Positions 1-29,094 of a stretch of 29,094 bases of DNA are shown here, piece after piece; the stretch's first letter is position 1; every line of letters starts with the position of its first letter. The position numbers and the translations under genes are program-made. This stretch comes from a virus, in IMG/VR virus record IMGVR_UViG_3300035670_000998, positions 1-29,094 of that record. One strand, written 5' to 3'. The notes beneath the pieces were generated by a model. It made no database searches, was not told where the DNA came from, and saw only the letters and a list, made by a program, of their open reading frames with translations.

Positions 1-358
1 TTTTCATTGTAATTGGAACACATCCAAGTCTTTGAGAGTTAAGAGCTGTAATACAATTAGTTTCATCAAAGGTGCAGTAATATGCCCAGACATCACAGGA
101 TTCTGTAAGTTCATTTAATTTTTCTTTGGATAACCTTCCATAATGTGTAATGCCTTCTTGTTCCATTAATTTATTCATTCTATCTTTCCATCCCATCATG
201 TAAGGGTTATTAGCATAGCCAACATCAAACATTTTCCAGCCATACGCTATATGTAATTCTGCTCCGGGTATTTTCTCTTTAACTTGTGGCCATATTCTAA
301 GTAAGTGTTCGCAGCCACGATCGTAGGAACTGGCATATAGCATTCTAAATGGTTTCAT
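1..358 (-). CDS. Glycosyltransferase C-terminal half (GT-B fold, GT4-like), 3' end outside window
   Basis: The 119 visible codons read like the C-terminal Rossmann domain of a GT4-type glycosyltransferase. The opening strand (RMLYASSYDRGCEHLL) is the usual first strand and helix after the GT-B hinge, and the later segment FDETNCITALNSQRLG corresponds to the nucleotide-sugar EX7E region. The second Glu of EX7E is Asn here. The start ATG follows AAAGGA by 6 nt, a good ribosome site, and overlaps the previous small gene by 14 nt. The matching N-terminal half is a separate gene at 898-2715. Together they would form one enzyme, probably modifying virion or host-surface glycans; that role is inferred. 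The gene continues past the left edge. Confidence 0.75.
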   Translation of the reverse strand, partial: MKPFRMLYASSYDRGCEHLLRIWPQVKEKIPGAELHIAYGWKMFDVGYANNPYMMGWKDRMNKLMEQEGITHYGRLSKEKLNELTESCDVWAYYCTFDETNCITALNSQRLGCVPITMK

Positions 359-584
359 TTTTATTCCTTTCTAACTTTTCAATATCTGCATTTATTTGTT
401 TTATATCTCTTTCATGCATTCTGAAAATAGCATCAAACTCTTTAAGTATTGCTTCTAAAGAATTTTTGCCAGAATTATAGTTATTGAGATTTTCATTTAG
501 GTAATAAATCATAAATTTATAATGTTCCATTTTCTCATGAAGCATTACAAACTTTTCTGGACTGTGATATTCACCTCTATTCAT
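345..584 (-). CDS. Small charged helical protein, 79 aa, between glycosyltransferase halves
   Basis: This is an unrecognised protein rich in Lys, Glu and Asn with long predicted helices (for example LEAILKEFDAIFRMHERDIK), likely coiled coil. The ATG at 584 overlaps the stop of the preceding gene (ATGAATAG), which suggests translational coupling. An upstream in-frame start at 641 would create a long overlap and is less likely. It is the last of three tiny genes separating the two halves of a GT-B glycosyltransferase. No catalytic motif or membrane segment is seen. Confidence 0.6.
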   Translation of the reverse strand: MNRGEYHSPEKFVMLHEKMEHYKFMIYYLNENLNNYNSGKNSLEAILKEFDAIFRMHERDIKQINADIEKLERNKNETI

Positions 585-777
585 TTTCTTCCTCATATTC
601 TTCAACTTCAATGTTTTTAATTGTTTCTGCCATTGAATCACATTTATCTTTAATGTTTTTTAAGAATTCTTTATACATCTCATTTTTAGATGTTTCTGGA
701 ATTGTTTTGTCTAAATACATAAGTTCTTGTCTAACTAATCTTAAATCTAAAATAAGTTTTGATTTTGTTAATCTCAT
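577..777 (-). CDS. Small hypothetical protein, 66 aa
   Basis: This is an unrecognised helical protein: a basic N-terminus (MRLTKSKLILDLRLVRQEL), then an acidic C-terminal tail (EVEEYEEENE). It starts at an ATG preceded by AAAGGAATAAAAA, an almost exact copy of the ribosome site of the glycosyltransferase C-half at 358. Its start overlaps the previous stop as ATGA. It belongs to the tightly coupled small-gene block inside the split glycosyltransferase. Confidence 0.6.
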   Translation of the reverse strand: MRLTKSKLILDLRLVRQELMYLDKTIPETSKNEMYKEFLKNIKDKCDSMAETIKNIEVEEYEEENE

Positions 778-905
778 TTTTTATTCCTTTGCATAATTTT
801 TTGAATCTCAGCTTCAAGAATTGCTTTTACTTTTACTCTTTCAACATCTGATAAGTTTTTAATTTGTTCTCTTGTTAGATTTAAGATATCTTCTAATTTA
901 TTCAT
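774..905 (-). CDS. Very small hypothetical protein, 43 aa
   Basis: This short frame starts at ATG 905, inside the last codons of the glycosyltransferase N-half (stop at 898-900), and ends in an ATGA overlap with the next gene. The product (MNKLEDILNLTREQIKNLSD...) is helical and charged. The 8 nt overlap upstream and ATGA overlap downstream argue that it is translated as part of the operon, although 43 codons alone give weak coding evidence. Function unknown. Confidence 0.45.
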   Translation of the reverse strand: MNKLEDILNLTREQIKNLSDVERVKVKAILEAEIQKIMQRNKK

Positions 906-2715
906 GCTCTACTACTCCATTTGAAATAACTACTGCTTTTGAATCTGGTAATGTTGGTAAGTTGGTTCTATGCCAAGAACTCTTAAAAAAGACTTTATCT
1001 ATTTTATTTATTCTTTCATTACTCCATCCTAATGGATCTACAATGTCATGTAAGTCCATCCATAATCTTTTTGCTTTAAGCATTGGAATATCTAATAAGT
1101 GAGGACTTCTCCAGAGAATCAAAGTTTCAAATTCATCATGCCAATTCATTAAATAATATGGAGCATATAAAACCCCATCAATTAATTCCATCTTTGGAGT
1201 ATCGCAAAATACTGTTACTTCATAACCCATATTTACCCATTCTTTTGATAAATAAATAACAGCAGATTCAGAACCTCCAATACCTTGTTTTAGTGAGTGA
1301 GCGTTCCAAGTTTCTAAATGTCTTGCACCAAATGATGCGTAATAAACGATAGATTTTTCGCCCCATTTTTTTGGAGGTAGTGAGTTTGCCAGTTGAGGTA
1401 AAAATTGTTCATCTTTATACTCATCCGGTGCTAGTTGTAGTAGTTTTAATACTTCGTCATATCTCTTTGCATTCATTAAATAGATTGCAAAGTTATAGAA
1501 TCCTCTAGCAACTAACTGTTTGTTTTGTTCAGCTAATGCAACATCCAAAAGACCATCAGGATTAACTTCATGTCTTTTTCTTGCCCATTGAACTGCCTCA
1601 TCTAAATCTTTTTTGTGCATTGCCGTTAAGTATTTAAGAGTTGTGAATAACATTTTTATTTCTAATGGGTTTCCTATAGTTGCTTTTGATTTATGCTCAC
1701 CTAAAACCTTTTCAACTAAATCTAAATAGTGAGTTGCAAGGTCGTGATTACCTAACTCCATATATAAGTTAGCAATTCTTAAATTAACTGTATGATTTTT
1801 TGGATGCTCAGCATTTGCTTGAAGGAAGTATCTTAATGATTCTTCTTTAGGTTTATTTAATTTTTGGGATATTAACCCTTTATACTCCCAAGCGTTAGCC
1901 TTTTCTTCGCTCCAGCCAGATACTTTTAAGTATTTATCAATATATTCGTCAGCTTTTCTTAACTTATCATCACCACCAACATCAAAATATGTCTTTGCTA
2001 GATAAAAAACTGTTCTTGGATCTGTGTAATTTTCCTCTTTAGCTTGTATTTCTAAGATTTGTACATTTCTCATCAAAGCACCTTTGGATTTCTCCATATC
2101 AGCAGTATGAATCCAGACTAAGTTTTGACCTATTTTAGGATCATAAGTGTATTGAACTGCTTTAATAGGAACTCCTTGATTAGGAATTAATACCTCATGA
2201 AGTCTTGATTTCCATTTATATTTCTTTGGATTAATAAATCTTTCTCTCTCGTGGTTTATAACTACTTCTTTTACTCTGCCTTTGTCATCAAAGACATTTG
2301 CATAGTTATAGGTGCAGAAAACCATATCAATATTTTGTGCTTTAGCGTTTGTAAGGATATTTCTTATCTCATTACCACCCTCTAATAAATCATCTGTATC
2401 TGCCCAAGATAAATAATCATATTCTTTATCTACAATGCTCCAGGATACACTTCTAGCCTCAGCAAAGTTAGAGAAGAACCATTTATCATTTTCATCTTTT
2501 GAATAGATTGCAGGGTGTGTTTCAGGGTTTGTAGAGATACTTTTACCATTATATTTCTTAACAAGTCTATGAATCTTGTCATGCTCACCAGATGTGCCTG
2601 TTACTGCAACGTATAGTCCATCAAAGTATGGCATAAAACTTGCCAGTGATTTCTCAAATAAGTTGTACTCTGAATTGTCTTTAACTATGTATGTTAATGC
2701 TATTTTTAAACTCAT
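898..2715 (-). CDS. Multidomain glycosyltransferase: GT2-like domain, TPR region, N-terminal half of GT-B domain
   Basis: The 605-aa protein has three visible parts. Residues 1-200 look like a GT-A/GT2-type glycosyltransferase with a metal-binding DTDD at 106-109. Residues about 210-440 are helical repeats of TPR type (LAKTYFDVGGDDKLRKADEY, LRIANLYMELGNHDLATHYL). Residues about 450-605 form the N-terminal Rossmann domain of a GT4-like GT-B enzyme (YYASFGARHLETW, GIGGSESAVIYLSKEWVNMG, WMDLHDIV, KVFFKSSWHR). It stops right after VVISNGV, the usual hinge of such enzymes; the complementary C-half is encoded at 1-358. It starts with an ATGA overlap to the 130-aa gene upstream. Likely role: glycosylation of virion or cell-surface components. 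Confidence 0.8.
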   Translation of the reverse strand: MSLKIALTYIVKDNSEYNLFEKSLASFMPYFDGLYVAVTGTSGEHDKIHRLVKKYNGKSISTNPETHPAIYSKDENDKWFFSNFAEARSVSWSIVDKEYDYLSWADTDDLLEGGNEIRNILTNAKAQNIDMVFCTYNYANVFDDKGRVKEVVINHERERFINPKKYKWKSRLHEVLIPNQGVPIKAVQYTYDPKIGQNLVWIHTADMEKSKGALMRNVQILEIQAKEENYTDPRTVFYLAKTYFDVGGDDKLRKADEYIDKYLKVSGWSEEKANAWEYKGLISQKLNKPKEESLRYFLQANAEHPKNHTVNLRIANLYMELGNHDLATHYLDLVEKVLGEHKSKATIGNPLEIKMLFTTLKYLTAMHKKDLDEAVQWARKRHEVNPDGLLDVALAEQNKQLVARGFYNFAIYLMNAKRYDEVLKLLQLAPDEYKDEQFLPQLANSLPPKKWGEKSIVYYASFGARHLETWNAHSLKQGIGGSESAVIYLSKEWVNMGYEVTVFCDTPKMELIDGVLYAPYYLMNWHDEFETLILWRSPHLLDIPMLKAKRLWMDLHDIVDPLGWSNERINKIDKVFFKSSWHRTNLPTLPDSKAVVISNGVVEHE

Positions 2716-3104
2716 ATTTTTGATGCCACCCTTAATATAGGTAATGTTCTACTTAAACCCCTGACAAAATCCCTATCAAATTTTTGGTCTGGGAAGATTG
2801 CATAAATTAACTCTGCAAATTTTTCTGGTATTTCTAGTTGATGTTGGAGCATACTATCTCCTTCTTTAATAATAGCGTTACCATAACTATGCTGACTTCT
2901 TAGGTGAGAGATAGATACAAGATATTCACTATATGCTTCTGGAAATTCGCTTTTAAAAAAATCAAATAGTTTCTCAACTATTTCCCAATCTTTTTCTGTT
3001 TCTATTGTAGTTCCGGAATTTTTGGATAGTTCTACCAACTTGTCTATAAGTTCTACCTTTTTTCTAGGTACTTCTACGTAATAGATTTGGTCAGCAGTAT
3101 TCAT
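2712..3104 (-). CDS. Hypothetical protein, 130 aa, first gene of the glycosyltransferase operon
   Basis: This protein is not recognised. It appears soluble and mostly helical, with an acidic centre (WEIVEKLFDFFKSEFPEAYSEYL). No catalytic motif was found. Its stop overlaps the glycosyltransferase start (ATGA), so the two are probably translated together. There is no Shine-Dalgarno before ATG 3104; a weak -10 (GATAAA) lies 5 nt upstream of it, reminiscent of the leaderless arrangement of the late genes. It is separated from the capsid gene by a terminator. Confidence 0.65.
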   Translation of the reverse strand: MNTADQIYYVEVPRKKVELIDKLVELSKNSGTTIETEKDWEIVEKLFDFFKSEFPEAYSEYLVSISHLRSQHSYGNAIIKEGDSMLQHQLEIPEKFAELIYAIFPDQKFDRDFVRGLSRTLPILRVASKI

Positions 3105-3109
3105 AATTT

Positions 3110-3139
3110 TTTATCGCCGAGAGTGAATGGAACAAACAA
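3110..3139 (-). promoter_or_regulatory. Weak candidate promoter for the glycosyltransferase operon
   Basis: On the minus strand, TTGTTT, 18 nt, then GATAAA, ending 5 nt before ATG 3104. A promoter is expected here because the capsid operon terminates at 3238-3267. The -35 is poor, so this is tentative. Confidence 0.35.
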
Positions 3140-3237
3140 GAGTTCAATTTCTGATAAGGAAGAGAACATCCACCCTCTAGCTTATTATACCAAACCCAAC
3201 TCAAGTGGTTTATGTCAGTACAATAATCAACTAATAC

Positions 3238-3267
3238 AAAAAAGGGTGGTATTTCTACCACCCTTTT
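3238..3267 (-). terminator. Rho-independent terminator after the major capsid gene
   Basis: A perfect 12-bp inverted repeat (AAAAGGGTGGTA / TACCACCCTTTT) with a 4-nt loop. On the minus strand it ends in a run of six T, 27 nt downstream of the capsid stop codon. The plus strand also has a short T run, so it may work weakly both ways. Confidence 0.9.
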
Positions 3268-3294
3268 CTGATTCGTTATCCCAAACTAATGGAA

Positions 3295-4209
3295 TTATCC
3301 TAACTGATTGAATCCAGTTACTTTTACAGAAGCTGGTTCAGCGTAAGATTCTAGAGTCATCTCAGTGATGTATTGACCGAAGTCGTAGTCACCAGATTTT
3401 GCTAACTCTTGGAATTGAGGTTCTCTTCCCTCTAAGAATGCCATCTTGAATGTATCAAGTTTAAGAGCATAAAGAGTTGTAGATCCTGCAACGTTTCTTA
3501 CATCTTTGTGAGGAACGATTCTAACTACACCAGTTGAAGCTTCGAATACAGAAATGTTTCTGTATAATCTGTCAGTTTCATTTACATAGTTAGTTACGTT
3601 GGTTGTGAATGTTGAGATTTTTCTCTTTAATCCCATTGGACAAATTACTGTATCAGCAACATATTCATTTCCAACTTTGTCCCAAGACATTTGTAAGATA
3701 TCTTCAAGAGTATTTACTGATAAAGAAGTACCAGAAGCTAACGCAGAAACGTTAGTTGAGATACATCCATCAATACCAGCCATTCCTCTAGCAACACCGG
3801 AAGCTCCAGATGCTTTTGTACCATTAACAAGAGCGAACTCCATTTTAGCGTTCATTCTCATTAAAGCTTTTTCCTTTTGGAAAGCATAAGGATCTTGGTT
3901 TGTTGCAACAGCAACTGCTCTTTCAGTACCTGATACTTTAACTACTTCAGAAATGATAGCAGTTACGTTATTTGATCTAACAGGAGCTGTTAAATCAACA
4001 ACAGTAGCATCAGCACCTTCAATAGTGAAAGATACTGTTGTAGGTCTTGCTTGGTAGAAAGTAGGCCACTCGTGTAAAGTGTTTCTAGCAATGCTAGTTC
4101 CTAAATTTTCAACTAAGTAGTTTCCTCCCAAAGGAGATACGTCTTTTAAGATGCTAAGAAGAGATTCTCTTCTTGATGCGTCTTGGTAAGTTATTAATCC
4201 TATAGCCAT
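3295..4209 (-). CDS. Major capsid protein, SU10-like
   Basis: The 304-aa protein matches the pattern of the SU10-type major head protein family. It has a short N-terminal arm, a conserved segment around residues 45-60 (LHEWPTFYQARPTTV), Gly/Ala/Thr-rich beta regions, a central segment AMxRMNAKMEFALVNGTKA-like, and the C-terminal MAFLEGREPQFQELAKSGDYDFGQ typical of capsid spine strands. It directly follows the scaffold gene (27 nt gap) and is followed by a strong terminator, as expected for a highly expressed capsid gene. A ribosome site AGAGGTGA precedes the ATG by about 6 nt. Its length is within the usual range for this family. Confidence 0.85.
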   Translation of the reverse strand: MAIGLITYQDASRRESLLSILKDVSPLGGNYLVENLGTSIARNTLHEWPTFYQARPTTVSFTIEGADATVVDLTAPVRSNNVTAIISEVVKVSGTERAVAVATNQDPYAFQKEKALMRMNAKMEFALVNGTKASGASGVARGMAGIDGCISTNVSALASGTSLSVNTLEDILQMSWDKVGNEYVADTVICPMGLKRKISTFTTNVTNYVNETDRLYRNISVFEASTGVVRIVPHKDVRNVAGSTTLYALKLDTFKMAFLEGREPQFQELAKSGDYDFGQYITEMTLESYAEPASVKVTGFNQLG

Positions 4210-4236
4210 TTATAATCACCTCTATTCTTTTGGCAT

Positions 4237-5025
4237 CTATATACCAATGTTTTTAAGTCTTTCTAAAAGAGCTTTGCTATCTCCAGATCTAGTTCTAGCT
4301 CTCAAATCATCCAAACTTGGCCCGTCTTGTCTTCCTCTATTAGAGTTAGCAAGTGGTGCGTTGTTAGCAATTTGCGATTGAGCTTTCTTATACTCCTCAA
4401 CAGCTTTCGCACTATCAGCAGACTTAATACTGCTTGGTTTATAGAAACTAATTACTTGGTCGGCTACTTCGTTTAATGAAACATTTTTGTTTTCATAAAA
4501 CTTTTGCCTTAGAACTCTGTCTTTAACCAAATCAAAAAAGGTTTGGTCAAATTCAGAGCTTTGAGGGTTAAGATATGGGTGCTTCATATGAGCTTCCCTT
4601 ATCTCAAGATCCTCTCTTGCCTTCTGGGCAAGGGCCTTTGCCTCAAGTGCAGACATCTTTGCTTCTTTTAGATCTTGATTAAGTCTTGCAATATCTACAT
4701 TGCCATCCTCATCAACATAACTATCAGAAGAAGTAGTGTTGCCTTGAACACTATCTGACTTGATAGAGTCATAAACTGAACCATAAGGATTTGGTTCAGA
4801 GTTCTTTGTACTTGCAAGTTTTTGGAGCTGATCCTTTAACTCCTTATTACTTTGGAGTAATTTTTGGAATTGCTCCTTTGTTCTGTCATTAGAGTTTTCT
4901 GGCAGTGAAAAATCTTCTTCAGAACTTTCTGTTAGATTGTTTTGTTCAGTTGGCAAATCTGTTAAGGTGTCTAACTGACCTTGAGCTTCTAGCTCTTGTG
5001 TGCCTTGTGGATTTAATTCATCCAT
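4237..5025 (-). CDS. Capsid scaffold-like protein
   Basis: The 262-aa protein lies immediately upstream of the major capsid gene, the normal place for a scaffold. It is very acidic at the N-terminus (Gln/Glu/Asp/Ser-rich), has a coiled-coil region at about 50-70 (KEQFQKLLQSNKELKDQLQK) and another at about 120-150, and a basic C-terminal segment (NSNRGRQDGPSLDDLRARTR) that would bind the capsid protein. This is the standard scaffold layout. The call rests on position and composition, not on a catalytic motif. The mRNA leader is about 60 nt, with a ribosome site AAAGG about 8-9 nt before ATG, and contains a small hairpin (ATGCTC/GAGCAT). Confidence 0.7.
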   Translation of the reverse strand: MDELNPQGTQELEAQGQLDTLTDLPTEQNNLTESSEEDFSLPENSNDRTKEQFQKLLQSNKELKDQLQKLASTKNSEPNPYGSVYDSIKSDSVQGNTTSSDSYVDEDGNVDIARLNQDLKEAKMSALEAKALAQKAREDLEIREAHMKHPYLNPQSSEFDQTFFDLVKDRVLRQKFYENKNVSLNEVADQVISFYKPSSIKSADSAKAVEEYKKAQSQIANNAPLANSNRGRQDGPSLDDLRARTRSGDSKALLERLKNIGI

Positions 5026-5089
5026 TTTTTGTTCTACCTTTCTATGCTCTGGTTATGTGGGGGAGCATCACCCTATAGAAACTAACTAA

Positions 5090-5118
5090 GAAATAGAAAA
5101 TAAAAAATAAAATGTCAA
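5090..5118 (-). promoter_or_regulatory. Promoter of the scaffold-capsid operon (late-type)
   Basis: On the minus strand TTGACA (5118-5113), a 17-nt spacer, then TATTTC (5095-5090). The TATTTC -10 is the same unusual hexamer found at the leaderless late genes, but here it drives a leader of about 60 nt with a ribosome site. The -35 directly abuts the T-tract of the upstream terminator. Confidence 0.65.
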
Positions 5119-5120
5119 AT

Positions 5121-5157
5121 AAAAAAAGAGGGCTTGGATTTTACTCCTTACCCTCTT
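5121..5157 (-). terminator. Rho-independent terminator after the HNH gene cluster
   Basis: On the minus strand AAGAGGG, an 18-nt loop, CCCTCTT, then seven T. It separates the GC-rich HNH cluster from the scaffold promoter. The loop contains one copy of a short direct repeat. Confidence 0.7.
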
Positions 5158-5179
5158 AATGGCTTTGGATTTTACTCCT
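5131..5179. repeat. Short direct repeat at the 3' end of the HNH gene
   Basis: GGCTTGGATTTTACTCCT (5131-5148) recurs as GGCTTTGGATTTTACTCCT (5161-5179). One copy spans the HNH stop codon and the other fills the terminator loop, as if the end of the gene was duplicated. Confidence 0.7.
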
Positions 5180-5447
5180 CGCCATCCTTTTGCCTTCGGT
5201 AGATTTCATCAAACATGGTCTTGCGACCTGACCAAGCACCATAGTGCCTGATATCGTGGCAAATAACGCACAATGTGCGTAAGTTGTTTGGATGATTACT
5301 ACCACCTGCACCTCTAGGAATAATATGATCTACTTCTAAGATAACTCTTGAGGTCTTGCCTCCACTACCACACATAACACAGTGAAAGTTATCTCTTTCT
5401 AGAATGGCATATCGTTCCTCCCTACTAAGTCTTGGTGTCTTAGCCAC
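5172..5447 (-). CDS. HNH endonuclease, 91 aa
   Basis: This is a compact HNH nuclease. A first zinc pair CVMC is at about 23-26, the VDHI catalytic His region at 39-42, the Asn of NNLRTLC at about 55 and the second zinc pair CVIC at 60-63, followed by HDIRH. I chose the GTG at 5447 because AGGAGG stands 6 nt before it; the longer frame from 5498 would overlap the upstream gene and has no ribosome site. Single-domain HNH proteins near phage packaging and head genes often assist DNA packaging, but others are free-standing homing nucleases; the sequence does not decide. Base composition is clearly richer in G+C (about 45-50% in the stretches counted) than the capsid genes beside it. Confidence 0.85.
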   Translation of the reverse strand: MAKTPRLSREERYAILERDNFHCVMCGSGGKTSRVILEVDHIIPRGAGGSNHPNNLRTLCVICHDIRHYGAWSGRKTMFDEIYRRQKDGEE

Positions 5448-5457
5448 ATAGCACCTC

Positions 5458-5637
5458 CTACTCGATTTGAGCATGAACCAGTTGCCATCCACCATCAATG
5501 TATGGTTTAGCAGCCTGGTTTGCTTGTTCCATCCAATCTTGAACAGGATTACGAGTTACTGTAAGCCACATAACAAGATTTCCATTCTCAGTCAGCTTGA
5601 TTAACTTAATAACCAGCTTTGTCTTATCCATGCTCAT
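5458..5637 (-). CDS. Small hypothetical protein, 59 aa, in the HNH cluster
   Basis: Not recognised. It has a short beta-type N-terminus (KTKLVIKLIKLTENGNLVMW), an acidic helix (DWMEQANQAAKPYI) and ends DGGWQLVHAQIE. The start at ATG 5637 was chosen because GGAG lies 9 nt upstream and the start overlaps the preceding gene by only 14 nt. The layout (strands, central helix, GW-V ending) resembles its neighbour at 5624-5839, so the two may be distant paralogues. It shares the higher G+C of the HNH cluster. Confidence 0.6.
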   Translation of the reverse strand: MSMDKTKLVIKLIKLTENGNLVMWLTVTRNPVQDWMEQANQAAKPYIDGGWQLVHAQIE

Positions 5638-5839
5638 AAGAAATATCTCCATCTTTAAAATTAAAGTTCTGCAAATAGAACCTTTCAACTCTCCAGCCAT
5701 TTTCCCGGTAAAGCTTTGTCCAAGCTTCTACAAGGTGAATAACGACAGGATAATAAAGATTGTGTGTCTTACGAACAAGGCTAAGTTCTTCGTTTTCATC
5801 CCTTTTTAGGATCATAACGACTTCAAATGTAAATGGCAT
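5624..5839 (-). CDS. Small hypothetical protein, 71 aa, first gene of the HNH cluster
   Basis: Not recognised. Start ATG 5839 is preceded by AGGAGG with 5 nt spacing, among the best ribosome sites in the window. The product has beta segments (FTFEVVMILKRDENEELSLV), a helix (VVIHLVEAWTKLYREN) and GWRVERFYLQ, much like the 59-aa protein that follows. The gene begins 58 bp from the divergent XRE regulator, so both may be controlled from the same intergenic stretch. Confidence 0.65.
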   Translation of the reverse strand: MPFTFEVVMILKRDENEELSLVRKTHNLYYPVVIHLVEAWTKLYRENGWRVERFYLQNFNFKDGDISYEHG

Positions 5840-5878
5840 ATCTCCCTCCTTAGATAATGCTACTTTTAGAATACTATC

Positions 5879-5899
5879 TTTGGTAAGATATTGGTAGAT
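5879..5899. promoter_or_regulatory. Tandem TTGGTA half-sites at the XRE start codon
   Basis: TTTGGTAAGAT and ATTGGTAGATG lie in direct repeat with an 11-bp period, one helical turn, and the second copy runs into the XRE start codon at 5898. The same TTGGTAGAT block marks the promoters near 16.6, 21.2 and 23.0 kb, so this looks like an operator, plausibly for autoregulation. No convincing -35/-10 pair could be fixed here. Confidence 0.5.
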
Positions 5900-6122
5900 G
5901 GATAAATATTATTTTAATAATGTATTCCTGATATATAGAAGAAAATTAGGTTTAACTCAAGAAGATTTTGGAAAACCACTTGGAGTTGGACTTAAAACTA
6001 TTCACGCCATAGAATATAGGCGAAGAAATCCCTCGGTTAAATTGATTTTTAAATTCTGTGAAGTTTATGGATTTCAAATTAACTTAACTAAATTATCTTT
6101 TCCAAATAAGAGCGTGTATTAA
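5898..6122 (+). CDS. XRE-family HTH regulator, 74 aa
   Basis: A single helix-turn-helix domain of the Cro/CI type: helix 2 LTQEDFGKPLG, turn, then recognition helix VGLKTIHAIEYRRRNPS, and a closing helix FKFCEVYGFQI. It is one of the few plus-strand genes, isolated between minus-strand units. No Shine-Dalgarno precedes ATG 5898; the start lies inside a TTGGTAGATG operator-like block. The protein is a good candidate to bind the TTGGTA sites shared by several promoters in this window; that link is inference. There is no integrase in the window, so a role in lysogeny is not implied. Confidence 0.8.
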   Translation: MDKYYFNNVFLIYRRKLGLTQEDFGKPLGVGLKTIHAIEYRRRNPSVKLIFKFCEVYGFQINLTKLSFPNKSVY

Positions 6123-6142
6123 AACTATTCCGAAACCTACAA

Positions 6143-6424
6143 TTAGCAATTCCATTTTCTTAAAGCAAGTGCCTTTCTTGTTGGTCTGCCTTTTTCATCT
6201 TTCATAGGGCCTGGAACTCCGGACATTCTCGAACAGAACGACTTTCTTCTGTTGTATGCCTCACTACCTTTTTTAAGTTTAGATGGAGCAGTAGTTACAG
6301 CCATTTTTAGCTTACTTCCAGTTTGTCTGTTGTATTTTTCAATACCTTTTTGAGTCAAGCCTCCAGATTTAGACTTCTCGCCTCTGCCTATAGATAAATT
6401 AACTTGTTTTCTTTTTCTTTCCAT
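6143..6424 (-). CDS. Small basic phage protein, DUF6321-like
   Basis: A 93-aa very basic protein. The C-terminal pattern RRKSFCSRMSGVPGPMKD followed by EKGRPTRKALALRKW resembles small phage proteins annotated as DUF6321, and GLTQKGIEKYNRQTGSKLK fits the same family. No function is established to my knowledge; the charge suggests nucleic-acid binding. I prefer ATG 6424 over the upstream TTG at 6442. The start lies inside the end of the preceding 54-aa gene. Confidence 0.7.
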   Translation of the reverse strand: MERKRKQVNLSIGRGEKSKSGGLTQKGIEKYNRQTGSKLKMAVTTAPSKLKKGSEAYNRRKSFCSRMSGVPGPMKDEKGRPTRKALALRKWNC

Positions 6425-6563
6425 AGGTTTTAAGTTGTGCAAATGCTTTCTTTGATACAGTTGATTTAGATTTAGGTTTAGAAGTGCCTAATCTTTTAGC
6501 TAACGCTATATTTTTAACTAAACTATTCTTCATGCTTTTTAATTGCTTAATAGTTTTCCTCAT
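6399..6563 (-). CDS. Small Lys-rich protein, 54 aa
   Basis: This frame starts with ATG 6563, which shares a base with the stop of the preceding gene (TAATG). It encodes a strongly basic peptide ([18 protein letters not shown]..., ending YGKKKKTS). Together with its two basic neighbours it makes a run of three lysine-rich small proteins, likely nucleic-acid associated. Only the coupled start supports it; function unknown. Confidence 0.5.
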   Translation of the reverse strand: MRKTIKQLKSMKNSLVKNIALAKRLGTSKPKSKSTVSKKAFAQLKTYGKKKKTS

Positions 6564-6751
6564 TACTTCTTTCCTTTTTTCATTTGTTTTCTTGATTTAC
6601 CTGCCATAGTTAAAGCGATAGCAATTACCTGTTTCATTGGTCTTGCTTTACCCATTGCTCCTTTAGCTTTACCTGTCTTTTTATTATCTTTAACAAGTTC
6701 TCTGATATTCATACTAATAGTTTTTTGTGATGATCCTTTTTTTAGTGGCAT
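6563..6751 (-). CDS. Small basic phage protein, DUF6496-like, 62 aa
   Basis: The opening [20 protein letters not shown] and the central [15 protein letters not shown] match the pattern of small phage and plasmid proteins annotated as DUF6496. The protein is very basic with one predicted helix. A ribosome site GAAAGG precedes ATG 6751. It follows the large internal virion gene by about 40 bp; that gap has a TATTTATA element but no clear -35. Confidence 0.7.
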
Positions 6752-6794
6752 ATATTCCCTTTCAACAATTACTTATCTATAAATACAAAAATGT

Positions 6795-9700
6795 TTAAGC
6801 TAAATTAACAGGTTTAATTTTTTTAGGTTTAGTTTTAGAAGCAAGTTTTGTTCTTTTAGGTTTTTTAATCTTAGGAAGTTTAATTTTTGCTAATCTTGGT
6901 TTCTTAGGTTTAGGAACTGTAATTCTTCTACCAGTTCTAGGTTTTTTTATAGCCGGTAACTTACCCTTTTTATAAGATAGACCTTGTGCTTTTAACTGCT
7001 CTTTTCTCAACTGTTCTTGTTTGTTAGATAATGTTTCATCTAAGTAGTTTGTTAAGTCATTATTAAGTAACATATCTAATCTTCCGGAGATATCAGTTGA
7101 ATCTTCACCAAATAGATTTATCTTTGCAATTTTATTAGCATCAGATAACACGTTTCCTATAAATAATGCTTTTTCTGTAGTAGGTAAGTCCTGATATTTC
7201 TTGTTAGTCATAGCACTTGAGATAAGACTATTAGATAACTGTCCTAAATTTGTTTGGTAATCAACTATTTCTTGGGTATCAAGAAGCCTTCTTTCACCAT
7301 TTACAGTAATAGACTTTTGAACAACTCTTGGGAATTGAGTCTTTTCACCAGTTTCTTCATACAAAGATATAACTTCATTTAGTGTAGGATCTGCTTTTAT
7401 TTGATCTACAAATCCTGGATTAAAGAAAACATTAAAAAAGGTATTTGAAGCATTAGGAAATCTCTCTTTTGGTCTGCCTAATATATCTGCTCTTTGAGGT
7501 AACTTTTGAGCAAGAAGTGGTATTCTAGCTGCAAATTTATTATATGCTGACTTAAAGTAGTCAGGAGAATAGGTTTCTCTTGAAGCATTGTCTGTATATT
7601 GGTTTATTTGATTTAATATTGTAGGAACAAAACTTCCGGCTGCACTTACTAAAGTATTAATTAAACCTTCTTGAATATTTCTTGTGTTATATAGGGTTTG
7701 TAATCCTTGTAGTAAAGGCTGCTCTGTTAAAGTGTCAGAAGAATTAATAATTTCTGATGCAAGTGGCCCAAAAGATAACATTACTTTGTCTGCAAAAGAA
7801 CCATTTTTAACTTTTCCATCATTTTCTGCCATATTTGCACCCATAGCTAAAGGCAATACAGCAGGTTGAGCCCAATCATATGAAAATAACTGATCTCCAA
7901 CTCTTGGTTTTGCAGCCTCACTATCAAATGCAGATAAAACATATCTTTTTAGTGCTGATGTATTAAATGAATAAGATTTTAATCCTTGTAAGTCTTGTGC
8001 GTTTCTTGCATCAGTATCTGAGTCTGGTCTTGGAGATATAATTCCTAATTTTCCTAATGCGTAACCTAAATTAATTATTCCTGTACCAACTGATGCTCTA
8101 GCAATATTATTAACAAATGCTCTTTGATTAAATGCTTGACCCATTAAAGGTCTTGCTAATTCATAAACAGCAGTAACATAACCAAGTGGAGTATATTCTG
8201 CACTTCTAACAAGTAAGTTTGCAGGAGTTTTAGGGTATTTAAGAATTAAATCACCTAAACCAAAACCTTTAATTCCGAGTCTATTCCAGGATTGCTTTTG
8301 AGATTGAAAGAATTTAGATACAGCATTTTCGTCCTGGAAGGTTCTTCTTAATGCTTCATAATGAGCAATCTCCATCATTTCCTTTGTAGGAGTATCAACT
8401 TTATCTAACTTCATTAATCCTTCTAAAGTATCTTTGTATGTAGCCTCATAAAATGCTCTATCCGGAGCTCTAAGAGTTACATTTAATGCTTTTTCAAGTC
8501 CCTGCATTATTTTGGAATCAAAAACTGAAGCATTTGGTAAATCAAATTGAGAAGATAAATTAGATGTATTTGCACCAGCAAGTGCTTCCTGAAGTCCTAT
8601 TTTTAAGCCCTCAGCACCACCTTTAAACTGTCTTCTAATAGAAGCAGGTGCTACAGTTCGTTTCTTTGTAAATAAAGATACTGCTAAGTCTAATGGTGTT
8701 GCAAATGTTTGAGTTATAGAGTCGATAGTTCCAAATAAAGCGTTACCTAATACGTTTCTTATAAATGTTTTAGGATTTAATAATTGAGCTAATGTTTGAA
8801 ATGTTGAAATCTTTTCTCCAATGTTTCCTGGAATAACCTTTGCTATAAGATTTTGTAATACAGATATTTCTCTCAATCTATCTATTTCATCAGTAGTTTT
8901 ACTAATTAATTTAGCCTGGTCTGATATTTCTTTTATTTGTGAATCAGAAAGTTTGATATAACCTTTCATTCCCTCTACTAACTTATTATCTGAGTTATAT
9001 TTTCTAACTGTATTTTGTGCAGTTCTTAATGCACCCTCTGGAGTAAGTCTGCCCCAGACAGATAATGCTTGGATTGCTTGTCCAGATTTAGTTCCTTGCT
9101 CAGAAACAATATCTAATACATCAATTACTCTTGCATAATTACCTTCTTTTTGAAGTTTAGACATCAATGCCTGACCAATATAGGATATCTCTCTTGGGTC
9201 TTCTGCGTACTTAATGTAATCAATTACATTATCAATTTCATTTTCATTAACAAATTTAGTTGCTCTCGCAAACTCATCTTTATTTTTTATAGGAGAGTAT
9301 AAATCTATTCTATCTTTTAATATATTTTTAACTTCTTTTGCAGTTCCTTCTGCTTTCTCAACAGTCTTAGGGAATTTTCTTTGTTTTGTAGGGATAGTTT
9401 TAAATGTTAATGGTTCAGTTGGGATAGTTCCTGATGGAGGGATACCACCTAATTCACCAGTTACTTCACCTTTTTTAGCAATATCAGTTATAAATTCTTT
9501 AGGATTATCTACAGTTTTTTTAATTGAATCTACTGCTTCATTTGATAATTTTTGTCTTGTGGATTCTTCAAATTTAGCGATTGCTTTATTAATTTCATCC
9601 TTTTTAGCAAGTTGTCCTGCATCTTCCAATGCTTCTTTACCTAATTTAACTTCTCTAGCAAGAGTTGCAGTCTTACCACCTGTTGTTATTTGTAATGGAT

Positions 9701-10448
9701 CTATAAGTTCTGGTGCAAAATCAAGAAATCTTGCAGTTTGTAATGCAACATCACCATATTTATTAGCAAAATCTTGCTCATTAGTACCCAATGCTTGAAA
9801 TAAAGTGCCTTTTTGACCACCTGTTGAAAATATAAAATCATTTATATCGTTTTCTGTGATTCTTCCGGTAACACCTGCTTTAATTCCAAGTTTAATAGAA
9901 TCCCACACAGGTTGGATTACAAATTCATTACCTAATGAAACTATGTTTCCTAGACCTTGAACTCCCTTTAAAGCCTTTTCAACTTTAGTTAATCCTTCAC
10001 CTTTTTTAGCAACATTAAATGCTTGAGCAATGTTTTCAGCAAACTTACCTGCTGGTTCTGATTTAGTTCCAAAGAATTTAGCAACTGCTTGTTCTGGTTG
10101 AGTTAGTTCTCTTTTAACTCCAGTTAATTGAAATGGTTGTGGAGTTAATGCAGAAATAGATTTAATAGGAGGTGTTATTGCTGGAGGAATTGCTTGTATT
10201 CTTCTAGGTGCTAAAGACATCCTTTGTTCTGCTGGTTGGATTCTTGGAGTCATTATTGGTGCAGGAGATTGTAGTTGAGTTCTTGGAAGAACTGATTGTC
10301 TTACCTGATTTACAGCCTGGATACCTCTTAAAGCAGCTTGTCTTGCTATATCAGCTTGAATATTTAATGCTCTAGGAGTTTGTAGTTCCTTTGGTGGTTG
10401 TATTCCTTTAGGTGTAGTAATTGATCTAATCTGCTCAAAAATGTCCAT
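6795..10448 (-). CDS. Very large internal virion / ejection-type protein, 1217 aa
   Basis: The largest gene in the window. The N-terminal 150 residues are Pro/Gln/Ala-rich (PKELQTPRALNIQADIARQA), followed by long amphipathic helical regions. Residues about 560-850 (IPGNIGEKISTFQTLAQLLN, RNVLGNALFGTIDSITQTFA, APDRAFYEATYKD) and the following part to about 1050 resemble the large polyvalent-protein-associated regions of phage internal proteins. The last about 55 residues are a Lys/Pro-rich basic tail. Its location beside the portal and another Gln-rich coiled-coil protein suggests a protein ejected with DNA or lining the capsid interior. No lytic transglycosylase motif was seen. A late-type promoter overlaps its start; there is no ribosome site. 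Confidence 0.65.
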   Translation of the reverse strand: MDIFEQIRSITTPKGIQPPKELQTPRALNIQADIARQAALRGIQAVNQVRQSVLPRTQLQSPAPIMTPRIQPAEQRMSLAPRRIQAIPPAITPPIKSISALTPQPFQLTGVKRELTQPEQAVAKFFGTKSEPAGKFAENIAQAFNVAKKGEGLTKVEKALKGVQGLGNIVSLGNEFVIQPVWDSIKLGIKAGVTGRITENDINDFIFSTGGQKGTLFQALGTNEQDFANKYGDVALQTARFLDFAPELIDPLQITTGGKTATLAREVKLGKEALEDAGQLAKKDEINKAIAKFEESTRQKLSNEAVDSIKKTVDNPKEFITDIAKKGEVTGELGGIPPSGTIPTEPLTFKTIPTKQRKFPKTVEKAEGTAKEVKNILKDRIDLYSPIKNKDEFARATKFVNENEIDNVIDYIKYAEDPREISYIGQALMSKLQKEGNYARVIDVLDIVSEQGTKSGQAIQALSVWGRLTPEGALRTAQNTVRKYNSDNKLVEGMKGYIKLSDSQIKEISDQAKLISKTTDEIDRLREISVLQNLIAKVIPGNIGEKISTFQTLAQLLNPKTFIRNVLGNALFGTIDSITQTFATPLDLAVSLFTKKRTVAPASIRRQFKGGAEGLKIGLQEALAGANTSNLSSQFDLPNASVFDSKIMQGLEKALNVTLRAPDRAFYEATYKDTLEGLMKLDKVDTPTKEMMEIAHYEALRRTFQDENAVSKFFQSQKQSWNRLGIKGFGLGDLILKYPKTPANLLVRSAEYTPLGYVTAVYELARPLMGQAFNQRAFVNNIARASVGTGIINLGYALGKLGIISPRPDSDTDARNAQDLQGLKSYSFNTSALKRYVLSAFDSEAAKPRVGDQLFSYDWAQPAVLPLAMGANMAENDGKVKNGSFADKVMLSFGPLASEIINSSDTLTEQPLLQGLQTLYNTRNIQEGLINTLVSAAGSFVPTILNQINQYTDNASRETYSPDYFKSAYNKFAARIPLLAQKLPQRADILGRPKERFPNASNTFFNVFFNPGFVDQIKADPTLNEVISLYEETGEKTQFPRVVQKSITVNGERRLLDTQEIVDYQTNLGQLSNSLISSAMTNKKYQDLPTTEKALFIGNVLSDANKIAKINLFGEDSTDISGRLDMLLNNDLTNYLDETLSNKQEQLRKEQLKAQGLSYKKGKLPAIKKPRTGRRITVPKPKKPRLAKIKLPKIKKPKRTKLASKTKPKKIKPVNLA

Positions 10449-10454
10449 GTATTA

Positions 10455-10483
10455 GAAATATAATTTTAATGTAGTTTATTCAA
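10455..10483 (-). promoter_or_regulatory. Late-type promoter, leaderless, of the 1217-aa gene
   Basis: Minus strand: TTGAAT (10483-10478), 17 nt, TATTTC (10460-10455), then TAATAC and the ATG at 10448. With the -10 only 6 nt from ATG, transcription should begin at the start codon. Confidence 0.65.
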
Positions 10484-10484
10484 G

Positions 10485-11441
10485 TTATTGAAGTGAGATA
10501 GTACCTAGATTACCCTCTGGAGTTACAAAGTTTAATTGGTTTCCGGATACAGTTGCTCTGTATTGAGATTGTAATGTAGGGTTATTTGCTATTTCTCTTG
10601 CCAACTGTTTAGCATACTCAGGGTTTTCTCTTGATAAAACATCTAACTTTATTCCAGCAAGGTTAGATAACGGAGATGTTGCTATTTGAGCTGGTTGAAA
10701 TCTTTGAGCAATTTGTAATTGCTGTGCATAATTTTCTAATCCAATTTGTGCTTGAGTTCTGTAATTTGCCAAAGCGTCTTGTTGTTGAGTGTAATAGTCT
10801 TCTAACTGTCTTCTTCTTGCGTTGAAATCTTGTAAAGCTGCTAATTGTTTATTTGCTTTGTCTTGAGCTAACTGAAATCTTTGAGAGTTAATAGTGTCTA
10901 ATTGTTGTCTGAACTGATCTCTTGCTTTAAGAAGTGCATTTTGTTTTTCTTGTTGTACAGTTCTTAATGCTTGAGCAGTTGAAGCCTCAACATTTCTAAG
11001 ATTTTCTTCTAAACCTAAAATGTTTTGTTGTGATTGTCTTGTTGTAGCCCCCATTTGTCTTGCTTGTTCTCTAGCAAGTAGTTCTGATTGTGCAAGACCA
11101 GCAGATGAACCACCGACTCCACCAAATAATTGTTGAGTTCTTTGTGTGCCTTCTTGAAATTGTCTTCTTGCTGATGCCAATGCTGACTCTCTTTGAGCTC
11201 TAGTTTCTTCTTGTTGTCCTCTTATACCAACAGTTTGTTGTCTTAACTGCTCTTGAATTTGAGGTACTTGAGTTTCGTAAGTTTGAGTAATTTGTTCTTC
11301 AACTTGTGGTTGGAATTGTTGAAGTCTTGCTTCTTGTCCTGCAAGATATTTAGATCCTGATTTATATGCAGATTCAATAGCCTTTTTAACTTGCTTTTGA
11401 TAATCTTTTTCTGCTTTAGATAATGATGGTGTTGTTGCCAT
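10485..11441 (-). CDS. Gln-rich coiled-coil internal virion protein, 318 aa
   Basis: Nearly all of the protein to about residue 240 is Gln/Ala/Arg-rich coiled coil (QVEEQITQTYETQVPQIQEQ, QQLDTINSQRFQLAQDKANK), interrupted at about 105-120 by a Gly-rich loop (LFGGVGGSSAG). A short globular C-terminus follows (ENPEYAKQLAREIANNPTLQ, VTPEGNLGTISLQ). It lies between the 1217-aa protein and portal-associated genes, typical of podoviral ejection proteins or internal core proteins. The start lacks a ribosome site but has a late-type promoter with the -10 6 nt upstream. Confidence 0.65.
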   Translation of the reverse strand: MATTPSLSKAEKDYQKQVKKAIESAYKSGSKYLAGQEARLQQFQPQVEEQITQTYETQVPQIQEQLRQQTVGIRGQQEETRAQRESALASARRQFQEGTQRTQQLFGGVGGSSAGLAQSELLAREQARQMGATTRQSQQNILGLEENLRNVEASTAQALRTVQQEKQNALLKARDQFRQQLDTINSQRFQLAQDKANKQLAALQDFNARRRQLEDYYTQQQDALANYRTQAQIGLENYAQQLQIAQRFQPAQIATSPLSNLAGIKLDVLSRENPEYAKQLAREIANNPTLQSQYRATVSGNQLNFVTPEGNLGTISLQ

Positions 11442-11447
11442 AGTCTA

Positions 11448-11476
11448 TAAATAAAATAACTATTCTGTTATTTCAA
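11448..11476 (-). promoter_or_regulatory. Late-type promoter, leaderless, of the 318-aa gene
   Basis: Minus strand: TTGAAA (11476-11471), 17 nt, TATTTA (11453-11448), then TAGACT and the ATG at 11441. The -35 lies inside the last codons of the preceding gene, so the site is not merely intergenic AT-rich sequence. Confidence 0.7.
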
Positions 11477-11711
11477 CATCCTTTTTGTTTTTCAGCTCTT
11501 TATTCTCTTTAACTTCTTTTCTTGTTTGTCTATTTATTTCTTCTACCGGAAAAGGATCGAAGGGATTATCAAAAAAACCTAAACCACACCTGCTACATAA
11601 AACTCTTGTTAGGGATAATCTTTTGAAATTGTGATTGCAGAAGTTAGGATCATTTTTACCACCTTGTTCGTAAAACTCCTTAACTTCACTCTGATTGTTT
11701 GTTTGTTTCAT
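11460..11711 (-). CDS. Small zinc-ribbon-like protein, 83 aa
   Basis: Cys-His residues in FCNHNFKRLSLTRVLCSRCG (C-x-H ... C-x2-C) suggest a single zinc-binding knuckle. The C-terminus is a charged helical tail rich in Lys, Glu and Asn. I chose ATG 11711, which overlaps the previous gene by 26 nt; an upstream in-frame start at 11732 would lengthen the overlap. It lies in the head-gene block between portal-linked genes and internal proteins. Function unknown. Confidence 0.6.
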   Translation of the reverse strand: MKQTNNQSEVKEFYEQGGKNDPNFCNHNFKRLSLTRVLCSRCGLGFFDNPFDPFPVEEINRQTRKEVKENKELKNKKDVEITE

Positions 11712-11985
11712 TTCTTGTAATAAGGTTCGCAATAATCTCTTCTTGTTGATTCATGAATTGATTAATGAGTCTTACTGCCTCTGCCATTCCATATGCTTTT
11801 GTATAAGAAAGCATCAACTCTTCATTTGATTTAAAATCAGAAGGATTGGGGAACTTGGGAAGGTTGATTAGATAATTCTGGAGCATTTGCCATCCCTGTG
11901 TTTGCTTCAAGTCCGATAGGGCTTGTGCCTGTTGGTAAAGTTCCTGCTCCTGTGATGTCAGATATTCCAGGTGTTGTTGGTTCAT
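11686..11985 (-). CDS. Small helical protein of the portal neighbourhood, 99 aa
   Basis: A helical protein with an early segment YLTSQEQELYQQAQALSDLK, then GWQMLQNYLINLPKFP, and a second helical part (EELMLSYTKAYGMAEAVRLI). This pattern (short acidic helix, GW helix, then helix with G-A-R-L) recurs in small proteins encoded just after phage portals, of unknown function. The start at ATG 11985 follows GAGGAT by 5-6 nt. It overlaps the portal C-terminal codons by 149 nt in another frame, so one stretch of DNA encodes both proteins. Confidence 0.7.
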   Translation of the reverse strand: MNQQHLEYLTSQEQELYQQAQALSDLKQTQGWQMLQNYLINLPKFPNPSDFKSNEELMLSYTKAYGMAEAVRLINQFMNQQEEIIANLITRNETNKQSE

Positions 11986-13855
11986 TTTTATCCTCAAATA
12001 GTTTATCAGCATTCTTTACACCATTGTCATAAAGAATCTGCTTTACTAATTCTACTATATTTACATTTTGACCTGCATTTGAAAGTTTAGCTTCGATTGC
12101 TGGATTTAAAAGTAATGTTAATGCAGTATTTCTACCTCTTACTTGTTCGTCAGATACACCAACTGCCATTGATTTAACATCAGGGATGTAATCAAATAGT
12201 CCGTGCATATCATCCTCAGTAATATAAAGATTTGCATAGTTACCCATTTCATCTTTTTCTAGTTTTGGTTTAACTTCACCAGCAACTTGTACTGGGTATG
12301 TAGGAGTCTTAGATGTATTTACAATAACTTCTAATTCCTCAGGAGTTAATCTTCCACCGGATTGTTCAATAAGATCTGCAGTTTCATTCATAACTTCTGC
12401 AGGTACTGATTGATTTGCAAGTCCTAAATCTTCTAACTCAGACATTGTTTCTTTACCTACAATTCTAATAATCTCTGCTTGTTTTGTAGGATCAGCAAAT
12501 AAGAATTGTTGATTGTTTGAAATCCATTTCATTACTAAGTCTTTTAAGAACTCTTCTAAGTAGATTTGGTTATAGTTATCTCTTGCTAGTGTTTGTCTTT
12601 GTGTAGTTCTAATCTCAGTTGCAGTTTTATCTTGTGCAAAAGGGCCGATTGGAGGTAATCCTAATGATTGCTCCCCAAGTGCTGTTTGGATTGCAGACTT
12701 TAAAGAAGTATAGGAAGTCTGAAAAGAGGCAATAGATTGATTTCCAGACTGATGCTCTATAACATTTGCTGTTGAATTACCGGTAAGCCAAATAGCATTT
12801 GGGCCATAGACTAAAGTATCAAGTCTTACTCCCTCTGAATTGTTAGCTACCTTAATTGGAGGCCTCATAGCCAAGTTTATTTGGTCTAGGAAACCACATA
12901 GAATTGAATTTAAGGCTCTATAAAGAGGTAAAACAGATTCTACTTCACTCTCACCATAAACATCATCTCCTACTGGGTAATATCTAAGCATTACAACAGG
13001 AATTTCAGTTGTTTTGTATGGGTTTGGAATATCTCTTAAAATAACTCCTAGTCTTGGAGCAAATGTAATCCATCTATCACTTCTATATTCAGTAACAACT
13101 TCAATTACAGGATAGTAGATATCTTGTCCTACTCTATCTTCTAGACTTCTTAATTGTTTTACCAAAGAAGTATATTTATTATCTCTTCTTTCAGGAGCTG
13201 GAGTTTGTCCTTCTAAAAGTCTTGATTCAATAACATCTAAATTTTTATAAATTGGTTCGCCACCATCATTTCTTGCTTGTAGTTCTTGGTAAGTTACCCA
13301 CTCTCTTACTTGAACCCAGTTAGCATTTTTAACATGAGATGCTTGGTAATCAACAAACACATCTCTATTATCTAAAACTTTAAATTCATTAGTTTCAATA
13401 TCATTACCATTTTTATCTTTTTTGATATCCCAGTAACAAAGTCCAAATGATGCTCCAAAAAGTCTTGTCTGGATGTCCATTAAGATAATCTTTTCAAGCA
13501 TTGAACCACCAATAGTTGCGTAATCCCATTGGAAGTCGAGTATTGCATTCATTATTTTTGCTGAAATAGCGTCTGCTCCTTCTCTTGGAACAACAGTTCC
13601 TCTAAGTTTTCCAGCAAAAAGTCTTGCTGTTTTCTCAAGCATTGCTGTTCTAATAACAGGATCTGTAACTTTAGCTAAATATGGCCAATTTGCAGGTAGG
13701 TAACCAAAATATGCTTTTTGGATATCATCCCAGCCATTTTTTCTTAGTTTTCTTTTGTCCATGTCATCTTGTGAGTAGGTATAGTGATACATCAACTCAG
13801 CTAGAAGTGTAGGATCTTGGAAATTTGAAGCTTTGTTTTTAGATTTCTTTGCCAT
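11837..13855 (-). CDS. Portal protein, 672 aa
   Basis: It follows the terminase and has portal-type features: an N-terminal helical region (WDDIQKAYFGYLPANWPYLA), a wing/stem with PVVMLRYYPVGDDVYGESEV and LYRALNSILCGFLDQINLAM leading to RPPIKVAN, then the helical stretch DKTATEIRTTQRQTLARDNY seen in portals of podovirus-like phages (P22/SU10 style). Residues about 480-620 form a C-terminal helical region and the last about 50 residues are a Pro/Thr/Gly/Asn-rich tail. That tail is encoded by the same bases as the start of the next gene. It forms the dodecameric ring at the DNA-packaging vertex. Confidence 0.85.
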   Translation of the reverse strand: MAKKSKNKASNFQDPTLLAELMYHYTYSQDDMDKRKLRKNGWDDIQKAYFGYLPANWPYLAKVTDPVIRTAMLEKTARLFAGKLRGTVVPREGADAISAKIMNAILDFQWDYATIGGSMLEKIILMDIQTRLFGASFGLCYWDIKKDKNGNDIETNEFKVLDNRDVFVDYQASHVKNANWVQVREWVTYQELQARNDGGEPIYKNLDVIESRLLEGQTPAPERRDNKYTSLVKQLRSLEDRVGQDIYYPVIEVVTEYRSDRWITFAPRLGVILRDIPNPYKTTEIPVVMLRYYPVGDDVYGESEVESVLPLYRALNSILCGFLDQINLAMRPPIKVANNSEGVRLDTLVYGPNAIWLTGNSTANVIEHQSGNQSIASFQTSYTSLKSAIQTALGEQSLGLPPIGPFAQDKTATEIRTTQRQTLARDNYNQIYLEEFLKDLVMKWISNNQQFLFADPTKQAEIIRIVGKETMSELEDLGLANQSVPAEVMNETADLIEQSGGRLTPEELEVIVNTSKTPTYPVQVAGEVKPKLEKDEMGNYANLYITEDDMHGLFDYIPDVKSMAVGVSDEQVRGRNTALTLLLNPAIEAKLSNAGQNVNIVELVKQILYDNGVKNADKLFEDKNEPTTPGISDITGAGTLPTGTSPIGLEANTGMANAPELSNQPSQVPQSF

Positions 13856-13865
13856 ATTTAATATA

Positions 13866-13894
13866 GAAATATAAAAGAATTATTGAATTGTCCA
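13866..13894 (-). promoter_or_regulatory. Late-type promoter of the portal gene
   Basis: Minus strand: TGGACA (13894-13889), 17 nt, TATTTC (13871-13866), then 10 nt to ATG 13855. The -35 lies inside the 3' end of the terminase gene. No Shine-Dalgarno lies between, so the leader would be only a few bases. Confidence 0.6.
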
Positions 13895-15049
13895 TTGTTG
13901 AAAATTATTCTGGGGAATAAACTTGGGAACTTGGTTATCTGGGTTTATCTTATCAAACCCATATCTTATAGAATCTAAACTGTGATTTAAGAAGTCTTGA
14001 GGTACATTAAGTATCTTTCCATCTTTATCTGTCATCCATAAATAGTTGCTATATTCCTTCCAAAGATTAAGGCTTCTTTTTGTAACAGAAATTCTTTGCT
14101 CTTGGATATACTGTATTCCTTGATTAATAGATCCTTGCCCTTTAGATGCTGGAAGAATAATAATTCCATAATTTTTAATCTCATCTATAGATTTAGGTTC
14201 AGCACTATCTGCAATGACAGTTGCTTTAGGTTGGTTTCTTAATATATCTGCAATATCTTTATTAGATAACCCTTTTTGATAGATAACTTCATCTAATATG
14301 TAACCACCATTGTAGTAATAGATAGCAGTAATAGCTGTAGGATCATTGGTATAACCAAAGTCTAGTCCATATCTAACAAGTCTTGCCTCATGGGGTATAT
14401 CATCAACTTGAATCCATCCTTTATATATCCTATGTTCTGCTTCTCCAATTAACCCTTCACCATACACAGTCCAGAATGCTTTATTACCTTTTCTTGATTC
14501 TAACTCTTTAACTATTGTTTCAGGCAGAGCCTCGTTATCTTTATAGGTAACAATGACAAAGTCATGTTCAAACTTGGGAACTATCTCCTCATGCACCCAG
14601 AAGCTAGACACAGGATTATAGTCTAAGAATATGAAATCATTAGTTCTGATTGATAATTGTGTGTAGGTTTCAAATGGTAGGTTATTACATTCATTGATGA
14701 ATAAAACATCTCTTCTTGGTCCTCTAACCTTACTTGGCTGGTCTGCTGAGAAGAACTCAATAGTTGAACCAGAATCAAATTTATAGGTGTAGTTTGTTTT
14801 ATTCCAACTATCATCTTTGAAGTAACCATGTTCAGTCATAATTGCTACAAAGTCTTTGATAGCACCTCTTTTTAGATGAGGGAGTGTTGCAGATACAACA
14901 GATATAGTTTTATTTTTGTTTTGCTGTGCAAACTGTATAAGGTAAAGAATAAGAGCTATTGTCTTACCGGCAGAGGAACCTCCTTGAATAATCCTAATTC
15001 TCTTCTTTAGTTTCGATATTTTCTTGAGTGTTGTTGTCAGTTGATACAT
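13880..15049 (-). CDS. terL: Terminase large subunit
   Basis: An ATPase-nuclease packaging motor of 389 aa. Walker A is GGSSAGKT (23-30), Walker B VLFINE (115-120), and a coupling segment is IRTNDFIFLDYNP (135-146). The C-terminal RNase H-like nuclease shows GLDFGYTNDPTA (Asp 230), IADSAEPKSIDEI (Asp 281) and HSLDSIRYG (Asp 359), the three acidic positions of Terminase_3-type nucleases. It is short for a large terminase but both domains look complete. Start ATG 15049 follows AAGGA by 6 nt and overlaps terS by 56 nt. Confidence 0.95.
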   Translation of the reverse strand: MYQLTTTLKKISKLKKRIRIIQGGSSAGKTIALILYLIQFAQQNKNKTISVVSATLPHLKRGAIKDFVAIMTEHGYFKDDSWNKTNYTYKFDSGSTIEFFSADQPSKVRGPRRDVLFINECNNLPFETYTQLSIRTNDFIFLDYNPVSSFWVHEEIVPKFEHDFVIVTYKDNEALPETIVKELESRKGNKAFWTVYGEGLIGEAEHRIYKGWIQVDDIPHEARLVRYGLDFGYTNDPTAITAIYYYNGGYILDEVIYQKGLSNKDIADILRNQPKATVIADSAEPKSIDEIKNYGIIILPASKGQGSINQGIQYIQEQRISVTKRSLNLWKEYSNYLWMTDKDGKILNVPQDFLNHSLDSIRYGFDKINPDNQVPKFIPQNNFQQWTIQ

Positions 15050-15440
15050 CTTCAGTCCTTAAATCAATTAAATCGCCTAAAATAGGTTTAGGAGCTTGGA
15101 TATTAACTTGCGTATTATTTTGTTGTATTTGTTTAAACTCTCTTTTTTCAAGCCACCACTTTGCAGTATTAACATCTTTATCTTTTATCATTGAATCAAC
15201 AACAATGTTTTTAGCAACAATATCTGCATAAGTCCTTGCAGACTCCATTCTAGTAAGAAAATTGGGATGTTTTTCAATCCAATCATAATAAGTAGGTTTG
15301 GTGATTCCAGCATAAGACAGGGCTTGTTCAACAGTCCCACCTATCTTAAAAATAGACTCTATTTTGCTTACTATCTCTTCAGAATATAGTGTTGGTCTGC
15401 CAACATTACTTAATTTATTCTTGGTGTTACTTCTTGCCAT
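14994..15440 (-). CDS. terS: Terminase small subunit
   Basis: A 148-aa protein next to terL. Its N-terminal DNA-binding domain has GRPTLYSEEIVSKIESIFK, then the helix-turn-helix-like GTVEQALSYAGITKPTYYDW, as in many small terminases. A central oligomerisation helix follows (FLTRMESARTYADIVAKNIV), and TAKWWLEKRE is a motif common in this family. The C-terminus is acidic and probably unstructured. It overlaps the methyltransferase by 31 nt and terL by 56 nt, so the three genes are tightly packed. Confidence 0.85.
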   Translation of the reverse strand: MARSNTKNKLSNVGRPTLYSEEIVSKIESIFKIGGTVEQALSYAGITKPTYYDWIEKHPNFLTRMESARTYADIVAKNIVVDSMIKDKDVNTAKWWLEKREFKQIQQNNTQVNIQAPKPILGDLIDLRTEDVSTDNNTQENIETKEEN

Positions 15441-16582
15441 TCATTTTCCTTTCCAATGAATTTTGCATATCTTTTTCTAATAACATCAACATATCTTGGG
15501 TCTAATTCCATCATAAAACAAACTCTCTTTGTTTGCTCACAAGCAATAAGTGTTGAGCCTGAGCCCCCAAATAAATCTGCAATTTTGTCTTTTGATGAAG
15601 TAAAGTCATTTATTATTTCTGATAATATTTTTATAGGTTTTTGTGTTGGATGAACTCTTTTGTCTTTTTCACCTTCTCTTATCATTCCATTCCAAAGTTG
15701 ATTATAAATTCTTACAGGTGTATGAAAATTACACCAAGCCATTTCACCATCAGCAAAAGTATTTCTTATATTAGTTGAGCCTCTTTTATTCCATATAATC
15801 CAGCTGTCATTGTTTGGTAAAAAGTCTAAAAAGTAATTACCTCCCCAAATAATATATTTATTGACTTTAAGTAGTAAAGAGGTTTGATAAAAGTTTTTTG
15901 CAGTATCCACAGTATCATCTGCAATAACTTCTTTATAAATTCCCTTTTTTGCCACACCAAAATCAGCACCAACTTTTGAATTTTTAACAACATTTATTCC
16001 ATAAGGTGGGTCTGTAAAAATCATATCTATCTTATTACCATCCATTAACATTTCAACCTGCTCTATATTTGTTGAATCACCACACATTAGCCTGTGATTT
16101 CCTAATTGATAAATAGCACCCAACTCTGATATTGCATCTTCTTCAACCTCTGGTGCTTCATCTTCAATTATTTCTTCTGGTTGATATTTATTTAATAAAT
16201 CCTCTAAATTAACACCATCTCCTAAATGTATTGAGAAACTTTCTAACTTAATGTCATTTTTGTATTCAGAAATAAGTTCAGCTAATTGGTCCTCTTGGTA
16301 ATAACCCATTTCTTCATTGTCAGCCAGTGCTATCTCTATTTTTTCAGCATTTGTTTTAGGTTCTACAACAGATACCCATATCTCTTGAATACCTAAATCC
16401 TTCATAGCTCTTAATCTCATGTTCCCACCAATAACCTCACCATCTGAAGTTGCTATAACAGGTTTGAATTGCCCATATTTCTTTATTCTTTCTTTTAATT
16501 CCTGAAATTTGTCTGATTTAATGGCTCTTGGGTTTTTATCCCAGTTTCTTAACTTTGAAATGTTCCACATCAATTTTGACAT
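15410..16582 (-). CDS. ParB/sulfiredoxin-like domain fused to adenine DNA methyltransferase
   Basis: The 390-aa protein starts with a ParB/Srx-like domain (WNISKLRNWDKNPRAIK, and VIGGNMRLRAMK at 50-61), then an acidic linker, then an N6-adenine methyltransferase with DPPY at 191-194 (catalytic), HPTQKP at 311-316 and the SAM-binding LFGGSGST at 337-344. Such fusions are common in phages and probably methylate phage DNA, perhaps against restriction. No partner endonuclease is seen. I chose ATG 16582 because TATAAT ends 6 nt before it, implying a leaderless message; an upstream in-frame ATG at 16624 would lie before that promoter. Confidence 0.9.
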   Translation of the reverse strand: MSKLMWNISKLRNWDKNPRAIKSDKFQELKERIKKYGQFKPVIATSDGEVIGGNMRLRAMKDLGIQEIWVSVVEPKTNAEKIEIALADNEEMGYYQEDQLAELISEYKNDIKLESFSIHLGDGVNLEDLLNKYQPEEIIEDEAPEVEEDAISELGAIYQLGNHRLMCGDSTNIEQVEMLMDGNKIDMIFTDPPYGINVVKNSKVGADFGVAKKGIYKEVIADDTVDTAKNFYQTSLLLKVNKYIIWGGNYFLDFLPNNDSWIIWNKRGSTNIRNTFADGEMAWCNFHTPVRIYNQLWNGMIREGEKDKRVHPTQKPIKILSEIINDFTSSKDKIADLFGGSGSTLIACEQTKRVCFMMELDPRYVDVIRKRYAKFIGKENEWQEVTPRIN

Positions 16583-16588
16583 AACCCT

Positions 16589-16610
16589 ATTATACAAAAT
16601 ATCTACCAAT
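16589..16610 (-). promoter_or_regulatory. Leftward promoter -10 and TTGGTAGAT operator of the methyltransferase operon
   Basis: Minus strand: TATAAT (16594-16589) lies 6 nt before ATG 16582. Upstream of it, ATTGGTAGAT (16610-16601) fills the spacer region. No good -35 was found, so activation or an extended element may be needed. The half-site is the exact inverse of the one at 16634-16643. Confidence 0.6.
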
Positions 16611-16617
16611 ATCCCTA

Positions 16618-16646
16618 TTGACATATATCTCCCATTGGTAGATAAT
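16618..16646 (+). promoter_or_regulatory. Rightward early promoter with operator half-site
   Basis: TTGACA (16618-16623), a 17-nt spacer, GATAAT (16641-16646). The spacer ends in CCATTGGTA and joins the -10 to give TTGGTAGATAAT, the block shared with other promoters. The inverse half-site ATCTACCAAT sits at 16601-16610, so one bound regulator could control both directions. It drives the plus-strand small-gene operon. Confidence 0.75.
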
Positions 16647-16681
16647 AATAGAAGTAATTAATTGATAAGGAAGGATTACTT

Positions 16682-16825
16682 ATGAAAAAACTATTTTTTA
16701 GGTACTGCAGATTTTTAGATAGTCTATTAAACCTTTGGTTAGAGCTTAATAGATGGATTATGAGAATTTGGTTAGTTGCAGTCCATATAATTGTTATTTA
16801 TGTGCTTATTGACTCATTAATATAA
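16682..16825 (+). CDS. Small membrane protein, 47 aa
   Basis: Starts at ATG 16682 after AAGGAAGGA with about 6 nt spacing. The product has an aromatic/basic N-terminus (MKKLFFRYCRFLDSLLNLWL) and one strong transmembrane segment (IWLVAVHIIVIYVLIDSLI). It is the first gene downstream of the rightward promoter. Function unknown; small early membrane proteins may affect host physiology or superinfection, but nothing here shows which. Confidence 0.65.
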   Translation: MKKLFFRYCRFLDSLLNLWLELNRWIMRIWLVAVHIIVIYVLIDSLI

Positions 16826-16872
16826 AAGAAAGAACAGACCTGCCTAAAGTATATAATTTGGTCTGCCATAAA

Positions 16873-17139
16873 ATGCGAAAAGTAAAAAATAAATTTAAGT
16901 TTAAGAATAAAGTTTCCTGGTTAAGTAAGTTAAGAAAGAAGTTTCACGAGTTATATGTATTTGAAGAAGTTGTAGTTGGTAAAATTAGCATCAACATAGA
17001 ATCCTATAAATATCTTTATAGACATCTTGTTAAAATTAACAGGTGTTTTAATGGACATTTATTCATAACTCTTAATAAAACCGAATATAAAGGTGCTTAT
17101 GGTTATACAGCTGTAATTAATTTGAAGGTAATTAAATAA
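16873..17139 (+). CDS. Hypothetical basic protein, 88 aa
   Basis: Not recognised. Very Lys-rich N-terminus (MRKVKNKFKFKNKVSWLSKL) followed by a mixed alpha/beta part (GKISINIESYKYLYRHLVKI, AYGYTAVINLKVIK). I prefer ATG 16873 to the in-frame TTG at 16858. No Shine-Dalgarno is present. A CAGACC/GGTCTG inverted repeat enclosing a TATAAT (16835-16865) lies just upstream and may influence its expression. It is coupled to the next gene by TAATG. Confidence 0.55.
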   Translation: MRKVKNKFKFKNKVSWLSKLRKKFHELYVFEEVVVGKISINIESYKYLYRHLVKINRCFNGHLFITLNKTEYKGAYGYTAVINLKVIK

Positions 17140-17315
17140 TGACTCAAGAACTTTTGATAAAATACTATACAGAATTAGAATATATCTTATCTATCGAAGA
17201 TGATCTTAAAGAACTTCATGAAGATGACTTATACTTTGTTCTAGAAACCTTACTGCCTGAAGGAACTGATATAGACGTAGCAGTAAAGGAATTAACTCTT
17301 AAATGGAAGAACTAA
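17139..17315 (+). CDS. Small acidic protein, 58 aa
   Basis: This frame begins at the ATG that shares its A with the stop codon of the preceding gene (TAATG) and overlaps the next start by 13 nt, so it sits firmly in the plus-strand operon. The product is acidic and helical (LEYILSIEDDLKELHEDDLY). Not recognised. Confidence 0.6.
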   Translation: MTQELLIKYYTELEYILSIEDDLKELHEDDLYFVLETLLPEGTDIDVAVKELTLKWKN

Positions 17316-17488
17316 CATTTAGAAAAAATGAAAACAAAGATAGAAATATCGCAATTTACCAAGACAGACTTTCCGGTTTGTCTTGGTCTAAGTTAATGAC
17401 TAAGTACAACTTAACAGTCAAAACTCTCTATAACATTGTAAAAAGGATGAAAACTAAAATTGATTCTTCCAATCAGAGTCAAAATTAA
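17303..17488 (+). CDS. HTH DNA-binding protein, 61 aa
   Basis: A compact helix-turn-helix: DRNIAIYQDRLSGLSWSKLM, the turn TKYNLT, and recognition helix VKTLYNIVKRMK. The pattern resembles sigma region 4 and Mor/resolvase-type HTHs without the rest of those proteins. As the last gene of the plus-strand operon it is a plausible transcription regulator of early or late promoters. Its 3' end overlaps the convergent 132-aa minus-strand gene by 35 nt, so the two transcripts are antisense to each other there. Confidence 0.7.
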   Translation: MEELTFRKNENKDRNIAIYQDRLSGLSWSKLMTKYNLTVKTLYNIVKRMKTKIDSSNQSQN

Positions 17489-17852
17489 AATCTGGTCTTA
17501 CTTCTTTTAAAATCTCAATGACTTTATCCTCAGGTAGTTTTGTTTTCTTCATACACTTCTGTACTACCTTTAAAATAGATAGATCCTGGAAATCTAAAGA
17601 AGCTAGAACACCTTTTATCTGATTAGTTTCTCTAGCAAAGGGTTTTTTATGTTCATAATAGGGGTTTTTGTTAGTTACAATGCTATCAATTATTAACTGT
17701 TGTAATATTTCTAGTAATTGATTATATAGGTCATCATCTAACCAATCTCTTGCTAACTCATAGTCATCAATGTAGAGTTTTATATCGCCTTTAACTTCGA
17801 TTCTGTATTTTATGCCATCTAATTCTTGTAAATTAATCTGGCTTATTCTCAT
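17454..17852 (-). CDS. Hypothetical protein, 132 aa
   Basis: Not recognised. The N-terminal half has alternating beta segments (YRIEVKGDIKLYIDDYELAR), then an acidic helical region (WLDDDLYNQLLEILQQLIID), and the C-terminus is a Lys-rich helical part (KTKLPEDKVIEILKEVRPDF). Its start overlaps the stop of the 62-aa gene as ATGA. It converges on the plus-strand HTH gene, with overlapping 3' ends and no terminator visible between them. Confidence 0.6.
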   Translation of the reverse strand: MRISQINLQELDGIKYRIEVKGDIKLYIDDYELARDWLDDDLYNQLLEILQQLIIDSIVTNKNPYYEHKKPFARETNQIKGVLASLDFQDLSILKVVQKCMKKTKLPEDKVIEILKEVRPDFNFDSDWKNQF

Positions 17853-18037
17853 TTCTTAGGAGTCTTTTTTTCTGCAGTGGGATTAACTACATTTATTTCT
17901 TCAAAAGCGTTCTGAATAGATTTTATAGCGTCTTGAAGGGTAAATTCACGAGCAAGAGCAGTAGAATTTTGAGAGAAAACTTGAGAAACATTTATAATTT
18001 TTTCTTGGATTAATTTAAAAGCTTGATCTTTGTTCAT
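17849..18037 (-). CDS. Small helical protein, 62 aa
   Basis: A helical protein of the type MNKDQAFKLIQEKIINVSQV...FTLQDAIKSIQNAFEEIN, with a Lys/Pro tail (AEKKTPKK). The layout matches small proteins seen in many phages, and resembles the 59-aa product at 27495-27674 (TIQNAFKLIVEKAN). An extended -10 promoter lies about 65 nt upstream. Coupled to the 132-aa gene by ATGA. Confidence 0.6.
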   Translation of the reverse strand: MNKDQAFKLIQEKIINVSQVFSQNSTALAREFTLQDAIKSIQNAFEEINVVNPTAEKKTPKK

Positions 18038-18101
18038 AGGTCAAGGTGGAAACGAAGTTGAAACCAAGACAAGTCCTGGAAACAACTTCAAATCCAAAAG
18101 G

Positions 18102-18110
18102 ATTATAGCA
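18102..18110 (-). promoter_or_regulatory. Extended -10 promoter for the 62-aa/132-aa gene pair
   Basis: Minus strand TGCTATAAT, matching the TGn-TATAAT extended -10, overlaps the stop codon of the gene at 18103. No clear -35. The leader of about 58 nt contains a GAAGTTG/CAACTTC inverted repeat that could form a hairpin. Confidence 0.55.
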
Positions 18111-18759
18111 GATTTTTTGTAATACAATCACTTTCGTAGCCATTAAACATTACAATTTGTTTTCTTATGTGTTTATTACAAGCACTACAAAAAATAAAGT
18201 TTGCTTCACACCAAAAGTTATTATCGTATTTATCGCCTAAATCAATAATCTTAGTTTTATACTCCACATAATGGGTTTCACGCCCTTCAGTATGTTTAAT
18301 GATACTGGAGTCATCTTTCCATGTTTCGTCGATTACAGGAAATTCTATAGTCTTTAAAAGGGATTTTAAATGCTCCCATACATCCTCACTTGCAAGTTTA
18401 TGAATCGGATCTTTATAAACTGTAGGTTTCCAATCTCTATTCTTTGCTTTAAGCATAGCCCTTACATCTTCTTTAATCTTTTCTTTATTAGCTAATGCTT
18501 TTGGCTCATTTACTTCAGGTTTATTCATTGTTGCCCAGTCAAGGAAATCACTTGCTGGTTTAATTTCTGTTTTATAAACTTTTTTTGCTGATGAAATAAA
18601 TGCAGGATTAAAAACTTTATCCCCGACTTTGACTAACTTTTTTCCCTCCTTTTCCAAATTCATTAATTTTTCAAATGCTGAATCTGATAACTCAAAAACT
18701 TCTTTACCGATCGTTACTTCCCACTTAAAAACTGGATTATTATTCAATGATTTCGACAT
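18103..18759 (-). CDS. Hypothetical protein with C-terminal Cys cluster, 218 aa, next to the initiator
   Basis: Not recognised. The N-terminus has a short beta-rich stretch (FKWEVTIGKEVFELSDSAFE), followed by charged linkers and helical segments. The C-terminus holds Cys residues as WCEANFIFCSACNKHI and later SDC, suggesting a zinc site. It overlaps the replication-initiator gene by 20 nt, the position where many phages encode a helicase loader, but no Walker motif is present, so that role is not supported. Confidence 0.6.
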   Translation of the reverse strand: MSKSLNNNPVFKWEVTIGKEVFELSDSAFEKLMNLEKEGKKLVKVGDKVFNPAFISSAKKVYKTEIKPASDFLDWATMNKPEVNEPKALANKEKIKEDVRAMLKAKNRDWKPTVYKDPIHKLASEDVWEHLKSLLKTIEFPVIDETWKDDSSIIKHTEGRETHYVEYKTKIIDLGDKYDNNFWCEANFIFCSACNKHIRKQIVMFNGYESDCITKNLL

Positions 18760-19429
18760 AACCTCCCTTTCTCCCTGTTGTTTGGAACTTATTTTCTCTC
18801 TTGTTGTTTCTAACCCAAGTTTGTAATGCTAACTTGTAGTTGCTATAAACATTTTTTGATGCCTTTCCCATCCATAGTTCTAAATCCTGCTTTGTATCTA
18901 AAACATCCTGAAAAGAAACTGAATATTGATTTGCTATTTCAAGACATACTTCTTCTGTTAAATCATCAAATTCTGAAAATTCCTTTTTTGTTTTATTTAT
19001 TATTTTATATTTATTATTTATTATTTCTGATTTATGGTTAGTATATATACTACTATCGATACTAGTATCCATACTACTATCAAAATAATCTAAAACACCT
19101 TCAGGAATCAACGAAATCTCCCTTTGATAAGCAACTTCATTTAATGGTGAGTTTTTATATCCATTATTCTTTTCTGCATTACAGACCTTAACCCAACCCT
19201 TATAAAAGAAAACCTTTTTAGCATTTTCTATTTCTTGTTTAGCTTTCTCAAATTCTTTAGGAGTAAGTCCTGTTTCAAAGGCAATTTTTCTCTCATCAAG
19301 TTGAAAAATGCCACAGATATTAATGTACTGTGAAGTTAAAAGATATATATAAAGTAATTTTGCATCTTTTGATGCATTAAAGACAAATTCATCATCCCAA
19401 AACCTGGTCTGAATGATTCTTGTTTTCAT
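18740..19429 (-). CDS. Phage replication initiator-like protein, 229 aa
   Basis: The N-terminal domain starts KTRIIQTRFWDDEFVFNASK and continues LLYIYLLTSQYINICGIFQL and DERKIAFETGLTPKEFEKAK: the winged-helix pattern of phage replication initiators. A low-complexity Ser/Thr/Asn/Lys linker (about 125-160) follows, then a C-terminal domain ending SNYKLALQTWVRNNKR, as in DnaD/lambda-O-style proteins. The linker coding DNA contains an AT-rich stretch and iterons. Start is uncertain: ATG 19429 is chosen because similar proteins begin there; GTG 19441 is in frame. Neither has a clear ribosome site. Confidence 0.7.
   Translation of the reverse strand: MKTRIIQTRFWDDEFVFNASKDAKLLYIYLLTSQYINICGIFQLDERKIAFETGLTPKEFEKAKQEIENAKKVFFYKGWVKVCNAEKNNGYKNSPLNEVAYQREISLIPEGVLDYFDSSMDTSIDSSIYTNHKSEIINNKYKIINKTKKEFSEFDDLTEEVCLEIANQYSVSFQDVLDTKQDLELWMGKASKNVYSNYKLALQTWVRNNKRENKFQTTGRKGGYVEIIE
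18982..19081. other. Candidate replication origin inside the initiator gene
   Basis: About 55 bp of almost pure A/T (18982-19034) is followed by iterons: ATACTACTATC at 19047-19057 and again at 19071-19081, with the perfect 12-bp palindrome GATACTAGTATC (19058-19069) between them. An AT-rich unwinding element beside iterons within the linker codons of the initiator is the lambda ori arrangement. Confidence 0.6.
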
Positions 19430-19456
19430 TGGCAGTATCACTTTCTTGTGGGTAAA

Positions 19457-19465
19457 TGTTATAAT
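19457..19465 (+). promoter_or_regulatory. Extended -10 promoter for a small plus-strand RNA
   Basis: TGTTATAAT fits TGn-TATAAT; no -35 is evident. It faces a strong plus-strand terminator 80 bp away with no plus-strand gene between. Confidence 0.45.
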
Positions 19466-19471
19466 TGTTTT

Positions 19472-19580
19472 GTTAGGTAACCCACATTATCTAGCAAAAA
19501 CCGGTATTGCTATCTCACAGCAACACTTTTACATTAACATTCAAGAGGTCAAATTCAATTATTGTTTTTGACCTCTTTTT
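19472..19580 (+). ncRNA. Candidate small RNA, about 110 nt
   Basis: Between an extended -10 (19457-19465) and a rho-independent terminator (19543-19585) lies a stretch without a plus-strand gene. The predicted RNA has two mutually exclusive small stems, TAGCAA(19492-19497)/TTGCTA(19507-19512) and TTGCT/AGCAA(19519-19523). Its 3' end is antisense to the last codons of the 88-aa gene. Both ends are inferred. Confidence 0.4.
19486..19497 (-). promoter_or_regulatory. Variant of the shared promoter block upstream of the initiator
   Basis: Minus strand TTGCTAGATAAT, one mismatch from TTGGTAGATAAT, about 60 bp upstream of the initiator start. The -35 region is poor, so this is weaker than the other copies. 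Confidence 0.4.
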
Positions 19581-19585
19581 GTTTT
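19543..19585 (+). terminator. Rho-independent terminator, plus strand
   Basis: AAGAGGTCAAA pairs with TTTGACCTCTT (11 bp), followed by a T-rich tail on the plus strand. On the minus strand there is no T tail, although the hairpin contains the stop codon of the 88-aa gene (19559). Confidence 0.75.
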
Positions 19586-19825
19586 ACTATAAACTTCTGC
19601 AAAAATTCCCATTCCTTTTAAAACCTTAACTAAATTGCTTTTAGCTTTAAGATCCTTACTTAAATAAAAGCGTTTTAAAGTCAGGTACTCGTTCTCAATC
19701 CTAATCTCATGCTTTTCTTGATGATCAATCCGGTAAAGGAAAAAATGACCATCATAAGTAGTTACAAAAGACCTTTTTGATAGATTAAATAGGTTATTTA
19801 TTTTATTTCTATCAAATACCCTCAT
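19559..19825 (-). CDS. Hypothetical protein, 88 aa, paralogue of the next upstream gene
   Basis: Not recognised by function. It aligns along its length with the 76-aa product of the preceding gene: a shared pattern D-KI-L-L-R, T-D, YR/KID/LD, K-E-IR-E, T-RF-L-K, and a final GIF/GLF. It is a small alpha/beta protein with a basic C-terminal tail (YSKTKRGQKQ). Its start shares one base with the previous stop, so the pair is translationally coupled. Confidence 0.65.
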   Translation of the reverse strand: MRVFDRNKINNLFNLSKRSFVTTYDGHFFLYRIDHQEKHEIRIENEYLTLKRFYLSKDLKAKSNLVKVLKGMGIFAEVYSKTKRGQKQ

Positions 19826-20055
19826 TAGTCTTTTTTAAATAACCCTAATTCAAATAAATAATCAGTAAGTCTTTCTTGTAACCTTTCATTTTTTTGTAAC
19901 TGAAACCTATGGATTGTTTCAGTATTCTTCTCAACTCTAAACTCAATCTTATCTACCCAATCTAACTTATACATAACCCATTTATTATCATCACTTGTAA
20001 TTAGATTATCTCTTTCTAAATCAAGCATCATTTGAATCTTATCTATCTCAAACAT
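19825..20055 (-). CDS. Hypothetical protein, 76 aa, tandem paralogue
   Basis: Partner of the 88-aa gene that follows; see the aligned positions DKIQMMLDLERDNLITSDD and VMYKLDWVDKIEFRVEKN. It lacks the basic C-terminal tail of its partner. It lies 1 nt after the recombination-type gene in the early operon, so a role in DNA metabolism is possible but unproven. Confidence 0.65.
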   Translation of the reverse strand: MFEIDKIQMMLDLERDNLITSDDNKWVMYKLDWVDKIEFRVEKNTETIHRFQLQKNERLQERLTDYLFELGLFKKD

Positions 20056-20535
20056 TTATTTCTCACTTTCTTGGCATTTCATACACAATGGTTTGCCATA
20101 TTTTTTAATACTAAATTGAGCTACTTTCAAAGTTATTGCTCTTGGGCATTTATTACACACTGTTACAGTTACAGCATCATTATCATTTTCCAATTCTGTT
20201 TTTGATGGTTCAGACATTCTAACTACCTTTTCCATTTCTTCTCTAGATGGTCTTGCACCTTTTTTGGCATAGTTATAATTAGCTAATGCACGACCTATGG
20301 CAGATGTTTCTGCGTTTTCTATATGTGATGTTTTATTTACTGGGGAACTTCCCTCTTTCTCATAGGCAAATCCAGTTGCGACCAAAACCTCACCTATATA
20401 AACTAATGCCTTAAAAATTACTTTGTCAGCAGATAGTGTATGAATCTCAGTCAAAATTCTTCCATCTTCGTTATCCTTATAGAAAGAATCAATTCTATCT
20501 TCTACTGTTTCGTAATTTGATAAATCCCATGCCAT
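20056..20535 (-). CDS. Recombination/ssDNA-binding-like protein with C-terminal zinc ribbon, 159 aa
   Basis: The segment YETVEDRIDSFYKDNEDGRI, then FKALVYIGEVLVATGFAYEK and TSHIENAETSAIGRALANYN, is a pattern seen in many phage early proteins tentatively linked to single-strand annealing or ssDNA binding (Sak/Rad52-like annotations). A separate C-terminal zinc ribbon has CNKC at about 128-131 and CMKC at about 151-154. The neighbours are early genes close to the replication initiator, which fits a role in replication or recombination. The exact activity is not proven by the sequence. Confidence 0.6.
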   Translation of the reverse strand: MAWDLSNYETVEDRIDSFYKDNEDGRILTEIHTLSADKVIFKALVYIGEVLVATGFAYEKEGSSPVNKTSHIENAETSAIGRALANYNYAKKGARPSREEMEKVVRMSEPSKTELENDNDAVTVTVCNKCPRAITLKVAQFSIKKYGKPLCMKCQESEK

Positions 20536-20781
20536 TTATTTATCCCTTCTAATTTTATTCTCGATTTTTGTGATGGATTCATAGATTTTATGTCTTTGAG
20601 AGGTATAACTTTCTATTAACTTCTCTACATCTTCAGTAGTGTATTTAGTCTTAGATGTATAGATTTCCATTATCTCTGGTTCTAATCTCATATTGTTATT
20701 AACAATATTTCTAAACTTTCTAACTAATGCTAACTTTTCTTCTTTACACTTATTTTTTCTTTGAAATAGATTTTTGAACAT
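20536..20781 (-). CDS. Hypothetical charged helical protein, 81 aa
   Basis: Not recognised. It is Lys/Arg- and Glu-rich with long helices (VEKLIESYTSQRHKIYESIT, KIENKIRRDK), and a short hydrophobic N-terminus followed by a Lys/Cys stretch (KNKCKEEK). The start at ATG 20781 overlaps the preceding small membrane protein gene by 32 nt. Part of the early minus-strand operon. Confidence 0.55.
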   Translation of the reverse strand: MFKNLFQRKNKCKEEKLALVRKFRNIVNNNMRLEPEIMEIYTSKTKYTTEDVEKLIESYTSQRHKIYESITKIENKIRRDK

Positions 20782-20917
20782 TATTTTTTACCTTTCTACC
20801 TCTTTTCTTAGAAGTTAATTTGTTAATTAATCTATCTGTAGCAACAGATAATAAAACTGCTATAACAATAGCAACTACCATTAGTATGTAATAGTCATTT
20901 GATCCAATACAAATCAT
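20750..20917 (-). CDS. Small single-pass membrane protein, 55 aa
   Basis: Short frame from ATG 20917, coupled to the previous stop by ATGA. It has a hydrophobic segment (YYILMVVAIVIAVLLSVA) and a strongly basic C-terminus (KLTSKKRGRKVKNNVQKS), the layout of a small N-out membrane protein. It overlaps the next gene start by 32 nt in another frame. Function unknown. Confidence 0.6.
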   Translation of the reverse strand: MICIGSNDYYILMVVAIVIAVLLSVATDRLINKLTSKKRGRKVKNNVQKSISKKK

Positions 20918-21099
20918 TTTGAATACCTCCTTTCTAATTCTGAAATAAATTTCTCACTTATAGTTTCGTTGATGTACTTATGTAAGTAATTAGTAGTACA
21001 TTTTCCTTCAACCCAGCATTTAAAAATGCTTTCAAAATTAAATACTAACTCATTAGAGTTATCTTCGTCTTTTAACAAGACTTGTTGTGTTTGGAGCAT
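20914..21099 (-). CDS. Hypothetical protein, 61 aa, first gene of the early minus operon
   Basis: Not recognised. ATG 21099 is preceded by AAAGGTG with about 6 nt spacing. The product is acidic then helical (ELVFNFESIFKCWVEGKC, ETISEKFISELERRYSK), with two Cys that do not form an obvious zinc site. About 80 nt downstream of the promoter at 21176-21203. Confidence 0.6.
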   Translation of the reverse strand: MLQTQQVLLKDEDNSNELVFNFESIFKCWVEGKCTTNYLHKYINETISEKFISELERRYSK

Positions 21100-21175
21100 A
21101 AAAGCACCTTTCTATAAATAAATATTTGGCTAATTAAAATGTTTAAAAACTTTTTATAAGTCATGGGCTATATTT

Positions 21176-21203
21176 ATTGTATATAATCTACCAATGGTGT
21201 CAA
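21176..21203 (-). promoter_or_regulatory. Early leftward promoter with shared operator block
   Basis: Minus strand TTGACA (21203-21198), 16 nt, TACAAT (21181-21176). The spacer begins CCATTGGTAGATTAT, the same block as in the promoters at 16.6 and 23.0 kb. It drives the early operon starting at 21099. It overlaps the upstream region of the divergent ncRNA promoter. Confidence 0.7.
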
Positions 21204-21216
21204 TAGGAAAATGTAG

Positions 21217-21222
21217 TATAAT
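21217..21222 (+). promoter_or_regulatory. -10 element of the 21.2 kb ncRNA
   Basis: TATAAT placed 6 nt before the first base of the ncRNA closing stem. There is no TTGACA at the expected distance; the shared CCAATGG block is near where a -35 would be, so a regulator could compensate. Confidence 0.5.
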
Positions 21223-21228
21223 TAAGTT

Positions 21229-21367
21229 GCCCTGATGTTGAACTTAAATTCATTTTAACTTCAAGTTTGTTTATAAGTTACTGGGCAGGAACTTTTCATT
21301 ACAAACAATGTCAGGGCATAAAAAAATTTTTCATCAATTAAAGACCGGAGCAATCTGGTCTTTTTTT
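21229..21367 (+). ncRNA. Structured non-coding RNA candidate, about 139 nt
   Basis: The predicted transcript starts at the base of a long stem: 21228-21240 (TGCCCTGATGTTG) pairs with 21306-21318 (CAATGTCAGGGCA), 13 bp with two G-U pairs. The enclosed region has AACTTA/TAAGTT (21241-21246 / 21274-21279). It ends in a textbook terminator (21340-21367). An alternative pairing TTGCCC (21227-21232) with GGGCAG (21283-21288) could compete with the closing stem. No plus-strand ORF is present and the opposite strand has no gene, so it would act in trans or on a protein, as 6S-like or other phage RNAs do. The family is not recognised. Confidence 0.6.
21340..21367 (+). terminator. Rho-independent terminator of the ncRNA
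   Basis: AAAGACCGGA, GCAA tetraloop, TCTGGTCTTT (10 bp with one G-U), followed by further T. Orientation is clearly plus strand. Confidence 0.9.
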
Positions 21368-21420
21368 GTGCTATTATTTTTATAGATATTGTAAATTTTT
21401 TACATTTTTATTACTTCTTT

Positions 21421-21600
21421 GAAGAGCAGAGTCCAGTTCTGCTCTTCTTAGTTTATAATTCAATTAATTCTTTTGTCTTAGATGCCTGAAATTAACAAGT
21501 TGATAAACTTATTACTTTAAAACCAACAGGCATCTTAAATGCTAAAATGCAAATGCCATCTTAGTATTTAGTTTCGCCAAACAATTTACCGAGATGGCAA
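21421..21600. other. Three consecutive stem-loops in the gene-free region after the lysin
   Basis: GAAGAGCAGA/TCTGCTCTTC (21421-21447, 7-nt loop); AGATGCCTG/CAGGCATCT (21480-21488 / 21527-21535) enclosing AAGTT-GATA-AACTT; and TGCCATCT/AGATGGCA (21554-21561 / 21592-21599) enclosing GTTT-CGCC-AAAC. The third begins only 5 nt past the lysin stop, so one may end the lysin message, but none has a good T tail on either strand. Strand and role are open. Confidence 0.5.
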
Positions 21601-21604
21601 ACTA

Positions 21605-22429
21605 TTATTTCTTTTTAATTGCGTCTCTTAATGAAAATCCAACAAGTGCTAAAAATATTACATCTAAAGTGTTAAAAATATCTTCTGAAATATAACCCAT
21701 TTGATATAAAACAACTGATAAAACCATAGCTCCAACGCTTACATAAGTTTTATTACCATCAAGTTTTTCATAATAAGGTCTTATTAATTCAACTAACTTG
21801 TTATCAGTCTTAGGAGTTTCAACAACAGATTTAGTTTGATCTTTATTTGACTCTAATTGTTTTATTCTTTCTTTAAGGTTTTTAACTTCATTTTGAACTC
21901 TATTGAAATCATTCTTCCATTTATCTCTTGAAGCTCTCATCTCAATAAGTTTAGTTTCACAAGTATCTGGATTTTCTTGATTTATTTCTTTTACCCATTC
22001 AATTTGAGAACCTAATGGGTCAATGTATCCAGCATAACCATTATTTCTATCTCTTGGGATTGGGAATACTCCAAAATGCAAGTGAGGGCCTGTAGAGTTA
22101 CCAGTATTGCCACTAAACCCTACAAAATCTCCAGCTTTAACTTTATCTCCTACTTTTAGGGAAAAATCTCTTAAATGAGCGTATAAAACTCCACAAGTAT
22201 CGTTCTCAATCTTTACATAAATGCCATAACCTTTAACATCATTAGTAGTTTCAGTTACAGTTCCATTGATACAAGATAAAAGTTTAGTTCCTATAGGTGT
22301 TGGGATATCAATTCCATTATGTCCTTTCATTCCAAAAGGAGCATACCAATCAGGGTTTTCTCCAAAATATTGGGAATAACCTAATTCTTTACCTTCATAA
22401 AGTCCTGCTTGAAGTTCTATCTTTGACAT
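21605..22429 (-). CDS. M23-family peptidoglycan endopeptidase (lysin) with C-terminal membrane segments
   Basis: A 274-aa lysin. The N-terminal M23 domain carries the zinc ligands GHNGID (His 37, Asp 41) and GPHLHFG (His 118), with His 85 in LYAHLRD; this fold cleaves peptide cross-links. A coiled coil follows at about 155-200 (RIKQLESNK), then two hydrophobic stretches at about 228-268 (YVSVGAMVLSVVLYQMGYI, LDVIFLALVGFSL), which suggests membrane anchoring or a holin-like function. No signal peptide. It sits in a lysis neighbourhood with the coiled-coil/TM protein at 23039-23227. The -10 of a late-type promoter ends 6 nt before ATG. Confidence 0.88.
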   Translation of the reverse strand: MSKIELQAGLYEGKELGYSQYFGENPDWYAPFGMKGHNGIDIPTPIGTKLLSCINGTVTETTNDVKGYGIYVKIENDTCGVLYAHLRDFSLKVGDKVKAGDFVGFSGNTGNSTGPHLHFGVFPIPRDRNNGYAGYIDPLGSQIEWVKEINQENPDTCETKLIEMRASRDKWKNDFNRVQNEVKNLKERIKQLESNKDQTKSVVETPKTDNKLVELIRPYYEKLDGNKTYVSVGAMVLSVVLYQMGYISEDIFNTLDVIFLALVGFSLRDAIKKK

Positions 22430-22435
22430 GACTTA

Positions 22436-22464
22436 TAAATAATATATTTTATCTTTTTCTTAAA
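22436..22464 (-). promoter_or_regulatory. Late-type promoter of the lysin, leaderless
   Basis: Minus strand: weak -35 TTTAAG (22464-22459), 17 nt, TATTTA (22441-22436), TAAGTC, ATG. The -10 and its 6-nt distance to ATG match the other late promoters; the -35 does not match well. Confidence 0.5.
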
Positions 22465-22730
22465 GAGAGATTTATTAGAAGTTTAGACTTTTTATATTTA
22501 TCAACTTCTTTTTTAACAAAGTAAGTTACATAAACAAAAAAATTTACAGTTCTATTTTTTTTCTTGTACTTATCTAAACCTTTTTTTATACCTATTAAAA
22601 CACTTGGTCTTAGTTCTTCAGGTTCGAAATTCTTATCTTGAAATACAAGGCACATATAGTCTGTAAAGTTATCGTGATTAAAATTTGTTTCAAATGTTTG
22701 GTTTTCCATAGTTTTAGTAAATGAGGACAT
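22449..22730 (-). CDS. Sigma region 2-like small protein, 93 aa
   Basis: The central part (about 39-80) is LRPSVLIGIKKGLDKYKKKN followed by RTVNFFVYVTYFVKKEVDKY. That pattern (helix, I-KGL--Y, F--Y-T---V---K) resembles sigma70 region 2.2-2.4 and the core of T4 gp55 as I recall it, without regions 3 and 4. If real, it would be a minimal late sigma factor. The likeness is by eye. It sits between the GC-rich acidic gene and the lysin. Start ATG 22730 lies at the edge of a hairpin that would hide its ribosome site (GAGGAC). An alternative start is ATG 22709. Confidence 0.45.
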   Translation of the reverse strand: MSSFTKTMENQTFETNFNHDNFTDYMCLVFQDKNFEPEELRPSVLIGIKKGLDKYKKKNRTVNFFVYVTYFVKKEVDKYKKSKLLINLSLRKR

Positions 22731-22746
22731 TTTAAGTCCGTCCTCA
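22722..22746 (-). promoter_or_regulatory. Hairpin covering the ribosome site and start of the sigma-like gene
   Basis: Minus strand TGAGGAC (22746-22740), 11-nt loop, GTCCTCA (22728-22722). The 5' arm holds the only SD-like sequence (GAGGA) and the G of the start codon is in the 3' arm. It lacks a T tail, so it is not a typical terminator. Confidence 0.45.
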
Positions 22747-22758
22747 AGACTTTAGTTG

Positions 22759-22953
22759 CTACTTCTTACGATTGCGTGTGCGAGTAATCTCGCCATCCTC
22801 TTCGGCATCATCTCGTGCCGTGTGCCACGCCTGACTTGCCTGACTACGAGTAGTATTCGTGTCGTTCTTTGCGTCATACTGAGTGTAATGACCAGTAGTT
22901 TCTTCCTCGTCATCCATATCTTCAGCAAGTGCAACCCATCCTAACCATCCCAT
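22759..22953 (-). CDS. GC-rich acidic small protein, 64 aa
   Basis: The reading frame begins at ATG 22953 after AAGGAGGGTG, a strong ribosome site. The product starts hydrophobic (MGWLGWVALAEDMDDEEETT), continues Asp/Asn/Thr-rich, and ends basic (ITRTRNRKK). Base composition is about 50% G+C or more in the parts counted, far above the surrounding genes, so recent acquisition is likely. It has its own sigma70 promoter (23002-23030). Overlapping frames on both strands of this GC-rich stretch are shadows. Function unknown. Confidence 0.65.
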   Translation of the reverse strand: MGWLGWVALAEDMDDEEETTGHYTQYDAKNDTNTTRSQASQAWHTARDDAEEDGEITRTRNRKK

Positions 22954-22982
22954 AACACCCTCCTTGTGGGTTTTGGTTTATA

Positions 22983-22996
22983 TACCCTTTCGGGTA
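22983..22996 (-). promoter_or_regulatory. 5'-terminal GAAA-tetraloop hairpin in the leader
   Basis: Minus strand TACCC-GAAA-GGGTA at the predicted 5' end of the transcript from 23002-23030. Such end hairpins often stabilise mRNA. Confidence 0.5.
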
Positions 22997-23001
22997 ACTA
23001 T

Positions 23002-23030
23002 ATTATCTACCAACCATTGGTATTAGTCAA
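23002..23030 (-). promoter_or_regulatory. Promoter with palindromic operator, upstream of the GC-rich gene
   Basis: Minus strand TTGACT (23030-23025), 17 nt, GATAAT (23007-23002). The spacer is filled by the palindrome TACCAA-TGG-TTGGTA (23022-23008), which joins the -10 to form TTGGTAGATAAT. Strong promoter and operator-like. It would drive the acidic gene, the sigma-like gene and the lysin. Confidence 0.75.
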
Positions 23031-23038
23031 GTATAAAA

Positions 23039-23227
23039 TTATTTATAAAAGTGAGTAAAGGCAAATTGGATTGCCATAGCAAGACCAATGCCTATAAAGA
23101 TATATTTTTGTAATCCTTCAATTTTTCTTTCAATATTAGGGAGTTTGTTATGGACTACATTATCAAGGTTTTCCTTGATGTTTTCAACTTTTTCTTCAAG
23201 CTTTGCCATTCTTTCAGCCATCTTCAT
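23039..23227 (-). CDS. Coiled-coil/transmembrane lysis-type protein (XhlA-like), 62 aa
   Basis: An N-terminal coiled coil (MAERMAKLEEKVENIKENLD, NKLPNIERKIEGLQ) precedes one C-terminal transmembrane segment (YIFIGIGLAMAIQFAFTHFY). This is the layout of small haemolysin XhlA-like/holin accessory proteins found in phage lysis cassettes. It overlaps the upstream fibre-type gene by ATGA. ATG 23221 is an alternative start. Confidence 0.7.
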   Translation of the reverse strand: MKMAERMAKLEEKVENIKENLDNVVHNKLPNIERKIEGLQKYIFIGIGLAMAIQFAFTHFYK

Positions 23228-23910
23228 ATCAGGTGGTACAAAAATGCTCCCCCAGCAGGTGCTTTATACTTTAATTCAACTGCTAATGCTGTAATTCTTC
23301 CTCCAGTACCTGTATAAGACCAATCAACAGAAGTATCATTGCTATCTTTAAATTCATTTTCTAATTGGTGATTAACATTAACTTCAGCAAGTTCAGTAAA
23401 ACCACTACCAGGAGTAATAGAGCCTGTACCTCCTGTGGAGTTTAATCTCATAGCGCCAAAAGTTGCATTATTAACATTTGAAAATGCTCCTAAGGTAACA
23501 GTAACAGTTCCTGTTGTTGGAGGTGAGTCTAAAACAGTTGTAGCACTTTGAACAATAGCGTTAGAAGCGTTTGTTCCTCCAATATCTGTATTATCATATT
23601 CAGTTACTATCCAATGTGTTGAATCTGAGTTACCAGATAATGTAATAGTTAAAGTCCCTGTAGAAGTAGAAGAAGATACTGCTCTAAGTAAAGTGTTTCT
23701 TTGGTAACCATCTCCAGTTACACAATTTGTTATTGCTGTAAAAGTTAATCCACAACCTGTAACTGATGCAACTATTGGAGCAGGTCTTTCAGCACAACCA
23801 ACACTAATTAAAATTAATTTATTTGGTTTAGGAGAAATAGTTGCAGTAGTAAAACTATTAGTTTCTGTTGTAGTACCACCAGATGTAAGTAAAGTAGCTT
23901 TAACACCCAT
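23224..23910 (-). CDS. Beta-rich virion surface protein, 228 aa
   Basis: Almost entirely Ser/Thr/Gly/Asn-rich beta structure (STSTGTLTITLSGNSDSTHW, TTGTVTVTLGAFSNVNNATF), with little charge. This pattern occurs in phage tail-fibre tips and decoration proteins (domain of the type LILISVGC ... GLTFTAI ... LLRAVSS). The start is coupled to the preceding stop (TAATG). Neighbouring genes encode fibre and nozzle, so tail-associated adhesion is likely. Confidence 0.6.
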   Translation of the reverse strand: MGVKATLLTSGGTTTETNSFTTATISPKPNKLILISVGCAERPAPIVASVTGCGLTFTAITNCVTGDGYQRNTLLRAVSSSTSTGTLTITLSGNSDSTHWIVTEYDNTDIGGTNASNAIVQSATTVLDSPPTTGTVTVTLGAFSNVNNATFGAMRLNSTGGTGSITPGSGFTELAEVNVNHQLENEFKDSNDTSVDWSYTGTGGRITALAVELKYKAPAGGAFLYHLI

Positions 23911-24803
23911 TACAAGTTTTCACCAACAATGTAACCATCATAATATCCTGATGCTGTGCATAAGAATCCTACGACATCAGTTTTTGAAGCTGTTGAGGTT
24001 AAAGTTGGAGCTGTGCCTCCTGCCCAGTAAATTGTAGATGGGAATACCACTCTTCTATTACCACTTCCATCTTGTCCAAGTCTTGCGATTATTGCCTGAC
24101 CTGCAACAGGATTTGCAAATGAAATAGTTGTTGTAGCGTTTGATAATGTTAGTGAATGTATATTTGAATATCCAAAATCAAATGTTGATGTAGCATTTGA
24201 GATTAGTTTTGTTTCTACAGGGATATAAGTTCTATTTACAAAAGAAGTAGAAACTAAAGATGCACCTGTGATAGTTGTGTTGTTTATTGTTAAACCTTCA
24301 AAAGAAGAATTGTATATATTAACTGAGGCTAAAGAACCTGCAGCAATAGAAAAGTTATTAATAACAGCATCATTAATAATAGGGTTATTTAAGGTAACTG
24401 AAGCAAGTGAGATTGATGATAGGGTTTTGTGAGTTCCATCAGCGTTGTGCTGTGTTGTAAAAACATCATTAATAGCATTACCCCATGTAACATCCGGTAC
24501 AAATTCAACGACTGCTCCGATAGAGTGTCCTTGTGCTGATGTTCCAGCTAAACCTCTTGTGAGTCCAGTAACTGTAGATCCGGAAACTCCTGTGTAAGAA
24601 ATATATTCAGTTTTAGTAGGAGTTAAAACACCATTAACATCAACTCTATCAATAACAAGTATTCCAGGCATTGATGAAGATGCTTGTAATTCTAATGCAA
24701 CTGATGAATCTAAAGTAATAGTTCCAATTTCAGCGATTGTTAAAGTACCTGCTAAGGTATGTTGAATTGAGTTTTTTAATGGTACTGAATATAAATTTGC
24801 CAT
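23910..24803 (-). CDS. Tail fibre/receptor-binding type protein, 297 aa
   Basis: N-terminal region (MANLYSVPLKNSIQHTLAGT, EYISYTGVSGSTVTGLTRGL) resembles the attachment domains of phage fibres, with GLTRGLAGTSAQGHSIGA as a recurring motif. The middle has repeated pentapeptide-like beta segments (IINDAVINNFSIAAGSLASV, NTTITGASLVSTSF) consistent with a beta-helix. The C-terminal part (ITFANP-type stretch, GSGNRRVVFPSTIYWAGGTA) resembles fibre-tip domains. A late-type promoter with the -10 6 nt before ATG precedes it. Confidence 0.7.
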   Translation of the reverse strand: MANLYSVPLKNSIQHTLAGTLTIAEIGTITLDSSVALELQASSSMPGILVIDRVDVNGVLTPTKTEYISYTGVSGSTVTGLTRGLAGTSAQGHSIGAVVEFVPDVTWGNAINDVFTTQHNADGTHKTLSSISLASVTLNNPIINDAVINNFSIAAGSLASVNIYNSSFEGLTINNTTITGASLVSTSFVNRTYIPVETKLISNATSTFDFGYSNIHSLTLSNATTTISFANPVAGQAIIARLGQDGSGNRRVVFPSTIYWAGGTAPTLTSTASKTDVVGFLCTASGYYDGYIVGENL

Positions 24804-24809
24804 AAATTA

Positions 24810-24838
24810 GAAATATAAAAGATTTGACTTATTTTCAA
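24810..24838 (-). promoter_or_regulatory. Late-type promoter, leaderless, of the 297-aa fibre gene
   Basis: Minus strand TTGAAA (24838-24833), 17 nt, TATTTC (24815-24810), TAATTT, ATG 24803. Confidence 0.7.
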
Positions 24839-26797
24839 CTATATTCTTAAAGATGAAGATATAGAACCTTCTGGCTGGTAAGTTGCAGACATTTTTAACT
24901 CTGCAAATTCAAAGTTAGATTGTGCTGTTGATTGGATAATTTCAAATTGGATGGTTCTTGCAGTTTTATATAAATTTAACCATCTAATAATGTCTTCAGG
25001 GTCTGATATTAATACATTAGTATTTGATTGACCCCAAGCATGAGAACCCCAAAGATCAGTACCCCATCCAGTACCACCACTTGTTGATGATACTTCAAAA
25101 GATTTTGCTATAACTGAAGTAGTACCATCTCTATTTTCAATAATAATATTTACACTGACAGTTCCGGATACATTTCTAAATAATAAATACATCTGTCTTA
25201 CTACTTTAAGAACTGACCAATTATCAAATGTTTCTTTTTTAGTAACCATTTGTTTTGTAATTGAAATTCCAGAGTCTGTTAAATAAAGGTCTGAAAACTC
25301 TCTAACAATTCCATCATCACATCCGGCTAAGTAATGGAATTTTCCATTGTCATCAATGTATTCATACCAAGATGTAATACCAAAAGGTGTTTGCCATGCT
25401 CCCATAAAACACCCTCTTTGATAATCATAAATCCAAGTTTGTTTTAAATCTTTAAATGAGAAAAGATATTTGTAATCCATATATCCAGCACATACTTGTT
25501 TAGAATCAGTGTCAGATAAAGCATCTACAAATGGTCTAATTCTCTCACTAACTTCTCTTGTTCTTAAAATGTTAAAGTAGTTTGCTTCTGGGCCAACAGT
25601 TTGAAGTCCTTGAGATCCAAAATAAAATGTATTGTTTTGAATATTTTTTATACCCTTAAAGTTAGAAGCTCCTGCAACTGATATTTGTTGAACTACTGGA
25701 TTTAAAATAGAGTAATTTCCAAATGTAATGTAATCCAATACAACTTGATGAATTGAATTATTCATAAATACAAGGATTGATGCAGATAATGATGCACCTA
25801 CTGCATTTGTTGCAACTACTTCAATTCCTGTAATCTCATCTCCTGAATCTGGAGCAACTTTTATAAATCCACCACCATTTTGCCAATTAAATCTATCTTG
25901 ATATGGGTATTTTCCTGAAATCATTACCATTGTAGGATCGCCATCAATTCCAGCAAGAATTAGTCTGTCATCAAACCTCTTTATAAATTTAGCCTTAACA
26001 CCTCCTGTAGTGTCTGTACTTGGTGCAAAAGTAGAAGATTGAGGTAATCCATTATCTATAATTGAAGTAACTGTAGGGCCGACTGTAGCAATTAATGTTT
26101 CTTCACCTGGAAGTCCTGCATATACACCAAATCCAGTTATAGCACCAGATGCTGTTGAAGGCTGACTCCAAGCAATATTTGCTATAAATGTTTCTCTATC
26201 AAAGTTTGCATTACTTAAAAATACAGGGTCTGAAGGTAAAGTTTCTCCAGTAGTTGAAAATGCTGTTATTGTATAACTCCAGACAGCAGTTCCAGTAGCA
26301 CCAGAAACCAATGAAACTCCTCCTGAAAGAGTTGGTCTAGATATAGCTGTATAAGTTGAGATAGATGTTCCATCATATCTTGATAAATTGTTTGAAGAAC
26401 TTGCGATATATTCATAGTTTCCAATTTGAGTAAATGAAGCAACACAGCCTGAGGCAAATGAAGCTCCTGCGATAATATTATAAGAAGCACCGGATTGTTT
26501 TACAAGATAACCTGCATCAGTTAGTGCTAATAAATCTCTAGTTCCGGTATTTATATTGTTATAAACATCTATAAACTTAACATCACCAGATCCGGCAGTA
26601 AAATAGGTTTCAGAACCCCATCTTGAAGTTACAACTCCTTTACCAATAAGCATACAGTTATCTGCTTTGACTAATTCGTCTTTTTTAATTTCTGTTGGTT
26701 TATAGAAAGTATTTAGTCCTCCAGAGAAGCCTTCGTATTTAGCTTCATATATCTTTTGAGGTGAAAATGATGGGATTCTTGTGCTTAAACTTGGCAT
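24839..26797 (-). CDS. Tail nozzle / stabilisation-type protein, 652 aa
   Basis: The N-terminus has YEAKYEGFSGGLNTFYKPTE and ELVKADNCMLIGKGVVTSRW, the FSGGLN...N---G-V--R-G pattern typical of phage stabilisation and nozzle proteins (P22 gp10-type; SU10-like nozzle). The rest is beta-propeller-like with repeated YL-S-W and DG segments (LAGCDDGIVREFSDLY, RLILAGIDGDPTMVMI). It follows directly the putative adaptor and shares a TAATG junction with it. It would close the tail tube below the portal. Confidence 0.75.
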   Translation of the reverse strand: MPSLSTRIPSFSPQKIYEAKYEGFSGGLNTFYKPTEIKKDELVKADNCMLIGKGVVTSRWGSETYFTAGSGDVKFIDVYNNINTGTRDLLALTDAGYLVKQSGASYNIIAGASFASGCVASFTQIGNYEYIASSSNNLSRYDGTSISTYTAISRPTLSGGVSLVSGATGTAVWSYTITAFSTTGETLPSDPVFLSNANFDRETFIANIAWSQPSTASGAITGFGVYAGLPGEETLIATVGPTVTSIIDNGLPQSSTFAPSTDTTGGVKAKFIKRFDDRLILAGIDGDPTMVMISGKYPYQDRFNWQNGGGFIKVAPDSGDEITGIEVVATNAVGASLSASILVFMNNSIHQVVLDYITFGNYSILNPVVQQISVAGASNFKGIKNIQNNTFYFGSQGLQTVGPEANYFNILRTREVSERIRPFVDALSDTDSKQVCAGYMDYKYLFSFKDLKQTWIYDYQRGCFMGAWQTPFGITSWYEYIDDNGKFHYLAGCDDGIVREFSDLYLTDSGISITKQMVTKKETFDNWSVLKVVRQMYLLFRNVSGTVSVNIIIENRDGTTSVIAKSFEVSSTSGGTGWGTDLWGSHAWGQSNTNVLISDPEDIIRWLNLYKTARTIQFEIIQSTAQSNFEFAELKMSATYQPEGSISSSLRI

Positions 26798-27456
26798 TAT
26801 CCATCAACTCCCATTGTGAAACCAAATGTATTCATAGGTATCCTATTTAGCCTTCCAAAAGGCACATTCTGTTCCTCAATGGTGTTTGCAAGAAGTCTTT
26901 GAGCTTCTGCATAAAGTTGTGGGAATCTTGAATCTCCTCTTGCCTGAAAGACCATAGAAGCAACTCTTTTTACCAAATATTGTGAAGATGCTACTGGAAC
27001 AAAGTCAGTCATAGTAGCAACTGATGATGGGAATGACATGTAATCAATTACAAGCGAAACCCCAGAAGGCAATGCGTTTATAAATTGAATTGATTTAGAA
27101 AGAATTGGGCCTGTAATATAGGCATCAGTTGTGTTTGCATCTTTATTAAATCTATCTTCACCAAGAATTAATTTATGCTCAATTTTATTTCCATTATCAG
27201 TGTATTCCCATACAGAAGATAGAGGCTGTCTAAAGTTTGTAGGAAGACCAATAGATGCTGTAGATTCGTTTGAAGTAACAATAGGAAATTGAACTCTTAG
27301 ATCTTGCCAGGTATAAGCATCAGCCCATTCACCTAAAGCATCATTTATGTATGCAAGTCTTACATCAAGATCAGTTCCTACTGGAAGGATTGCATCTTGC
27401 TCAGTTAAAGCACCAACTGATTTTAATATTGTACCTGCGTCATAATAAATGGTCAT
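26797..27456 (-). CDS. Tail adaptor / head-tail connector-type protein, 219 aa
   Basis: A mostly helical N-terminus (AGTILKSVGALTEQDAILPV, LDVRLAYINDALGEWADAYT, WQDLR), a central beta part and a C-terminal helical arm (YLVKRVASMVFQARGDSRFP, YAEAQRLLANTIEEQNVPFG). The pattern ALGEWADAYTWQ and the position before the nozzle are those of podoviral adaptor proteins that dock on the portal. A late-type promoter with TTGAAA precedes it. It is translationally coupled to the nozzle gene. Confidence 0.7.
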   Translation of the reverse strand: MTIYYDAGTILKSVGALTEQDAILPVGTDLDVRLAYINDALGEWADAYTWQDLRVQFPIVTSNESTASIGLPTNFRQPLSSVWEYTDNGNKIEHKLILGEDRFNKDANTTDAYITGPILSKSIQFINALPSGVSLVIDYMSFPSSVATMTDFVPVASSQYLVKRVASMVFQARGDSRFPQLYAEAQRLLANTIEEQNVPFGRLNRIPMNTFGFTMGVDG

Positions 27457-27462
27457 AGTAGA

Positions 27463-27491
27463 GAAATATAAAATTAAGGTAAGGTTTTCAA
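27463..27491 (-). promoter_or_regulatory. Late-type promoter, leaderless, of the adaptor gene
   Basis: Minus strand TTGAAA (27491-27486), 17 nt, TATTTC (27468-27463), TCTACT, ATG 27456. Confidence 0.7.
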
Positions 27492-27494
27492 CTG

Positions 27495-27674
27495 CTAGTT
27501 AGAAACTTCTTCTATTTCTTCAGCTTTAATCTCAAATTTAGGTTCGTTTGCTTTTTCAACAATTAGTTTAAAAGCATTCTGAATTGTCTGATGTTCCTGC
27601 AGAGTTCCCTTATATTGAGATATAACTTGAGAAATTATTTGTATTGCTTGTTCCAAATTAACATTCTGTTGCAT
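27495..27674 (-). CDS. Small helical protein, 59 aa
   Basis: This frame starts at ATG 27674, 17 nt inside the end of the preceding gene. The product (LEQAIQIISQVISQYKGTLQ, TIQNAFKLIVEKAN, acidic tail EIKAEEIEEVSN) has the same helical layout as the 62-aa protein at 17849-18037, and both fit a small-protein type common in phage genomes. Function unknown. Confidence 0.6.
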   Translation of the reverse strand: MQQNVNLEQAIQIISQVISQYKGTLQEHQTIQNAFKLIVEKANEPKFEIKAEEIEEVSN

Positions 27675-27939
27675 CTTTAAACAAACCTTTCTCTATAAGT
27701 TTAGCATAAAGCTGTGGTTCAATATCTTTAGTTTCATCAAAGGTAAAGTCCTCATCTGAGTAAGTTTCTCTGTTTCTATCAACAAACTCTTCCCCATTCT
27801 CAAATGCTTGCTTATTTACATAAGAAGCAATGCCAATGCTACAGTATTTATTTTCATAATCTAACTCAATTATCTCATCAATAATATGATAACTTCCTGT
27901 TGTTCCATTTGGTAATAATATTTCTTTACAAAGTGCCAT
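27658..27939 (-). CDS. Small protein of the tail-fibre neighbourhood, 93 aa
   Basis: Starts MALCKEILLPNGTTGSYHII, ELDYENKYCSIGIASYVNKQ; the pattern EILLPNG--(S/N)YH-I ... IASY resembles small proteins often found beside phage tail fibres. ATG 27939 is chosen because AAAGGAAG lies about 4-6 nt before it; the longer frame from 27978 would overlap the fibre gene. Function unknown; a fibre-assembly role is possible. Confidence 0.65.
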   Translation of the reverse strand: MALCKEILLPNGTTGSYHIIDEIIELDYENKYCSIGIASYVNKQAFENGEEFVDRNRETYSDEDFTFDETKDIEPQLYAKLIEKGLFKDATEC

Positions 27940-27953
27940 ACATCTTCCTTTCT

Positions 27954-29094
27954 TTAAGCATTGTATGCATATAACCATTTAATTGTTCCATTGACTGAAA
28001 CTCTAATTTTATGTGAAAAAGTTGTAGCAGTTGATGAAGCAATAATAGGGTTACCAGCACCGATAGTAGTTTGAAATTGTATAAATTCTTCTGATAAATC
28101 TACCTGGTTTAAATAAAGAGCAGGAATTGCACCTGTTGCAGAAGTTTGTCTAATATCTCCTTGCCCAGCTGGGTTAGTAGTATTAACTCCAAGTCTATTT
28201 GTAGATGTAATTCTTACTGCTTCTGCACCTGCTGTTGCGAATCCAAGAGTATTTGTTGCTGGTCTAAACATTCCAATATCATTATCTAATGAAAAAGAAA
28301 AAGCAGGTAAAGCAGCTGTTCCTCCATTAACTGATAATGCCTGAGTATCTGTAATTCTAAAATCCTCAGTTCCATTTGTAGCAAAACCAATAGCATTAGT
28401 TCCTTGTCTAAACATTCCTGTATCTGGGTCATTAACAAATGAATAAGCTGGTAAAGCAGCTGTACCATTACCAGCTTCAATTTCTGCTGTAACAGTTAAT
28501 TCGTTTGTGTTTATTGTTGTTGCATTTGCAGTTATAGTATTAAGAGTATCTAAATTTACTATTGTTGCATTAGCATTTCCAAAGTAAAGTGTTCCAGTAT
28601 TTACATAAAAATTATTTAAGTTAAAGATTGTATTAACATTATCAATCTTAAAAACCTCTTGACCATTGTTGTTGGTCATTGATAACTGCTTATAATATTC
28701 AAAAAGAAATGCCTCACCTGAAGCGTTTGCTCTAAATCTTCCTCCGAAAGTACCATCAAATATAGCCTTTTGTACTCCTGTTTCATAAAGGTTATAGACA
28801 CCTGAATTTAATTGAGTCATTGTTGCAGTAGAAACTACAATCCCTGAAGAATAAATATCTGTAAATGAAACATTAGATGGGAGGTATTCTTGTGTTACAG
28901 AATTTAATGGTGCTAAAGAACCTAAACTTGGAAGGTTAAGTAAAGATGTATAACTTAAATCATTAAGGATTGCTAATGAACCAAGAGATGGTAAGTTAGT
29001 TAAACTTGTAAAAGAAACTGCAGGTAAGTTTTCATAAGTATCAGCATACATAGTTCCAACACTTACAGTTGAGATTACAGCATTTTCAGTTGCT
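27954..29094 (-). CDS. Tail fibre protein, 5' end outside window
   Basis: The frame stays open to the right edge without a stop, so the start lies outside; ATG 29051 is only an internal methionine. From 29051 the product has two NLPSLGSLA repeats, a beta-rich middle, and two adjacent repeats of the fibre type TAALPA(Y/F)SF...D-(T/I)GMFR--TN-(I/L)GFAT-G-E--RIT. It ends in a short globular tip (TGAIPALYLNQVDLSEEFIQ, IKWLYAYNA). Such proteins bind the host surface. Confidence 0.85.
   Translation of the reverse strand, partial: ATENAVISTVSVGTMYADTYENLPAVSFTSLTNLPSLGSLAILNDLSYTSLLNLPSLGSLAPLNSVTQEYLPSNVSFTDIYSSGIVVSTATMTQLNSGVYNLYETGVQKAIFDGTFGGRFRANASGEAFLFEYYKQLSMTNNNGQEVFKIDNVNTIFNLNNFYVNTGTLYFGNANATIVNLDTLNTITANATTINTNELTVTAEIEAGNGTAALPAYSFVNDPDTGMFRQGTNAIGFATNGTEDFRITDTQALSVNGGTAALPAFSFSLDNDIGMFRPATNTLGFATAGAEAVRITSTNRLGVNTTNPAGQGDIRQTSATGAIPALYLNQVDLSEEFIQFQTTIGAGNPIIASSTATTFSHKIRVSVNGTIKWLYAYNA
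28182..28472 (-). repeat. Two tandem fibre repeats of about 48 residues
   Basis: Codons for GTAALPAYSFVNDPDTGMFR onward and GTAALPAFSFSLDNDIGMFR onward are adjacent copies of the same repeat unit within the tail fibre gene. Confidence 0.8.

Follow-up and report, generated by a model that had tools for sequence, protein, structure and literature searches.

Two genes of a tailed phage, one encoding a 605-aa protein and the other a protein of which 119 aa are preserved, are best explained as the halves of one phage glycosyltransferase that was split at the linker of its GT-B module. The halves would belong to one coupled operon, and the two chains most likely reassemble as a working heterodimer; we give this reading a probability of roughly 0.8. 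The DNA analysed, here called the window, is a 29,094-base virus record of IMG/VR in which structural proteins of a tailed phage are encoded (portal, terminase, major head protein, tail fibre). Relatives of the split gene were collected from other phages, and individual loci among them are designated below by L numbers.

Organization of the locus and its two proteins

All genes of the split glycosyltransferase locus lie on the minus strand of the window, in the order major capsid gene, 130-aa gene, 605-aa gene, three small genes of 43, 66 and 79 aa, and the ORF of the C-half. The features are:

3295..4209, minus strand: major capsid protein (phrog_1328 major head protein, E=3e-45)
2712..3104, minus strand: 130-aa protein in the interval between the capsid gene and the N-half (ORF; 4-nt overlap with the N-half)
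898..2715, minus strand: N-half gene, 605 aa, with a predicted SunS-like GT2 part, TPR repeats and a GT-B N-terminal Rossmann domain (ORF, Pfam, AF2, PDB fold matches)
910..1374, minus strand: GT-B N-terminal domain in the 605-aa protein, residues 448-602 (HMM over relatives, DSSP of the model)
916..921, minus strand: AAT GGA codons of the conserved hinge Asn-Gly (sequence; the GGA is 10 nt ahead of the next ATG)
774..905, minus strand: 43-aa inserted gene (ORF; 8-nt overlap with the N gene; homologue in L002)
577..777, minus strand: 66-aa inserted gene with an acidic C-terminus (ORF)
345..584, minus strand: 79-aa inserted gene, probable coiled coil (ORF)
2..358, minus strand: C-half gene, GT-B C-terminal domain, first 119 aa (PF00534, identity to L002; cut by the contig end)

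The overlaps between successive genes from the N-half through the C-half are 8, 4, 8 and 14 nt, and because each gene overlaps the next, the five should form a single coupled string. The end of the 605-aa gene and the start of the C-half are 539 nt apart. The ORF of the C-half begins with an ATG at 358, its product starts MKPFRMLYASSYDRG, and an SD-like AAGGAATAAAA is found upstream; the gene is cut off by the contig end at nt 2, so that 119 of about 189 residues are present. The initial annotation of this DNA had described the C-terminal domain as a new gene with its own ribosome site, separated from the 605-aa gene by three coupled small genes, and the ORF analysis found just this arrangement, each small ORF overlapping the next. 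Counterparts of the 130-aa gene, of like size and position, were found in L004 (138 aa) and L007 (165 aa).

The 605-aa protein terminates in ...KAVVISNGVVEHE, four residues past the VVISNGV at which the initial annotation had placed the end of the GT-B N-terminal domain. The AF2 model of the protein (52 rows, mean pLDDT 93.3) agrees with this placement: the last strand assigned by DSSP comprises residues 594-596, confidence is low at residues 603-605 only, and the chain ends directly past the last strand of the N-domain. The protein had been described as this domain of a glycosyltransferase; the domain is indeed present, and the protein also has GT2 and TPR parts that the description had left out. 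The best PDB matches of the model were 7msn, 7msk and 7msp, all SunS/ThuS S-glycosyltransferases, with E values down to 5e-15, and from the model the N-half is predicted to have a GT-A domain followed by TPR repeats in a SunS-like fold. This GT2-TPR part is complete by itself. Pfam gave TPR_19 matches and a weak Glyco_transf_4 match below the curated cutoff (26.4 vs 28.5 bits), and the sequence of the N-half had no match in the PDB.

L002, the nearest relative of the window, encodes a complete protein of 189 aa to which the 119-aa C-half is 79% identical. The Pfam match of the truncated C-half to PF00534 (E=5.5e-5) is slightly under the curated cutoff (Glycos_transf_1, 23.2 vs 26.4 bits), and a PDB search with the C profile returned CapJ alone (E=0.001). 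In GT-B enzymes the C-terminal domain binds the nucleotide sugar. The whole GT-B module was modelled from the unsplit gene of L049 (pLDDT 95), and the top Foldseek matches of this model included PimA, MshA and BshA, which are GT4-type; the predicted fold is thus closest to GT4 enzymes. The GT4 EX7E motif is incomplete in the C domain of the window. The first Glu is invariant; at the second position the window has N, most relatives have K and some have E. Because the second Glu is replaced in this way, it is not certain that the GT-B module is active, either in split or in unsplit forms.

Unsplit relatives and the history of the break

IMG/VR, annotated phages, and bacterial and archaeal genomes were scanned and the sequences analysed with domain HMMs; removal of near-copies left 172 distinct phage loci. 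Both GT-B domains are encoded in one ORF in 99 of these loci and are split in 73 (the window and 72 others), counts which are no estimate of prevalence, as some of the query sequences were themselves split. The one-chain homologues that the initial annotation had proposed to look for in related phages therefore exist. In MW202524.1 (phage ctKR88), for example, both parts are in a single gene, which comes after the capsid gene and another gene of 165 aa. The unsplit chain consists of a SunS-like GT2 part, TPR repeats and GT-B(N+C). The split loci include an annotated complete genome, MW202497.1.

In the split loci the break falls in the linker, from the conserved Asn-Gly(-Ile) at the end of the N-domain to the first strand of the C-domain (Y.SS.DRG). 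In the AF2 model of the unsplit L049 module, strands 146-148 and 169-175 flank this linker. The C gene comes immediately after the N gene in 36 of the 73 split loci, and 23 of these 36 plain splits have a 4-nt overlap of the ATGA type; the frame of the C gene relative to the N gene is +2 in 25, +1 in 10 and 0 in 1. A capsid gene is located upstream on the same strand in 108 of the 172 loci, including the window, at a median distance of 504 nt for split and unsplit loci alike. The hinge itself differs between the two forms: the Gly codon is GGA or GGG in 28/34 split and 21/47 unsplit genes (p = 0.001, relatedness ignored), and the predicted anti-Shine-Dalgarno pairing is stronger in split genes (p = 0.0009, relatedness likewise ignored). 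Judging from these sequences, the hinge codons may double as the ribosome site of the next gene, with the GGA of the window as a possible Shine-Dalgarno core.

Trees were calculated from the concatenated GT-B domains, with stand-alone GT-B enzymes as the root. They place the unsplit state at the base, and this state is the ancestral one. The tree of 165 rows requires at least 10 state changes and contains 11 maximal split-only clades, and a single exclusive clade of all split genes was rejected by the clade test. A clade of all split rows together with four nested unsplit rows was not rejected (p-AU 0.37), a result with which one fission followed by re-fusions would also agree. Against this, the nested unsplit genes retain ancestral-looking linkers, and this favours repeated fission, although the two histories cannot be separated firmly.

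The clade of the window comprises 35 rows, all split, with a local support of 100. Plain overlaps without insert, found in many members, and inserts are mixed within it, so the inserts are later than the split there. This bears on the initial annotation, which had read the locus as gene fission with insertion. Its fission at the hinge is supported by the unsplit homologues after the capsid gene. The small genes as the cause of the split had to be given up, as L002 has one of them and other members of the same clade have none, their halves being joined by an ATGA overlap; because these relatives carry one small gene or none, the fission is older than the small genes.

Genes in the gap

A longer gap between the N and C genes is present in 37 of the 73 split loci, and unrelated genes occupy it in nearly all 37. 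By comparison, a long gap between the capsid and glycosyltransferase genes is found in 6 of 47 (Fisher p = 2e-5, uncorrected for shared ancestry). The split junction is a landing site for unrelated genes. These include HNH endonuclease genes in five loci (L004, L041, L115, L213, L223) and Cpn60/GroEL genes, often with small companions, in ten (e.g. L008, L021, L104, L129). The gap of L093 holds a DNA methyltransferase gene and that of L050 a methyltransferase gene, and the gaps of L057, L127, L164, L211 and L261 contain small genes, of which several have Zn-ribbon-like cysteines. L261 is about 90% identical to L254, and the difference between the two is a 51-aa gene exactly at the ATGA junction, between two TATGA motifs. 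The gene of L066 is unsplit, yet carries an in-frame Zn-ribbon insertion in the same linker.

As to the three small genes of the window, L002 has a single gap gene of 44 aa which is 60% identical to the 43-aa gene of the window. This is the only homologue of the 43-aa gene found, and the approximate dN/dS of the gene is 0.23. No relatives of the 66-aa and 79-aa genes were detected among the loci compared, and Pfam and PHROGs gave weak matches only. Searches of the window gap with Pfam and PHROGs revealed no endonuclease gene, such genes being present in five relatives only. A self-splicing intron in the gap was considered as well, and there was no Rfam match in the window, L004 or L041.

The split could even be selected, and not merely tolerated, a suggestion that we consider rather doubtful. 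The ATGA overlap, at a domain boundary, would then be a port through which genes repeatedly enter a capsid-linked glycosylation operon, and cargo (GroEL, methyltransferases, and small proteins of Zn or coiled-coil type, like those of 43, 66 and 79 aa) would be gained there, perhaps via TATGA micro-homology, and kept coupled to both halves, some of it as accessory subunits.

Two probable chains of one enzyme and competing explanations

Both halves are under purifying selection. Between the window and L002, dN/dS is about 0.09 for the N part and 0.13 for the C part, values obtained with synonymous sites near saturation, and split and unsplit pairs have similar dN/dS. The invariant residues and motifs are equally conserved in split and unsplit forms, and the distances of the N and C parts are correlated (rho 0.76 split, 0.53 unsplit). 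Wherever an N-half had no C-half downstream, it lay at a contig end or belonged to a chimeric ORF; wherever a C-half had no N-half, the contig ended there or, in L248, the N gene carried an internal frameshift.

The proposed course of events starts from an ancestor in which a SunS-like GT2-TPR protein glycosyltransferase would have been fused to a GT4-like GT-B module. Gene fission would have occurred in the linker joining the two Rossmann domains of this module, probably with several separate origins in these phages. Both halves would be produced from one translationally coupled operon and would rejoin as a GT-B heterodimer, as in Alg14/Alg13 and EpsE/EpsF, with the activity retained. The stop/start junction, usually ATGA, would tolerate newcomers, so that unrelated genes could build up there; in the window the 43-aa gene would have come first, followed probably by the 66-aa and 79-aa genes.

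An improbable alternative is that the two proteins are independent, or that the GT-B module is decaying, so that the N-half works as an enzyme of the SunS-like GT2-TPR type and has a leftover in the C-half. The completeness of the GT2-TPR part alone and the absence of the second EX7E Glu from most members are in its favour; purifying selection at the level of the unsplit genes, the same invariant residues kept in both GT-B halves, their adjacency and order in untruncated loci and the co-varying divergence of N and C speak against it. Highly improbable is a fused chain made by programmed ribosomal frameshifting or readthrough at the overlap, without a split at the protein level. In its favour, the overlap is short and the C gene is in a different frame in most plain splits; however, the frames vary (25/10/1), the overlap is a stop/start with no conserved slippery site, and the mechanism is unworkable with intervening genes of up to 2 kb, as it is in the window. 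A programmed frameshift gene pair was accordingly rejected. An assembly or sequencing artefact at 340-910 is scarcely conceivable. The window consists of one metagenomic contig, and this ends inside the C gene, but the same break is found in 72 further distinct loci from many samples, including MW202497.1, the close relative L002 has a homologous 44-aa gene in its gap, and the intervening ORFs are all open and overlap in order. With so many independent contigs breaking at the same point, the break is neither a random frameshift, which the initial annotation had already discounted, nor an assembly error.

The remaining explanation concerns the cause of the fissions and is compatible with reassembly of the halves. 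An HNH gene would have entered the hinge of the unsplit gene and later been lost or replaced, leaving ATGA-coupled, insertion-prone halves. Documented splits of this type are Aeh1 nrdA (mobE) and gene 43 of phage 25, genes-in-pieces of homing endonuclease origin whose halves still work (PMC2988022), and in wasp mitochondrial cox2 a split gene likewise has foreign genes in its gap (PMC5374615). The phage loci share with these cases the complementary gene halves and the foreign genes in the gap, often nucleases. HNH genes lie exactly in the gap of five loci; one of these, L213, forms with L164 a split pair beside the unsplit L210 in the tree, and L004 retains a 14-codon leftover of the C-gene start upstream of its HNH gene. 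On the other hand, an HNH gene is lacking from most split loci and 36/73 have no insert at all, the HNH cases in the clade of the window are nested among insert-free members and look like later arrivals there, and no Rfam intron was found in the window, L004 or L041. Unlike in the known genes-in-pieces, most gaps here are nuclease-free and half are empty, GroEL, methyltransferase and tiny Zn-ribbon-like genes are found in them, and the break is recurrent and at a domain hinge. Endonucleases as the cause of the fissions are therefore a possibility to be taken seriously, though an unlikely one.

For the reassembly of two chains into one enzyme there are precedents among the split GT-B enzymes with MurG as a relative, namely Alg14/Alg13 and bacterial EpsE/EpsF; in Alg14/Alg13 the heterodimer has been shown, and interaction of the chains is required for activity (PMC8993221, PMC4973528). 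As in these enzymes, the GT-B N- and C-domains of the phage are on two chains, here separately encoded by adjacent genes, and unsplit relatives exist. Unlike them, the phage enzyme is GT4-like, has a GT2-TPR part fused to its N-half, was split recurrently and has a gap that collects genes, and its heterodimer is inferred here. By sequence it does not belong to the MurG/Alg13-Alg14 family, the Pfam and best fold matches being of the GT4 type. No previous account of split GT-B enzymes in phages turned up when open-access papers were searched by text. New here are the GT4-like split enzyme of phages, the recurrence of the break at one hinge and the variety of the gap genes. One phage enzyme family thus offers a natural series at one protein hinge, from unsplit genes through plain splits to splits with one to several inserts, which makes gene splitting, the function of the halves and gene gain in phage operons directly testable, for instance with near-identical pairs such as L254/L261. 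Caution is also advisable in annotation, as 'two glycosyltransferases' at such a locus are probably one enzyme.

The SunS/ThuS glycocin S-glycosyltransferases (GT2 + TPR), the best solved-structure matches of the GT2-TPR part, differ from the phage protein in that the latter continues into a GT-B N-domain, and sequence identity is about 15%. TPR repeats are combined with GT-B in FlmG, which glycosylates flagellin (PMC7591256) and so acts on a protein subunit of a polymer; the phage enzyme, unlike FlmG, has an extra GT2 domain and is split, and the likeness is one of domain architecture. The combination of GT2-TPR and GT-B in one enzyme suggests a protein glycosyltransferase which would attach two sugars in succession. 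Its substrate is probably a virion protein, because the glycosyltransferase gene steadily follows the capsid gene.

Genes inserted between the enzyme halves

Two phages of about 90% identity, L254 and L261, differ in what lies between the two parts of the split glycosyltransferase, the N-half gene and the gene for the GT-B C-terminal domain (C-half). In L254 the N and C genes overlap directly, whereas L261 carries at this site an additional 51-aa Zn-finger-like gene, placed exactly between two TATGA motifs. The 51-aa gene was inserted at the split recently and as a single gene. The unsplit homologue L066 has gained an in-frame Zn-ribbon, some 42 residues long, after nt 5841; it occupies the hinge linker in which the split loci break.

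One small gene occurs both upstream and downstream of the C gene, since its homologues lie in the gap in L045 but past the end of the C-half gene in L059.

L045:5823-5999, 58-aa gene in the gap
L059:6455-6604, homologue of the 58-aa gene, downstream of the C-half gene

HNH endonuclease genes were found both in a related locus, L004, and in the window.

L004:4423-5011, leftover C-half start, HNH gene and second C-gene start
window 5172-5498, HNH endonuclease gene upstream of the capsid region (phrog_589, E=3e-15)

Upstream of the HNH gene of L004 the initial 14 codons of a C-half gene persist, and the HNH gene is followed by another, divergent C-gene start; judging from this arrangement, it is as if the endonuclease had carried its own flank in with it.

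GroEL genes, MAG-binned contigs and an apparent frameshift

A phage-encoded GroEL/Cpn60 gene separates the N-half from the C-half in a ten-member clade (L008, L021, L104, L129, L130, L131, L134, L135, L137 and L138). In L115, a GroEL-like gene is located immediately upstream of the N-half and not between the halves.

Split copies were also present on contigs assigned to bacterial and DPANN archaeal MAGs (L114-L117). Since capsid-like genes adjoin the split copies in L114 and L117, and L115 is a 40-kb contig with "loop" in its title, these contigs look phage-derived and may have been mis-binned into the MAGs. The N-half gene of L248 (3178-4960) has an apparent frameshift within the GT-B N domain, either genuine or a sequencing error.

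C-domain motif and contig ends of the window

At the second Glu position of the EX7E motif (GT4) in the C domain, most members of the phage glycosyltransferase family have Lys and a minority have Glu; the window has Asn there (C-half residue 107).

Both window ends fall inside open ORFs.

Position 2, C-half gene
Position 29093, tail-fibre-like ORF

By comparison with L002, the nearest relative of the window, the missing piece would contain the remainder of the glycosylation cassette.
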